From positions 1-53,733 of the forward strand of contig VGWX01000001.1 in assembly GCA_016873615.1 (NCBI GenBank): 53,733 nucleotides of DNA, in the 5' to 3' direction. This stretch comes from Nitrospira sp. GTDB taxonomy: Bacteria > Nitrospirota > Thermodesulfovibrionia > Thermodesulfovibrionales > SM23-35. Shown here piece by piece: positions 1 to 53,733 of the stretch (within the stretch, counting starts at the first letter, position 1; every line of letters starts with the position of its first letter). The notes under the pieces were generated by a model. That model did not search any database, was not told the origin of the DNA, and worked only from the letters and a program-made list of their open reading frames with translations. The translations under genes were made by a program, and so were the position numbers.

Positions 1-2322
1 ACCTGCCACTGCTACATCAGCAACTATAGGATTATCCGAAAACGCTGTATATCCACCGGTTCCGCCGAGCACTGTGTAGTTGCGCGCATTGCCCGCTGCA
101 GGGTTTGAAATAGTCTGGGAAGCAGGAATCACTGCCAACGGGATAAGGGGCGACAAATCCAAAATAAGCGTTGCTGCTCTGCTGCTTCCGGCAGAATCAT
201 AAATGGTAATCGTAACAGTCGTATCGCTTGTCGGAGGCGTGCCTACAGTTGCCGTAACCACTGAACCTGCCACTGACACTGAAGCAGCTGCAGGATTGCT
301 CGAGAATGCTGTATAGCCTCCTGAGCCGCCGATAACCTGGTAGTCAGCAGTTTCACCTCCTGCAGGGTTAGAAATGGTCTGAGAAGCAGGAATCACTGCC
401 AACGGCGCCAGTGGCGGCAAATCAAGAATAAGCGAGGCATTAATCCTATTGCCGAGTGAGTCGTAAATTGAAATTGTTACCGTTGTATCCTCTGTTGGCA
501 CTGCTGCCACCAATGCGGTTACCGTCGAAGCTGCAACAGATACTGTAGCAAAACCCGGCTTATCTGAAAATGCACTGTACGGCGCTTTGCCGCCTATCAC
601 CGTATAGTCAGCAGCATTATTGATAGCAGGATTTGCTATGGTCTGCGAAGCCGGTATCACTGCAAGCGCTTGCGGCGGCACAGCGGTTATATCTACTTTT
701 GCTGTTGCTGTGTCCCCGTTTTCGTCCCTTACCGTCAGAACAACTGTTTCTTCCGGAGCGCCTGCAGGCACTAATATGGAGAATTGATTGTTGCTTACAA
801 TAATTGGCTGATACGCCTGGTTATCTGAAAATCTCGAGTATGGAGCAACTCCTCCGAATATGGTAAAGTACACGGTATCATCAGGTGCAGCGCTGTCGAC
901 GGTCACAGAACTCGGCAGAACCGCAAGAGAAGCTCCTCCGGCAATGGTCAGAGTTGCCGTAACGGTCGCCCCTATGCTATCCCTGACGGTATAAGTTATC
1001 GTTCTTGGGATAGAGTTTTCTCCGACATTTACAGTAAATTCATTACCTGAAAGATATGGTGGAAAATCAATATTGTTTGAAGTAACAGTATATGGCGCAA
1101 CTCCACCATAGATGGTAAAGGTTGCTATACCGCCGATTACTCCATTGATCGTCTGTGTATTCGGCTGAACTGTCAGTGACGTTGTTACCCGTACATCTGC
1201 CGTGCCAATCTGCCCGCCGATACTTGCTGTAATTGTACAGATATTATTTGACGGCGGGATAGAAGGCGCTGTGAATGTGGCTGTTGCTACTCCACCCAAT
1301 GTTTGACCAAATGGAGTAACCATACCACAGGAAGTTGTAAAACCGACAGATGAACCGTCAGGAGTAGGATTGCCCGTATTAAGAGAAACAACAGCTCGAA
1401 TGGTAGACGTTCCATTCGGGGCCACAACTGAAGGATTGGCAGCTACAGTTATACTGCTGACTGTTACCGGTTCGAGGAAAAGGGTCAGCATATTGCCGGT
1501 TTCATAAGTGCCATTGCCGTTTGTATCTGCAGCTGCAGATATATTTATATACCTTTTTAATTTTGTAATTATGGCCGGGTTGACCGTCATGACAACATAT
1601 GCATTTCCTGCCTCTGTGCCTGTGCCGGTAAGAACTGTTCCTCTATCAAATGTTACCTCGCCCGGGCTGTCAGATCCAAAGGTAACCGCTACTCCGGAAA
1701 AAGGCGCTCCGAAACCATCACGAACAACTGCCTTGACAGTTCTTGTATTATCGCCGGAGGCTTTTAAAAGGTTAAAGTCTTCCGGTTCATCATATGTTTC
1801 ATTTGTGGCATCCTTTACATGAAGTTTAAGCGTTGGAGGAGGGGGCGCTGAACTTCCTGTTGCTGTTGTGAAGAATATCGTCTTTTGATCCCTTACAATT
1901 CCGGCGCCTGTGTTGACTTCAGACTGAATAGTCGCAAATCCTGCAGTTGTGGAGGTGAGCTTGACAGTAGCAATACCGAAACTGTCAGTCTTCACCACTG
2001 ATGTGCTGAGCATACCGACAGGTTTATAGAGCCCCAGAGATTTGAGCGCTGATGATATTATCTCCCCAAAAGGGTTTGATAAGTTCGTGTAAGTGACGGG
2101 GGTGTTCTGTACAGGCCTCCCGTTTCCGTCAAGAACCTTTGTGTGGAGTGAAATAAATGAGTTCGTCTGAGCAACATAATGTGAAGGCATTAATTTTACG
2201 ACAGATGGTGTTCCAGGGTTCTCACCGCCCGGGCTGTCCAGAGAACCGGCGCCTCCGCCTCCGCAACTGTATGTAGAAAAAGATAAAGCCAGCAACATAC
2301 ATAGTATGATGACTTTTTTCAT
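1..2322 (-). CDS. Large Ig-like repeat lipoprotein, 3' end outside window
   Basis: The frame is open for 774 codons from an ATG at 2322 to the window edge, so the C-terminus is missing. A strong ribosome site (GGAGG, 6 nt before ATG) fixes the start. The protein begins MKKVIILCMLLALSFS and has Cys20 followed by a glycine run, so it is probably a lipoprotein, although the lipobox (TYSC) is imperfect. Residues about 35-270 look like two invasin/Big_1-type Ig domains (threonine/valine-rich, with KVLDGNGRPVQNTPVTY and VVRDGFGAPFSGVAVTF). From about residue 540 three units of about 88 residues repeat the phrase LAVIPASQTI(A/S)NPA and end in YTAFS(D/N)NP. It follows the pilQ operon and another lipoprotein with a 46-bp gap, so it is probably co-transcribed. 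An exported adhesin-like or structural surface role is inferred only from the repeats. Confidence 0.8.
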   Translation of the reverse strand, partial: MKKVIILCMLLALSFSTYSCGGGGAGSLDSPGGENPGTPSVVKLMPSHYVAQTNSFISLHTKVLDGNGRPVQNTPVTYTNLSNPFGEIISSALKSLGLYKPVGMLSTSVVKTDSFGIATVKLTSTTAGFATIQSEVNTGAGIVRDQKTIFFTTATGSSAPPPPTLKLHVKDATNETYDEPEDFNLLKASGDNTRTVKAVVRDGFGAPFSGVAVTFGSDSPGEVTFDRGTVLTGTGTEAGNAYVVMTVNPAIITKLKRYINISAAADTNGNGTYETGNMLTLFLEPVTVSSITVAANPSVVAPNGTSTIRAVVSLNTGNPTPDGSSVGFTTSCGMVTPFGQTLGGVATATFTAPSIPPSNNICTITASIGGQIGTADVRVTTSLTVQPNTQTINGVIGGIATFTIYGGVAPYTVTSNNIDFPPYLSGNEFTVNVGENSIPRTITYTVRDSIGATVTATLTIAGGASLAVLPSSVTVDSAAPDDTVYFTIFGGVAPYSRFSDNQAYQPIIVSNNQFSILVPAGAPEETVVLTVRDENGDTATAKVDITAVPPQALAVIPASQTIANPAINNAADYTVIGGKAPYSAFSDKPGFATVSVAASTVTALVAAVPTEDTTVTISIYDSLGNRINASLILDLPPLAPLAVIPASQTISNPAGGETADYQVIGGSGGYTAFSSNPAAASVSVAGSVVTATVGTPPTSDTTVTITIYDSAGSSRAATLILDLSPLIPLAVIPASQTISNPAAGNARNYTVLGGTGGYTAFSDNPIVADVAVAG

Positions 2323-2368
2323 CGTATCCTCCATTTCATCTTATCCTCCAAATCTATTATTGCCGTCC

Positions 2369-3001
2369 TTAACAATTATCGAAATTACCTATCTGGAAAT
2401 CCATCTGGGTTTTAACTGTGAATTCCTCTCCATACTCGTTCTTCCCCTCAAATGTGAATATAGCTGTGTAGTTATTTATATATGCCAGCCATGAACTATA
2501 TCTTCCGGATAAAACATCTTCTGCGTACTGGTCTTTTCTTATAAGGTCAACAAATCTGATATCAGTCGTTACCGTAACCTCACCTGCCCCTGTTGGAGCA
2601 TGGATCACTATCGATGCAAAACCCGGATAGAATTCAATTGGAGGCGCGCTTATGGAATCCGGTTTGCGCCTGAATTCAACGGTGTATTTTTCTATATAGA
2701 GTTTTCCTGCCTGGAATGTAGAGTTTGGGTTCAACAATCGTGCAGTAAATGTAACTGTTGCCTGATGGTCTGTAAAGTCCTCGTATTCAGGCGGGGGACC
2801 TTCGTCACATATGCCCCGGAATGCATCTACGGAATAAGTAGGTTGTCCAAGATACAATCCCTCGACAGATGCGTCGACCTTTACCCCTGTATTCTCAGAC
2901 CCCGAACTTCCCGGTGAACCCGGGCCTTCTCCGCAACCACATAAAATAACAGTAAACAGTAAACAGTAAACAGTAAACAGCAGCAAATACTTTTCTTTCA
3001 T
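2369..3001 (-). CDS. Hypothetical lipoprotein downstream of pilQ
   Basis: I do not recognise the family. The protein has 210 residues from the ATG at 3001, which has a GGGGGC ribosome site. A start 18 nt upstream is possible but has no good site. The N-terminus MKEKYLLLFTVYCLLFTV is a signal peptide ending in a lipobox-like LCGC, followed by a Gly/Ser-rich linker. The rest is beta-rich with acidic patches (GPPPEYEDFTDH, GEVTVTTDIRF, YTAIFTFEGKNEYGEEF), consistent with a single exported beta-sandwich domain. The signal peptide is encoded by a 7-bp tandem array (CAGTAAA on the plus strand). It lies 50 bp after pilQ and 46 bp before the Ig-repeat lipoprotein on the same strand, so it is probably the sixth gene of the pilus operon. 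Confidence 0.75.
   Translation of the reverse strand: MKEKYLLLFTVYCLLFTVILCGCGEGPGSPGSSGSENTGVKVDASVEGLYLGQPTYSVDAFRGICDEGPPPEYEDFTDHQATVTFTARLLNPNSTFQAGKLYIEKYTVEFRRKPDSISAPPIEFYPGFASIVIHAPTGAGEVTVTTDIRFVDLIRKDQYAEDVLSGRYSSWLAYINNYTAIFTFEGKNEYGEEFTVKTQMDFQIGNFDNC
2950..2977. repeat. Heptanucleotide array, CAGTAAA x4
   Basis: Four perfect copies of CAGTAAA are followed by a degenerate unit. They lie within the signal-peptide codons of the lipoprotein gene at 2369-3001. The unit length is not a multiple of three, so gain or loss of one unit would shift the frame. Confidence 0.95.
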
Positions 3002-3051
3002 CTTGCCCCCTGTTTTCATATTTCTTATACGCTTTTTCTATACCTGAATCA

Positions 3052-5553
3052 TTATGGTTTCCCAACAATTCTCGGTGTAACAAATATAAGCAGTTCAGTG
3101 GTAGTTGTTGATGTTTTGTTGGTTTTAAATAACCACCCGAGCACAGGAATCTTCATTAATCCCGGCACACCTTGTTCGGAATCATTTGTGGTTATCTTAT
3201 ACATTCCGCCGATGACGATAGTCTCTCCATCCTTTATAATGACGTTTGTATTTGCCTCTTTTTTATCTGTCCCGGGCACACCTTCTACTGACGGCACTGT
3301 CGGATCGAGTTCCTCTTTCTTGATTTCTACTGCCATGGCAATGGACCCGTCAGGAGTTATATGAGGCGTCACATTCAGCTCCAGGGTGACGTCCTTGAAT
3401 TCAGTCGAAATCGTTCCTTCTGTAGTCAGTTTTCTGACAGGTATGCTCTTGCCCTGCAGTATCTTTGCCTTGCCGTTGTCTACTGTCAATATCTTCGGAT
3501 TCGATATGACCTTCAGATTGCCCACCGATGCTATCGCTGAAAGCTGGATATCAAGGCCCATAGTCCTGGCAGGATTTATTATACCAAAGGTGATGCCGGA
3601 ACCGCCCAGCGGCCCGACGCCTTTCGATGGGAAATCAACAAGATAGTTGCCGCCTGTGAACGGGCCTGACGATGTAAACGGGACCCCTGACAACCCTCCG
3701 ATGCCGGCCAGGGTATTTGACGCCTTGAGATTCAGGCCCCACTGTATTCCCAGCTCCTGTTCATTGTTTGTGTTCACCTCAACAATCCTTGCCTCAATCA
3801 GTACCTGCGGAGTCGGCCTGTCGAGGGTTGCAAGGAGGTTTTCGACCTCCGGGAAGACTGATGCAACATCTTTTATCAGCATCGAGCTTGTACGTTTATC
3901 AACACTGATGCTTCCCCTCGGAGATAAAATCTTTGAATTTCTTACAGCAGCTTCTACAATTGCTACCTCAGCATAGCTGACAGGGAATATCTTTGTATCA
4001 AGCGGCTCTGCTTTTACCAATGCCTCCCTTGCCCTTATCTTTTCCTCACTCTCTTTTGCGAAAATAGTGTTTGGCGCAATCCGTATGATATTGCCTTCTA
4101 CGGATTTATCGAGACTGAAGGTTTTGAGTATGGTATCAAGCGCCTGATTCCATGGCACATCCCTGAATTTCATTGTTGCTTTGCCTCTTACATCAGGATG
4201 CACGAACAGGTTACAGCCGCTGATATCAGCGAACAATCTGAATATCGGGACAATATCCTGATCCTGGAAATCAAAGTTTACATTCTCTTTTCCCTCGAGG
4301 AATGACTTGCACCTGCCTTCTGCCATGAATTCATTTTCCTGCTTTTCCAGCGATCTTTCTATAGCTTCAAGACCTTTTGATCTTTCCGGATATTCAAGAC
4401 CCCTTTCGTATTTATCACCGGACATTTGTGCAAGAGTTGATACAGAAGGCTCTCTGCCGGATTTATTCAGGATCACCGCAATAGTGTCACCGGTAGCAGA
4501 GACATCAAAATTTGTCTTTTCCCTGAGGTCAAGGACAAGTCTTATCTTCTCTTCATGTTTTCCTGCCCTTATCCCTTTTACCGGCGATACAACACCGGAC
4601 GGGAGCACGGTGTTCATAACCACATCAGGTATATCTATAACAATCCGGTCGTCAATGGGGAAGACGTTCGGGACCATCGAGCCATTGCCTTTGATCAGAA
4701 CCTTAACGCTGTCCCCTGATGCATCAAAGGATACGTCTGTTATCTCCGTAGCCTTTCGCAGGGATTTCTGTTCCGGCATGGTTAAGTCATCACTCTTTTT
4801 GATCGTTAATGACTTCTCCTTTTTTATGGGAGCTGTGTCCAGAGGCGATTTCTGTTCTGCAACAGATGCAGCGGCATCCTCTTTTTTAATCAGCAGGCTT
4901 TTCTCTTTCTTTACCGTATCTGTTTCCCTGAGCGGTTTCTGCTCAGCTTGCGCAGAAGCAGGAGTCTCTTCTCTTTTTATCAGAAGGGATTCCCTGTCTT
5001 TTTTGACAATATCGGTTGCCCTGACCTTCATGGGGGTTTCTTCCTTTTTTGTCACATCCTCCTTAATCGTTATCGTCAGCATATTATTTCTGTAATCCTG
5101 ATCAAGAGATGCAGGCGCCTGAAGCAGCATCTCGAGTTTGGCCATAAGAGCCGGCGACTCGGTCTGCGAAGGCATTATCTCTGTTATGCCGGCTTTATTC
5201 GAAACTATCTTTTTGGTGAACGCTCCTATGGCAACATCAGGGAGTTCAATGATTACCTTATATGGATCACCCGGTTTGTATAAAGTAAAGACAAAAGGCT
5301 TACTGGCTGTTATCGTTACTTTATTGTCCTGAACATCTATGCTGTTTATTACGGTTACTTCCTGCGGCTTTACCGTTTCCGTACTTTTGCCCTTTGCGGT
5401 CGCACAGCCAAACAGAGCAGGCAGCATAAATAAAGCAAAGAGCATGGAACATAGCGCGCAGATTCTTATACACTTATCCCTTTGCTGAATAATCTTTAAT
5501 AATAGCTTTGTGCTTTTTGCACTTTGCAGTTTGCACTTTGCTTGTTGTCTCAT
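3052..5553 (-). CDS. pilQ: Type IV pilus secretin PilQ
   Basis: This is the outer-membrane secretin through which the type IV pilus passes. The 833 residues run in order: a signal region ending LPALFGC at Cys50 (lipobox-like), an AMIN peptidoglycan-binding domain (about 63-165), a Lys/Glu-rich linker (about 170-270), a second AMIN-like domain (about 270-365), a short STN domain (about 425-495, FQDQDIVPIFRLFADISG), a secretin N domain (about 515-590) and the secretin core to the C-terminus (VTPHITPDGSI, GVPGLMKIPVLGWLF, LLIFVTPRIV). The start overlaps the pilP stop as ATGA, which supports the long N-terminus even though it is encoded by heptamer repeats. The linker holds three imperfect tandem repeats of 29-31 residues. 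Two lipoprotein genes follow on the same strand. Confidence 0.95.
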   Translation of the reverse strand: MRQQAKCKLQSAKSTKLLLKIIQQRDKCIRICALCSMLFALFMLPALFGCATAKGKSTETVKPQEVTVINSIDVQDNKVTITASKPFVFTLYKPGDPYKVIIELPDVAIGAFTKKIVSNKAGITEIMPSQTESPALMAKLEMLLQAPASLDQDYRNNMLTITIKEDVTKKEETPMKVRATDIVKKDRESLLIKREETPASAQAEQKPLRETDTVKKEKSLLIKKEDAAASVAEQKSPLDTAPIKKEKSLTIKKSDDLTMPEQKSLRKATEITDVSFDASGDSVKVLIKGNGSMVPNVFPIDDRIVIDIPDVVMNTVLPSGVVSPVKGIRAGKHEEKIRLVLDLREKTNFDVSATGDTIAVILNKSGREPSVSTLAQMSGDKYERGLEYPERSKGLEAIERSLEKQENEFMAEGRCKSFLEGKENVNFDFQDQDIVPIFRLFADISGCNLFVHPDVRGKATMKFRDVPWNQALDTILKTFSLDKSVEGNIIRIAPNTIFAKESEEKIRAREALVKAEPLDTKIFPVSYAEVAIVEAAVRNSKILSPRGSISVDKRTSSMLIKDVASVFPEVENLLATLDRPTPQVLIEARIVEVNTNNEQELGIQWGLNLKASNTLAGIGGLSGVPFTSSGPFTGGNYLVDFPSKGVGPLGGSGITFGIINPARTMGLDIQLSAIASVGNLKVISNPKILTVDNGKAKILQGKSIPVRKLTTEGTISTEFKDVTLELNVTPHITPDGSIAMAVEIKKEELDPTVPSVEGVPGTDKKEANTNVIIKDGETIVIGGMYKITTNDSEQGVPGLMKIPVLGWLFKTNKTSTTTTELLIFVTPRIVGKP
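5506..5547. repeat. Heptanucleotide array at the pilQ start
   Basis: Six degenerate 7-bp units of the form CNNTTTG (CTTTGTG, CTTTTTG, CACTTTG, CAGTTTG, CACTTTG, CTTGTTG) encode roughly residues 3-16 of PilQ. Confidence 0.8.
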
Positions 5554-6194
5554 TCTTCTTCCCCCTTATGGAGTTTCAATATTGAATCCCTTGGTTTGAC
5601 TTCACCTTTATAATCCTTTATATATTCCCTTATGATCACTGAATTCTTTGTTATCTTCTGCACCTTCCCGCCTTGCAGCCCCAATGTCATCCCCTCTGTA
5701 ATCGTGTAGTTCTTCTTGTCAGGCAGGCTGATGAGCGCATAAAATTTATTTTTGTCCGATGCGATTGCCATAAGGTGGATTTCATCCACATCATAGCTTT
5801 CAAAGGGGCTTGCCCCTTTCTTTTTCGTGGGTTTTTCCTTTTTAATCTGCACGAGAGAAAGGAAAGGGTCTCTCCTTCCCTTTGCTTCGTATTTATATTC
5901 TTCCTGTTCAAGCTTTTTTGGCTGTTCAGTTTCCTGCTGTTCTTTTTTCACTTCAGCAGGCTTAACCGGTTCAGCCATTGGCTTTGTGCCGGTCGGCTGG
6001 CTTTTTTTACACCCTGCAAAAGTTAATAACAGGAAGAAGATAAGGCATGTGAAAATAAACAGGTTAAAAATGTCATTGCGAGTGAAACGAAGCAATCTCA
6101 TCTTCTCAAGCAAGATTGCCGCGCACCCTTCAGGTGCTCGCAATGACAAACAAATCAACCGTTTACTTCTGCTATTATCGGGGTGTGTATTCAT
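5550..6194 (-). CDS. pilP: Type IV pilus assembly lipoprotein PilP
   Basis: This is the inner-membrane-anchored lipoprotein of the PilMNOP alignment complex, which contacts PilQ. A hydrophobic segment (about 42-60) ends in the lipobox FAGC with Cys62. A Lys/Glu/Pro-rich linker follows, then the PilP beta domain (about 100-205, RRDPFLSLVQI, EIHLMAIASDKNKFYALI, VQKITKNSVIIREY). The gene begins 2 nt after pilO stops and overlaps pilQ by 4 nt. Oddly, the cytoplasmic stretch before the hydrophobic segment (about residues 16-42) is encoded by a 78-bp palindromic repeat, inserted in frame. An internal ATG at residue 32 is an alternative start but lies inside that repeat. Family assignment is strong from domain and operon position. 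Confidence 0.9.
   Translation of the reverse strand: MNTHPDNSRSKRLICLSLRAPEGCAAILLEKMRLLRFTRNDIFNLFIFTCLIFFLLLTFAGCKKSQPTGTKPMAEPVKPAEVKKEQQETEQPKKLEQEEYKYEAKGRRDPFLSLVQIKKEKPTKKKGASPFESYDVDEIHLMAIASDKNKFYALISLPDKKNYTITEGMTLGLQGGKVQKITKNSVIIREYIKDYKGEVKPRDSILKLHKGEEE
6071..6148. repeat. Palindromic REP-like element inside pilP
   Basis: Perfect 12-bp outer arms TGTCATTGCGAG (6071-6082) and CTCGCAATGACA (6137-6148) enclose inner arms GCAATCT (6092-6098) and AGATTGC (6113-6119). The length is 78 bp, exactly 26 codons, and the pilP frame reads through it. Confidence 0.9.
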
Positions 6195-6196
6195 TG

Positions 6197-6796
6197 TTAT
6201 TTTGCTTTCCCTATTTCTTCCTCGGGCACTGCTGAAAATGTTGTGGCAACAAAGGTTATTCTCTCTGTCGAAATCCCCTTGTCGGGTTTCGGATCACTCA
6301 GCCGTATGTCAGAAATGTTTACTATCCTGTTGAGCTTTGTGAGGCTGCTGAAGAAATATCCGAGGTTATGATAACTTCCTGAAAGCTCAACCCTGACCGG
6401 TATCTCATAAACGATCCCGCTTGTATGGGTTTTCTTCTGTTCCGGTCTCCAGAGCCCTACCTTCATTCCAGCTCTGATACAGAGGTCTGAAACCTGCTTC
6501 AGCAAGGTTGATACCTCCTTCTCCTCAGGTAATTGCTGTTTTAATTCGTTGAGCTTGTTCCTGAGTCTTTCGTTCTCAAATGTTAATTGCGGAAGTTTAT
6601 CGGCCTTTGCCTGATCTTTTGCTATCTCATTCTCCTGAGCCGAAATCTTTAGATCGAGAGCTTTTATCTCTTTATTCTTCGGTACAATAAAAAGAAAAAT
6701 GACAACAGCCGCAATAATAACTCCCGGAGCAACAGCAAGTATTACCTTAACGTACATCGGTAAGGTCTTAATGTTAATATTCAGTTTCAATGCCAT
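6197..6796 (-). CDS. pilO: Type IV pilus assembly protein PilO
   Basis: PilO is a bitopic inner-membrane protein that pairs with PilN in the pilus alignment complex. The 199 residues show a short cytoplasmic N-terminus, one membrane segment (about 18-40, VILAVAPGVIIAAVVIFLF), a coiled coil (about 45-95, rich in KAL/ENEIAKDQ heptads) and a ferredoxin-like periplasmic domain (RVELSGSYHNLGYFFSSLTKLNRIVNI is split across about 135-160). It starts 1 nt after the pilN stop and ends 2 nt before pilP. Length and architecture are normal for the family. Confidence 0.93.
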   Translation of the reverse strand: MALKLNINIKTLPMYVKVILAVAPGVIIAAVVIFLFIVPKNKEIKALDLKISAQENEIAKDQAKADKLPQLTFENERLRNKLNELKQQLPEEKEVSTLLKQVSDLCIRAGMKVGLWRPEQKKTHTSGIVYEIPVRVELSGSYHNLGYFFSSLTKLNRIVNISDIRLSDPKPDKGISTERITFVATTFSAVPEEEIGKAK

Positions 6797-6797
6797 C

Positions 6798-7337
6798 TTA
6801 CGCCTTCACCTTAAACGTCAGTTTGAAAACATATAAAGGTATTTTCTCTATTTCCGTACTCCTCGATTCCTGCAGATAAACCTCGGTGAATATTTTTGAA
6901 GCTTTCAGATTATCCACATATGCAACGATATCAGTATTGGTAAAGCCGTAACCATCAAGGCTTACAGTATCTCCCGTAAACGAAAGCGCCTGAAGCCATA
7001 TGCCGTTCGGCATGATAGCGCTGATTTCATCAAGAATCTTTACAGGGACACTCTTGTTTCTGCTGAGTTGCTCAATAATATCGCTCCGTTCCTTGAATAC
7101 CTTGTTTCTTTTTTCAAAGTCCTCGACAGCCTTTATCTTTTCCTTGAGTTCAGCTATTGTCCTTTCATTTTTTGCGAACTTAGCCTTCCTGTCAGAGAGC
7201 CTGGAACTGTATGTGAAGAAAAGAAAGGCCATTATTAGACAAACACCTACTGTTCCAAGAATCGTTGCTATCAGGAAAGCCGGTATCGGCTTGGCTTTCT
7301 TTTTCCTTTTTACCGGTAAAAGATTTACTTTTATCAT
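6798..7337 (-). CDS. pilN: Type IV pilus assembly protein PilN
   Basis: PilN binds PilM through its conserved cytoplasmic N-terminus and dimerises with PilO. The N-terminus MIKVNLLPVKRKKK is the typical PilM-binding motif (INLLP). A membrane segment follows at about 22-43, then a coiled coil (about 45-90) and a periplasmic domain with the LPNGIWLQ-like phrase MPNGIWLQALSF. The ATG overlaps the pilM stop as ATGA, which fixes the start. Length (179) is typical. Confidence 0.95.
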   Translation of the reverse strand: MIKVNLLPVKRKKKAKPIPAFLIATILGTVGVCLIMAFLFFTYSSRLSDRKAKFAKNERTIAELKEKIKAVEDFEKRNKVFKERSDIIEQLSRNKSVPVKILDEISAIMPNGIWLQALSFTGDTVSLDGYGFTNTDIVAYVDNLKASKIFTEVYLQESRSTEIEKIPLYVFKLTFKVKA

Positions 7338-8371
7338 CTGTCGCCCGGCCTCCTGAGGGCCAACCCCGCAGCTATAGCCGCTATAGGAGCCATTTCTTCT
7401 ATATAGCTCATATCAAACTTTTTCGGTATCCTGATGTTTTTGAAAGGCTGCATAATCTTTGTCTCAACCCCTATTTTTTCCGCAAGGATCTTTGGGAAAT
7501 CCTTTATAAGGGCACAGCCGCCACTCAATATAACTTCATTGATTTCTTCATGGAAGTATTCCAGTGATCGATTCACCTCACCGATGATCTCCTCGGATGC
7601 AAGATCCATTACAGAAAGGGAATCTTGCGGAGATATGTTTTCGACGGGTTCATTCCTCTTCAGTCTTTCAGCTACATCAAACGTCAGATTGAATTCCCGC
7701 TGAAGAACCTCTGTATGCAGGTTGCTGCCTACGGCGCTGTCTCTGGTAAAAACAGAAATACCGCCTTTGAGGATATTCATATTGATTGTGCTTGCCCCGA
7801 TATTGATGAGGGCAATGTTCTTGCCCGGCTCGATTTCATAGTTAACCTCATAAATATTCTCAAGGGCAAATGAATTGACATCAACAATCTGGCAGTTAAA
7901 CCCTGCCTCTTTTACAACGGAAAGGTATTCGTTAATAATGTCTTTTTTCACTGCAACAAGGATGACGTCCATCTGCCCGGGTTCTTCTTTAGGTCCGAGT
8001 ATCTGGAAGTCAAGGTTTACATCATCAATATCGAATGGTATATATTGTTCAGCCTCGAATTTTATGGACTCAGAGAGTTCCTCTTCCGACATATCAGGCA
8101 AAGAGACCCTCTTGATGATCACTGAAGAGTGGCCGGCGATACTGATAACAACGTCCTTTGTCTTTATCCTGGCTTTGCGCGCGAGTTCCTTAAGTGCATC
8201 CGAGAGGCGCAGTGAATCTATAATCGAACCATCAACAATCAGTTCAGGGGGAAGAGGAACCATATCGAACAACTCAAGTTCGTACCCTCCCTTGGTATCT
8301 TTCAGTTGTACTACCTTAAGATAACCCGAGCCTATGTCTAAACCAACAGTACTCCTTTGAGTGAAGAACAT
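7334..8371 (-). CDS. pilM: Type IV pilus assembly ATPase PilM
   Basis: PilM is an actin-like cytoplasmic protein that anchors PilN. From the ATG at 8371 it has 345 residues and begins MFFTQRSTVGLDIGSGYLKV, where the GLDIGSG phosphate-binding loop lies close to the N-terminus as in the family. Other signature stretches are PLPPELIVDG, ISIAGHSSVIIKR, ALINIGASTINMNIL and VILSGGCALIKDFP. An upstream TTG would add 12 residues without support. A -35/-10 pair lies directly in front, with 7 nt between the -10 box and ATG and no ribosome site, so the transcript may be leaderless. It heads the pilMNOPQ operon. Confidence 0.93.
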   Translation of the reverse strand: MFFTQRSTVGLDIGSGYLKVVQLKDTKGGYELELFDMVPLPPELIVDGSIIDSLRLSDALKELARKARIKTKDVVISIAGHSSVIIKRVSLPDMSEEELSESIKFEAEQYIPFDIDDVNLDFQILGPKEEPGQMDVILVAVKKDIINEYLSVVKEAGFNCQIVDVNSFALENIYEVNYEIEPGKNIALINIGASTINMNILKGGISVFTRDSAVGSNLHTEVLQREFNLTFDVAERLKRNEPVENISPQDSLSVMDLASEEIIGEVNRSLEYFHEEINEVILSGGCALIKDFPKILAEKIGVETKIMQPFKNIRIPKKFDMSYIEEMAPIAAIAAGLALRRPGDR

Positions 8372-8378
8372 ATGCTTA

Positions 8379-8407
8379 TGAATACCAGAAAAAAAGGATC
8401 TTGTCAA
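8379..8407 (-). promoter_or_regulatory. Candidate promoter of the pil operon
   Basis: On the minus strand TTGACA (8402-8407), a 17-bp spacer and TATTCA (8379-8384) precede the pilM ATG at 8371. Transcription would begin at or next to the ATG. Confidence 0.55.
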
Positions 8408-8455
8408 GTATTTTTTTCTTTAAGATAAAGGGGGTTACTTGGAAACCTAAAGAAA

Positions 8456-9361
8456 TTAGTTTAACAATCTTTCGATTTTTATCCGGTTATTCTCTATTTT
8501 TCCTATTCCAAAGAGGACATGCTGAGGGCTTTTAAGTCTAATATACTGATTTATTGATGAATTTTCCGGAACCCTCTCATCGCCCGTTAAAAAAGGCGGG
8601 GAAAGGCAGATTGCAGGACAGATTATTGATACCCCATTTTTTGCTTTGGCATCTGATTCTTCGTCGAGAATTATTTCTTTCAGATGCAGGATAGCAGAAT
8701 CTATCGAACACCCCGGATCTTTATTATTGCTCAATCCCTCTATTGATACTGAATCCTCAATCCTGAAAGCGCCTATACGTGTCCGTGTTAATGAAACCAT
8801 ATGCGCTCCTGTTGCGAGGGCATTGCCGATATCATCACAGATAGTCCTGATATATGTTCCCTTGGAACATGAAATTTTCAGATCGAGATAAGGAGGATCA
8901 AAGGATAAAAGGTCCATTGCATAAACCGTAATGTCCCGCTCCGGCCTCTCTACACTGATACCTTTTCTTGCAAGTTTATAAAGTGGTTGACCGCCTATTT
9001 TAATCGCAGAGTACATAGGTGGTGTCTGTTTTATATGCCCGATAAAATTACTCAGGACGTTATGGACGTCAGACTCCTTTATAAAATGGAAATCTGCCCT
9101 CTCAATAACTCTGCCTGTTGAATCGTATGTGTCAGTTCTCTCGCCGAGCTTTAACCGTACAATATATTCTTTATTAAGCTCGGCGAGGAATCTGGTTATC
9201 TTTGTTGCCTCATCAAGACAAACAATCAGCACGCCGGTTGCTATCGGGTCAAGGGTTCCGGCATGTCCTGCTTTTTTTGCTGAAAAAAGCCGTTTAACCC
9301 TTGTTACTGCCTGTTGTGAAGAGATGTTTTCAGGCTTATTTAAATTTATGACAATATTCAT
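8456..9361 (-). CDS. truB: tRNA pseudouridine-55 synthase TruB
   Basis: TruB converts U55 in the T-loop of tRNAs to pseudouridine. The 301-residue protein shows the catalytic motif GHAGTLDPIATGVL (about 36-49, catalytic Asp in TLD), then KEYIVRLKLGERTDTYDSTG, TPPMYSAIKIGGQPLY and CSKGTYIRTICDDIG. The C-terminus is longer than the minimal enzyme and has a PUA-like end (SPQHVLFGIGKIENNRIKIERLL). The ATG at 9361 matches the family N-terminus, and it lies only 2 nt after the encoded CCA of tRNA-Arg, with no Shine-Dalgarno sequence. The mRNA therefore probably arises from a joint tRNA-Arg/truB transcript. Confidence 0.95.
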   Translation of the reverse strand: MNIVINLNKPENISSQQAVTRVKRLFSAKKAGHAGTLDPIATGVLIVCLDEATKITRFLAELNKEYIVRLKLGERTDTYDSTGRVIERADFHFIKESDVHNVLSNFIGHIKQTPPMYSAIKIGGQPLYKLARKGISVERPERDITVYAMDLLSFDPPYLDLKISCSKGTYIRTICDDIGNALATGAHMVSLTRTRIGAFRIEDSVSIEGLSNNKDPGCSIDSAILHLKEIILDEESDAKAKNGVSIICPAICLSPPFLTGDERVPENSSINQYIRLKSPQHVLFGIGKIENNRIKIERLLN

Positions 9362-9363
9362 TA

Positions 9364-9440
9364 TGGCGCGCCCAGAGGGATTCGAACCCCCGGCCTGCGG
9401 ATTCGTAGTCCGACGCTCTATCCAGCTGAGCTATGGGCGC
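9364..9440 (-). tRNA. tRNA-Arg(ACG)
   Basis: The minus strand folds as a 77-nt cloverleaf. The acceptor GCGCCCA pairs with TGGGCGC, the D-arm contains AGCTCAGCTGGATAGAG, the anticodon loop is CTACGAA (anticodon ACG) and the T-arm is GGGGGTTCGAATCCCTC. Discriminator G and the CCA end are encoded. truB begins 2 nt downstream. Confidence 0.97.
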
Positions 9441-9452
9441 AAAATATTTTCT

Positions 9453-9481
9453 GTTATATAACGAGATTAATTTCATGTCAT
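9453..9481 (-). promoter_or_regulatory. Candidate promoter of tRNA-Arg and truB
   Basis: On the minus strand ATGACA (9476-9481), a 17-bp spacer and TATAAC (9453-9458) lie 12 nt before the tRNA 5' end. Confidence 0.6.
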
Positions 9482-9510
9482 TGACCAGAAAATGATTCTA
9501 TTTATTTTAA

Positions 9511-9560
9511 ATAACGCCCCCAACCCCCTCTTAAATTAAGAGGGGGCGAGGGGGAGTTAT
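9511..9560. repeat. C/G-rich palindromic repeat behind the DUF2155-like gene
   Basis: Inner stem CCCCCTCTTA/TAAGAGGGGG with loop AAT is flanked by outer arms ATAACGCCCCC and GGGGGAGTTAT (one mismatch). Two related elements occur at 18082-18145 and 21594-21677. It could act as a transcription barrier between the lipoprotein gene and tRNA-Arg, but no T-run follows. Confidence 0.8.
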
Positions 9561-9584
9561 TTTCGTACTCTGAAGTTAAATATC

Positions 9585-10223
9585 CTATCCCTTTTTTATA
9601 CCTTCTTTAAGGGTAATGCCGTATTTTGGATGTTCAAACGGGTGTATTGACGGCACTTTTGAAAAAAGCCATCCCCATTGTTTTCCGGGTGCAGGGAATA
9701 TCTGCTTATCATTATCAAAGACCCGTATTCCCAGAGCAGGATTCCTTGGCTCATTTGACCCTGACGTAAGATTGAGCCCGTCCATCTTAAAATCAGGCAG
9801 AAATTCACCGACACGAATTTTGATATTCGAATTCGGAATTTTGAAGTCGCTGTTCAATTTTATTGTATATTCCTGTTTTGTCTTTGAACCCTTATCTTCA
9901 ATAATTATCTTTGCAGCGTTCCATTTCCCTTTAACAGAAGCAGGTATTACAACCTGCGATTTTCCCTTTGGCGTCATCATGCCGGGTTTGCCCATCTGCT
10001 GACCCGGAGGCATTTGTCCTGGAGGCATTTGTCCTGGAGGCATTTGTCCTGGAGGCATTTGTCCTGGAGGCATCTGGCCCGGAGGCATCTGGCCCGGAGG
10101 CATTATTGGTCCGGTCACAGGGCCTGTCTGCGGCACAGGAGGCTGTTCTTCCTTCTTCTTACAGGCTGATAATGAAAACGCTATTGCGATACATAATGTG
10201 ATTGCTAAAATTCTCTTTTTCAT
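9585..10223 (-). CDS. DUF2155-like lipoprotein with MPPGQ repeats
   Basis: The 212-residue protein has a good ribosome site (AAGGAGG). Residues 1-20 are a lipoprotein signal peptide (lipobox LSAC, Cys21) followed by KKKEE. A Pro-rich linker then carries seven tandem MPPGQ pentapeptides (about 41-75). The C-terminal 110 residues (about 95-205) resemble DUF2155: they include AKIIIEDKGSKTKQEYTIKL, PALGIRVFDNDKQIFPAPGK and the diagnostic end GWLFSKVPSIHPFEHPKYGI. The function of DUF2155 is unknown; a periplasmic location is inferred. It stands alone between the two tRNA genes. Confidence 0.8.
   Translation of the reverse strand: MKKRILAITLCIAIAFSLSACKKKEEQPPVPQTGPVTGPIMPPGQMPPGQMPPGQMPPGQMPPGQMPPGQMPPGQQMGKPGMMTPKGKSQVVIPASVKGKWNAAKIIIEDKGSKTKQEYTIKLNSDFKIPNSNIKIRVGEFLPDFKMDGLNLTSGSNEPRNPALGIRVFDNDKQIFPAPGKQWGWLFSKVPSIHPFEHPKYGITLKEGIKKG
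10008..10112. repeat. 15-bp tandem repeat encoding MPPGQ
   Basis: About seven units of GGAGGCATTTGTCCT (the later ones GGAGGCATCTGGCCC) lie in frame in the DUF2155-like lipoprotein. The near-identity of the first copies suggests recent expansion. Confidence 0.9.
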
Positions 10224-10247
10224 CTTTTCCTCCTTAAAATAATTCCG

Positions 10248-10289
10248 TTTACTACTTCCTATCTACTGTTTGCTGCATACTATCTACTT
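10248..10289. repeat. Degenerate heptanucleotide array between tRNA-Ser and the lipoprotein gene
   Basis: Six degenerate 7-bp units (TTTACTA, CTTCCTA, TCTACTG, TTTGCTG, CATACTA, TCTACTT) lie in the intergenic space, 7 bp from the tRNA-Ser 3' end. Confidence 0.65.
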
Positions 10290-10295
10290 TTTTAA

Positions 10296-10388
10296 TGGCG
10301 GAGAGGCAGGGATTCGAACCCTGGGTGAGGTTTTACCCCCACAACCGCTTAGCAGGCGGCTGCCTTCGACCGGCTCGGCCACCTCTCC
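10296..10388 (-). tRNA. tRNA-Ser(GCT)
   Basis: The 93-nt class II tRNA on the minus strand has acceptor GGAGAGG/CCTCTCC, anticodon loop CTGCTAA (anticodon GCT), a long variable arm (TGTGGGGGTAAAACCTCAC), T-arm CAGGGTTCGAATCCCTG, discriminator G and an encoded CCA. Confidence 0.97.
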
Positions 10389-10550
10389 TGAAATTACTTA
10401 AATTGTCTCAGAGCTATTTATACTAACAGCTTAAATTGGACTTTGTAAACATAACAGCTTAATCCATAAGCATCTTTTTTTCTATGACAATAGAAGAGAG
10501 CAGCTGTATTGCTTTCCCATGAAAAGGCGGTAATAGCGGTATCTGATATG

Positions 10551-11393
10551 TCAGTTTAAATCCCTGTGAACGATGCTCAGATCTATCGGATGTTTTCTGA
10601 TATAACCCTTTAGCTTCTCGACAATGGCGGGAGAGCGGTGATTGCCGCCTGTACAGCCAATGCCGATAGTCAGATAAGATCTCCCTTCTTTTATATAAAG
10701 TGGCATGAGAAAATCTATGAATTCCTTAATCTTTTTCACATATGCCTTTGCTGTCCGGTGCTTGAAAACATAGTCAGAAACCGATTTGTCAGTCCCCTTT
10801 AGCAATTTCAGCTCAGGGACAAAATTAGGGTTTGGAAGAAACCTTGCATCAAAAAGCAGATCAATATTTTGTGGGGCGCCAAGTTTGAAACCAAAAGAGA
10901 TGAGAACTACTGTCATCGCCTTTTTACCTGTGTGTATCTTGTAGAGAGACGTAATGAATTGTCTCAGTTGATGAGGAGTAAAAGAAGATGTATCAACAAT
11001 CCTGTCTGCAGCCTCTCTCAGTGGAGCAAGCTTTCCCTTTTCTGTCTGTATTGCTTCTTCGATATTCCAGCCGAGCGGATGAGGTCTGCGGGTTTCTTTA
11101 AATCTTCTTATGAGGATATCCCTTTCTGCCTCAAGAAAAAGGATCTCTGTGCGGTATTTATCTCTCAGTATCTTAAGAACGCTATTGACATCAGACAGAA
11201 ATCCTTTCTCTCTGATGTCAATGCCTATGCCTATCTTTTTAATCTCTCTATACTTAGATACTCCTGAAACAAACGAGTCGAACAGCGCAATAGGCAGGTT
11301 ATCTACACAATAAAAATCGGAATCTTCAAGCGCTCTCAGCGCAACCGTCTTCCCGGAACCGGAAAGACCGGTGATTATGACTATTATCGGCAC
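10551..11393 (-). CDS. rapZ: RNase adapter / nucleotide-binding protein RapZ
   Basis: RapZ/YvcJ proteins are P-loop proteins; in enterobacteria RapZ guides RNase E to the GlmZ small RNA and senses glucosamine-6-phosphate. The 280 residues carry Walker A GLSGSGKT (9-16), CVDNLP (about 29-34), RRPHPL (about 98-103) and the C-terminal signature GIGCTGGNHRSPAIVEKL. The start is GTG. It follows hpf by 10 bp and is the last gene of the lpt-rpoN operon. The ptsN and npr genes that often sit here in Proteobacteria are absent, so its target in this organism is unknown. Confidence 0.93.
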   Translation of the reverse strand: MPIIVIITGLSGSGKTVALRALEDSDFYCVDNLPIALFDSFVSGVSKYREIKKIGIGIDIREKGFLSDVNSVLKILRDKYRTEILFLEAERDILIRRFKETRRPHPLGWNIEEAIQTEKGKLAPLREAADRIVDTSSFTPHQLRQFITSLYKIHTGKKAMTVVLISFGFKLGAPQNIDLLFDARFLPNPNFVPELKLLKGTDKSVSDYVFKHRTAKAYVKKIKEFIDFLMPLYIKEGRSYLTIGIGCTGGNHRSPAIVEKLKGYIRKHPIDLSIVHRDLN

Positions 11394-11403
11394 AGCTTAC
11401 TCT

Positions 11404-11928
11404 CTATTTTACCGGCTCTATAAGACCAAAATTATTGTCTCTCCTGCGGTAGATAACGTTTATTTCTCCGCTGTTGTCATTTGTGAATACAAAGAAATCC
11501 TTATCGAGCAGTTCCATCTGCATTGCTGCTTCATCAGGGCTCATCGGTTTCAACTCGAACCTTTTATTCTTTATAATCCTGCCAACCTCTGCAGGAAGTA
11601 GAGCTTCTTCAGACATGGGAACTGCTTTCCCTTCAGATTTCCTGTGAGCAACGAGTTTCTCTTTATATTTCTTTATCTGTCTTTCGAGTTTTTCTGCTAC
11701 CTCATCGATCGATGAATATACATCACCGGTAATTCCTTCTGCCTGTATAAGGACTCCATTGACCTTAAGCAGCACCTCCACCTTATGTCTGTATTTCTCT
11801 ACACTGATAGTAACAACCGCTTCGGATATGTTCGATAGGTAACGGTCAAATCTTGCAATCTTCTTTTCCGCATAGCTTTTCAGAGCAGGCGTAACTTCAA
11901 TGTGTCTTCCTGTAACGATAATATTCAT
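11404..11928 (-). CDS. hpf: Ribosome hibernation promoting factor, long form
   Basis: HPF binds the 30S decoding centre and dimerises ribosomes in stationary phase. From the ATG at 11928 (ribosome site AAAGGAGG) it has 174 residues. The S30AE domain is at about 1-100 (MNIIVTGRHIEVTPALK, KIARFDRYL, SIDEVAEKLERQIKKYKEK). The C-terminal dimerisation domain of the long form is at about 115-172 (RFELKPMSPDEAAMQMELL, FFVFTNDNSGEINVIYRR). A longer reading frame upstream overlaps rpoN and has no support. Position after rpoN is the classic one. Confidence 0.95.
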   Translation of the reverse strand: MNIIVTGRHIEVTPALKSYAEKKIARFDRYLSNISEAVVTISVEKYRHKVEVLLKVNGVLIQAEGITGDVYSSIDEVAEKLERQIKKYKEKLVAHRKSEGKAVPMSEEALLPAEVGRIIKNKRFELKPMSPDEAAMQMELLDKDFFVFTNDNSGEINVIYRRRDNNFGLIEPVK

Positions 11929-11938
11929 ATATCCTCCT

Positions 11939-13405
11939 TTAATTGGTCGATTTTCTTCTCTGTGTCTGTGACGGGATTCCGAGCTCCTCCCTGTATTTTG
12001 CAACAGTCCTCCTTGCAATGACGATGCTGCTTTTGCTCAGCATCTCGGATATTTGCTGGTCACTCAGAGGCTTAAGGGAATCTTCCCCTGTCACGATCTT
12101 CTTTATAGTATTCTTTACAGATGTCGACGAGATGCTCCCCTTACCGCTGCTGAGAGCGCTGCTGAAGAGGAACCTGAAACAGAAAATTCCATGTTCGCAG
12201 GAAATATACTTGTTGGATGTAACTCTGCTTATGGTGCTCTCATGCAAACTCAGTATTGATGCAACATCCTTTAGGGTTAAGGGTTTCAGATACTGCACGC
12301 CGTTCTCGAAAAATTCGTTCTGAAGATCAATAAGTGTCTCGGTAACTCTGTATATTGTTCTGTTCCTCTGGTCAAGACTCTTCAGAAGCCCGACCGCAGA
12401 CCGCATCTTCTCAATGAGAAACTGTTTATCTTCTTTCGGGTAAGCATTGTTCTGCTGAATGAGTTTTCTGTAGAAACTGCTGACCCTCAATCTCGGCAAT
12501 CCTTCATCATTCAGTATGATCTGATATCCTTCTGCTGTTCTTATCAGGTATACATCAGGAACAATATAGTTTGTGTCATCGCTCGAAAAAATTCTGCCTG
12601 GTTTAGGCTCAAGACCCTCGATAATTTTCACGGCCGCCATGATATCTTTCAAAGGAAGGGCGTTTTTCTGCGCAATAACAGCATATTTCCTTTTTTCAAG
12701 CTCATCCATATTGTTCATAATCATCTTCTCTATGATGGTGTCTTGCAGGTTCAGCGCCTTAAGCTGTATAAGCAGGCATTCTGTTAAGTTTCGTGCGCCT
12801 ACGCCCGAAGGATCAAAACCCTGTACGATATAGAGCGCTTTCTCTGCTGCCTCTGCACTGGTCTCTGCCGCCTTTGCCATCTCTTCGACCGAAGCCTTCA
12901 GGTACCCGTTTTCATCTATATTGCCTATAACAATTTCTCCGACTTTTATCATCTCTTCAGGAATATGTGATAACCGTAGTTGCCATAATAGATGATCATA
13001 TAGATCCGGTTTTTTCGTGAGGAACTGCTCGAAAGACGGAGGGGTTACTGTTCCGGGATTGAAATAGCCCATGTCCCTTCCGTCTGAACTCCTCTCCTCA
13101 AAGTATTCATCTACCGTGAAGTTCATAAGCTTTTCGAGCGGGGCGTCAGTATCTTCATATGAATCTTCCTGTTCTGAAGAATCTTTTTCCTCTCTTGCTG
13201 CGGCGTCTCTCTCCTCGGGTGTAAGTTCCTCAAAAGGAACTTCATCAACGGATTCCTCAAGGAATGGGTTCTCCATAAGTTCCTGGGAAAGAAAATCTGA
13301 GAGTTCAAGATGGGGCAGTTGCAGCAGTTTTATTGCCTGCTGAAGTTGAGGCGTAAGTATCAGTTTTTGAGACAACCTGAGTTCGAGCCTGTTTTCAAGA
13401 GACAT
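11939..13405 (-). CDS. rpoN: RNA polymerase sigma-54 factor RpoN
   Basis: Sigma-54 directs transcription from -24/-12 promoters with enhancer-binding ATPases. The 488 residues show the Gln/Leu-rich activator-interaction region I (about 1-50, LSQKLILTPQLQQAIKLLQL), an acidic region II (about 50-95), the core-binding domain (about 110-300), the HTH (about 370-400, LTLKDVASILSLHESTISR) and the C-terminal RpoN box ARRTVAKYREELGIPSQTQRR-like end (about 465-485). The start overlaps the lptB stop as TAATG. No -24/-12 promoter (GG-N10-GC) was obvious to me in this window, so the regulon is not visible here. Confidence 0.96.
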   Translation of the reverse strand: MSLENRLELRLSQKLILTPQLQQAIKLLQLPHLELSDFLSQELMENPFLEESVDEVPFEELTPEERDAAAREEKDSSEQEDSYEDTDAPLEKLMNFTVDEYFEERSSDGRDMGYFNPGTVTPPSFEQFLTKKPDLYDHLLWQLRLSHIPEEMIKVGEIVIGNIDENGYLKASVEEMAKAAETSAEAAEKALYIVQGFDPSGVGARNLTECLLIQLKALNLQDTIIEKMIMNNMDELEKRKYAVIAQKNALPLKDIMAAVKIIEGLEPKPGRIFSSDDTNYIVPDVYLIRTAEGYQIILNDEGLPRLRVSSFYRKLIQQNNAYPKEDKQFLIEKMRSAVGLLKSLDQRNRTIYRVTETLIDLQNEFFENGVQYLKPLTLKDVASILSLHESTISRVTSNKYISCEHGIFCFRFLFSSALSSGKGSISSTSVKNTIKKIVTGEDSLKPLSDQQISEMLSKSSIVIARRTVAKYREELGIPSQTQRRKSTN

Positions 13406-14139
13406 TACAGCGTAAACTCCTCTCCGAGAAAGGCTTCCTTAACCCTGGAATCCGCAACAATTTTATCCGGGCTTCCCTCTTCGAGTATCTCACCGTTACT
13501 GATAATATATGCCCTGTCTGTTATGGAAAGTGTATCTCTTACGTTATGATCTGTTATTAATATTCCAAGTCCTTTGTCTTTAAGATAACCGAGCATCTTC
13601 TTGAGTTCTATAATAGCAATGGGATCTATTCCTGCAAATGGCTCATCAAACAGGATGAATCTTGGTTTTATAGCAATAGCCCTTGCTATTTCGGTTTTCC
13701 TCCTCTCACCCCCGGAAAGCTTATACCCATGCTTTTGTGACAGATCAACAAGGTTGAACTCCTTTAAAAGACGGCCTACCTCATACTCTATCTCATCACG
13801 GCTGAGTCCCCTTATCTCGAGCACCGCCTTTAGATTATCTTCAACTGTGAGTTTTCTGAATATGGATGGTTCCTGGGGCAGATAGCTTATCCCCATAAGA
13901 GACCTGCGGTACATGGGAAGATCAGTCATATCCTCATTGTCGAGAGAGATTTTTCCACCATCCGGTTTAATGAGTCCAACGATCATATAGAAGGTGGTTG
14001 TCTTCCCTGCGCCATTCGGACCAAGCAGTCCTATAATCTCACCGGTATTCACACATACATTCAGGCTTTTAACGACATGTTTTTTACCGTAATATTTTGA
14101 TAGCCCTTTTGCTTCAAGGAGGTGCATAGAGGATTCCAT
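13405..14139 (-). CDS. lptB: LPS export ABC transporter ATPase LptB
   Basis: LptB powers extraction of LPS from the inner membrane with LptFG. In 244 residues it has Walker A GPNGAGKTT (40-48), a Q-loop in SYLPQEPSIF, signature LSGGERRK and Walker B FILFDEPFAGIDP, followed by an H-loop (ITDHNVRD). The start shares TAATG with the lptA stop and the stop shares TAATG with the rpoN start, so translation is coupled on both sides. Confidence 0.96.
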   Translation of the reverse strand: MESSMHLLEAKGLSKYYGKKHVVKSLNVCVNTGEIIGLLGPNGAGKTTTFYMIVGLIKPDGGKISLDNEDMTDLPMYRRSLMGISYLPQEPSIFRKLTVEDNLKAVLEIRGLSRDEIEYEVGRLLKEFNLVDLSQKHGYKLSGGERRKTEIARAIAIKPRFILFDEPFAGIDPIAIIELKKMLGYLKDKGLGILITDHNVRDTLSITDRAYIISNGEILEEGSPDKIVADSRVKEAFLGEEFTL

Positions 14140-14630
14140 TACTGCTCTTTTTTATTTGTCAGGAAAACCTTGCTGTCTTCGACAATAAAACGGTCTTCGT
14201 TCATAAGATATGTCATTATTCGGCCTGTAACCACATTTTCTCCGTCTACAGCCCTTGGCTCGCCTGTGAAAATAACCTTTTCGTCATCTGCATAATATAT
14301 AGCTTCCTGAGAAGTGATAACCCTGTTTTCCTTAATGAGCTTAACTCCTCCTCCTGCATCAAGCTTTGTGACATTGCCGGAATTATCATAATGGACAAGC
14401 ATCTTCTCGGCATAAATTGTCACATCTGTTGTCCGTGCGACAACAGAATGTTCAAAAAGGGCTGTCCGGGCTTTATTGTCCGCTGTCAGCATTTTAGAGG
14501 TTATAGTTAAGGGTCCTTTTATCTTTTTTGCCTGTTCTGCAGAAAAACCAGGAGCAGCGAGCAAAAAAAACAGGATCAGAGATCCGCACAGGCGTAAAAT
14601 GCTATTTATGGAAAGTTGCCTTAACATCAT
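14139..14630 (-). CDS. lptA: LPS periplasmic bridge protein LptA
   Basis: LptA (OstA-like) polymerises into the beta-jellyroll bridge that carries LPS across the periplasm. From ATG 14630 it has a signal peptide (LCGSLILFFLLAAPGFSA) and then an OstA domain (about 40-155: LTITSKMLTADNKARTALFE, VVARTTDVTIYAEKMLVHYD, AIYYADDEKVIFTGEPRAVDG). An ATG at 14657 is an alternative start. The gene overlaps the end of lptC by about 29 bp and is coupled to lptB. Confidence 0.88.
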   Translation of the reverse strand: MMLRQLSINSILRLCGSLILFFLLAAPGFSAEQAKKIKGPLTITSKMLTADNKARTALFEHSVVARTTDVTIYAEKMLVHYDNSGNVTKLDAGGGVKLIKENRVITSQEAIYYADDEKVIFTGEPRAVDGENVVTGRIMTYLMNEDRFIVEDSKVFLTNKKEQ

Positions 14631-15111
14631 TGAGTATACTGACCTTTTGTTCAGCATCTGCTTTCATTCCCTTGCCTTCTACCTTAAAGCCTTTGCCTTC
14701 AACGGTAATCTTCCCACCGGTCTGTATCTCCCCGGAGGATAACTCATAATCTAGTGAATCTGCTGTTATTTTGTAATCTTTCGATGCGGCTTCAACTACA
14801 CTGTCTGTGGTGAAGCTTTTGTCTGAAATATTATATATACCTTTGCCTGCATGCAGGGTTACTCCATTTTTCTGGAGCATCATCTTTATATCACTGAGTT
14901 CAGCCTTATCTTCACCCTCTGTGAAATCAGCCTTGCTTGCCGTAAGGGTCCAGAGGGTTACCCCTTTTTTCTTCTGGAGAATCCTGACATCCTCGATAAA
15001 GGAACCGCCCTTTATCTGTACGTCCCCGGTGAATTCCCTCCCTGTTCTCAGCATCAGGAAAAGACTGCTGAAAAGCGCAACAGAAAGCACGACCATTAAA
15101 ACTCTCTTCAT
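14602..15111 (-). CDS. lptC: LPS export protein LptC
   Basis: LptC is the bitopic inner-membrane partner that hands LPS from LptB2FG to LptA. From ATG 15111 it has 169 residues: MKRVLMVVLSVALFSSLFLM is the membrane anchor, and the periplasmic OstA-like domain follows (about 35-165, WTLTASKADFTEGEDKAELSDI, GKGIYNISDKSFTTDS, GKITVEGKGFKVEGKGMKAD). Upstream in-frame starts (TTG 15159, ATG 15126) lie inside or before the promoter-like sequence, so ATG 15111 is preferred. It heads the lptC-A-B-rpoN-hpf-rapZ operon. Confidence 0.85.
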   Translation of the reverse strand: MKRVLMVVLSVALFSSLFLMLRTGREFTGDVQIKGGSFIEDVRILQKKKGVTLWTLTASKADFTEGEDKAELSDIKMMLQKNGVTLHAGKGIYNISDKSFTTDSVVEAASKDYKITADSLDYELSSGEIQTGGKITVEGKGFKVEGKGMKADAEQKVSILNDVKATFHK

Positions 15112-15116
15112 TGAAA

Positions 15117-15145
15117 ATTCTATCATACGTGAATAACTATGTAAA
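15117..15145 (-). promoter_or_regulatory. Candidate promoter of the lpt-rpoN operon
   Basis: On the minus strand TTTACA (15140-15145), a 17-bp spacer and TAGAAT (15117-15122) are followed after 5 nt by the ATG of lptC, again without a ribosome site. Confidence 0.5.
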
Positions 15146-15213
15146 CCCTGACGTAACAAAGCCTGAGAAAAGATCGTATTGCAAAAACTCCTTTATACGT
15201 AGATAATATTTGA

Positions 15214-15534
15214 ATGATCACCTTTGATGATTTCAAAAAGCTGGATATCAGGATCGGGAAAATTCTTGCGGCAGAAAAGGTGGAGGGAACTGAGAAACTG
15301 CTGAAATTGGAGATTGATTTCGGTTTCGAAAAGCGGGAGCTTGTTGCAGGGATTGCTGAAATCTATCAGCCCGAACAAGTCATCGGAAAAGAAATTCCTG
15401 TGCTCATGAATCTGGAGCCGAAAACTATCAGGGGAATTGTAAGTCAAGGAATGATCCTCGCAGCAGACGTCGAAGGGAAACCCGTTCTCATGCATCCGGG
15501 AAAAGAAGTCCCGCCGGGAAGTATCATAAGATAA
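15214..15534 (+). CDS. Stand-alone tRNA-binding (EMAPII/CsaA-like) domain protein
   Basis: The 106-residue protein is one OB-fold tRNA-binding domain of the kind fused to the C-terminus of methionyl-tRNA synthetase or found alone as CsaA. Signature stretches are DDFKKLDIRIGKILAAEKVEGTEKLLKLEIDFG, split at about 4-36, then GKEIPVLMNLEPKTIRGIVSQGMILAA and VPPGSIIR at the end. It is divergent from lptC and has no operon partner. It may act as the trans C-terminal domain of a MetRS that lacks one, or as a CsaA-like chaperone; the sequence alone does not decide. Confidence 0.85.
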   Translation: MITFDDFKKLDIRIGKILAAEKVEGTEKLLKLEIDFGFEKRELVAGIAEIYQPEQVIGKEIPVLMNLEPKTIRGIVSQGMILAADVEGKPVLMHPGKEVPPGSIIR

Positions 15535-15564
15535 CAATCACAATTCAGGTTAATGACTGGTAAT

Positions 15565-16662
15565 CTAAGGGGTCTGACTTTTTTGTGTATGACATGTGAA
15601 ACATCCTCCCGAACCGCTTCCGCCAGCTATCATAGTGCTATAATCCCATCTAAGAATATCAGGATATTGAGAACCATGAACTCTATGGCAGGAAAGGCAC
15701 ATAACAACAGCAGTTGCCCGTGACGGATTTGATGGATCAGTCCATGCAACAGGAGCTTCAACACTATAATTCGTTACCGGATCATATGATGAGTATTCAC
15801 CGGTTTGAGGCAAAAGGATATCGGATGGATGCCTTAACCATGGACTTGAGCTGCCCATAAATTGTTGCCTGTGGTATTGTCCATGACATCCACCGCAAAA
15901 TGAATTTATGCTATGCGTTTGTTCAAGAGTTACTGAACTGTCAACAGGGCCATTGTATCCCTTGTATTTATTATGATTATTTTGATCAGGATTCTGTTCC
16001 CAGTTTGGGTCCTCAATGCCGGTTACATAATCAACAGTGTCCAGGTGTCCCTTTAAAAACCTGTACCATGGCTTTGAATCGTCATGATGTGCAACCCGCA
16101 CATGGCATCCCTGGCATCCGTTAGTCATGCCAGTAAAAGTATCTTTAGCCGCTGCAAGGGTAGAATGGCAACTTGTTGCATTTCCACAGGTGCCGCTTTG
16201 TCTGCCAGGCGCTGTTGACAGTTTACTATCTGCCCCGGCTATGCCGTATACATTGTGTCCATATACTTCGTTATCACCGCCTAAAGAAACTTTATAAAAA
16301 TTTCCGCCGGCAAGAGGTTTCGCAGGATAACCACCTGTATTAAAAACAATAGGTATTCTGCTGCCGCCTACGTTTATTATTGTCTCACCAGTCGTTGAAG
16401 TATGACACCCGACACAACTGGAAACCAGAAGGGTTTTCAGAGGGTCAGCCTGCAGACTTCCGCCTGAAAGCTTACCGGAACTATTCCATCCAGCGCCTGT
16501 TCCATCCCTTGCAACAGAGACACCGTTCTGGCTATTATGCATGGTATGACAGTTGACACAAGGACCGGAAACCATAGCATCAGAAGTATGATATGAGAAA
16601 CATACAAAAAATACTGCCACCACGGCAACCAACAGATATGTATGACATTTTTTGTATTTCAT
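15565..16662 (-). CDS. Multihaem c-type cytochrome
   Basis: From ATG 16662 it has 365 residues with a signal peptide (KKCHTYLLVAVVAVFFVCF). Six CXXCH haem sites are visible: CVNCH, CVGCH, CQGCH, CGGCH, CLSCH and CFTCH. A seventh possible site is CGNATSCH (CX5CH), which is non-canonical. Extra histidines suitable as distal ligands occur near the sites (TMHNSQ, RVAHHDD, RVHGSQ). The 'GPCVNCHTMH' start is common in periplasmic cytochromes of anaerobic respirers. A role in extracellular or periplasmic electron transfer is inferred. The promoter region holds a 38-bp perfect palindrome. An upstream in-frame TTG (16692) lies inside the palindrome and is not preferred. Confidence 0.88.
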   Translation of the reverse strand: MKYKKCHTYLLVAVVAVFFVCFSYHTSDAMVSGPCVNCHTMHNSQNGVSVARDGTGAGWNSSGKLSGGSLQADPLKTLLVSSCVGCHTSTTGETIINVGGSRIPIVFNTGGYPAKPLAGGNFYKVSLGGDNEVYGHNVYGIAGADSKLSTAPGRQSGTCGNATSCHSTLAAAKDTFTGMTNGCQGCHVRVAHHDDSKPWYRFLKGHLDTVDYVTGIEDPNWEQNPDQNNHNKYKGYNGPVDSSVTLEQTHSINSFCGGCHGQYHRQQFMGSSSPWLRHPSDILLPQTGEYSSYDPVTNYSVEAPVAWTDPSNPSRATAVVMCLSCHRVHGSQYPDILRWDYSTMIAGGSGSGGCFTCHTQKSQTP

Positions 16663-16673
16663 AGTATTGGACA

Positions 16674-16711
16674 GATTTAATTTAATTAGCAATTGCTAAT
16701 TAAATTAAATC
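16674..16711. promoter_or_regulatory. 38-bp perfect palindrome in the cytochrome promoter
   Basis: The 19-bp half-site GATTTAATTTAATTAGCAA is followed by its exact reverse complement with no spacer. It overlaps the candidate -10 element and 5' leader of the cytochrome gene. It is A/T-rich and could be a regulator operator or a cruciform/hairpin. Confidence 0.85.
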
Positions 16712-16730
16712 ATTTTTTCTGTAATGTCAA
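16702..16730 (-). promoter_or_regulatory. Candidate promoter of the cytochrome gene
   Basis: On the minus strand TTGACA (16725-16730) and, after 17 bp, TAATTT (16702-16707) lie partly inside the 38-bp palindrome. The -10 match is weak. Confidence 0.4.
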
Positions 16731-16846
16731 TCATTTTGTTTTTTGCTTAAATAAATAGCTGTTTGACATTTTAATAGTTCGATTATTTATATTTAAGTTA
16801 TAGTTAAGATTCATTTTAAGATTTTTTCGGAGGATATGATAAAGGT

Positions 16847-17854
16847 ATGTTCCCTTATAAAGATCAGTTCAGCGGCTGTTTGATTGGTCAGTGTCTTGGT
16901 GACGCAACCGGTTTTGCTGTGGAAGGCTTTTCACCTGAAGCGTGCAAAAGATATGTGGAAGATTTTTTAATAACAGAAAGGACAGTAGATTTTGGCAGGT
17001 TTCCCTTTCCTTTCGGTCAGTATTCGGATGACTCTCAGCTTGCACGTGAACTTATTCAGAGCTATATTGCACGTAAAAAATTTGATCCGGCTGATTATGC
17101 TGAACGGATAAAGCTTATCTTTGTTGAGAAAAGGATTGTGGGATTTGGTTACTCAACAAAAGAAGCAGTAAAAAGATTATGCCAGGGTATCTCATGGGAA
17201 GAATCAGGGGCCCCTCCTCCGGCAGCAGGCAATGGAAGCGCCATGAGAGCAGGGCCCATAGGCCTTTTCTTTTTTGATAACCCGCACATGCTTATTCAGG
17301 CAGCGCATGATCAGGGCAGAATTACCCATAAAGACCCGCGAAGCTCTGCAGGGGCAGCAGCGGTCAGCGGTGCAGTTGCGCTGGCGCTTCAGGGGAAAAA
17401 AATAAATGCTGAGTCTTTTATCTCAACTCTTGCAGACTGGACAGCTGCGGTTGAACCCGTGTTTGCATCTGAGTTGAAAAACCTGATTCAATGGTTATCC
17501 CTTCCGCCTGAAAAAGCTGCAACCTTTATTTCCAAAGCCGGCTACGATCCTGATTATATTGATGACGATGAATGGAAAGGCATGTCCGGATTTGTCATCA
17601 GCAGCGTGCTGTGGAGTCTCTATGCATTTCTCAGATCCCCTGATGATTACTGGCAAACCGTATGCACTGCAATTGAGGCAGGCGGGGATACAGATACAAC
17701 AGCAGCAATGGCAGGTGCAATAAGCGGCGCATATCTGGGAATAAGCGCGATACCCTCTCGCTTCACAGGTCTTCTTACCGACCGAGGGAAATGGAGACTT
17801 GACGAACTCGTCACATTAGCGCATCAGTGCTACGAAATAAAAATGCGATCGTAA
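16847..17854 (+). CDS. ADP-ribosylglycohydrolase family protein
   Basis: DraG-type hydrolases remove ADP-ribose from proteins or nucleic acids with a binuclear Mg site. The 335 residues show GCLIGQCLGDATG (10-22), the metal motif YSDDSQ (59-64, equivalent to TDDT), GNGSAMRAGPIG (about 129-140) and the second metal motif AGGDTDTTAAMAGAI (about 280-294). All expected acidic metal ligands appear present, so it is probably active. It is transcribed divergently from the cytochrome. No nitrogenase or ADP-ribosyltransferase gene is in the window, so the substrate is unknown. Confidence 0.9.
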   Translation: MFPYKDQFSGCLIGQCLGDATGFAVEGFSPEACKRYVEDFLITERTVDFGRFPFPFGQYSDDSQLARELIQSYIARKKFDPADYAERIKLIFVEKRIVGFGYSTKEAVKRLCQGISWEESGAPPPAAGNGSAMRAGPIGLFFFDNPHMLIQAAHDQGRITHKDPRSSAGAAAVSGAVALALQGKKINAESFISTLADWTAAVEPVFASELKNLIQWLSLPPEKAATFISKAGYDPDYIDDDEWKGMSGFVISSVLWSLYAFLRSPDDYWQTVCTAIEAGGDTDTTAAMAGAISGAYLGISAIPSRFTGLLTDRGKWRLDELVTLAHQCYEIKMRS

Positions 17855-17944
17855 AGAACTTGCGGATTTGCAACGAGAAATGCGTTGAGGCTGAAGGAGA
17901 TGGTAAGGGAAAGGGCTTAACAGGCTAATTTTAACACCTCTATA

Positions 17945-18026
17945 TGTCATTCTGGCTTGTCCAGAATCCTTCTTCTATTCTCCCTTAACAAAGGAAAAGA
18001 AAGATTCCAGACAAGCTGGAATGACA
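17945..18026. repeat. Palindromic repeat, TGTCATTC-type, copy 1
   Basis: Left arm TGTCATTCTGGCTTGTCCAG and right arm CTGGAATGACA preceded by GATTCCAGACAAG form a near-perfect 24-bp inverted repeat. A related copy is at 23447-23512. Confidence 0.85.
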
Positions 18027-18039
18027 CTGGAAGTACTCC

Positions 18040-18075
18040 TTGACAAAACCATAACTTTTAGTATACATTTGTATA
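18040..18075 (+). promoter_or_regulatory. Candidate lexA promoter with overlapping operator
   Basis: TTGACA (18040-18045), a 16-bp spacer and TATACA (18062-18067) form a promoter. The inverted repeat TATACA-TT-TGTATA (18062-18075) covers the -10 box, as expected for an autoregulatory LexA site. It does not match the E. coli or Bacillus SOS box, and I found no second copy before dinB. Confidence 0.4.
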
Positions 18076-18081
18076 TATAAA

Positions 18082-18145
18082 TTTCCCCCACTTTCACCCC
18101 GCCCTTCCTCCCCTTATTTAAGGGGAGGAGCGAGGAGGGGTTATT
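18082..18145. repeat. C/G-rich palindromic repeat in the lexA leader
   Basis: Core stem CCTCCCCTTA/TAAGGGGAGG (18107-18128) with loop TT is flanked by looser C-rich and G-rich arms. It is the same type as 9511-9560. If the upstream promoter is used, it is in the lexA 5' leader. Confidence 0.75.
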
Positions 18146-18182
18146 CAGGAAAGGGACATATGCATGGGGAAGATAAGAAACC

Positions 18183-18782
18183 ATGAAAGAGTTAACCGAT
18201 AAACAGAAATACATCCTTGATTTCCTTATAGAGCATACACAAAACCATGGATACCCTCCCACTGTCAGGGAAATAGGGAATCACTTCAGGTTTCTCTGGG
18301 CTGCTGCGAGAGCACATCTAAAGGCTATCGAAAGGAAGGGATTTATAAAATTAAACCCGGCCAAATCCAGAGGCATAGAGATTTCAGGTTTAAAGCTATC
18401 GGCTGGATTCATGCTTCCTGTTGCCGGGAAAATAAGGGCAGGCAGACCAATACTCGCAAGGGAGGATATCGATGCGCACATCCTGGTTGATAAATCCTTA
18501 TTCCCTCATGAAGATACATTTTCTCTCAGAGTAACCGGAGACAGCATGATAGAGGCAGGGATATTAAATGGAGATTATGTGCTGGTTAAACCTCAGAGGA
18601 CAATCGAAAACGGAGAAATCGGGGTTGTCCTTATCGATGATGAAGCAACGGTCAAGCGAGTCTACAAAGAGAAAAAGAAGATAATTCTCAGACCAGAAAA
18701 TAAGGATATGCAACCGACAAAACACAACCCCGATGAGGTAACAGTCATCGGGAAAGTCGTGGGAGTTATACGGAAGATCTAA
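18183..18782 (+). CDS. lexA: SOS repressor LexA
   Basis: LexA represses DNA-damage genes and cleaves itself when RecA is activated. The 199 residues show the N-terminal winged HTH (about 1-65), the cleavage site Ala86-Gly87 (KIRAGRPILA), catalytic Ser121 (VTGDSMIEAGI) and Lys158 (EATVKRVYKE), so autocleavage should work. The recognition helix is unusual: FRFLWAAARAHLKAIERKG replaces the common form with SP-NAAEEHLKAL, so the operator is probably different from the standard ones. The start has a weak GGGGAAG site 11 nt upstream. It lies before a small SOS-neighbourhood protein and, further on, dinB. Confidence 0.95.
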   Translation: MKELTDKQKYILDFLIEHTQNHGYPPTVREIGNHFRFLWAAARAHLKAIERKGFIKLNPAKSRGIEISGLKLSAGFMLPVAGKIRAGRPILAREDIDAHILVDKSLFPHEDTFSLRVTGDSMIEAGILNGDYVLVKPQRTIENGEIGVVLIDDEATVKRVYKEKKKIILRPENKDMQPTKHNPDEVTVIGKVVGVIRKI

Positions 18783-18809
18783 CCCATATCATTAATGGAA
18801 TTGGCATCA

Positions 18810-18958
18810 GCGGCTGAGGATAGAGCATTTGAGCGGATTCTTTTGCTGATATTCAAATACAGAATAGAAAATAAAGAGGCAAAAGCCTCGCAGGGAGGAA
18901 CGACCGAGAATGAGCAAAAATGCTCTATCCTCAGTTCAATCAGAAATATTTATGAATG
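18810..18958. repeat. Structured repeat element, copy A
   Basis: This stretch of about 150 bp has inverted ends (CTGAGGATAGAGCATTTGAGC near the left end against GCAAAAATGCTCTATCCTCAG near the right), and a centre with the hairpin GAGGCAAAAGCCTC followed by GCAGGGAGGAACGACCGAG. It shares this layout and most bases with copy B at 25214-25411. It may be a miniature mobile element or a structured RNA. Confidence 0.8.
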
Positions 18959-18971
18959 ATAATTTGGACTA

Positions 18972-19211
18972 ATGGATATTGGAGAAACCATAAGCGTTAT
19001 AGCCTCATTCGGATTGCCGTATAAGATAAAACCCCTGAGATTCAGGTGGTCCGGCAAACTTTTTGAGGTCAGGGATATCACCTATTCATGGCAGACAAAA
19101 GAGGGGCTGAGCAAAATTTACCATTTCTCGATATCAGACGGAAACACATTATATGAACTGAGCTTCGATACATTTTCCCTTTTGTGGAGGCTTGAGAAGG
19201 CAGAGGTGTAG
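18972..19211 (+). CDS. Small beta-rich protein near lexA (DUF6504-like?)
   Basis: This 79-residue protein begins MDIGETISVIASFGLPYKIK and continues with RFRWSGKLFEVRDITYSW and YHFSISDGNTLYELSFD. The WSGKLFEV...YSW pattern recalls small DUF6504-type proteins found beside translesion-polymerase genes in other bacteria, but the match is from memory and weak. No ribosome site is obvious. It lies between lexA and a nitronate monooxygenase-like gene, directly after repeat element copy A. Coding character (no rare codons, coherent amphipathic strands) supports a real gene; function unknown. Confidence 0.65.
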   Translation: MDIGETISVIASFGLPYKIKPLRFRWSGKLFEVRDITYSWQTKEGLSKIYHFSISDGNTLYELSFDTFSLLWRLEKAEV

Positions 19212-19357
19212 AAATAACTTCCTCTCCTTTCAAAGTGGGGATGGAAGCGCTTGATCTCGGCTATATGTGCTTATTGCCCTGAAATAAGTTGATAAATCTG
19301 TTAAAATAGCAAAAAATGAAAATGACTATTTGTCTTGCGAAGGAATCTGTTTATGCT

Positions 19358-19379
19358 CTTGATCGTCTCAACGATCAAG
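19358..19379. repeat. Perfect hairpin upstream of the nitronate monooxygenase gene
   Basis: CTTGATCGT-CTCA-ACGATCAAG forms a 9-bp stem with a 4-nt loop, 30 bp before the next start codon. No T-run follows, so it is not a clear terminator. Confidence 0.6.
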
Positions 19380-19408
19380 TCGCACTGTCCATAGTCTTCT
19401 GAAAATTT

Positions 19409-20524
19409 ATGCCGGATACATCTTCAAAGCTGCCATCGTTAACAATTAAAAGCAAAAAAATTACTCTCCCTATTGTTCAGGGTGGAATGGGAATCGGCGT
19501 ATCTTTATCCCCCCTTGCAAGCGCTGTTGCAAAAGAGGGAGGTGTTGGCATCATATCGAGCGCTGCTCTCGACAGGCTTGTTTCAAAACGCAAAGGCAAG
19601 AAGGTTAACAGCTATGAGGCTGCGTATGAAGAAGTCTCTCTGGCAAAAGCCTCAGGAGGCTTTGCCGGCATAAATATTATGGTAGCGCTCGGAAGGGATT
19701 ACGAGGCTTCGGTAAGGGGCTCCCTGGATGCCGGAGCGGATTTCATTATCTCGGGAGCCGGATTACCATTAGGTCTGCCTGCAATTCAGCCGCCTAAAGA
19801 TACAGCGTTGATACCTATCGTATCATCTGCAAGGGCAGTTGAAATTATATGTAAAAAATGGGAAAGGTTGGGCTACAGGCCAGACGCACTTGTCCTTGAA
19901 GGGCCGCTTGCAGGCGGGCACCTTGGCTTCAAGATGGACCAGATAGACCTTGAATCCAATAAACTCGAAAATCTCTTGCCCCCTGTTATGGACGCCGCAA
20001 ATAAATATGGCGGCATTCCGGTTATTGTTGCCGGCGGGATTTATACACATGCCGACATCGTAAGATTCCTGGAAATGGGAGCAAGCGGGGTTCAGATGGG
20101 CACAAGGTTTCTTGCAACCGAGGAAAGCAGCGCATCGCAGGAATATAAGCAAGCCGTTATTAAAGTAAAAGAAGAAGACATAATTATTGCGCTTGACCCT
20201 GGTTCGCCCTGCGGTCTGCCTTTTCGGGTCATACGGCAGTCGCCGATGTATCAGTCTGCAATCCAAAAACTTAGAAAACCGAAGTGCAGCAAGGGCTATG
20301 TGCTTCTCAAAGACGCGGAGGGCAAATTTTCACGCTGTCCTGCCAAGGAGAGCAATGAACACCATTTCTGCATCTGCAATGGCCTTTTAAGTTCCGCCGG
20401 TTATAATCCGGACGAGGAAGAATCGCTTTTTACTGTAGGAACGAACGCATATAGAGTCAACAAGATACTGCCGGTTAAAGCCATCATGGACGAACTCGCA
20501 GGAAGGGTAGCTGAAAAGGTGTAA
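19409..20524 (+). CDS. Nitronate monooxygenase / FabK-like flavoprotein
   Basis: This is a 371-residue TIM-barrel FMN enzyme of the 2-nitropropane dioxygenase/enoyl-ACP reductase II family. It has LPIVQGGMGIGVSLSPLA (about 20-37), ISGAGLPLGLP, VLEGPLAGGHLG (catalytic-type His in GGHLG), VIVAGGIYTHADI and ASGVQMGTRFLAT. A C-terminal extension (about 300-345) has five Cys (KPKCSKGYV, FSRCPAKES, FCICNGLL), which could bind a metal or Fe-S centre. No ribosome site is clear at the ATG. Substrate cannot be decided from sequence; a role in fatty acid synthesis or nitronate oxidation is possible. Confidence 0.85.
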   Translation: MPDTSSKLPSLTIKSKKITLPIVQGGMGIGVSLSPLASAVAKEGGVGIISSAALDRLVSKRKGKKVNSYEAAYEEVSLAKASGGFAGINIMVALGRDYEASVRGSLDAGADFIISGAGLPLGLPAIQPPKDTALIPIVSSARAVEIICKKWERLGYRPDALVLEGPLAGGHLGFKMDQIDLESNKLENLLPPVMDAANKYGGIPVIVAGGIYTHADIVRFLEMGASGVQMGTRFLATEESSASQEYKQAVIKVKEEDIIIALDPGSPCGLPFRVIRQSPMYQSAIQKLRKPKCSKGYVLLKDAEGKFSRCPAKESNEHHFCICNGLLSSAGYNPDEEESLFTVGTNAYRVNKILPVKAIMDELAGRVAEKV

Positions 20525-20565
20525 TCGACGAAGAAAATGTGCATTTAACCCCAATAAATACAATT

Positions 20566-20707
20566 AACCACAGAGTGCTCAGAGGAATGTAATTATTAAG
20601 TAAGAGAATAAAACAGATTTCAGGCTTTTTCTCTGTGCACTTTTTCATGCAGAAAATGATAAGTAAGTTTTAAAATTATTATATTTGTTTCTGTGAACTC
20701 TGTGGTT
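20566..20707. repeat. Inverted-repeat element with AACCACAGAG ends
   Basis: Perfect 10-bp ends AACCACAGAG (20566-20575) and CTCTGTGGTT (20698-20707) enclose A/T-rich sequence. The same end sequence bounds the nested element at 21544-21753. Confidence 0.75.
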
Positions 20708-20753
20708 TTTTAAATGCAGTTTTCGGTTTAATTTGCTTTGTATGAAATAGCAC

Positions 20754-21569
20754 ATGAATATTACGGAGAAAGATTCGTATGTAACTGATTCAAACCGGCC
20801 CCGTCCACTCTTATCCAGGATTTTTCTTAGCGCTAAGCATATGTTTTATCCACAATTTGTTTGGTATGTCTGCATACACAGCGGAAGAGCCGCCATAAGT
20901 TTTTACAGTGGCGCCAAATGGGTAAAGGGAAGTTTAGCAGTAATGAAGTCACTCGAGAATGTTGGAGTAAAGTTCGAAATTAATGGCATTAATAATATAA
21001 GCAGTTTTGACGGCCCTGCTGTTTTTATCGGCAATCATATGAGCGCGCTTGAGACTTTTGTTTTGCCTTGTATTATTCAGCCTTTGAAACCGGTTACTTT
21101 TGTTGTAAAAAAAAGTTTAATCGATACCCCTGTTTTTAAATATTTAATGCGATCGAGGAATCCGATCACGGTTGGCAGGACAAACCCGAGAGAGGACCTG
21201 AAGGCAGTGTTGGAAGAAGGTATAAAGAAGTTACAGGCGGGGATTTCAATAATCATTTTCCCTCAGAGCACTCGTTCCGTTGTCTTCAAGCCGGAAGAAT
21301 TCAATACCCTCGGGGTGAAACTCGCATTAAGGGCCGGGGTTCCGGTTGTGCCTTTTGCACTGAAGACCGACGCGTGGGGCATAGGGAAGCGTCTGAAAGA
21401 TTTCGGTCCGATAGATAGAAATAAAAAAGTCCATTTTACCTTTGGAGAACCCATGATGGTCAAAGGCCGCGGGACCTCAGAGCATGAAACAATAATAAGG
21501 TTCATTCAGGAGAAACTTCAAGCGTGGGATAAAGAAGAATCTCACCACAGAGAACACAGAGAATCATAA
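20754..21569 (+). CDS. plsC: 1-acyl-glycerol-3-phosphate acyltransferase-like protein
   Basis: PlsC-family enzymes acylate lysophosphatidic acid at the membrane. The 271 residues show motif I as IGNHMSALETF (HX4E instead of the usual HX4D), motif II VGRTNPRED, motif III FPQSTRS (normally FPEGTRS) and motif IV GVPVVPFAL. Substitutions in motifs I and III are conservative and also occur in some family members, so activity is likely but the acceptor is uncertain. The last residues (ESHHREHRES) are encoded by the left arm of a palindromic repeat, which shows the repeat changed the C-terminus. No clear ribosome site is visible. Confidence 0.8.
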   Translation: MNITEKDSYVTDSNRPRPLLSRIFLSAKHMFYPQFVWYVCIHSGRAAISFYSGAKWVKGSLAVMKSLENVGVKFEINGINNISSFDGPAVFIGNHMSALETFVLPCIIQPLKPVTFVVKKSLIDTPVFKYLMRSRNPITVGRTNPREDLKAVLEEGIKKLQAGISIIIFPQSTRSVVFKPEEFNTLGVKLALRAGVPVVPFALKTDAWGIGKRLKDFGPIDRNKKVHFTFGEPMMVKGRGTSEHETIIRFIQEKLQAWDKEESHHREHRES

Positions 21570-21753
21570 TTAGTGTCTGTGTATAAACTGTTAAACACCC
21601 TCACCCTTGCCCTCTCCCCTCAAGAGAGAGGGTAGTAAAATCGCCCCTCCCTTGAGGGGAGGGGTTGGGGAGGGTGTTAAAATCTCGACTTTATACACAG
21701 ACTCTAATTAAAAGTCTTTTAAAAGTTTAAAGTGCCTCTGTGATCTCTGTGGT
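21544..21753. repeat. Three-level nested inverted-repeat element
   Basis: Outer arms: ACCACAGAGAACACAGAG (21544-21561) and its complement with one mismatch (21736-21753). Middle arms: TAATTAGTGTCTGTGTATAA (from 21567) against the complement ending at 21710, one mismatch in 21. Inner part 21594-21677: C-rich and G-rich arms (AACACCCTC ... GAGGGTGTT) with CCCCTCAAGAG- and CCTTGAGGGG-type stems. Each level looks like a separate insertion into the former one. Confidence 0.85.
21594..21677. repeat. C/G-rich palindromic repeat, innermost copy
   Basis: ACACCCTCACCC on the left and GGGGAGGGTGTT on the right with CTCCCCTCAAGAGAGAG and CTCCCTTGAGGGGAGGGG between them. It is the same kind of element as at 9511-9560 and 18082-18145 and lies inside the 21567-21710 element. 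Confidence 0.7.
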
Positions 21754-21793
21754 TAAGTTTTGAAAATACGACAGTCAGATGAGGGGATGGTAA

Positions 21794-23014
21794 ATGTCAA
21801 AAATTATCCTCTGTATAGACATGGATGCGTTTTTTGCCTCGGTAGAGCAACAGAGCAACCCTAAGCTCAGAGGGAAACCAGTCGCTGTCATCGGGTCAGG
21901 GAAAAGAACGGTCATTACTACCCGTTCATACGAGGCAAGGAAATATGGCGTAAAAACAGGGATGAATGTCCATGAGACAAAGAAACTCTGTCCGCATATC
22001 ATCTTTGTTGTAGGAAACAACGAAAAGTACACCCATACCTGCAGGGAAATGCAAAAAATCTATCTGCAGTTCACTCCTGATGTAGAAGTGTATTCCATCG
22101 ATGAAGCGTTTCTTGATATAACCACGACTCATCATTTATTCGGGGGACCGGAAGCTATCGGTCATTCCATCAAGGCACAGATAAAAACACAATTCGGCAT
22201 CACCTGCACTGTTGGAATTGCGCCGAATATCCTCATGGCCAAACTTGCCAGCGATATTGCAAAGCCGGATGGACTCAGGTGGATCAAGCCTGAAGATATC
22301 GAATCCCTGCTTAAGCATCTCCCGTTAAAAGAACTTTGGGGAATCGGTTCAGGGCTTACTGAAAAACTTGAGGCGCTGGGCATAAGGACATGCGGACAAC
22401 TGGGAAGGGCGCCGGCAAGCCTCCTGAGAAACAAATTCGGCGTCATCGGCGAACACCTCAAGGCAATGGGAAAGGGACTCTGCAACAGGCCGCTTTATGT
22501 CCGGGAGGAAGACCCGAAATCTATCGGCCACAGCATGACCTTCCCAAAAGACCTGTCTCAGCGAAGAGACATAGAGGCAGAGATTTTAAAGTTAAGTGAG
22601 ATGATAGGGAGAAGGGCACGGAGATACGGTTTTATCGGGAGGAAGGTATCTCTTACAGTCAGGTACCCGGACTTCGAGACCTTTTCAAAGCAGACAACCC
22701 TGCCGGATTACACCAACCATACCCATGAGATTTATAAAAATGCCATATCTATCCTGGAGAGTATCAGATTAAAAAACAGCGTGAGGCTGCTCGGTGTGTC
22801 TCTGTCAAACCTCATCAAAGACTGCAATCAGATGCTGCTGTTTGAAGAAAAGAGGAGAGAGAAGGCGCTCCTTCAGGCAGTGGATGCGGTAAATGATAAA
22901 TACGGTGATTTCAAACTCATCTGGGCATCGTATCTTAAACAGACGGAACCTCCGCGCGTAATCTCCCCGGCATGGAAACCTTCAGGTATACGGAACATTA
23001 ATGTGAGAAAATAA
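21794..23014 (+). CDS. dinB: DNA polymerase IV
   Basis: Y-family translesion polymerase of 406 residues. Catalytic acids are in CIDMDAFFASVEQ (Asp9, Asp11 region) and VYSIDEAFLDI (about 103-113). The HhH region (LPLKELWGIGSGLTEKLEALGI) and the little-finger domain (about 240-350) follow. The C-terminus lacks an obvious beta-clamp motif at the very end; QMLLFEEK at about 345 (QLxLF-like) is the best candidate for clamp binding. A GAGGGG ribosome site supports the ATG. It may be in the LexA regulon by analogy, but no LexA-site copy is seen in front. Confidence 0.95.
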   Translation: MSKIILCIDMDAFFASVEQQSNPKLRGKPVAVIGSGKRTVITTRSYEARKYGVKTGMNVHETKKLCPHIIFVVGNNEKYTHTCREMQKIYLQFTPDVEVYSIDEAFLDITTTHHLFGGPEAIGHSIKAQIKTQFGITCTVGIAPNILMAKLASDIAKPDGLRWIKPEDIESLLKHLPLKELWGIGSGLTEKLEALGIRTCGQLGRAPASLLRNKFGVIGEHLKAMGKGLCNRPLYVREEDPKSIGHSMTFPKDLSQRRDIEAEILKLSEMIGRRARRYGFIGRKVSLTVRYPDFETFSKQTTLPDYTNHTHEIYKNAISILESIRLKNSVRLLGVSLSNLIKDCNQMLLFEEKRREKALLQAVDAVNDKYGDFKLIWASYLKQTEPPRVISPAWKPSGIRNINVRK

Positions 23015-23271
23015 GATGGAATTAAGGGCATACCACTTTTATAAGCAAAGGGACAAACCTATCGCAATTTGACCCATACTGGCGTAAAAAGATCTGCGGC
23101 TTCAGAAGAATCCCGACACAGTCATAATCAATATTTTACCCCGTGTTACAGAATGGCTTCAGTTGATAACAGATAGGAAGCAATAGTCCTGTGAAATTTG
23201 TACGCCCGTTTGCACGAATAAGCAATCCGTTTTATTTGACTTCCTGCCCATAATTTGCTAAAAGATTAGAC

Positions 23272-23382
23272 ATGGACTTTGTACTTAATGTTTTAAAAAA
23301 ATACCCTGCTGAAATCATTCTTTTTGTATTGGTTTTGTTTCTTTTCTTATTTTTTCGACCTAAGAAGAGGAAAAGGAAGTGA
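23272..23382 (+). CDS. Possible 36-residue membrane protein
   Basis: The reading frame MDFVLNVLKKYPAEI, then a run of Ile/Leu/Phe/Val (about 15-28), and the basic tail FRPKKRKRK is a plausible single-span small protein with a positive C-terminus inside the cell. A TTGACT box (23236-23241) lies upstream with a weak TAAAAG -10, and the ribosome site is poor. It could be chance in an A/T-rich stretch. Confidence 0.35.
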   Translation: MDFVLNVLKKYPAEIILFVLVLFLFLFFRPKKRKRK

Positions 23383-23446
23383 AAACCCTGCTCACCTTTT
23401 TTGTTCTAACATAGCGAAATCTGTTCCAATGGTTTATACGTTAGGT

Positions 23447-23512
23447 TGTCATTCCCGCTTGTCGGGAATCCTTCTGTAAGCGAAGAAAGATTCTGGACAA
23501 GCCAGAATGACA
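23447..23512. repeat. Palindromic repeat, TGTCATTC-type, copy 2
   Basis: TGTCATTCCCGCTTGTCGGG at the left and GATTCTGGACAAGCC followed by AGAATGACA at the right are near-complementary. The outermost 8 bp match copy 1 at 17945-18026. Confidence 0.85.
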
Positions 23513-23578
23513 GAACTAAGGAACTTAAACAACTTTCAAGATCTTTGGAGATTAATTGCATAGAGACCAAAATTCAAC

Positions 23579-24709
23579 TCATATCCCCAGCTTCACAAAC
23601 ACGTTTTCCTTAAGAAATTTCAGCGCCCTTTCCACCTCTTCCCTCATCTGTTCTTTCCTGATGCCTGTTTCAGAATAATTATCATCCATCATTTTTCTGT
23701 TTATAAATCCTTCATGCGAATATTTATTCAGGAAATCTTCGGGGATTTCATCAGGGATTTCAACATCGTTCATGATAGCCCAGGCGAGTGTCCAGGCTTT
23801 TGCCAAATTTACAAAATCATAGCCGCCACCGCCTAATGCCACCCACTTCGGAGAAATATCCTTTATCTTCTTCACAACTTCACAGAACCCGTTATTCGTA
23901 TAATTGAGGTGGGCAAGCGGGTCAGAAGAAAAGGAATCCACGCCAAGCTGTGCAACAACAATATCCGGTCTGAATTTATTTATAAGAGGCGGGACAATCT
24001 CATTGAATGCATGAATAAAAAGCTCATCGTCAGAATAAGGAGGCATGGGGATGTTGACCGAGTATCCTTCGCCTTTGTCCCTGCCTGTTTCATTTTCAAA
24101 TCCTGTGCCCGGAAAAAGCACTTCTCCTGTTTCATGTATGGATATCGTCAAAACCTTATCTGTATTATAGAATGCCGTCTGAACGCCGTCCCCGTGATGG
24201 GCGTCTATATCAATATAGGCGACTCTCCTGCCTTTCTTTAAAAGCGACAGTATTGCTATGACAATATCGTTCACATAGCAGAACCCTGCTGCCCTCATAG
24301 ACATCGCATGATGAAGTCCGCCTGATATATTAAAAGCAATATCAACTTCGCCAAGGTCTACCAGGGATGCTGCCTGCAACGACGCTCCTGCCACCAGCCT
24401 GGACCAGTCAAATACGCCTTTAAAGACAGGATTGTCCTCTGAGCCGAGTCCGAAAAAACAGGCATGAGGCAGTTCAACCCCTGCGTTCACAGCCCTGAGC
24501 GCCTCAATATACTCTTTATTATGGAACAACAGCAACTCTTCATCTTCTGCCTTTCCGGCCTCGACATAGCGGACATTAGGCAGGGAGAGAAGTCCATGGG
24601 CTTTGATAAGTTCATACGCAAGGTTTAATCTGGATGTCTTGAGTGGATGGGCTGGTCCGTAATCGAATTTCAAAAACTCATCTGTATATATAAACGCTGT
24701 TTTTGTCAT
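23579..24709 (-). CDS. acuC: Histone deacetylase family protein (AcuC-like)
   Basis: Class I HDAC-like Zn hydrolases remove acetyl or other acyl groups from lysines or polyamines; bacterial AcuC acts on acetyl-CoA synthetase. In 376 residues the active-site elements are GGLHHAM (His133, His134), IDIDAHHGDGVQ (Asp169 and His171 as Zn ligands), VAQLGVDSFSSDPLA (third ligand Asp) and the tyrosine loop LGGGGYDF. All catalytic positions appear intact. It begins 3 nt after the stop of an SspB-like gene, so the two are one transcript. The substrate is unknown; no acs or acuA gene is here. Confidence 0.9.
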   Translation of the reverse strand: MTKTAFIYTDEFLKFDYGPAHPLKTSRLNLAYELIKAHGLLSLPNVRYVEAGKAEDEELLLFHNKEYIEALRAVNAGVELPHACFFGLGSEDNPVFKGVFDWSRLVAGASLQAASLVDLGEVDIAFNISGGLHHAMSMRAAGFCYVNDIVIAILSLLKKGRRVAYIDIDAHHGDGVQTAFYNTDKVLTISIHETGEVLFPGTGFENETGRDKGEGYSVNIPMPPYSDDELFIHAFNEIVPPLINKFRPDIVVAQLGVDSFSSDPLAHLNYTNNGFCEVVKKIKDISPKWVALGGGGYDFVNLAKAWTLAWAIMNDVEIPDEIPEDFLNKYSHEGFINRKMMDDNYSETGIRKEQMREEVERALKFLKENVFVKLGI

Positions 24710-24712
24710 CCA

Positions 24713-25147
24713 TCATTTCTTTGCTTTTTTGAACCTGTCGAGGGAGATTACTTTCTCTTCGAGTTGCTTCTCTTCTTCAGTCACTGCAGGCTCTTTGGAT
24801 TCCCCCGGTTGTTCTACGTTATCCAACATGTCCCACCTGTCAAATCTCACTTTTGCGCCCGGAGAAAATACTGACACAATATCATCACAGTAAAGGAAAC
24901 ACTTTTCAGGCCTGTTGCCGACGCCGAAACCCAATGTGGTTATTATACTGCCATCCCCGTCCCATTCAAGGTTCCTGTAGTTTTTCTGGTTAAATACCAG
25001 GACAAGTCCTTTATTTTTCTCTTCTTCTGTAAATCCTCTGTCGCCTATTGCGGAATTCGGGGAATATTTTATGACAATATAAACCTGGCCATAATCATTT
25101 ATCAGGTCATAAAATAAATTCTGAAGGTACTTAATCTGTGTTCTCAT
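24713..25147 (-). CDS. SspB-like ClpXP adaptor candidate
   Basis: The 144-residue protein resembles the SspB fold: an N-terminal helix (QIKYLQNLFYDLINDYGQVYIVI), a beta core (GLVLVFNQKNYRNLEWDGDG, IITTLGFGVGNRPEKCFLYCDDIVSVFSP) and a low-complexity acidic tail ending in a basic motif (EKQLEEKVISLDRFKKAKK), which is where SspB carries its ClpX-binding (XB) peptide. SspB delivers ssrA-tagged proteins to ClpXP. The match is by pattern only and distant. It is the first gene before acuC with 3 nt between them. No good ribosome site is visible. Confidence 0.5.
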   Translation of the reverse strand: MRTQIKYLQNLFYDLINDYGQVYIVIKYSPNSAIGDRGFTEEEKNKGLVLVFNQKNYRNLEWDGDGSIITTLGFGVGNRPEKCFLYCDDIVSVFSPGAKVRFDRWDMLDNVEQPGESKEPAVTEEEKQLEEKVISLDRFKKAKK

Positions 25148-25213
25148 TGTTTCTTATATCATATCCTATAAATTGTGAAAAAAACATAAGAGATTATCCA
25201 TTTAACCCGGATT

Positions 25214-25411
25214 ATTCATAAAATCAGCCATAACAGCTGAGGACAGAGAATTTGAGCGGATTTTTTTGCAGATAGTCAAATATAGCATCTGAAAATAGAG
25301 AGGCAAAAACCTCGCAGGGAGGAACGACCGAGAATGTCCGCCTCAGGCGGATTCGCCGAGGAGAAAGCGCAAATACTCTGTCCTCAGTTCGCTCAGAAAA
25401 ATTTATGAATA
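25214..25411. repeat. Structured repeat element, copy B
   Basis: Ends ATTCATAAA and TTTATGAAT are inverted, and inner arms CTGAGGACAGAG (left) and CTCTGTCCTCAG (right) are perfect. The core GAGGCAAAAACCTC, GCAGGGAGGAACGACCGAG matches copy A at 18810-18958. Copy B carries about 30 bp extra, including the small palindrome TCCGCCTCAGGCGGA. Confidence 0.8.
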
Positions 25412-25451
25412 GTATTGGCTAAGCACATGAACCCTTCTCCCGCTACTATTA

Positions 25452-25487
25452 GGGGGGGGGAGGGGCTTCCGGGGGGGGAAGCCCCTC
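25452..25487. repeat. G-run hairpin behind ftsZ
   Basis: G9, then GAGGGGCTTCC-GGGGGG-GGAAGCCCCTC forms an 11-bp stem whose loop and arm make a G8 run. It lies 14 bp beyond the ftsZ stop and could end transcription or form a G-quadruplex on the plus strand; there is no T-run. Confidence 0.8.
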
Positions 25488-25500
25488 GTGGGAGGGAAAC

Positions 25501-26673
25501 TTAAAGCTCCTTTTGGGGCTGTTGCGGCGTTTTTCTCATAAATGCCGGCACGTCTATCTGGTCTTCATAAGACATGATGTCCGTTGCTACAACCTCTGTG
25601 CCGTAATCCGACCTCAGACTTTTTGAGAGAACTCTCTCCGAACCCTTAAGGCTGACAGGTTGTTTGAGAGGAGACCATTTCTTAATCTGGGGCAGGTCCA
25701 CCTTTTCTTTCTGGTCGTTAAAGCCTGTAGCTATGACAGTAACCCTTATCTCGTCACCGATATCAGGATCTATGACTGCGCCGAATATAAGGTGCACATC
25801 TTCGTGAGCAGAGTCGTATACATAGGAAACAGCATCCTGAACATCATTGTGCGCAAGTTCCATACCGCCTGTTATATTAACGAGGATACCTTTTGCGCCT
25901 TCAATTGATGATTCTTCAAGCAAGGGGTTCAGTATGGCTTTTTTAGCCGCATCAATCGCTCCTGTTTCTCCTCTGCCTGTCCCGGCGCCCATAACGCCTC
26001 TGCCTTTATCCTGTATGATTGTCTTGACGTCTGCAAAATCAACATTAATTAGCCCTGGAATCAGAATAATATCAGATATGCCCTGAACCGCCTGCTTCAG
26101 GACATCATTTGCTACAGCAAAAGATTTCAGGAGAGGCGTTCCCCTCTCAACAACAAGGCCTATTTTGTCATTTGGAATTACAATAAGGGTATCCACATTC
26201 TTCCTCAGTTCCTTTATCCCTTCTTCTGCATTTGAATACCTCACTTTTCCTTCATAAAAAAATGGCTTGGTAATAACAGCCACTGTAATGGCGCCGAGTT
26301 CTTTTGCAATGCCCGCAATTACCGGGCCGGCGCCTGTGCCTGTGCCGCCTCCCATGCCGGCAGTTATAAAAACCATGTCGGATCCTTCAAGATATTCAGC
26401 GATAACGGCGCTATCCTCCAGGGCTGCATCTCTTCCTATCTCAGGGTTTGAACCTGCTCCAAGCCCTCTCGTCAGATTGGCGCCGATCTGAACCTTAACA
26501 GGTGCGAGGGATGTTTCAAGCGCCTGCATATCAGTATTGATTGCCACGAATTCGACTCCATGGAGGTTCGATGCAATCATGTTGTTGATTGCATTCCCTC
26601 CGGCTCCTCCGACACCTACAACCGTTATCCTTGCCTTCTGTCCTCTTTCTTCTTCGATCTCGAATTTCATCAT
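25501..26673 (-). CDS. ftsZ: Cell division GTPase FtsZ
   Basis: FtsZ polymerises into the Z ring. From ATG 26673 (GGAGG 7 nt upstream; ATG 26679 is too close to that site) the protein has 390 residues. It shows VGVGGAGGNAINNM, the tubulin signature GGGTGTGAGPVIAG (about 105-118), the T7 loop NVDFADVKTII, and the conserved C-terminal peptide DVPAFMRK, which binds FtsA and other partners. It is the last gene of the dcw cluster, 12-18 bp after ftsA. Confidence 0.97.
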   Translation of the reverse strand: MMKFEIEEERGQKARITVVGVGGAGGNAINNMIASNLHGVEFVAINTDMQALETSLAPVKVQIGANLTRGLGAGSNPEIGRDAALEDSAVIAEYLEGSDMVFITAGMGGGTGTGAGPVIAGIAKELGAITVAVITKPFFYEGKVRYSNAEEGIKELRKNVDTLIVIPNDKIGLVVERGTPLLKSFAVANDVLKQAVQGISDIILIPGLINVDFADVKTIIQDKGRGVMGAGTGRGETGAIDAAKKAILNPLLEESSIEGAKGILVNITGGMELAHNDVQDAVSYVYDSAHEDVHLIFGAVIDPDIGDEIRVTVIATGFNDQKEKVDLPQIKKWSPLKQPVSLKGSERVLSKSLRSDYGTEVVATDIMSYEDQIDVPAFMRKTPQQPQKEL

Positions 26674-26691
26674 ATACATTCCTCCTTTTCT

Positions 26692-27921
26692 TTATTTATA
26701 TCTGAAAATCCCTTTAACCCAATCCTTCATCTTTCCGAATATCCCTGTAAACGTATCATGGTAAAAGACCATGTTCGATTCTGTATTAAACCCAAAAAAC
26801 ACAAGGCCTGCTCCTGTTGCATACATTGGATTGCTTGTGATCTCTCTGCAGCCCTTTATCTCTTTCGGGAAACCTATTCTCACAGGCAGTCCGAGCACAG
26901 CCTCTGCCATCCTGTCAATGCCTTCGAGCATCGAACCGCCTCCTGTCAAAACAACCCCTGTTGAGGCTATTTCATAGCCTGAGCAGGAAGTCAGTTCATT
27001 CTTTATCATATCCATTAATTCTTCACTCCTCGGCTGGATAATTTCAGCGAGATGCCTGCGTAATATCTTCCTGGCTTGGCCTGCCTGAACTATATCTATT
27101 TCTTCATTCTCATCAACCATGCTTATGGTTGTGGAACCAAAACTCTTTTTAATCCTTTCCGCCTCGGTTATAGTAAGCCTCAGTCCTACTGCGATATCAT
27201 TGGTAAAATGATTTCCCCCAACAGCAATCACTGACGAATGTCTCAGCCATCCGTCCTTATAGAGGATAATATCAGTCGTACCCCCGCCGATATCAATAAT
27301 TGCAACTCCGAGTTCCTTCTCATCGTCTGCGAGAATCGCCTCTGCTGATGCGAGGGGTTCAAATACAATGTCAATAACCTCAACCCCTGCCTTCTCACAG
27401 CATTTAAGGAGGTTCTGCACTGAGGTAACAGCGCCTGTCAGTATATAAACCTTTGCCTCGAGCCTCACTCCAAGCATCCCGATCGGATCTCTGATGCCGT
27501 TCTGACCATCGAGGGTATAACCTGTCGGAATAACATGAAGCACCTCTCTGTCGAGCGGCACATAGACAGCCTTTGCAGAATCTATCACGCGCTCCACATC
27601 TATATAATTTACCTCTTTCCCTCTCACACCAACTGCGCCATAACTATTGAACCCTTTAATATGGCCGCCGGAAATGCCGACGTATACTGAATTGATTTCA
27701 ACGCCTGTGGACAACTCTGCAGTCTTCACAGCATTCTTTATTGACTCAACTGTCGCCTCGATGTTTACGACTACACCCTTCCTAAGCCCTGTTGAAGAGG
27801 ATGTGCTGACTGCGCGGAATTCCAGAGCCCCGTCGATGCTTTCGCCCACGACAGCGCACATCTTTGTAGTTCCTACATCAAGACCTACAATAATATTCCC
27901 CTGATGAGCACGCCTGCTCAT
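26692..27921 (-). CDS. ftsA: Cell division protein FtsA
   Basis: FtsA is the actin-like membrane tether of FtsZ. The 409 residues show IIVGLDVGTTKMCAVVGE (10-27), VYVGISGGHIKG, the phosphate-2 loop VAIIDIGGGTTDII and VVLTGGGSMLEG. The C-terminal amphipathic membrane helix is GKMKDWVKGIFRYK. The start overlaps the ftsQ stop as TAATG. Confidence 0.97.
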   Translation of the reverse strand: MSRRAHQGNIIVGLDVGTTKMCAVVGESIDGALEFRAVSTSSSTGLRKGVVVNIEATVESIKNAVKTAELSTGVEINSVYVGISGGHIKGFNSYGAVGVRGKEVNYIDVERVIDSAKAVYVPLDREVLHVIPTGYTLDGQNGIRDPIGMLGVRLEAKVYILTGAVTSVQNLLKCCEKAGVEVIDIVFEPLASAEAILADDEKELGVAIIDIGGGTTDIILYKDGWLRHSSVIAVGGNHFTNDIAVGLRLTITEAERIKKSFGSTTISMVDENEEIDIVQAGQARKILRRHLAEIIQPRSEELMDMIKNELTSCSGYEIASTGVVLTGGGSMLEGIDRMAEAVLGLPVRIGFPKEIKGCREITSNPMYATGAGLVFFGFNTESNMVFYHDTFTGIFGKMKDWVKGIFRYK

Positions 27922-28685
27922 TATCGAGCCGCCTTGTCCGTTACCGGTTTCACGATCGCCCTGTTTTCAAACCTCAGATCTATGGAATCTACAGGGATCT
28001 CCATATTCTTGATATCTTCTTCCAGCCGAATAAACCTGTCGATTTTTTCTTCATACCCTCCAGTCCCTATTTTTACTGTTATCCCGTCTACGGTTATGCT
28101 GAGTTCATGTGGTTTATTTGCAATTATTTCGATATGATCCCTTTCAGAAGAAAACCGTTTTGCATTCATAACCTTAATAAAATTCAGCGCCTCAGAAAAT
28201 CCCTTCTTTTCTTTAAATGGATCACCTGCTATTACAGGGAGGAAAGGCACTGAATCACCCTTCAGCTCCTCAAGGAGCTTGCCGTTTTCATCTATGAGAA
28301 AAAGATGTTCATTCATATTGAGGAGTGCAAATGGCTCTGTTTCCTTTATTGTCATGGACAACGTATCAGGGAATTCCTTCCTGACGCTGACAGATTTGAT
28401 CCATGGAGATTTGAGCAAGCGTTGTGAAACCTCTTTGTTCGAAACCATAAAAAGGCTTTCATTCAGATGAACTCCGGCAAATGCTTTTAGTTCATCGTCT
28501 GTAAGATGCCTGTTTCCTATAAAGGCGAGATGCTTAACGGGGAATACTGATATCGCAGGGTGTGTGTGAACATAAAAATATACACCTGTTGCGGTTATAA
28601 AGATGGACATCAGAACAGCAATCTTCCTGACTATACTGAATATTCTTAATCCCCTGCCGGTTCCCTTAAATTTATTTGCCTTCAT
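27921..28685 (-). CDS. ftsQ: Cell division protein FtsQ
   Basis: FtsQ links early and late divisome proteins. From ATG 28685 it has 254 residues: a basic cytoplasmic tail, one membrane segment (about 18-40, [18 protein letters not shown]), a POTRA domain (about 50-120, [20 protein letters not shown]) and an FtsQ beta domain ([18 protein letters not shown] to the C-terminus). An earlier in-frame start at 28739 inside ddl is possible but unsupported; the chosen ATG overlaps ddl by 14 bp and has AAAGG upstream. Confidence 0.9.
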
Positions 28686-29583
28686 CAAAAATACCTTTGA
28701 GCATCTCTTCAATGAGGCCCGGAAAATCAAACCCTGCAAGCCCTGCTATTTTGGGCAATAAACTGGTTTCTGTCATGCCCGGAATAGTATTCACCTCAAG
28801 CACGTAAGGCTCTCCTTCTGCATTAAGCCTGAGGTCAACTCTTGTAGCGCCCCTGCACCCGAGTGCTATATGGGCAGAAAGAGCTGTCATCTTAGACCTT
28901 TCATAAGTCTCCGGAGCAATTTCCGGAGGGAGGATATACTCTGTAAGTCCTGCAGTATATTTCGCTTCATAATTATAAAATTCCAGGGATGGCCTTACCT
29001 CAACTCCACCCAGCACTTTGCCGTTTAATATCCCTATATGTATCTCCTGTCCTTGTATATACTTTTCAACAATTACCCGTGATCCGTATGAAAAGGCTGT
29101 TTCCAGTGCCTTCTCGAAATTGCCTTTGTCCCTTGCAATGCTCACCCCCACACTTGATCCTTCTGTTGCCGGTTTTATGACCCAGGGCAATGTAAATTCA
29201 ATGCTCTTTGCTCTATGCTCCCTGGTAAAAACTACAAATGGCGGCACGGGAATTCCATGATAGAGGAAAACCTTCTTGGATGTCTCTTTATCCATTGCAA
29301 GGGCAGATGCGAGCACTCCGGAACCTGTATAAGGGATACCCAGAACTTCAAGCATCCCCTGGATAGAGCCGTCTTCCCCATATCCTCCGTGAAGGGCAAG
29401 AAATGCCGCCTCTATTTTTCCTTTATCCAGCACATCGCAGATGTCAGAACCGACATCTATGGAAACAGCGTTATAGCCTAAACTCTTCAGGGCATTATAA
29501 ATTGCAGATCCGCTCCTGAGAGATACCTCTCTCTCAGCTGATATACCGCCCATTAAGACACCTATTCTCTTATCAGTTAACAT
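28672..29583 (-). CDS. ddl: D-alanine--D-alanine ligase
   Basis: Ddl makes D-Ala-D-Ala for MurF. The 303 residues follow the ATP-grasp pattern: [17 protein letters not shown] (9-25), [47 protein letters not shown] and the metal motif [18 protein letters not shown]. The ATG overlaps the murB end by 11 bp and has a GGGAG site. Residues for D-Ala specificity (rather than D-lactate) cannot be decided by eye. Confidence 0.95.
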
Positions 29584-30511
29584 TGCTTCTCCCGACTATC
29601 TTTATCTCAGGCTCAAGCAAAATGCCGGATTTTGTTTTGACCCTATCGGCAACTTCTTCCATAAGCCTTATGAAATCGGATGCACTTGCCCTGCCTTTAT
29701 TAATGAAGAAGTTTGCATGCAGATTACTTACTTCAACATCACCAATCCTCATCCCCTTGCATCCGGATTCGTCTATGAGCTTTCCCGCAGACACACCAGA
29801 CGGATTTTTGAAAACGCATCCGGCTGATGGCTCCCAGATAGGCTGCTTCTCTTTCTTTATATTCAAAAAATCCTCGATCCTTGATGAAACCTCCTCTGTG
29901 CTGCCTGCAGTGAGTTTTATCTCTGCACTCAATATGAATTCACCCGGCAGTATTCCCGAACTTCTGTATCTAAAGGCAATTTGATCTGCCTTTATCTTTT
30001 TGATTTTACCTTCCGTATCCATGATCTCAACTGAAACAAGCACATCCTTTATCTCACAGCCGAAAGCCCCGGCATTACCGAAGATTGCACCGCCGACAGT
30101 TCCCGGTATCCCTGCAAATCCTTCTATGCCTGAATAACCGTTTTCTTTTGTATAATGCACAAGTCTCTGTAGCAGGGCGCCTGCTTCAACCGTCACATAC
30201 ACATATGAATCATCTCTGCTCACTACCCCGATCCTTCTGAAAGACTTCGAAGATATCACAACGCCCTCTATACCTCTGTCCCTTACCAGTATATTTGTCC
30301 CTCCACCCAAAGGGAGAACAGGGATTTTATTTCTTTTTAAGGCAGCATGCATGTTTATGAGCGAAAAAACGTCTTGAGGCATAGCTAAAACATCAGCAGG
30401 CCCGCCGATTTTCAGTGAAGTATGGTTTTTCATTGGCTCCATAAATTTCACTTCGCCTTTAAAGACTCCTTCTGAAAAGATATCCTTTAATTTCTGTTTT
30501 TTAACTTTCAA
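29573..30511 (-). CDS. murB: UDP-N-acetylenolpyruvoylglucosamine reductase MurB
   Basis: MurB reduces the enolpyruvyl group to give UDP-MurNAc using FAD and NADPH. The 312 residues show [54 protein letters not shown] and [18 protein letters not shown]. In the last motif Cys stands where many enzymes have the catalytic Ser. It belongs to the short type II group. The TTG start at 30511 is read out of a heptamer array; ATG 30442 is another possibility, but it would cut residues normally present before NHTS. Confidence 0.93.
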
Positions 30512-30535
30512 CTTTTAACTTTCAACTTTTAACTT
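30501..30535. repeat. Heptanucleotide array at the murC/murB junction
   Basis: Five 7-bp units alternate TTAACTT and TCAACTT. The array encodes the last residues of MurC, its stop codon, and the proposed TTG start of MurB with its first codons. Confidence 0.9.
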
Positions 30536-31909
30536 TCTTAGTATCTCTTCTCCCATTTTCCATACATTGCCTGCTCCGAGAGTGAGGAGAATATCACCTT
30601 CCTTTATATTTCTGATAATATGAGCGACAGCATCCTCCTGGTCTTTCTTATAAAAAATATTTTTATAGCCGGCATTCCTGATCATCTCAATCAGTTTTTC
30701 TGAATTCACGCCCTCGATAGGTGGTTCTCCGGCCGGATAGATATCAAGGACTACAAGCATATCTGCATCATAAAATGAGACTGAAAAATCATCAATGAGG
30801 TCTCTGGTTCGTGTATACCGGTGAGGCTGGAAAAGAACAATTAATCTGTCCGTTTTTTTATTGCTGATCTGCAGCCCTTCCCTTATCGCCTTCAGCGTTG
30901 CCTTTATCTCAGAAGGGTGATGTCCGTAATCATCAAATATCTTTATGCCGCCTGCCTCGCCCTTAAATTCCAATCTTCTCTGTATGCCGCTGAAACCTTT
31001 CAAGGCATCTTTAATGACCGGCACGTCTATTTTCAGAACTAATGACACACCGATAGCAGCCAGACTGTTGAGAACATTATGTGTCCCTGGTGCAGGGAGA
31101 TTGAAAACACCCAAATTCCTGCCACGATAAACTGCTTCAAAGCTTACCGACATAAAACCCTTTTGAATATTTTCCGCATAAAGCTGTGAATCACGAGCAA
31201 GCCCATAGGTGACATACCTCCGGTGAACAGACGGTAAAAGTTCACGCAGGTATTCGTTTTCATTGCAGACTATTGATGTTCCGTAAAAGGGGACTTTGTT
31301 CATAAAAGAAAGAAACGCCTCTTTCAATGAATCCATTGTTCTGAAGAACTCCATATGCTCCCTGTCAATGTTTGTGACAACAGCAATCGTAGGAGAGAGC
31401 CTGAGAAATGAACCGTCACTTTCATCAGCCTCTGCAACAAGGAAATCACCCTGGCCCAGCCTTGCATTGCTGCCCGTTGCCTTGAGTCTTCCGCCTATGA
31501 CAACAGTTGGATCGAGTCCCCCATGTGCAAAAATGGTTGATATTAAAGATGTCGTTGTTGTCTTGCCGTGTGCCCCTGCTACAAGAACCCCGTATTTCAG
31601 CCTTGCAAGCTCTGCAAGCATCTCTGCACGCGGTATCACAGGGACAGACCTCCCTCTTGCCTCTATAACTTCAGGATTATCACCTGAAACAGCTGAGGAT
31701 ACTACCAATACATGGGCATCATCTATATTTTCTGCCTTATGGCCTATATATACTGTAATTCCCATCTCTCCCAGTCTTTTGGTCGTCTCTGAAGCCTTCA
31801 GATCAGACCCTGTCACCTCATACCCAAGGTTGAACAGAACCTCTGCAATGCCTGACATTCCTATGCCGCCTATACCAACAAAATGTATCCCCCTGTATCT
31901 CTCAAACAC
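30515..31909 (-). CDS. murC: UDP-N-acetylmuramate--L-alanine ligase MurC
   Basis: MurC adds the first amino acid of the stem peptide. The 464 residues show HFVGIGGIGMSGIAEVLFN (9-27), the ATP loop VAGAHGKTTTTSL (about 108-120), DEADESDGSF-like VAEADESDGSFL, FDDYGHHPSEI and LFQPHRYTRT. It starts with GTG, 8 bp before the murG stop, with GGAG upstream. The C-terminus (RKLKVES) comes from the heptamer array. Confidence 0.96.
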   Translation of the reverse strand: MFERYRGIHFVGIGGIGMSGIAEVLFNLGYEVTGSDLKASETTKRLGEMGITVYIGHKAENIDDAHVLVVSSAVSGDNPEVIEARGRSVPVIPRAEMLAELARLKYGVLVAGAHGKTTTTSLISTIFAHGGLDPTVVIGGRLKATGSNARLGQGDFLVAEADESDGSFLRLSPTIAVVTNIDREHMEFFRTMDSLKEAFLSFMNKVPFYGTSIVCNENEYLRELLPSVHRRYVTYGLARDSQLYAENIQKGFMSVSFEAVYRGRNLGVFNLPAPGTHNVLNSLAAIGVSLVLKIDVPVIKDALKGFSGIQRRLEFKGEAGGIKIFDDYGHHPSEIKATLKAIREGLQISNKKTDRLIVLFQPHRYTRTRDLIDDFSVSFYDADMLVVLDIYPAGEPPIEGVNSEKLIEMIRNAGYKNIFYKKDQEDAVAHIIRNIKEGDILLTLGAGNVWKMGEEILRKLKVES

Positions 31910-33029
31910 TCTTCAGCTCTCCATTTTTTAACGCTGACTGCTTCATAAGGCTCATTGCGATATCAACTATTTTTGCGCATGCCTCAGGTCTTCCAACAGC
32001 CCTGCTGTTTCTCTGCATATCTGTCCTCATCGTCTCATTCATATAGAGTTCTCTTATGTTCTCTGCAAGAGCTTCTCCTTTCAGTTCCCGGTCGAGCATC
32101 ATCTTTGCTGCGCCCATTTCAAGGAGTTTTTTTGCATTAAGTTCCTGATGGTTTCCGGCTGCATATGGATAAGGAATCAGTATGGCCGGTTTCCCAAGGG
32201 CGGTTAATTCTGCAAGTGTTGTTGCCCCGGCTCTTGAGATGACTATATCTGCAACAGCATATGCTTCCCCCATCTGATATATAAAGGGAGTGATTGTTCC
32301 TTTAAACCCGGTCTTCCTGTATGCATCCCTGATGGTTTCATAATCGTTCAGCCCTGTCTGGTGCAGAAACTGTATCTTGTCCCTGAGGTCAGGCATATAA
32401 TTAAGGGCATCCACCATCGCCATATTTATGCTCCTTGCACCTGAACTGCCGCCAAAAGCAAATACAGTAAACAAGCTTTTTTCGAGAGAGAAAAGCTTGT
32501 AGGCTGACTCCACACTTCCCTTCAGCACCTGCATCCTGACGGGGTTTCCTGTCAGGAAGGTCTTTGAATTCTGGAAAAATGATATGCTTTCCTGATATGT
32601 TATGCATACGGTATTGATAAACCTTCCGAGGATCCTGTTGGTAAGTCCGGGCATTGAATTCTGCTCAAGTATCATGGCAGGCATTGACATAAGAAATGCA
32701 ACAAGCATGATCGCGCCTGATGCATATCCGCCGACGCCTATAACAATATCAGGGTTGACAGTCCTGATAATCCTGTAAGAATCAACGATCGAAAATAATG
32801 CTTTAACCATTGCCTTTATTTTCTTAAAAACCGATTTGCCCACTAAACCTTCCGCCCTTAGAAATCTTATCGGATATCCTTCTCTTGGGACCACCCTTGC
32901 TTCTATCCCGAATTCTGTGCCGACGAATATCACCTCTGTCTGAGCATCCCTGTTCCTGAACTCTTCAGCCACTGCCAGTCCTGGAAAGAGATGTCCTCCT
33001 GTGCCTCCTCCTGCAATTATTACCCTCAT
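31902..33029 (-). CDS. murG: Lipid II synthase MurG
   Basis: MurG transfers GlcNAc to lipid I at the inner face of the membrane. From ATG 33029 it has 375 residues with MRVIIAGGGTGGHLFPGLAVAEEF, VGVGGYASGAIML, FAFGGSSGARSIN and the donor site SRAGATTLAELTALGKPAILIPYPYAAG. The ATG overlaps the ftsW stop as ATGA, which decides the start against a longer frame from 33098. Confidence 0.96.
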   Translation of the reverse strand: MRVIIAGGGTGGHLFPGLAVAEEFRNRDAQTEVIFVGTEFGIEARVVPREGYPIRFLRAEGLVGKSVFKKIKAMVKALFSIVDSYRIIRTVNPDIVIGVGGYASGAIMLVAFLMSMPAMILEQNSMPGLTNRILGRFINTVCITYQESISFFQNSKTFLTGNPVRMQVLKGSVESAYKLFSLEKSLFTVFAFGGSSGARSINMAMVDALNYMPDLRDKIQFLHQTGLNDYETIRDAYRKTGFKGTITPFIYQMGEAYAVADIVISRAGATTLAELTALGKPAILIPYPYAAGNHQELNAKKLLEMGAAKMMLDRELKGEALAENIRELYMNETMRTDMQRNSRAVGRPEACAKIVDIAMSLMKQSALKNGELKSV

Positions 33030-34258
33030 CTCAACAGATGGGACGGAGAACGGTAATCGCGGTGAGACTGATATTGTGCCGCGCCTTCGATTCTCCATTT
33101 CCCTGTTCCTATTTTTCTTCTGGCCATTTTTCTTGTTATCATCTCTCTGTTATTGTATGAACCTGAGACATCCTCACCTTTTGATATGTTCAGGAGCATC
33201 CCGATAGCAACCATATTCACAAGCAGAGAAGAACCACCGTAACTGATGAACGGCAGGGGCAGTCCTTTTGTAGGCACCAGTCCTGTAGCAACAGCGAAAT
33301 TTATAAGCGCCTGAAGCGCGATCATCAGCGAAAGACCTGTCGCAAGGTAATAAACAAACCTGTCCTTTGCCCTGTTCGCAATGGATATCCCCTTAATGAA
33401 TACAACGAGGAAAAGCCCTATCACAATTATTACGCCGATAAAACCAAACTCTTCACCGATAATAGAAAAGATAAAGTCTGTATGCGACTCCGGCAGATAT
33501 GACAGTTTCTGTTTTGAACTTCCAAGACCTATTCCTGTCAAACCTCCGCTTCCAAGCGCTATAAAAGACTGTGCGAGCTGAAACCCGCAGCCCTGCGGTT
33601 CTTTCCATGGATCAAGAAAACAGGTTATCCTCTTTAAACGATAAGGCTCCATTGCAAGTTTGATGATTATTGGTATGGCAAATACTGAAAGAGAGGCAAT
33701 ATATCTGAGTTTTATGCCTGAAAGAAAGAGCATCGCAAACGTGAGGAATGCAAGGCTCATCACAGCTCCGAAATCCGGCTGTTTCATTATGGCTGCCTGA
33801 AAAACACCCATAATGAGGACAGGTATTATGAAAGATTTTATGCTGTCCGTCCTGTATTCAGGCATCGACATATAACGCGCAAGGAATATGACCATGGAAA
33901 GTTTTACAAGCTCTGAGGGCTGGAAAGTTGAAGGCCATAGCCTTATCCATCTGCTTGCGCCCCCGGCAGTAACTCCGATGCCCGGCAGATAGACAAGTAT
34001 CAGCAGAATGAATGAAACAATCAGGAGGGGCAGGGCTATCTTCTTTAAATACGACGGCTTTAATTTGTAATATGCGAAGAACAGAAAAATAAACCCTATG
34101 ACAATGGTAAATAAATGTCTCTTGAAATAATAGAACTCCGTAATATTTTTCTTTGCAAGCACCGGCGTAATAACCGATGTTGAGCTGTAGATCATCAGCG
34201 CCCCGAAGCCTACCAGCAAAGCTGTAACAAGGAGCAGACACTTGTCATATCTCCCCAT
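33026..34258 (-). CDS. ftsW: Lipid II polymerase FtsW
   Basis: SEDS-family glycosyltransferase of the divisome. The 410 residues hold about ten membrane segments, GVTAGGASRWIRL (about 96-108), FQPSELVKLSMVIFLA, AIMKQPDFGAVMS, the loop LGSSKQKLSYLPESHTDFIFSIIGEEFG and the final GLPLPFISYGGSSLL. A 40-residue basic cytoplasmic tail (REMITRKMARRKIG) follows the last segment. Start TAATG is shared with the murD stop. Confidence 0.96.
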   Translation of the reverse strand: MGRYDKCLLLVTALLVGFGALMIYSSTSVITPVLAKKNITEFYYFKRHLFTIVIGFIFLFFAYYKLKPSYLKKIALPLLIVSFILLILVYLPGIGVTAGGASRWIRLWPSTFQPSELVKLSMVIFLARYMSMPEYRTDSIKSFIIPVLIMGVFQAAIMKQPDFGAVMSLAFLTFAMLFLSGIKLRYIASLSVFAIPIIIKLAMEPYRLKRITCFLDPWKEPQGCGFQLAQSFIALGSGGLTGIGLGSSKQKLSYLPESHTDFIFSIIGEEFGFIGVIIVIGLFLVVFIKGISIANRAKDRFVYYLATGLSLMIALQALINFAVATGLVPTKGLPLPFISYGGSSLLVNMVAIGMLLNISKGEDVSGSYNNREMITRKMARRKIGTGKWRIEGAAQYQSHRDYRSPSHLLR

Positions 34259-35682
34259 TATTGCATCTCCATAATAATCTTTTTAAACTGCCTCCCTCTG
34301 TCTTCAAAATCCCTGAACATGTCGAAACTGGCACATGCAGGAGAGAGGAGAACAACATCCCCCTCTGCCGATAATTTCCTCGATACAGCTACTGCTTCTT
34401 TTAAGTCTTTTGCCTGAACAGTCTCTGTTAAATCTCCAACGGCCTTGCCTATTTTTTCACTGGCTTCACCCATCAATACAATGGCCTTTACCCTCTCACT
34501 GACCAACTGTCTCATTAGAGAAAAATCTCCTGCCTTATCCCTGCCTCCTGCTATTAAAATAATCGGGCCTGAAAAACTTTCAAGTGACTTCATGACTGCG
34601 CCGACATTCGTGCCCTTTGAATCATTAAAATATGAAACGCCATGCAGCTCCCTGACAAATTCAAGTCTGTGTTCAAGACCATGGAATTCTTTCAGGGAAT
34701 CTATGACTGCCTCCATCGGACAGCCTGCAAGGAGAGCCATGGCTGAAGCAGCCATGGCATTCTCCAGGTTATGGACGCCTTTTATCTTTATCTCATCAGC
34801 CTTAATAAGCGCAGGGTGCCGGGTGTCGGGTGTCGGGTCCTGAAAACTGCAATAAACCACTTCATTTTTGAGATAAATGCCGTTGACTTCTTCTTTCCTG
34901 CTGAAAAAAAAGATTTTTGGTTTTACACTTTTCACTTTTAACTTTTCACTTTTAACTTTCATCGTTTCCGGGTCATCATGATTCAAAACAAGAAAATCAC
35001 CTGTCCCCTGGTTTTCGCATATCTTTGCTTTGGCATTGCGGTATTCTTCTAAAGAATGATATCTGTCAAGGTGGTCGGGTGTGATGTTGACTATGGCAGC
35101 TCCTTTAGGCCTGAAGTCTTTTATTGATTCGAGCTGGAAACTTGATGCCTCGGCAACGATATAATCAACGTTTTGCTCTTTGCTCTTTGCTCTTTGCTTA
35201 TAAATCTCTTCTGTCAGTGCGTTGCCTATATTCCCTCCGAGGATTGTTTTATACCCGCCTTTTTTCATCATGAAATCAAGTAATGCTGTTGTTGTTGATT
35301 TGCCGTTTGTTCCGGTCACAGCAAGAAATTCTATCTGTTTTCTGTATTCTGTTTTCTGACTTCTGATTACCTGATACGCCAGTTCAAGCTCACCAATGAT
35401 CGGCACACCTCTTTTTGCCGCCATCGCTATAGGCGGTATATCAAGAGGAACCCCCGGACTAATAATGAGGACATCCGCTTTTGTAAAAATATCTTTGGGA
35501 TGCGATCCAAGCGCAAGCCTGACCGAAGGCTTAAGCCCTGGAATAAAATCCTTCAGCTGGTCTTCTGTCTTGATATCCGTAACTGTCACTATTGCCCCTA
35601 GTTCTGAAAGGAGATTTGCAGCGCCTGTGCCGCTTCTCGCAAGGCCGACAACTGTCACATGCTTATCCTTTATGTTTCTCAA
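34258..35682 (-). CDS. murD: UDP-MurNAc-L-Ala--D-glutamate ligase MurD with heptamer-encoded loops
   Basis: MurD adds D-Glu. The 474 residues show VVGLARSGTGAANLL, VTGTNGKSTTTALL (ATP loop), VAEASSFQLESI, ITPDHLDRYHSLEEY, HNLENAMAASAMALL and FNDSKGTNVGA. It is about 20-30 residues longer than usual because four loops carry extra peptide: SQKTEYRKQ, YKQRAKSKEQ, MKVKSEKLKVKSVKPK and FQDPTPDTRHP, each encoded by a 7-bp tandem array (35335-35369, 35171-35198, 34924-34958, 34814-34841). The start is TTG 35682, 20 bp inside the carboxypeptidase gene; GTG 35658 with AAAGGAT upstream is an alternative that would shorten the N-terminus. Confidence 0.95.
   Translation of the reverse strand: MRNIKDKHVTVVGLARSGTGAANLLSELGAIVTVTDIKTEDQLKDFIPGLKPSVRLALGSHPKDIFTKADVLIISPGVPLDIPPIAMAAKRGVPIIGELELAYQVIRSQKTEYRKQIEFLAVTGTNGKSTTTALLDFMMKKGGYKTILGGNIGNALTEEIYKQRAKSKEQNVDYIVAEASSFQLESIKDFRPKGAAIVNITPDHLDRYHSLEEYRNAKAKICENQGTGDFLVLNHDDPETMKVKSEKLKVKSVKPKIFFFSRKEEVNGIYLKNEVVYCSFQDPTPDTRHPALIKADEIKIKGVHNLENAMAASAMALLAGCPMEAVIDSLKEFHGLEHRLEFVRELHGVSYFNDSKGTNVGAVMKSLESFSGPIILIAGGRDKAGDFSLMRQLVSERVKAIVLMGEASEKIGKAVGDLTETVQAKDLKEAVAVSRKLSAEGDVVLLSPACASFDMFRDFEDRGRQFKKIIMEMQ
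34814..34841. repeat. Heptanucleotide array in murD, GGGTGTC-type
   Basis: Four units GGGTGCC, GGGTGTC, GGGTGTC, GGGTCCT encode the loop DPTPDTRHP. Confidence 0.85.
34924..34958. repeat. Heptanucleotide array in murD, TTMACTT-type
   Basis: Five units TACACTT, TTCACTT, TTAACTT, TTCACTT, TTAACTT encode the Lys-rich loop KVKSEKLKVKSV. The unit is close to that at the murC/murB junction. Confidence 0.9.
35171..35198. repeat. Heptanucleotide array in murD, CTTTGCT
   Basis: Four units (one TTTTGCT and three perfect CTTTGCT) encode the loop KQRAKSKEQ. Confidence 0.92.
35335..35369. repeat. Heptanucleotide array in murD, CTGNNTT-type
   Basis: Five units CTGTTTT, CTGTATT, CTGTTTT, CTGACTT, CTGATTA encode the loop IRSQKTEYRKQ. 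Confidence 0.88.
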
Positions 35683-36793
35683 TCACGCCCTTCTTTGCAA
35701 TACGGCAACTCTTCTTGTTGCCTTTTTTGTTCTTGGCAAAGACTTTTGTCTGGCCTTCTTTCTTTGCTGCCAACGCTGTCTTTTTCTGTTTCCCTGTCTT
35801 CTTTGCCATAAATTTTTCATCCGGTTTTGATTTTGATCTCTTGTTTTTTGCCTTTACCTTGTTTTTGCCTTTATATGATGCTTTTTTGATAGCAGGGTAA
35901 TCGTAATCTGTCTTTGCAAGATAGATAACCGGCTTTTCTTTATTCCCTATTACTTCAAACCCCCTGCTGATAAGTGTTTCCGTCTCTTTCCAGAGATCCC
36001 TCCTGCTCGGGCTGCCGAGAAGCGCAACAACAACAGTATCGTTGTCTCGTTCCGCAGCGCATACAAAACAGTGCCTTGCCTTTCGTGTATAACCTGTCTT
36101 GCCCCCGACAAGGTCTTCCTCTGACCATAACAGCCTGTTTGTGTTTTTCAGGAATATTGCTTTCCCGTTTTCTGTAGAAATTTCTGCGACACGGGTTCCT
36201 ATAATCTCTTTCAGTTTTGAGTATTTCAAGGCATAACTCATTATCTTTGACAGATCAGAGGCTGTTGTATATTGCTCAGGACCGGGAAGGCCGCTCGCAT
36301 TGACAAAACGCGTATTGTCTGCTCCTATCGCCAGCGCCTTCCTGTTCATAAGTTCCACAAACCCTGCTTCAGATACTGCAACAGCCTCTGCAAGCGCAAC
36401 AGCAGCGTCATTGGCTGAACCGAGCAGCGCAGCATAGAGGAGTTTTTCGACTGTTACTTCATCACCTGCTTTGAACCCTGCCTTGTGAGGAGATACATAG
36501 GCGGCGTTCCTGCTTATCTTTACAATATCATTGAGATGTGCATTTTCTACGGCTATAAGTGCGGTCATCAATTTTGTTGTGCTTGCCGGCTGGCATCTGA
36601 GGTCAGGGTTCTTTGCATAAAGGATCTTCCCTGTCGATGCATTCATTACAACAGCAGCCCGTGAACGAACTTCATCAGCAAACGCAGCAGTAGACAGCAA
36701 ACAGCAAACAGTACACAGGAGAACAAATAAAAATCTTCCATGCCTTACCTGTCTACTGACTACTATATTCAACATACAGTGTTTCATCGTCAC
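35663..36793 (-). CDS. dacA: D-alanyl-D-alanine carboxypeptidase (PBP5-like) with Lys-rich tail
   Basis: This S11-family enzyme trims the last D-Ala of stem peptides. After a signal peptide (FLFVLLCTVCCLLSTAAFA) the catalytic motifs are PASTTKLM (SXXK), GSANDAAV (SXN) and VGGKTGYTRKA (KTG). The usual C-terminal PBP5 domain and membrane-anchor helix are missing. In their place residues about 300-376 are strongly basic (KGKNKVKAKNKRSKSK, MAKKTGKQKKTALAAKK, FAKNKKGNKKS). It sits between mraY and murD, where dcw clusters normally have no such gene, and is translationally coupled on both sides. The signal peptide is encoded by a heptamer array (36688-36722). Confidence 0.9.
   Translation of the reverse strand: MTMKHCMLNIVVSRQVRHGRFLFVLLCTVCCLLSTAAFADEVRSRAAVVMNASTGKILYAKNPDLRCQPASTTKLMTALIAVENAHLNDIVKISRNAAYVSPHKAGFKAGDEVTVEKLLYAALLGSANDAAVALAEAVAVSEAGFVELMNRKALAIGADNTRFVNASGLPGPEQYTTASDLSKIMSYALKYSKLKEIIGTRVAEISTENGKAIFLKNTNRLLWSEEDLVGGKTGYTRKARHCFVCAAERDNDTVVVALLGSPSRRDLWKETETLISRGFEVIGNKEKPVIYLAKTDYDYPAIKKASYKGKNKVKAKNKRSKSKPDEKFMAKKTGKQKKTALAAKKEGQTKVFAKNKKGNKKSCRIAKKGVIEKHKG
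36688..36722. repeat. Heptanucleotide array in the carboxypeptidase signal peptide
   Basis: Five units CAGTAGA, CAGCAAA, CAGCAAA, CAGTACA, CAGGAGA encode part of the hydrophobic core LLCTVCCLL. The unit type is the same as in the lipoprotein gene at 2950-2977. Confidence 0.85.
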
Positions 36794-37872
36794 CTCACTT
36801 TTAAAGTTGCCAGGCTAAGCAAAGCAAGCATTATTCCAATTATCCAGAACCGTATAATAACCTTTGGCTCAGGCCATCCCTTTAATTCAAAATGGTGATG
36901 AATCGGCGCCATCTTGAACACTCTTTTGCCGGTAAGCTGAAAGGAGGCTACCTGCAAAATTACAGACATGGTTTCAATAACAAAGATACCGCCGACAATC
37001 GCAAGCACTATTTCATGTTTTGTTATAACAGCAAGGGTGCCGAGCGCGCCGCCAAGCCCTAAGGAACCCACATCACCCATAAAAACTTCTGCAGGGTAAG
37101 AGTTATACCATAAGAATCCGAGCGATGCTCCAAACATTGCTCCGCAGAAAACAGTCAGTTCACCGGTGCCGGGGAGATACAGAACCTGGAGGTACTGGGC
37201 CAATCCCTTATGCCCGGAAATATAAACGAGTACTGCATTGGCCAGAACTGCAACAGCAACAAGGCCTACAGCAAGCCCGTCTATCCCGTCTGTAAGATTG
37301 ACCGCGTTTGATGAACCGACAATCACTATCATTGAGAATGGTATGTACATCCAGCCGAGATCGAAGAACCATTTCTTAAAGAACGGGACGCTCAAAACAT
37401 CCGTATACGGATCCTTTGGATTCATATAAAGAAAGAGTCCTATCATAAGAGCAAGCGCTATCTGCAGCCCGAATTTCTGATAAGCCCTGAGACCCCTGTG
37501 ACTCTTCCGTGCGATCTTCAAATAGTCATCAACAAACCCTATGCCTCCAAAACCGAGAAGCGCAACTATCATGGTCCAGATATATATGTTTTTCAGATCT
37601 CCCCACATAAGAATCGATATAAGTATGCAGATAATGATTAGAAGCCCGCCCATGGTAGGGGTGCCTGCCTTGCCCATATGGGCCTGGGGACCATCGTCCC
37701 TTATCTGCTGGGTCAGGCTTAATTTCCTGAGTCTCTTTATCATCCACGGCCCCAGTATCAGAGAGAACAACATTGCTGTAAGCACAGCGAGGGCGGTCCT
37801 GAATGTTATATACCTGAAAACATTCATGGGCGTGAACCATTCATACAGGCTGTATAGCAGGCTGTATAGCAT
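36790..37872 (-). CDS. mraY: Phospho-MurNAc-pentapeptide translocase MraY
   Basis: MraY makes lipid I at the membrane. The 360 residues have ten membrane spans and the family motifs NVFRYITFRTALA (18-30), GTPTMGGLL, FVDDYLK (catalytic Asp pair), NLTDGIDGLAVG, FMGDVGSLGLGG and the C-terminal MAPIHHHFELKGW. Gap to murF is 9 bp, and it overlaps the carboxypeptidase gene by 4 bp. Confidence 0.97.
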   Translation of the reverse strand: MLYSLLYSLYEWFTPMNVFRYITFRTALAVLTAMLFSLILGPWMIKRLRKLSLTQQIRDDGPQAHMGKAGTPTMGGLLIIICILISILMWGDLKNIYIWTMIVALLGFGGIGFVDDYLKIARKSHRGLRAYQKFGLQIALALMIGLFLYMNPKDPYTDVLSVPFFKKWFFDLGWMYIPFSMIVIVGSSNAVNLTDGIDGLAVGLVAVAVLANAVLVYISGHKGLAQYLQVLYLPGTGELTVFCGAMFGASLGFLWYNSYPAEVFMGDVGSLGLGGALGTLAVITKHEIVLAIVGGIFVIETMSVILQVASFQLTGKRVFKMAPIHHHFELKGWPEPKVIIRFWIIGIMLALLSLATLKVR

Positions 37873-37881
37873 TATCCCTCT

Positions 37882-39225
37882 CTACTGGCCATCGGCCAGA
37901 ACCCTTTCCATATTCATGCTTCTTGAACCTTTTATCAGAACCGTATCTCCCTTCTTCCACAGACCTCTGAGAAGCTTGCCTGCTTCTGCAGCAGTCTCTA
38001 ATGTATACACTTCCCCATGGAACTCGGACGCAGCAATGCTCATGCGCGGTCCGACTGCAATAAATATATCTACCCCGAGTTCTGAGATGAGCTTTCCGAT
38101 TTTTCTATGTGCTTCCTCCTCATAGGACCCAAGCTCCAGCATGTCTCCCAGAACAGCAATTATCCTCTCTTTTCTGATCCTCGCAAGCTCTTTTAAAGCC
38201 TCTGCCGCAGATGCGGGATTCGCATTATAGACGTCACTGATAATCCTGATGCCCTCCAATTCCTGAAACTCAAGCCTCATCGGCACACCGGTAAAAGAAT
38301 CTATCGCATCCCTGATATTCATTGCGTCAATATGAAAGATTGAGCCGACCGCGGCAGCTGCGAGCAGATTGTATATGTTAAAAATGCCTGATATCTTTGG
38401 ATTGACCTCCAAAGAAGTATGCTCACTGATATGCAGAGAAAAACTTGAGCCTTTTTCATGGAGCCTGATATCAGAAGCGCGAACATCGGCAGGATTTTTT
38501 ATACCGTATCTGATAATCTTTCCTTTATAGTTTGACAATTGAATTCCTTCCATCATGAAAAGGTCGTCGGCATTCACAATAGCTGTGCCGACAGTATCAA
38601 GCATCTCAAGCTTTGTATTCCTTACTGTTCCGATATCCCCAAATCCCTCAAGATGTGCAGGACTGATATTTGTCAAGACCCCATATTCAGGGACCGCTAT
38701 ATCACATAATGTCTTAATTTCACCTGGAGCGCTCGCACCCATCTCAAGTACGATCACCTCGTCGTCCGCCTGTATTCCCGTAAGGCTCAGGGGGAGACCG
38801 ATATGGTTATTCAGGTTGCCGGTGTTTTTCATCACTTTATATTGGGTAGCAAGAATAGATGATATGAGTTCCTTTGTTGTTGTCTTGCCATTGGAACCTG
38901 TAACGGCAACAATGGGCATACCCATCGTCAGGCGAATATAATGGGCAATATCCTGGAGCGCTTTTAACGTATCCCCTACATATATTATTGTCTTATCATC
39001 AACAGGCCCGATTGCCTGATGACTTACTATGGCGCCGCTTCCTTTTTCCAATGCATCCTGAAGAAAAACATGTCCGTCAAATCTGCTGCCCTTAAGCGCT
39101 ACAAATAACTCGCCTTTCAGTATCTTTCTCGAATCTATGGATATTCCTGTAAAGGAATCCTGGTTGCGGCAGATCATCTTTCCCTTTGTTGCTGTCAGGA
39201 TATCTTCAATTGATAAAATTGCCAT
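37882..39225 (-). CDS. murF: UDP-MurNAc-tripeptide--D-Ala-D-Ala ligase MurF
   Basis: MurF adds D-Ala-D-Ala. From ATG 39225 (GAGGGG site) it has 447 residues with ISIDSRKILKGELFVALKG, VAVTGSNGKTTTKELI, NLNNHIGLPLSL, LEMGASAPGEI, NISPAHLEGFG and VLGDMLELGSYEEEAHR. A longer frame from 39258 would overlap murE and lacks a site. Confidence 0.96.
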   Translation of the reverse strand: MAILSIEDILTATKGKMICRNQDSFTGISIDSRKILKGELFVALKGSRFDGHVFLQDALEKGSGAIVSHQAIGPVDDKTIIYVGDTLKALQDIAHYIRLTMGMPIVAVTGSNGKTTTKELISSILATQYKVMKNTGNLNNHIGLPLSLTGIQADDEVIVLEMGASAPGEIKTLCDIAVPEYGVLTNISPAHLEGFGDIGTVRNTKLEMLDTVGTAIVNADDLFMMEGIQLSNYKGKIIRYGIKNPADVRASDIRLHEKGSSFSLHISEHTSLEVNPKISGIFNIYNLLAAAAVGSIFHIDAMNIRDAIDSFTGVPMRLEFQELEGIRIISDVYNANPASAAEALKELARIRKERIIAVLGDMLELGSYEEEAHRKIGKLISELGVDIFIAVGPRMSIAASEFHGEVYTLETAAEAGKLLRGLWKKGDTVLIKGSRSMNMERVLADGQ

Positions 39226-39254
39226 AGCCCCTCTTTCAGTACATTCCGGACAAA

Positions 39255-40808
39255 TCATTCTGCATGTTTCATTTTTAATCTGTTAGTTACAACCTCTCTA
39301 AGAACAGCCCTGTCACTGAAGGGATGCCGAACCCCCTGAATCTCCTGATAATCCTCATGCCCCTTGCCGGCTATCAGGACTATGTCGCCGTCATCTGCCA
39401 TTTCTACTGCTTTTCTGATGGCTGTTTTCCTGTCAGGCTCTATGAGATAATTATTTCCTGCTGTTCCATCTTCGATATCTTTAATGATATTCAACGGCTT
39501 TTCAGACCTCGGATTATCAGAGGTGATTATTACAAAATCGCTCAATCTTGTTGCTATTTCACCCATTTTGGGTCTCTTGCCGCGGTCTCTGTCTCCGCCG
39601 CACCCGAAGACTGTAATGACACGTGGAGAATGGCTGACAATTGGGGGATGGGGGATGGAAACAATTTCTCTTGCAGTAGATATCAGCCGATCGAGTGCAT
39701 CTTCTGTGTGGGCATAATCAATAATGCAGAGGAATGCCTGTCCTTCATTAACCTTTTCGAACCTCCCTGCAATCCTGCCTGTCTTTGAAATGCCTTCACT
39801 GATCACATCCCACGGAACACCGATAGAAACCGCAGCTCCTGCTGCAGACAGTGCATTATAAACATTTGGTATGCCCATTAAGGGAGATACGATATCATAG
39901 CGTCTGCCATTGAATAATATCTTAAACCTCAACCCTTCAAATGAGTTGTCGATATCATTGGCAATGATGTCTGCTCCGGTTTCAAGCCCATATGTCAGTA
40001 TATTAATCTCAGGGTTTGAAGCCTTCAGTCCAGAAATTAATCTCTTTCCATAGGGGTCATCAGAATTTATCACAGATGTTCCATTCTGATCGAGGAGCTC
40101 TGTAAACAATCTCTCCTTTGCCCTGAAGTAATTCTCCATGGATTGATGAAAGTCCAGATGATCTCTGGTCAGGTTAGTAAACACTGCGGTGTTAAAGACA
40201 GCGTTGTCAACCCTGTATTGCGCAAGGGCATGAGATGAGACCTCTGAGATTACATGCGTACATCCTGATATGTACATGGTCCTTAAAAGGCTCTGAAACT
40301 CAGGAGATTCAGGAGTCGTATGCAGAGCCGGATATACGCTATCCTTTATCATGTACTGTATCGTACCGATCAGTCCGACATGCCGGCCCCATGACTCAAG
40401 AATTGATTTCAGGATATATGTAGTCGTTGTCTTGCCGTTTGTTCCGGTTATCCCGATAAGCGTCAGACTCTCTGAAGGCCTTTGATAAAAATTATTGGAT
40501 ATACAGGCGAGCGCTCTCTTGCTGTCCTTAACAGAGATAAAACGGGGCGCTGAATGCATATCCGGATTCTGCATCACAGAATCCCCGATCCCATGCTCAT
40601 GCACAACAGCAATCGCGCCGTTCTCTATCGCGGCTTTGATAAAATCATGTCCGTCAACTGTTTCGCCTTTTATTGCCACAAAAAGGTACCTGTCTCTCAC
40701 ACTCCTTGAATCATACGCAATCCCCGAGATATCTCTGTCCATAAGAGTTGCACGATCCCGCATACTGCCGGTATAATCACAACCGTTTAGAATCTCCTTA
40801 AGCATCAT
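39255..40808 (-). CDS. murE: UDP-MurNAc-dipeptide--meso-DAP ligase MurE
   Basis: MurE adds the third amino acid. The 517 residues contain IAYDSRSVRDRYLFVAIKG, IGITGTNGKTTTTYIL, TTPESPEFQ, FTNLTRDHLDFH and SDNPRSEKP. The DNPR motif is the known marker of meso-diaminopimelate specificity. ATGA overlap with ftsI fixes the start. Confidence 0.97.
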   Translation of the reverse strand: MMLKEILNGCDYTGSMRDRATLMDRDISGIAYDSRSVRDRYLFVAIKGETVDGHDFIKAAIENGAIAVVHEHGIGDSVMQNPDMHSAPRFISVKDSKRALACISNNFYQRPSESLTLIGITGTNGKTTTTYILKSILESWGRHVGLIGTIQYMIKDSVYPALHTTPESPEFQSLLRTMYISGCTHVISEVSSHALAQYRVDNAVFNTAVFTNLTRDHLDFHQSMENYFRAKERLFTELLDQNGTSVINSDDPYGKRLISGLKASNPEINILTYGLETGADIIANDIDNSFEGLRFKILFNGRRYDIVSPLMGIPNVYNALSAAGAAVSIGVPWDVISEGISKTGRIAGRFEKVNEGQAFLCIIDYAHTEDALDRLISTAREIVSIPHPPIVSHSPRVITVFGCGGDRDRGKRPKMGEIATRLSDFVIITSDNPRSEKPLNIIKDIEDGTAGNNYLIEPDRKTAIRKAVEMADDGDIVLIAGKGHEDYQEIQGVRHPFSDRAVLREVVTNRLKMKHAE

Positions 40809-42505
40809 CTGTAAACCGTTAAATGACTGAGTTCCATGTCATCTTCCCTTGGCACATTCAGATATGATAAAGCCTGGTTTGCTATTTCACTGAAAACAGG
40901 CGCAGCAACCACGCCTCCATAAATCTGGCCTTTCGGTTCATATACAACCACAATCATTGCAAGCTTCGGGTTATCAGCCGGGACAAACCCGACGAATGAA
41001 CTTACGTATTTTTCTTTCGAATATCGTTTCGTAACAGGATTTATCATCTGTGCGGTGCCTGTCTTTCCTGCAACCTTATTGCCGCCTACTGATGCGCTCT
41101 TGCCGGTCCCGCCTTCCTCTACCACAGTCTTTAAGATATCTTTAAATATCCCGGCAGTCTTTGCAGAAATGACCCGGGTCTTATCCGCATCTTTGAATGA
41201 GACGATCGCCTGACCGTCCGGCGATAGGATCTCAGACACAACATGCGGCCTGACAAGAAATCCTCCATTTGCAACCACAGAATATGCCCTGAGTATCTGG
41301 AGAGGTGTCACAGCAACCTCCTGCCCTATCGGAATCGCGCCCATGGACGTCCCTGACCATCTTTCCGGCGGATATATCCAGCCTGATACTTCGCCCGGCA
41401 GATCAATCCCTGTCTTTTCACCGACACCTAACAGTTTTGCGTACTTGTATAACCTTTCTCTGCCGAGTTTCATCCCCACCATGATAGAACCTACATTTGA
41501 CGATTTCTGAATGACCTCCTGAAAATTGATAACCCCATACTTATGGACATCCCGGATTGTCTTGCCTCCTGCATCAATGCTCCCCCTGCTGACATCGAAT
41601 AATGTGCCGGGCTTTGCCAGCTTTTCTTCAAGTGAACCGACCCCTATAACTATCTTGAATGTTGAACCCGGTTCATAGCAGTCTGTTATCGCCCTGTTCC
41701 TCTTCTCCGCATCTCTCGCTTCCCCGCCTCTGTTGGGATCATATGCAGGCCTGTTGGCGAGGGCAAGGATATCACCGGTATATGGATTCATCATTATTGC
41801 AGTTGCAGCTGCCGCCCTCCATTGCGCCATAGCCTTGTCAAGCTCTTTTTCAAGAATACGCTGAAGGACTTCGTCTATTGTAAGAACAATATTATTCCCT
41901 TTTGCTTCCATATCCACTCCTGATGAAATCCTTCTGCCGCTCGCATCCCGCTGTAAAAAAACCTTGCCGCCCATTGTCTTCAGATATTTGTCATATTTCA
42001 GTTCAATACCCTCAAGCGCCTGATTGTCTACGCCCACGAAGCCCAGTATATGAGAGGCAAGTTCTCTTCTCGGATATATTCTCTTTGCCTCAGTAAGAAA
42101 AGCGAGACCTTCGATATCAAGCCCTTTTATCTTTTCAGCAGTTTCAGGTTTAAGCTTTCGTTCGATCCACGCAAATCTTCCTTCATGAGGAATCTTCGAG
42201 AGTATAAACGCAGGCTCCTTTTCCACCACTGATGCAAGCCTTTTTATATCGTCATTATCGGCAGCAAGCTTCTCAGGGTCGCAATAAAGAGATTCGAGGT
42301 CGAGGTTTAACGCAAGGTCCCTCCCCTGTCTGTCAAATATTATTCCCCTTCTGACCTGGATATCCTCAACCTTTACATGCTGCTGTTTGGCCCTCTCTGC
42401 AAGACGCTTATGGTTGACAATCATCAGGTCTGTAAGACGCAGGGATACTAAAATAAAACTGAAAATGATAGCAGTATTGAGGATAATTGCCCTTTTTTTA
42501 CCCAA
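40805..42505 (-). CDS. ftsI: Septal peptidoglycan transpeptidase FtsI (PBP3)
   Basis: Class B penicillin-binding protein of the divisome. The 566 residues show a single N-terminal membrane anchor (about 6-26, IILNTAIIFSFILVSLRLTD), a pedestal domain with RGIIFDRQGRDLA, and the transpeptidase with YEPGSTFKIVIG (SXXK), SSNVGSI (SXN) and VAGKTGTAQM (KTG). The start is TTG with a strong GAGGTGGGGGG site. It follows ftsL by 31 bp. Confidence 0.96.
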   Translation of the reverse strand: MGKKRAIILNTAIIFSFILVSLRLTDLMIVNHKRLAERAKQQHVKVEDIQVRRGIIFDRQGRDLALNLDLESLYCDPEKLAADNDDIKRLASVVEKEPAFILSKIPHEGRFAWIERKLKPETAEKIKGLDIEGLAFLTEAKRIYPRRELASHILGFVGVDNQALEGIELKYDKYLKTMGGKVFLQRDASGRRISSGVDMEAKGNNIVLTIDEVLQRILEKELDKAMAQWRAAAATAIMMNPYTGDILALANRPAYDPNRGGEARDAEKRNRAITDCYEPGSTFKIVIGVGSLEEKLAKPGTLFDVSRGSIDAGGKTIRDVHKYGVINFQEVIQKSSNVGSIMVGMKLGRERLYKYAKLLGVGEKTGIDLPGEVSGWIYPPERWSGTSMGAIPIGQEVAVTPLQILRAYSVVANGGFLVRPHVVSEILSPDGQAIVSFKDADKTRVISAKTAGIFKDILKTVVEEGGTGKSASVGGNKVAGKTGTAQMINPVTKRYSKEKYVSSFVGFVPADNPKLAMIVVVYEPKGQIYGGVVAAPVFSEIANQALSYLNVPREDDMELSHLTVYR

Positions 42506-42536
42506 CCCCCCACCTCTTTAACTAAGGTTCAGCCAA

Positions 42537-42869
42537 TTATCTTTTTTCCAGCGATGCCCTTTGCGATAAATCTCTTTTCTGTTTACTGAGATGTATTACC
42601 TTAACCCTGTCGGGCAAGATAAAACTTTCATCTTCACTGTGAGACACCTCCAGTTTTGCAAAAGAAAGCAGGCCTGTCTTTTCAGCAAGCAGCATTTTTC
42701 TTTCCTTCAGACAATCCATCTTCCTTTTTTCAAGATCACCAAGGCTGTATTCTAATTTCACGTAACTTGACCTGAGATAAACAAGGCTGAAGACTCCGAA
42801 TATCAAAAGCAGAATCAACAACGGTTTGAATATGCAGGATAATATGTTCATTTTGCATTTATGCGTCAT
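42537..42869 (-). CDS. ftsL: Cell division protein FtsL
   Basis: Small bitopic divisome protein of 110 residues: a membrane segment (about 13-30, FKPLLILLLIFGVFSLVYL) and a periplasmic coiled coil (about 32-75, SYVKLEYSLGDLEKRKMDCLKE-like heptads). Sequence is poorly conserved in this family; the call rests on size, topology and the place between rsmH and ftsI. ATGA overlap with rsmH. Confidence 0.85.
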   Translation of the reverse strand: MTHKCKMNILSCIFKPLLILLLIFGVFSLVYLRSSYVKLEYSLGDLEKRKMDCLKERKMLLAEKTGLLSFAKLEVSHSEDESFILPDRVKVIHLSKQKRDLSQRASLEKR

Positions 42870-43840
42870 ATCTTCTCCGCTGCCCTCAGTTTTGCGCTCC
42901 TTGAAGACGGGTTTAATCTCATCTCTTCAGAGGATGGTTGTCTGGGTTTCTTTGTTAAAATTTTGAGTAAATCCTGCTTTGAAGCATAGACCATAAAAGT
43001 TTTTACAATCCTGTCTTCCAGCGAATGGTATGCAATAACGCACAATCTCCCGCTCTTTTTTAAAAGCTGCAAAGCAGCCTCAAGCCCTTCCCTGATCTGC
43101 TCCAGTTCCTTATTAACTTCTATTCTTAATGCCTGAAATGTCCTGGTCGCAGGATGGGTTCTCCCTCTTCCACCGTATACCCCTTCAACAATCTTTGAGA
43201 GCTCAAAGCAGGTATCGATCGGCTTCTTTTGCCTCACCTGTATTATTGCCCGGGCTATTTTTCTTGAAAGGCGCTCTTCGCCAAATTCTCTTATGATTCG
43301 TTCGAGGACATTTTCAGGATACCTGTTTGCGACATCCCATGCGGATAATTTCTGTCCTTTATCCATCCTCATATCCAGACGTTTATCGGATAAAAAACTG
43401 AACCCCCTGCCGGCATCTTTAAGCTGTAACATGGAAAGACCCAGATCAAAGAGAATCCCGTCAATCTCGGTAAAACCGTCTGCATACAGCAGGCTTTTCA
43501 TATCAGAAAAGCTCCCCCTCTTTAAAATAACCCTTTGGTCTGAGAGCCTTTTTTCCGTTAGCTTAAGAGCGTCTTCGTCCCTGTCAATTCCAATGAGTCT
43601 GCCCTCAGAACCTATCAACTTCAGTATTTCTTCCGCATGTCCCCCAAGCCCAATTGTTGCATCGACATATATCCCATCCTGTCCCGGGTTGAGCATTTTC
43701 ATAACTTCTTGCTGCATTACCGGCAGATGGCAAATCTCTATCGCTGCTCTCCTGTCTTCAGTCTTTACAATCCATATGCGGCAAGTTTTTCTTCGATTGT
43801 TTTTCTGTCTATCTTTGCAGGATCGAACAGGGTATCCCAT
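42866..43840 (-). CDS. rsmH: 16S rRNA m4C1402 methyltransferase RsmH (MraW)
   Basis: RsmH N4-methylates C1402 of 16S rRNA. It has HLPVMQQEVMKML, the SAM motif YVDATIGLGGHAEEIL, GILFDLGLSMLQL, GRGFSFLSDKRLDMRMD, THPATRTFQALRIEVN and VIAYHSLEDRIVK. The start is unsettled: the ATG at 43840 lies 75 bp inside mraZ, while homologues begin close to HLPV. A site AGGAGA stands just before an in-frame ATA (43741), and the next ATG (43717) cuts into the conserved start. Confidence 0.93.
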   Translation of the reverse strand: MGYPVRSCKDRQKNNRRKTCRIWIVKTEDRRAAIEICHLPVMQQEVMKMLNPGQDGIYVDATIGLGGHAEEILKLIGSEGRLIGIDRDEDALKLTEKRLSDQRVILKRGSFSDMKSLLYADGFTEIDGILFDLGLSMLQLKDAGRGFSFLSDKRLDMRMDKGQKLSAWDVANRYPENVLERIIREFGEERLSRKIARAIIQVRQKKPIDTCFELSKIVEGVYGGRGRTHPATRTFQALRIEVNKELEQIREGLEAALQLLKKSGRLCVIAYHSLEDRIVKTFMVYASKQDLLKILTKKPRQPSSEEMRLNPSSRSAKLRAAEKI

Positions 43841-44217
43841 TCATTCCTGTCCCATAATTCAATCCGCTCTATCTGTCCCGCCATAACAACATTCGAATTA
43901 ATATTTGCGTCTTCCCTGAGGGCAACAGGCACGAGTATCCTGCCCTGTTTATCCATTTCAGTTTCAACAGCAGATGCAATTACCCTCCTGAGGAAAAACC
44001 TGATCGCTTCGTCAGACCGTGGTTTTGTCCTGACCTGTTCCTGGAGTTTATTCCATTCTTCCATCGGGTAGATATAAAGACACTTATCAAAGGGCGCATT
44101 TGTAATGTATAATTTTGAGCTATAATTACTGGCCACAATCTCCCTGAAAGGAGCCGGGATGATGATTCGTCCCTTTGGATCAACAGTGTAATAATATTTG
44201 CCCGAGAAAGCCGGCAC
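43765..44217 (-). CDS. mraZ: Transcriptional regulator MraZ
   Basis: MraZ is an AbrB-fold DNA-binding repressor of the dcw cluster. From GTG 44217 (site GGAGG, 6 nt upstream) it has 150 residues and begins MPAFSGKYYYTVDPKGRIIIPAPFRE. Both AbrB-like halves are present: DPKGRIIIPAPFREIV and DKQGRILVPVALRED, each with the DXXGR signature. An upstream in-frame GTG at 44229 is less well placed. First gene of the cluster, and the operator lies in front of it. Confidence 0.95.
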   Translation of the reverse strand: MPAFSGKYYYTVDPKGRIIIPAPFREIVASNYSSKLYITNAPFDKCLYIYPMEEWNKLQEQVRTKPRSDEAIRFFLRRVIASAVETEMDKQGRILVPVALREDANINSNVVMAGQIERIELWDRNEWDTLFDPAKIDRKTIEEKLAAYGL

Positions 44218-44220
44218 GTT

Positions 44221-44250
44221 TCCCTCCACTTTCTACCACTTTCTACCACT
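44221..44250 (-). promoter_or_regulatory. MraZ operator repeats
   Basis: On the minus strand AGTGGTAGAA, AGTGGTAGAA and AGTGGAGGGA form three direct repeats with a 10-bp period. This is the layout of MraZ binding sites (short TGG-type boxes with 5-bp spacers), and it lies between the -10 box and the mraZ start. Confidence 0.75.
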
Positions 44251-44252
44251 CA

Positions 44253-44281
44253 ATATTAGTTTGAGAAAAAGCGAAAGTCAA
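44253..44281 (-). promoter_or_regulatory. Promoter of the dcw cluster
   Basis: On the minus strand TTGACT (44276-44281), a 17-bp spacer and TAATAT (44253-44258) lie directly before the MraZ repeats. MraZ bound there could block initiation. Confidence 0.7.
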
Positions 44282-44413
44282 GAAAAAAAATCAGGCTCCT
44301 ATATTATGTATGTCCGGGCAGATAGAACTACTACATATAGGCATAAGGCTAATGAACTTAAACCCGCAGAGCAAAGCCTCTTTCATGGTAACCATTCAGT
44401 TATGGATTGAATT

Positions 44414-44472
44414 TTGTAGCCGCAGGCTTCAGCCTGCGTATTTTTTTCGCAAAACAAAGTTTGCAACTACAA
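44414..44472. repeat. Palindromic repeat with TTGTAG ends
   Basis: TTGTAG at the left and CTACAA at the right bound a perfect hairpin CGCAGGCT-TC-AGCCTGCG (44421-44438) followed by a T7 run, and later GCAAA/TTTGC arms. On the plus strand the hairpin plus T-run also looks like a terminator. Confidence 0.75.
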
Positions 44473-44529
44473 TAAAATTAGGGCATCAACTGACATGAGT
44501 TTTTCTATAGCAAAAGGTTCATTTTTGGC

Positions 44530-44557
44530 TTGACAAAAGGATTTCTTACTTGATACT
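44530..44557 (+). promoter_or_regulatory. Candidate promoter of the HU gene
   Basis: TTGACA (44530-44535), a 16-bp spacer and GATACT (44552-44557) lie 63 bp before the start codon, which has a GAAAGGGGGG ribosome site. Confidence 0.5.
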
Positions 44558-44619
44558 GTTATGACAGCTTTATTTATTCCGCTACTAATTAATCTTTTTA
44601 TGAAAGGGGGGAAATATAG

Positions 44620-44892
44620 ATGACAAAAGCAGAACTGATTGACAAAATCGCATCCGGGACAGGATTGAGCAAGGCAGACTCATCAAGGGCGCTGGATTCA
44701 ACTTTAAACGCAATAAGGTCAGCGCTAAAAAAAGGGCAAAAGGTTACTCTTGTAGGGTTTGGCACCTTTGCAGTCGTTAAGAGAAAATCCAGAAAAGGCC
44801 GCAATCCACGGACTGGCGCTGTTATTACAATTCCTGCCGCCAAGATACCAAAATTTACATCCGGCAAATCATTCAAAGATGCTGTAAAATAA
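44620..44892 (+). CDS. hup: HU-family DNA-binding protein
   Basis: HU bends and compacts DNA as a dimer. The 90 residues match the family from end to end: MTKAELIDKIASGTGLSK, the beta-arm GQKVTLVGFGTFAVVKRKSRKGRNPRTG with the DNA-intercalating Pro in RNPRTG, and IPAAKIPKFTSGKSFKDAV. It could equally be an IHF-type subunit. It has its own promoter and terminator, so it is monocistronic. Confidence 0.95.
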   Translation: MTKAELIDKIASGTGLSKADSSRALDSTLNAIRSALKKGQKVTLVGFGTFAVVKRKSRKGRNPRTGAVITIPAAKIPKFTSGKSFKDAVK

Positions 44893-44910
44893 TTTTATAA
44901 ATAAGCAATA

Positions 44911-44940
44911 AAGGGGCAATGAAAAATTGCCCCTTTTTAT
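44911..44940 (+). terminator. Rho-independent terminator of the HU gene
   Basis: AAGGGGCAAT-GAAAA-ATTGCCCCTT forms a 10-bp stem followed by TTTAT, 18 bp behind the HU stop codon. Confidence 0.9.
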
Positions 44941-44980
44941 TTGAAATTTCATCGCGTTATGTATGTTTCAGGAGGTGTTT

Positions 44981-45286
44981 ATGCTCACAGAATTCAGCAT
45001 TATACCGATAGGCATTGGCAGCAGTATTGGTGACCAGATCGCTGAGGTTTTAAAGATCGTTGACGCCAGCGGCCTACCTTACAGGATTAATCCGATGGGT
45101 ACAGTCGTTGAAGGCGAATGGGACGATATAATGAAGCTCATCAAAAAATGCCATGAGACTGTATTGAAGACCGGCGAGAGAGTAATTACAACGATATCAA
45201 TCGATGACAGAAAGGGCAAACCAAACAGGATCAAAGAAAAGATAAAATCAATTGAGAGAAGGATCGGGAAATCCCTGAAAAAATAA
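44981..45286 (+). CDS. MTH1187-family thiamine-binding protein
   Basis: This small ferredoxin-like protein family (also DUF77/YqgV) binds thiamine or a related ligand as a tetramer. From ATG 44981, which has an excellent site (AGGAGGTG, 4-5 nt), it has 101 residues with TEFSIIPIGIGSSIGDQIAEVL, LPYRINPMGTVVEGEWDDIM and ERVITTISIDDRKGK. The frame extends 6 codons upstream, without a site. It ends 11 bp from the convergent tRNA nucleotidyltransferase gene. Confidence 0.88.
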   Translation: MLTEFSIIPIGIGSSIGDQIAEVLKIVDASGLPYRINPMGTVVEGEWDDIMKLIKKCHETVLKTGERVITTISIDDRKGKPNRIKEKIKSIERRIGKSLKK

Positions 45287-45297
45287 TGGGGACAGGG

Positions 45298-47904
45298 TTA
45301 CCCCTGAATGAGGCTTCTCACAAACTTCTCCTCATCTTCCCGGGTATTTACAAGGCCCCTGAGTTTTTCTTCAAGGAGCTTCTTTAGAATTTTCGAATAT
45401 ACAGGCCCAGGTTGTATTCCCATGCCCTTTAAGTCATCCCCTGTGAGGATTGTCTTTATATTCCGCAACTCGGTAAGATAATGAGATATCACCTTCTGTA
45501 TTTTCCTGTCCTTGCTCAGGGCCATTAAAAAGAGGGTTATCTCGAGTTCGAGATTGCTGAAGATTTTATGTGCTTCTACCGGATCACTGACAGGGAACCT
45601 TCCCAGTATATTTCTCACCTGTGGTATCCCTCTCAGGATGATATCTCTTATCCTGGGCGGCGGCGACAGCCTTTCTGCAGCAGCTTTCATATCCTCATCC
45701 TTCAGACCTGAAAAAAGGGCCATGAGATATAAAATTCCCTTATCCGGTTTTTCTTCGAGAAACAGAAGATTAAACCATGAGAGCGTCTCCTGCATTGATC
45801 TGAGAGTCGCTTCGAGTTCTTCGGTAAATGCAAGGTTTGGGTGTATAACCTTCAAAAGGCCGTAACCGGAGAGTTTCTTCAGTGTTTTGATGGGTTCCGT
45901 CTCGTGAAAGGAGAGGCGGAGTTCTTCGTAAAGCCTCGGGCCTGAAAGTATGCTGAATAAGTTCATCTCTATGGTAGATTTAATAAGATTCTCTGTGTGT
46001 CTGCTTATCTTGAATCCGAATCTCTCCGCAAATCTGATCGCCCTGAAAGCCCTTGTCGGATCTTCCACAAAGCTGAGGTTATGCAGCACCCTGATTGATT
46101 TCTCCCTCAGGTCCCTCTGGCCGCCAAAAAAGTCTATTAACAATCCGAAATCCCTCAGATTTAATTTCACAGCTAAAGTATTTATTGTAAAGTCTCTCCT
46201 GTAAAGGTCTTTCTTGATGGATGATGTCTCTACCTTTGGAAGTGATGCAGGAGACTCATAATATTCTGTTCTGGCTGTAGCCACATCAAGTTTTATCCTG
46301 TCGGCAAATATCTGGGCAGTGCCGAATTTTTGATGGGTCCTGACCTTTGCATGAAGCTTTTCTCCGAATGCCCGGGCAAATGCAATGCCATCTCCCTCAA
46401 TAACAATATCAAGATCAAGATTTTCTTCCCCTCTCAGCAGATCCCTCACCGACCCGCCGACAAGATATGCATTGAACCCCAATTCCTCTGCCACCTCTCC
46501 GGAAAGCCTCAAGAGGTTATGTATCTCAGGCGGAAACTTCTCCTTAAACCATGAGGAGAGGTTCCTTCCTATAGTCGGCTTTTCTCTTGTAATTGTCTCT
46601 TCTATTTTTCTGCGCCTGAGAAACTCTTCATAAAGAGTGCGGAGCAGGTCTGTCCTTGTTATTGCGCCGACTATCTTTCCATGTTCGACGACCGGCATGA
46701 ACCTCTGGTTCTGTTCGATCATCAGGGTCTCTATCTTTCTAATCGGTGTTTGCGGATTTACAGTGATCGCGTCCGGCGTTGAAAAATCCATTGCTCTGCT
46801 CTTTCCAAAACCATGGAACAATGCCTTTTCTACAATCTCCCGTGATATCAGTCCTGCGTATCGGTCTTCCTTCAAAACCGGCAGCACATTCACCCCGTAA
46901 CGGGTCATCATAGACTCTGCCTCTTTAACAGGGATATCCCACTGGATATGTATTACCGGCCGTGTCATGATATCAGACGCCACCTTGCCTGGTTTTATAT
47001 TCATATTGATGATATCCGTCAATTTCTCTTCAATAACTTCGAGTGATGACTCTTTTATCGTTGATGAAGCTGCTGTCGGATGCCCTCCTCCTCCGAATTC
47101 CTTCATAACTTTTGAGACGTCGAGTTCAGGAACCCTGCTCCTTGCAACCATTACTATTTTCCCCTCCATCTCAATCAGGATGATGACAGCATCAATATCT
47201 TCCATATCCATCATTCTATGGGCAAGGTGCGCTGCATCACCGAGATAACGTTCCCGTGAAGCCTTTGCGATTTTTATTCGTATGCCCTGTGTAACAATCT
47301 CTTTTGCTGACTGGACAAGCTCATTCAGGATGTCAAATTCTTCCATGCTCAGTTCCATCTTCAGGAAGCTTGATGTGATATTAAGGTTCGCTCCCCTTTT
47401 CAGGAGATATGCTGCAGCAAGGAGGTCACGCTCAGTTGTTGACGGGAAGAGGAGGCACCCTGTTTCCTCATAGATTCCCAGCGCCAGTATGGTAGCTTCA
47501 AAGGGCGTAGGGTGCAATTTTCTGTTCTTCAGTATCTCTGTAAAGATCGTTGCAGTTGCTCCCACATTCTCAATCTTCTCCAGCTCGCCCCTGATATCAC
47601 CTTTTGTAAAAGGGTGATGGTCATATATATGTATCTTGATTTTCTTATTCGCAAGCAGTTCAGCAAAAGGGCCGATCCTACCGGGTATTTTTGTATCCAC
47701 AATAACCAGCTTCTCGACCCTTGAAAGATCAATGTCTTTTATGCGTTTTATTTTGACAGGATGGAATACCTCTATGAAATCTCTGAGATTTTTCTCCTGG
47801 GACCCGGGAAAGACTATTTCTGCATCAGGGTATAACTTCTTTGCCGCAACCATTGATGCGAGGGAATCAAAGTCAGCATTGATATGAGAGGTTATAATAT
47901 CCAC
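45298..47904 (-). CDS. DHH-CBS-tRNA nucleotidyltransferase fusion protein
   Basis: The 868-residue protein joins three modules. Residues 1-300 are a DHH/DHHA1 phosphoesterase (HINADFDSLASMVAAKKLYP, LVIVDTK, HIYDHHPF, GGGGHPTAAS). Residues about 313-430 are two CBS domains, which often bind adenyl nucleotides. Residues about 455-868 are a class II nucleotidyltransferase with head motif YLVGGSVRDLLRGEENLDLDIVIEG, RRDFTINTLAV and EDPTRAFRAIRFAERFGF. Such fusions are known in Aquifex and deep-branching bacteria, where the enzyme adds A or CCA to tRNA. GTG start; a promoter with a perfect TATAAT lies 15 nt upstream. Confidence 0.93.
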   Translation of the reverse strand: MDIITSHINADFDSLASMVAAKKLYPDAEIVFPGSQEKNLRDFIEVFHPVKIKRIKDIDLSRVEKLVIVDTKIPGRIGPFAELLANKKIKIHIYDHHPFTKGDIRGELEKIENVGATATIFTEILKNRKLHPTPFEATILALGIYEETGCLLFPSTTERDLLAAAYLLKRGANLNITSSFLKMELSMEEFDILNELVQSAKEIVTQGIRIKIAKASRERYLGDAAHLAHRMMDMEDIDAVIILIEMEGKIVMVARSRVPELDVSKVMKEFGGGGHPTAASSTIKESSLEVIEEKLTDIINMNIKPGKVASDIMTRPVIHIQWDIPVKEAESMMTRYGVNVLPVLKEDRYAGLISREIVEKALFHGFGKSRAMDFSTPDAITVNPQTPIRKIETLMIEQNQRFMPVVEHGKIVGAITRTDLLRTLYEEFLRRRKIEETITREKPTIGRNLSSWFKEKFPPEIHNLLRLSGEVAEELGFNAYLVGGSVRDLLRGEENLDLDIVIEGDGIAFARAFGEKLHAKVRTHQKFGTAQIFADRIKLDVATARTEYYESPASLPKVETSSIKKDLYRRDFTINTLAVKLNLRDFGLLIDFFGGQRDLREKSIRVLHNLSFVEDPTRAFRAIRFAERFGFKISRHTENLIKSTIEMNLFSILSGPRLYEELRLSFHETEPIKTLKKLSGYGLLKVIHPNLAFTEELEATLRSMQETLSWFNLLFLEEKPDKGILYLMALFSGLKDEDMKAAAERLSPPPRIRDIILRGIPQVRNILGRFPVSDPVEAHKIFSNLELEITLFLMALSKDRKIQKVISHYLTELRNIKTILTGDDLKGMGIQPGPVYSKILKKLLEEKLRGLVNTREDEEKFVRSLIQG

Positions 47905-47919
47905 AGCATATTGTACCAG

Positions 47920-47947
47920 ATTATACAGGCAGTTTTATGAATGTGAA
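47920..47947 (-). promoter_or_regulatory. Candidate promoter of the DHH-CBS-nucleotidyltransferase gene
   Basis: On the minus strand TTCACA (47942-47947), a 16-bp spacer and TATAAT (47920-47925). The leader would be about 9 nt, without a ribosome site. Confidence 0.6.
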
Positions 47948-49347
47948 TGATGATGCACGATAATCCGGTCCCGTCCTTTTTCCTTGGCTCTGAATAAGGC
48001 ATTGTCTGCTAACTGGATAAGATCATCGTAGTTCTTGATCTTATTATTGGGAGTACCGGAGATGCCGAAACTTACTGTAATCCTGTGATCTTCCTTAATC
48101 GATCTGAATTGATGTTTTTTTATTACCTTCATCAGTCTCCCGGCCTCGATCAGAGCACCCTTAATGGGTGTCTGCGGAAGGAGCAATATAAACTCTTCAC
48201 CTCCATATCGGGAGAAAAGATCAGATTTTCTGGTATGTCTTTTAACAAGCTGGGCAAATTCCCTGAGGACGAGGTCTCCTACCCTATGGCCGTAGCTGTC
48301 GTTAATCTTTTTAAAATGGTCGATATCGAGCATGATACAGCTTAAAGGTATGAAGTACCTCCCGGACCTGCTGAATTCCTCCTCAAGCCTGTTGTAAAAA
48401 TATCTGATATTGTATATACCGGTAAGATAATCTGTTATGGCAAGCTTCTCGAGCTTCGTCTTTTCCTTATCAAGCCTTTCATAAAGGAAAGCATTATAAA
48501 GGGCGTTTGCAGATGCATTCGCAAGGGCAACCAGAAGCTTTATCTCTCTCTTCGAAAATGTATGTTTCTTCCTTGATGTCCTCAGCAATAATGAACCTAT
48601 TACCTCATCACGGAAAATTACCGGAATCACAACAATGGAACGGATACCTAAAGGCGTTATGATATCTTTGACCTCTTTCATTAAGGGATCTTTCTGTGCA
48701 TCCTTTATCACAACCATCTTTTTCACGTATAACGCCCTTCTTATCTCAGGATATTTATTAAGGTCTATTCTCAGATTTGTAATCTTTGGGTCTTCGAAAG
48801 AAGAGACAACATCTGCATACCGATGGTTCTCTGCATTTATGCTGATCATTGAGCACCTCGATACCTTTATTATGTCTGATATTTTTTTAACAACGAGATA
48901 GAGCACTTCTTTGGGATTGAGCGTTGATGAAGCAAGGGACGCAAGCTCCATAAGGGCATAGAGATCTTCATTTTCATCGTAAAGTCCCTCTATCCAGCTC
49001 TTTCTGTCCACGACTAACTTCAGCTTATGATCGAGTTCTTCCTTGAAAAACGGGCTGAGCATATAACATTCAACATCAGATTGCACAACTGATCTGATAC
49101 CCTTTGTTAAACTTGTTGATATCAGAGCGATGATAGGGCACTGAATCTCTGAAGGTTTTAAATGCCTGAGCCCATCCGGACTGCTGACAATCAATGCATC
49201 AGGAGTTTTATGAGCAAGTATTTTTTTAAAGGTATTATGATTTTTCCGGATATACAGGGGTGAATAGTCTTTTTTTTCCTTAAAGAAAGCCCGCAGGAAT
49301 TTCAGGACATCCTTATCTGTCTCATAAATGAGAATCTCTTTTTTCAT
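47935..49347 (-). CDS. Receiver-like/GAF/GGDEF diguanylate cyclase
   Basis: The enzyme makes the second messenger c-di-GMP. The 470 residues comprise a degenerate receiver-like domain (about 1-115; the phospho-acceptor Asp position reads ALIVSSPDG), a GAF domain (about 130-295, SIVVIPVIFRDEVIGSLLL) and a GGDEF domain (about 305-465). The active site is RYGGEEFILLLP, preceded by the inhibitory site RKSD five residues before GGEEF, so it is probably active and product-inhibited. A TATATT box ends 6 nt before ATG, and no ribosome site is present. It ends 30 bp before the DHH fusion gene on the same strand. Confidence 0.92.
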   Translation of the reverse strand: MKKEILIYETDKDVLKFLRAFFKEKKDYSPLYIRKNHNTFKKILAHKTPDALIVSSPDGLRHLKPSEIQCPIIALISTSLTKGIRSVVQSDVECYMLSPFFKEELDHKLKLVVDRKSWIEGLYDENEDLYALMELASLASSTLNPKEVLYLVVKKISDIIKVSRCSMISINAENHRYADVVSSFEDPKITNLRIDLNKYPEIRRALYVKKMVVIKDAQKDPLMKEVKDIITPLGIRSIVVIPVIFRDEVIGSLLLRTSRKKHTFSKREIKLLVALANASANALYNAFLYERLDKEKTKLEKLAITDYLTGIYNIRYFYNRLEEEFSRSGRYFIPLSCIMLDIDHFKKINDSYGHRVGDLVLREFAQLVKRHTRKSDLFSRYGGEEFILLLPQTPIKGALIEAGRLMKVIKKHQFRSIKEDHRITVSFGISGTPNNKIKNYDDLIQLADNALFRAKEKGRDRIIVHHHSHS

Positions 49348-49455
49348 TTTATCAATATAATTATTACAAAATTATTTAAATTTGTCTAATAAAAAACCTA
49401 TTAATGAACTACCCCGCAGCAAGCTGCGAGGAATTCCTTGATTAAACCCGGGATC

Positions 49456-51168
49456 TTATCTTTTCAGCGCTTTTGCAAGCGAACTGTAATTGAGGGTATT
49501 GAGAATATCCTTTTTTTCGAGCCAGCCCCGTCTTGCGATCGAGACCCCGTATGCCATGTAATCAAACTGGTTTATTACATGGGTATCTGTGCTGATTACG
49601 ATACGCACACCCTTTTCTTTTGCCATTTTACTATATGTATCATTCAGATCAAGCCTGAGGGGATATGCATTGATTTCCATGGCAGTCCCTGTTTCTTTGG
49701 CAACTTTGAGTATCTCATCCATATCAACATCATATGGGTCCCTTTCTCCAAGCAATCTCCCTGTAGGATGAGCAATGACCGAGACATAAGGATTTCTCAT
49801 CGCAAATACCAGCCTTTGAGTGATCTGTTCCCTGCCCTGTCTGAACCCCGAATGAATCGAAGCAACAACAATATCCATTTCCTTCAGGACGTCATCAGAG
49901 AAATCCATATGGCCGTTGCTCCTTATATCAACCTCCACGCCTGCAAGGAGTCTGAAGCCCTTTAACCTTTTGTTGATCGCTTCAATCTCTTTCTTCTCTT
50001 CCATCAGCCTCTCTTCATTCAGTCCGCCTGCAATGCCGAGACCCTTTGAATGGTCTGTTATTGCGATATATTCATATCCCCTTTTCCGCGCCTCTTCAAT
50101 CAGTTCATCGAAGTCATGGCTTCCATCGCTCCTCTTTGTATGTACATGAAGGTCACCTTTTATGTCGCTCAGAGCAACAAGCTCCGGCAGCCTTCCTTCC
50201 ATGGCCGCCTCTATTTCCCCTGAATCTTCCCGCAATTCAGGCTGTATGTAAGGAATTCCGAGCACCCTGTATATATCCTCCTCTTGCCTGCCGCCAAGCT
50301 TCCTGTAATCCTTTTCTCTGAAGATCCCGTATTCATTTATCTTCAGGCCTGATTTCACAGCCATCTCCCTGAGGCGTATATTGTGTGCCTTGCTCCCGGT
50401 AAAATAAGCCAGTGCAGCGCCAAAACTGTCTTCCTCAACAACGCGAAGGTCAACCTGAAGCCCTTCGTGGGTAAGAATGCTTGATTTTGTCGGACCGTGC
50501 ATAAGAACATCCTTGACATGGGGCAGGTGCACAAATGCAGTCATAACAGTCTTTGGATCACTGGATGTCGCGAGGATATCTATATCCTTGATGGTCTCCT
50601 TCCATCTCCTGATGCTTCCTGCAATGCTCAGATTATTAACAGGAGCCTGCTTTCTGAGCTGCTCTAAAATATCATTAGCGACAGGCAAGACTTTTCCGAG
50701 TGGCTGTCTTTCCATTCCCCGCCGCAGCATTTCAATCCCTTTTAGAATGTTTTCTTCTGTTTTTCCCTTTATTCCGGGCAGACTGCTTAGTTTGTGTTCG
50801 CGCGCAAAATGTTCGAGGTCTTTCAGATTCTTGATCTTCAGTTTATCGTAAAGGAGCTTTGCAGTCTTTGGACCGAGACCCGGCACTGAAAGGAGCATGC
50901 TCAGACCTCCGGGAACCTCCTGCTTAAGGTCTTCATATGCCTGCATCTTTCCTGTTTTGACAAATTCCTCTATCTTCCCTGCAAGGTCCTTCCCGATTCC
51001 GGGGATTTTCAGGAGTTCATCTTTTGGTGTTTCCCCAACATCCTTTGTGAGGCTTTCTATATTCAATGCCGCGCGCCGGTAAGCCCTTATCCTGAATGGG
51101 TTTTCCCCCTTGATCTCAAGCAGGTCGGCAATATCATTAAAGATACCTGCAATCTCCCGGTTCTTCAT
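49456..51168 (-). CDS. polX: DNA polymerase/3'-5' exonuclease PolX
   Basis: PolX is a family X repair polymerase with a PHP nuclease domain. In 570 residues it has helix-hairpin-helix motifs (LLKIPGIGKDLAGKI, LLSVPGLGPKTAKLL, LPGIKGKTEENI), the nucleotidyl transfer site AGSIRRWKETIKDIDIL (metal Asp in DID) with the third acid in VDLRVV, and a PHP domain from about 340 (GDLHVHTKRSDGSHD, AITDHSKG, VEVDIRSNG, ASIHSGFRQ, ISTDTH). All metal ligands seem present. ATG 51168 stands 6 nt after a TATACT box; an in-frame TTG lies two codons upstream. Confidence 0.95.
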   Translation of the reverse strand: MKNREIAGIFNDIADLLEIKGENPFRIRAYRRAALNIESLTKDVGETPKDELLKIPGIGKDLAGKIEEFVKTGKMQAYEDLKQEVPGGLSMLLSVPGLGPKTAKLLYDKLKIKNLKDLEHFAREHKLSSLPGIKGKTEENILKGIEMLRRGMERQPLGKVLPVANDILEQLRKQAPVNNLSIAGSIRRWKETIKDIDILATSSDPKTVMTAFVHLPHVKDVLMHGPTKSSILTHEGLQVDLRVVEEDSFGAALAYFTGSKAHNIRLREMAVKSGLKINEYGIFREKDYRKLGGRQEEDIYRVLGIPYIQPELREDSGEIEAAMEGRLPELVALSDIKGDLHVHTKRSDGSHDFDELIEEARKRGYEYIAITDHSKGLGIAGGLNEERLMEEKKEIEAINKRLKGFRLLAGVEVDIRSNGHMDFSDDVLKEMDIVVASIHSGFRQGREQITQRLVFAMRNPYVSVIAHPTGRLLGERDPYDVDMDEILKVAKETGTAMEINAYPLRLDLNDTYSKMAKEKGVRIVISTDTHVINQFDYMAYGVSIARRGWLEKKDILNTLNYSSLAKALKR

Positions 51169-51174
51169 AAGCAA

Positions 51175-51202
51175 AGTATAGCAGAAAATGGATGCCGAAC
51201 AA
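51175..51202 (-). promoter_or_regulatory. Candidate promoter of polX
   Basis: On the minus strand TTGTTC (51197-51202), a 16-bp spacer and TATACT (51175-51180) precede the ATG by 6 nt. The -35 match is poor. Confidence 0.4.
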
Positions 51203-51237
51203 GGACACGTGGGAAATCCAACTCCGGAATCTTAAGC

Positions 51238-51267
51238 CCAGTGCAAATGACACCAGTGCAAATGCAC
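51238..51267. repeat. 15-bp direct repeat behind the DUF3800 gene
   Basis: CCAGTGCAAATGACA and CCAGTGCAAATGCAC stand in tandem in the 232-bp space between polX and the DUF3800 gene. I see nothing else in that space. Confidence 0.7.
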
Positions 51268-51400
51268 CTTGACATTCTTATCTGTAGTTGATAACCTAAA
51301 AATGAGCGGTAAGACCGTTGCAGGCTGTTCGGGGTGTTCCCTTCCATAGGTTGGCATGAGCCTCGACGAAAGAAGCTTGTAAGGCACGCTCTTTTTTGTT

Positions 51401-52039
51401 TTATAGGTATTGTTCTTCAAAAGCTACCTTTTCCCTGAAAACCTCAAACCATTTCGAATCCTTTTTCTCATATTTTCTGAATATTCCCCAGCTGAAAAGG
51501 TCAACGGCTTGAAGTCCATAATACTGCCGCGAGTCCTGATGTTTGATATCCAGTGGTACCTTGGGATCCAGACGCCCCTTTAATTGTCGAAAAATATATT
51601 GATTAAAATCCCATATCTGTTTTTGCGTTTTGCTTTTATCAAGAATAAGCATAACTGGTTCATGGGCTTTCTCAAAGTGGATTTTGTCGAGCACGAGACG
51701 TGAAATATAGTTATAAACCCTTTCCTTATCCTTGGTAAGCCTTTCATAGACCCGCTTCTTGTTGACTGTCAGTGCATAAATAGCAAATTTTAGATTCCTG
51801 GTTTGGGTGTAGAAATATTTCTTGATCTCAAGGACTGTCTTGGTACCTTTTAGCTCTTCGGCATTTGATTTTTTTCGATTAAGTTTTCGAGCTAATGTTT
51901 TCTTAACTGCCTTAATTAGCTGCCGATTATTCGCTGGGCCTCTTATAGCCAGTATGGTTATAGTGAAAAATTTGGACGGTTTCTTATTCACAAAATCGAA
52001 ACCGAGATCACCACTTTCGTCAAGATATAGAAACCACAC
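51401..52039 (-). CDS. DUF3800 domain protein
   Basis: DUF3800 proteins have an RNase H-like fold and often occur near mobile or defence genes; no activity is established. The 212 residues show the family start FLYLDESGDLGFDF (acidic pair in DESGD), MLILDKSKT in the middle, and IKHQDSRQYYGLQAVDLFSWGIFRKYE near the end, with the conserved late Asp in AVDL. A basic region (KTLARKLNRKKS) lies at about 46-57. It starts with GTG after a poor ribosome site and stands alone, so its job here is unknown. Confidence 0.85.
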   Translation of the reverse strand: MWFLYLDESGDLGFDFVNKKPSKFFTITILAIRGPANNRQLIKAVKKTLARKLNRKKSNAEELKGTKTVLEIKKYFYTQTRNLKFAIYALTVNKKRVYERLTKDKERVYNYISRLVLDKIHFEKAHEPVMLILDKSKTQKQIWDFNQYIFRQLKGRLDPKVPLDIKHQDSRQYYGLQAVDLFSWGIFRKYEKKDSKWFEVFREKVAFEEQYL

Positions 52040-52123
52040 GATCTAATAGATCTCTCTTTTGTCTTTAAACTATTTACTTTGAGAACATTTTATACTAAAG
52101 GAATACTATTTTTTCGGAGAATT

Positions 52124-52150
52124 CACTTATCCGGAATTCCCGGATAAGTG
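52124..52150. repeat. Perfect 11-bp-stem hairpin
   Basis: CACTTATCCGG and CCGGATAAGTG are exact inverted copies around AATTC. It lies 85 bp upstream of the DUF3800 start and could be an operator or a small repeat. Confidence 0.8.
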
Positions 52151-52378
52151 CAAGTAAGCCATCAGGGTCTTTATTCCTGCAGTCGGAGCATGGTTCGCAT
52201 TTGTGCCTTTATAACAATAACCTCTTGCACTCCACAGAATGGTCAGTCTGATAGATAGAATCTGTTTCTCTGAGAATATCATACCGACCTGCTGGTTATA
52301 CCTGAAGGAATGATCAGATCATAAAAAAGCAGTGTGTTTATATAAGAGGATCCGTCTCCCTGAAACCGGTTTCGGTAT

Positions 52379-52407
52379 TTGCTTAATCTTCGGCATATTC
52401 ATAAAAT
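52379..52407 (+). promoter_or_regulatory. Candidate promoter of the phosphodiesterase gene
   Basis: TTGCTT (52379-52384), a 17-bp spacer and TAAAAT (52402-52407) lie 47 bp before the start codon. Confidence 0.5.
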
Positions 52408-52454
52408 ATTGTAGCAGTTTTAATATCCGATTGAATTGAGAAAGGAAAATATCT

Positions 52455-53114
52455 ATGTTTCTGAAAGTCGGACATCGCGGCGCCAAGGCTTATGAAACCG
52501 AGAATACTCTCGAAAGTTTCAGGAAGGCGATCGAACTTGGTGCAAATGCCGTTGAACTCGATGTGCGGATATCCGGCGATGCGAAATTGATTGTTGTTCA
52601 CGATGATAATCTGAAAAAAGTCTTCGGAAAAGATGTTCGGGTAAAAGAGTCAACGCTTGAGGAACTGAAGCAGTTGACAGATAACAGGATTGTTACCCTT
52701 GATGAAGCCTTGCGCTTTATCGGCAGAAAGGTCGAAAAAATATTGGTGGAATTAAAAGAGACCGGTTATGAAAGGGATGTCCTGGATATAATCAGAAAAG
52801 AAAAACTGGAAGACAGGGTCATAGTCGTTTCCTTCCATGAAGAGGCCCTTGCTAATATCAGGGGATTTGACAAGAAGATTGAAACCGGCCTCATTTATAC
52901 AAAATTAAAGAAACCTATCGGTACAGCCCTGAAGCTGAATGCCCAGTACCTCGTGCCTCTTTACAGATTCGTTCACAGGAGAGACATAGCAAAAGCGCAC
53001 AAGAGTAATCTCAAGGTTATAATCTGGACAGTTAATACGATAATAGAAGTCCAGAACTTTATTGCAAAAGACGTTGACGGCATAGCTACAGACAAACCGG
53101 ATATTTTCAGCTGA
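52455..53114 (+). CDS. Glycerophosphodiester phosphodiesterase
   Basis: GDPD enzymes hydrolyse glycerophosphodiesters to glycerol-3-phosphate and an alcohol. The 219 residues show GHRGAKAYETENTLESF (7-23, catalytic His8 and Arg9, with the usual P-E-N-T as T-E-N-T), VELDVRISGDAKLIVVHDD (metal Glu and Asp, second His), ILVELKETG, VVSFHEEAL and IIWTVNT with DGIATDKPD at the end. It has no signal peptide, so it acts in the cytoplasm (UgpQ-like). A ribosome site (AAAGGAAA) lies 8-9 nt upstream. Confidence 0.92.
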   Translation: MFLKVGHRGAKAYETENTLESFRKAIELGANAVELDVRISGDAKLIVVHDDNLKKVFGKDVRVKESTLEELKQLTDNRIVTLDEALRFIGRKVEKILVELKETGYERDVLDIIRKEKLEDRVIVVSFHEEALANIRGFDKKIETGLIYTKLKKPIGTALKLNAQYLVPLYRFVHRRDIAKAHKSNLKVIIWTVNTIIEVQNFIAKDVDGIATDKPDIFS

Positions 53115-53119
53115 ATAAC

Positions 53120-53733
53120 TTAACCCTGCTCCGGGAAGTGCTTCTCTTTGATTAATTCAGGCAATTCTTGAATGGCATAAGGAATTGCTTCAGGTATTTT
53201 ATTTTCATTCCCTTCAAAATAGTCCAGGTTTTTATTATTTAATTCATAATTCCATTTTAACCATTTTTCTTCAAACCAATTCTCAGAGGTTGGAGCATCT
53301 CCGGATTTTTCAGAGCACGCGATAGACAATAAATGTTTCCAGTACATAACTTTCTCTGAAACCGCAAAACTAAAATTGTGCACATAAGAGGATAGTTTAG
53401 GCATAACGAGTATGCCCCCGTGTCTTAAAGTCGCGGGTATTTTATCGAGCTTACTTAAATTACAAAATACAGCACCGACTTTGTTCGGCCTTTCAGGCAA
53501 TATGTGCCGTAATCCTCTCCAAACTTCTACTTGATTCGTAGTTGCAAAAACATAATCCTCCTCAACGAATTCATCTATTGATTTCTTTATCTGATCATTC
53601 CGGAAAACATGATCAACTTCAAGAAAAACTATTATTGAAGGTTTTTCGTATTTTGGCAGGATAACGTCGTTCACAAAATGAGTCAATTGATTGTCACCGG
53701 TATCCTGATGATCATAAATAAGCTCAATCTTGG
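53120..53733 (-). CDS. Unknown protein, 5' end outside window
   Basis: The frame is open from the window edge to a stop at 53120 (204 codons visible). An in-frame TTG at 53686 is not needed as a start, because sense codons continue upstream to the edge (KIELIYDHQDTGDN). Visible features are PSIIVFLEVDHVF, YVFATTNQVEVWRGL, RHGGILVMPKLSSY and a Trp-rich stretch NWFEEKWLKWNYEL. The alternation of hydrophobic strands with YDHQDTGDN and LEVDHV is somewhat like a nucleotide-sugar transferase, but I do not recognise the family. It is convergent with the phosphodiesterase gene, 5 bp apart. Confidence 0.65.
   Translation of the reverse strand, partial: KIELIYDHQDTGDNQLTHFVNDVILPKYEKPSIIVFLEVDHVFRNDQIKKSIDEFVEEDYVFATTNQVEVWRGLRHILPERPNKVGAVFCNLSKLDKIPATLRHGGILVMPKLSSYVHNFSFAVSEKVMYWKHLLSIACSEKSGDAPTSENWFEEKWLKWNYELNNKNLDYFEGNENKIPEAIPYAIQELPELIKEKHFPEQG

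Follow-up and report, generated by a model that had tools for sequence, protein, structure and literature searches.

The window, by which we mean the whole stretch of 53,733 nucleotides analysed, contains a gene for a secreted multihaem cytochrome with six CXXCH motifs (Paired_CXXCH_1; 15565..16662, minus strand), whose best start is the ATG at 16662-16660, and a divergent gene on the plus strand at 16847..17854. The preliminary description had called the latter an ADP-ribosylglycohydrolase gene, which its match to the ADP_ribosyl_GH domain (PF03747, E 7e-69) confirms. One gene past it lies a lexA-like gene (18183-18782), a gene order also seen in G017:C177. Between the divergent genes, 11 nt from the cytochrome start, is the sequence GATTTAATTTAATTAGCAATTGCTAATTAAATTAAATC at 16674..16711 (no strand assigned); direct sequence and an inverted-repeat scan agree with the preliminary description that it is a gapless 38-bp palindrome having 19-bp arms and no mismatch. 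A cytochrome promoter can be predicted on the minus strand from a -35 box TTGACA (16725..16730) and, after a 17-bp spacer, a weak -10 hexamer TAATTT (16702..16707), both found by consensus match only. This predicted -10 box falls within the palindrome, in its left part in the minus-strand reading, as had been proposed. For the ADP-ribosylglycohydrolase gene, no promoter that would overlap the palindrome is convincing, so that control of this gene by the site is at most a possibility.

At the local base composition, 19 consecutive matches about one centre have p = 4e-10, and the chance of such a palindrome across an assumed 0.3 Mb of similar DNA is about 1e-4. The ranking of palindromes used 2.13 Mb of host sequence with a GC of 0.427, a sample that amounts to about 74% of the 2.9-Mb genome and over-represents the larger contigs and the initial 20-40 kb of each; the same sample served for the matrix scan and the arm-symmetry counts, while half-site, inner-34-bp and core-string searches covered the whole genome. 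The palindrome ties for the longest gapless one in the sample, and three first-order Markov simulations gave longest arms of at most 12 versus the 19 found here, in keeping with the earlier judgement that chance is a very unlikely source. The only other palindrome of equal length in the sample (G000:C52:6079-6116, locus L166) is ATAAGAACATACGGTAACCGGTTACCGTATGTTCTTAT, also perfect over 38 bp, unrelated in sequence to that at 16674-16711 and placed some 2 nt ahead of the probable ATG of a different gene; its half has no further copy in the sequence searched. Two 30-bp palindromes, L184 2935-2964 and L105 1654-1683 (TGTAGGGGC...GCCCCTACA), belong to one repeat type that they share in the host genome.

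Comparison of the promoters of cytochrome relatives first revealed a 14-bp conserved core, TTAGCAATTGCTAA (16686..16699, no strand assigned), which has the consensus TTAGC-WWWW-GCTAA, recurs in the same genome and in relatives, and is proposed as the operator proper. The counterparts of these divergent cytochrome and ADP-ribosylglycohydrolase genes flank an exact core in G014:C82 and one with a single mismatch in G017:C177. These are two genera other than the host's, and their intergenic DNA around the core is otherwise unalignable. The core is absent from the cytochrome orthologues that belong to other families within the order. The core also occurs in the C61 palindrome TAATAAAATTAGCATATGCTAATTTTATTA, among the five longest in the sample. 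The conservation anticipated before orthologous cytochromes is therefore found for the core, kept in two other genera, and not for the outer arms. The idea of an operator at the cytochrome promoter stands in the same restricted form, insofar as the core is kept in orthologues and recurs before paralogous cytochromes while the outer arms are not kept. The 17-mer half site that had been named for a genome search was found, across the whole genome, only in the palindrome itself and is hence uninformative as a probe; likewise, the inner 34 bp have no second copy in the genome at up to 3 mismatches. Because the half site is unique and the arms are not kept, a literal half-site or palindrome test would reject a real site: a striking long palindrome can hide a shorter, more meaningful element.

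The longer, 16-column motif ATTAGC-N4-GCTAAT occurs in 4 of the 61 relatives searched, all of the host family, versus a spread across six genomes for its reversed control. Among 20 family genomes, TTAGCWWWWGCTAA was found in 15 places and its reversed control in 4. Genomes that carry the candidate small RNA (sRNA) described below account for all 15 and the 12 others for none, whereas the controls split 2 and 2; one place, G014:C133, is within a coding gene and is probably there by chance. A weight matrix built from 16 sites and made symmetric was then scanned over the 2.13-Mb host sample. At 16 bits or more it marked 16 places, five of which belonged to the training set, versus 0 in reversed sequence, and at 14 bits or more 23 places versus 1. 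By a simple calling of ORFs all 16 fall between genes, one of them in contact with the start of an ORF, and the columns at the core centre hold 0.66-0.91 bit for A/T. The targets include the window cytochrome, cytochromes on C23 and C2 (one with 26 CXXCH motifs), a pilin operon with PilW and methylation-motif proteins that is also marked in G007, and PilZ, GGDEF and HD-GYP signalling proteins. Genes for an RHS protein, a papain-family protease and a DUF4382 lipoprotein are marked as well. G002 and G018 share a site at the gene of a secreted protein of 126 aa whose neighbour is PilZ-like. There is thus a strong sequence-based case that the palindrome contains an operator belonging to a regulon, which would be common to a subset of one family of uncultured, Thermodesulfovibrionales-like Nitrospirota and is apparently undescribed.

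One group of core sites lies behind a gene for a putative repressor. Here a promoter with the core, exact or with one or two mismatches, between its -35 and -10 boxes is followed by AACUCCCCCC and a strong terminator. In six genomes the region is joined to the repressor gene (0-2 mismatches in the core), and two more have the same sRNA with a degenerate core promoter at contig starts. A covariance model finds this candidate sRNA, AACUCCCCCC plus terminator, in 8 family genomes (L081 2278-2329; L080, L083, L084, L086, L087, L224 and L227), and these loci match no Rfam family. In both G012 and G018 the gene that comes after the sRNA region is convergent, which makes a small RNA the most likely product of the promoter. 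In RsaE and other known sRNAs, C-rich motifs of this sort pair with ribosome-binding sites.

The gene concerned, G000:C5:31713, encodes a Cro/CI-type regulator with an HTH_3 N-terminus (E 5e-10) and was found, among 176 genomes from the order, in 8 that all belong to the host family; it adjoins a core site in G002 and G007. The best PDB profile match of its HTH domain is P22 C2, a likeness upheld by structure comparison over residues 1-66, and the domain resembles DdrO as well. The C-terminus gives a weak S24 match (E 0.019) in which the Ser position usual in autocleaving S24 domains (LexA/lambda CI type) is not evident by eye, and the structural model of this half, with pLDDT mostly 54-82, is too unreliable for interpretation. 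Seven orthologues all have the same four cysteines, making redox or metal sensing by the repressor thinkable. The repressor's own promoter has degenerate sites only (2 mismatches, three genomes). The co-occurrence of core, sRNA and repressor gene can, like the recurrence and conservation of the core itself, be read directly from the genomes. Across the 20 family genomes, Fisher tests gave p = 7e-4 for core and sRNA, p = 8e-4 for regulator and sRNA and p = 0.018 for core and regulator, all three values being optimistic owing to shared ancestry. G010 carries the repressor but has no core and no sRNA; for G017, which has both of these, the available sequence is interrupted by a contig break and does not include the repressor gene.

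Relative to predicted promoters, the core takes three positions. It is centred at about -16 at the sRNAs, C62, C121 and targets in G007, G014 and G017; at about 0 to +5 at the window cytochrome, C61, C23 and the G002 cytochrome; and at about -49 at the G014 cytochrome and the secreted protein of G002 and G018. These promoter positions are predictions: several sites fit more than one promoter equally well, and the best of many was picked. At the window cytochrome the core centre falls at about +3, so that the core would span the predicted transcription start. The positions near -16 and at 0 to +5 would suit a repressor, while activation is possible at the -49 sites.

We consider it probable that TTAGC-N4(A/T)-GCTAA is the operator of a regulon, most likely that of the Cro/CI-type repressor. 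The repressor, with its HTH_3 domain and degenerate S24-like C-terminus, would bind the core as a dimer; at about +3 of the predicted start the bound core would block the cytochrome promoter, and at other targets it would be bound between the -35 and -10 boxes or just upstream of the -35 box. The identity of the binding protein, the repression and the signal are what we infer from this arrangement. A wider circuit can be put forward tentatively, in which a cysteine-conserved, phage-repressor-like protein, a palindromic operator and a C-rich sRNA, whose promoter has the operator in its spacer, co-ordinate c-di-GMP signalling with the multihaem cytochromes and the type IV pili; such a circuit would be undescribed.

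A repressor operator leaves the long perfect arms to be accounted for. They may well be functionless, a reading to which we give somewhat less than an even chance: template switching during replication, a process documented in E. coli (PMC7202029), would have made perfect an imperfect inverted repeat that surrounded a real operator. This is compatible with the repressor operator and with the finding that no other locus has the 38-bp arms whereas the core is common to other sites. Three of 26 sites, however, have at least 8 symmetric flanking pairs, their arm sequences differing, and three long-arm sites suggest a recurrent process or selection. The common signal is the core, the arms being an extra at some sites, from either template-switch correction or a structural role.

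That the core is a true operator read by some other regulator (for example an unlinked MarR, CRP/FNR or response-regulator protein), with the repressor merely neighbouring the sRNA target, we regard as rather unlikely, even though it is the sRNA promoter that holds the site beside the repressor gene, the autoregulatory sites are weak and G010 has the repressor without sites. The narrow distribution common to repressor, sRNA and core argues for the repressor, as does the agreement of its HTH class with an A/T centre. FNR sites share the 5-4-5 layout, but CRP/FNR was rejected as the reader of the site: the genome has one clear member only, and this protein has an FNR-type helix, expected to read TTGAT.

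The preliminary description had also raised cruciform formation, and we think it improbable that the element acts as a structure limiting translation or transcription, whether as a DNA cruciform or as a hairpin formed by the cytochrome leader RNA, 11 nt ahead of the start codon. The palindrome does fold stably both as RNA and as single-stranded DNA, the transcribed strand reaching -18.5 kcal/mol (z -8), and long symmetric arms exceed those of shuffled flanks (p < 5e-5; 7.5e-4 without the window site). Average flank symmetry is not raised across the 26 sites (p 0.06; 0.23 without the window site). Against a structural role, the letters of the core are kept and not just its pairing, most sites are without long arms, orthologous cytochrome promoters have the core without them, and many targets have it between the -35 and -10 boxes, outside the transcribed part. 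A LexA box is rejected, as the rest of the window, the lexA promoter (18183) included, has no core at up to 1 mismatch; a REP/MITE repeat is rejected for want of a second copy at up to 3 mismatches in the genome, and an intrinsic terminator because the plus-strand flag has only 3 G-C pairs and no plus-strand gene ends there.

The closest known systems to the proposed repressor and operator are those of P22 C2 and 434, whose operators, as here, have two short half sites flanking four A/T base pairs and whose repressors, like the candidate, have the Cro/CI-type HTH fold. They are phage systems, whereas the regulon proposed here is chromosomal, and the letters of the P22 C2 operator half site differ from TTAGC. 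In the operators of both P22 and 434 the centre has to be A/T and is recognised by its shape (PMC3317979, PMC3711457). The HrcA operator CIRCE (TTAGCACTC-N9-GAGTGCTAA) also starts with TTAGC and ends with GCTAA, but differs in spacer and length (PMC545781), and the targets here are not heat-shock genes; HrcA/CIRCE was rejected insofar as it needs 9-bp arms and a 9-bp spacer, whereas the core has 5-bp half sites and a 4-bp spacer. In the literature, as far as the sources could be consulted, the letters TTAGC/GCTAA were met with CIRCE, KorA/KorB and DtxR, none with the layout of the core. Cytochrome and pilus genes under c-di-GMP/cGAMP control in Geobacter are the same kinds of genes under one control, and one target here, on G017:C200, has a c-di-GMP-I riboswitch besides its core site; the control described there is a riboswitch, whereas the shared element here is a DNA palindrome.

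Many Nitrospirota have large cytochrome sets, and a literature search found no regulator of these sets. What emerges here is a DNA motif with a list of its targets, together with candidates for the regulator and the sRNA, all of which can be tested in vitro without cultivation.

Two further loci carry an RNA element or a possible one next to a site. On G000:C62 (L176 ~206-350), which has a sub-threshold Rfam match only, a site in a predicted promoter is followed by about 100 nt and then a G+C-rich terminator. The nearest gene after that is more distant, and a second small RNA may be encoded here. On G017:C200 (L070 1553-1636), a c-di-GMP-I riboswitch scoring 55 bits, in the leader of the marked gene, lies directly 3' of a core site.
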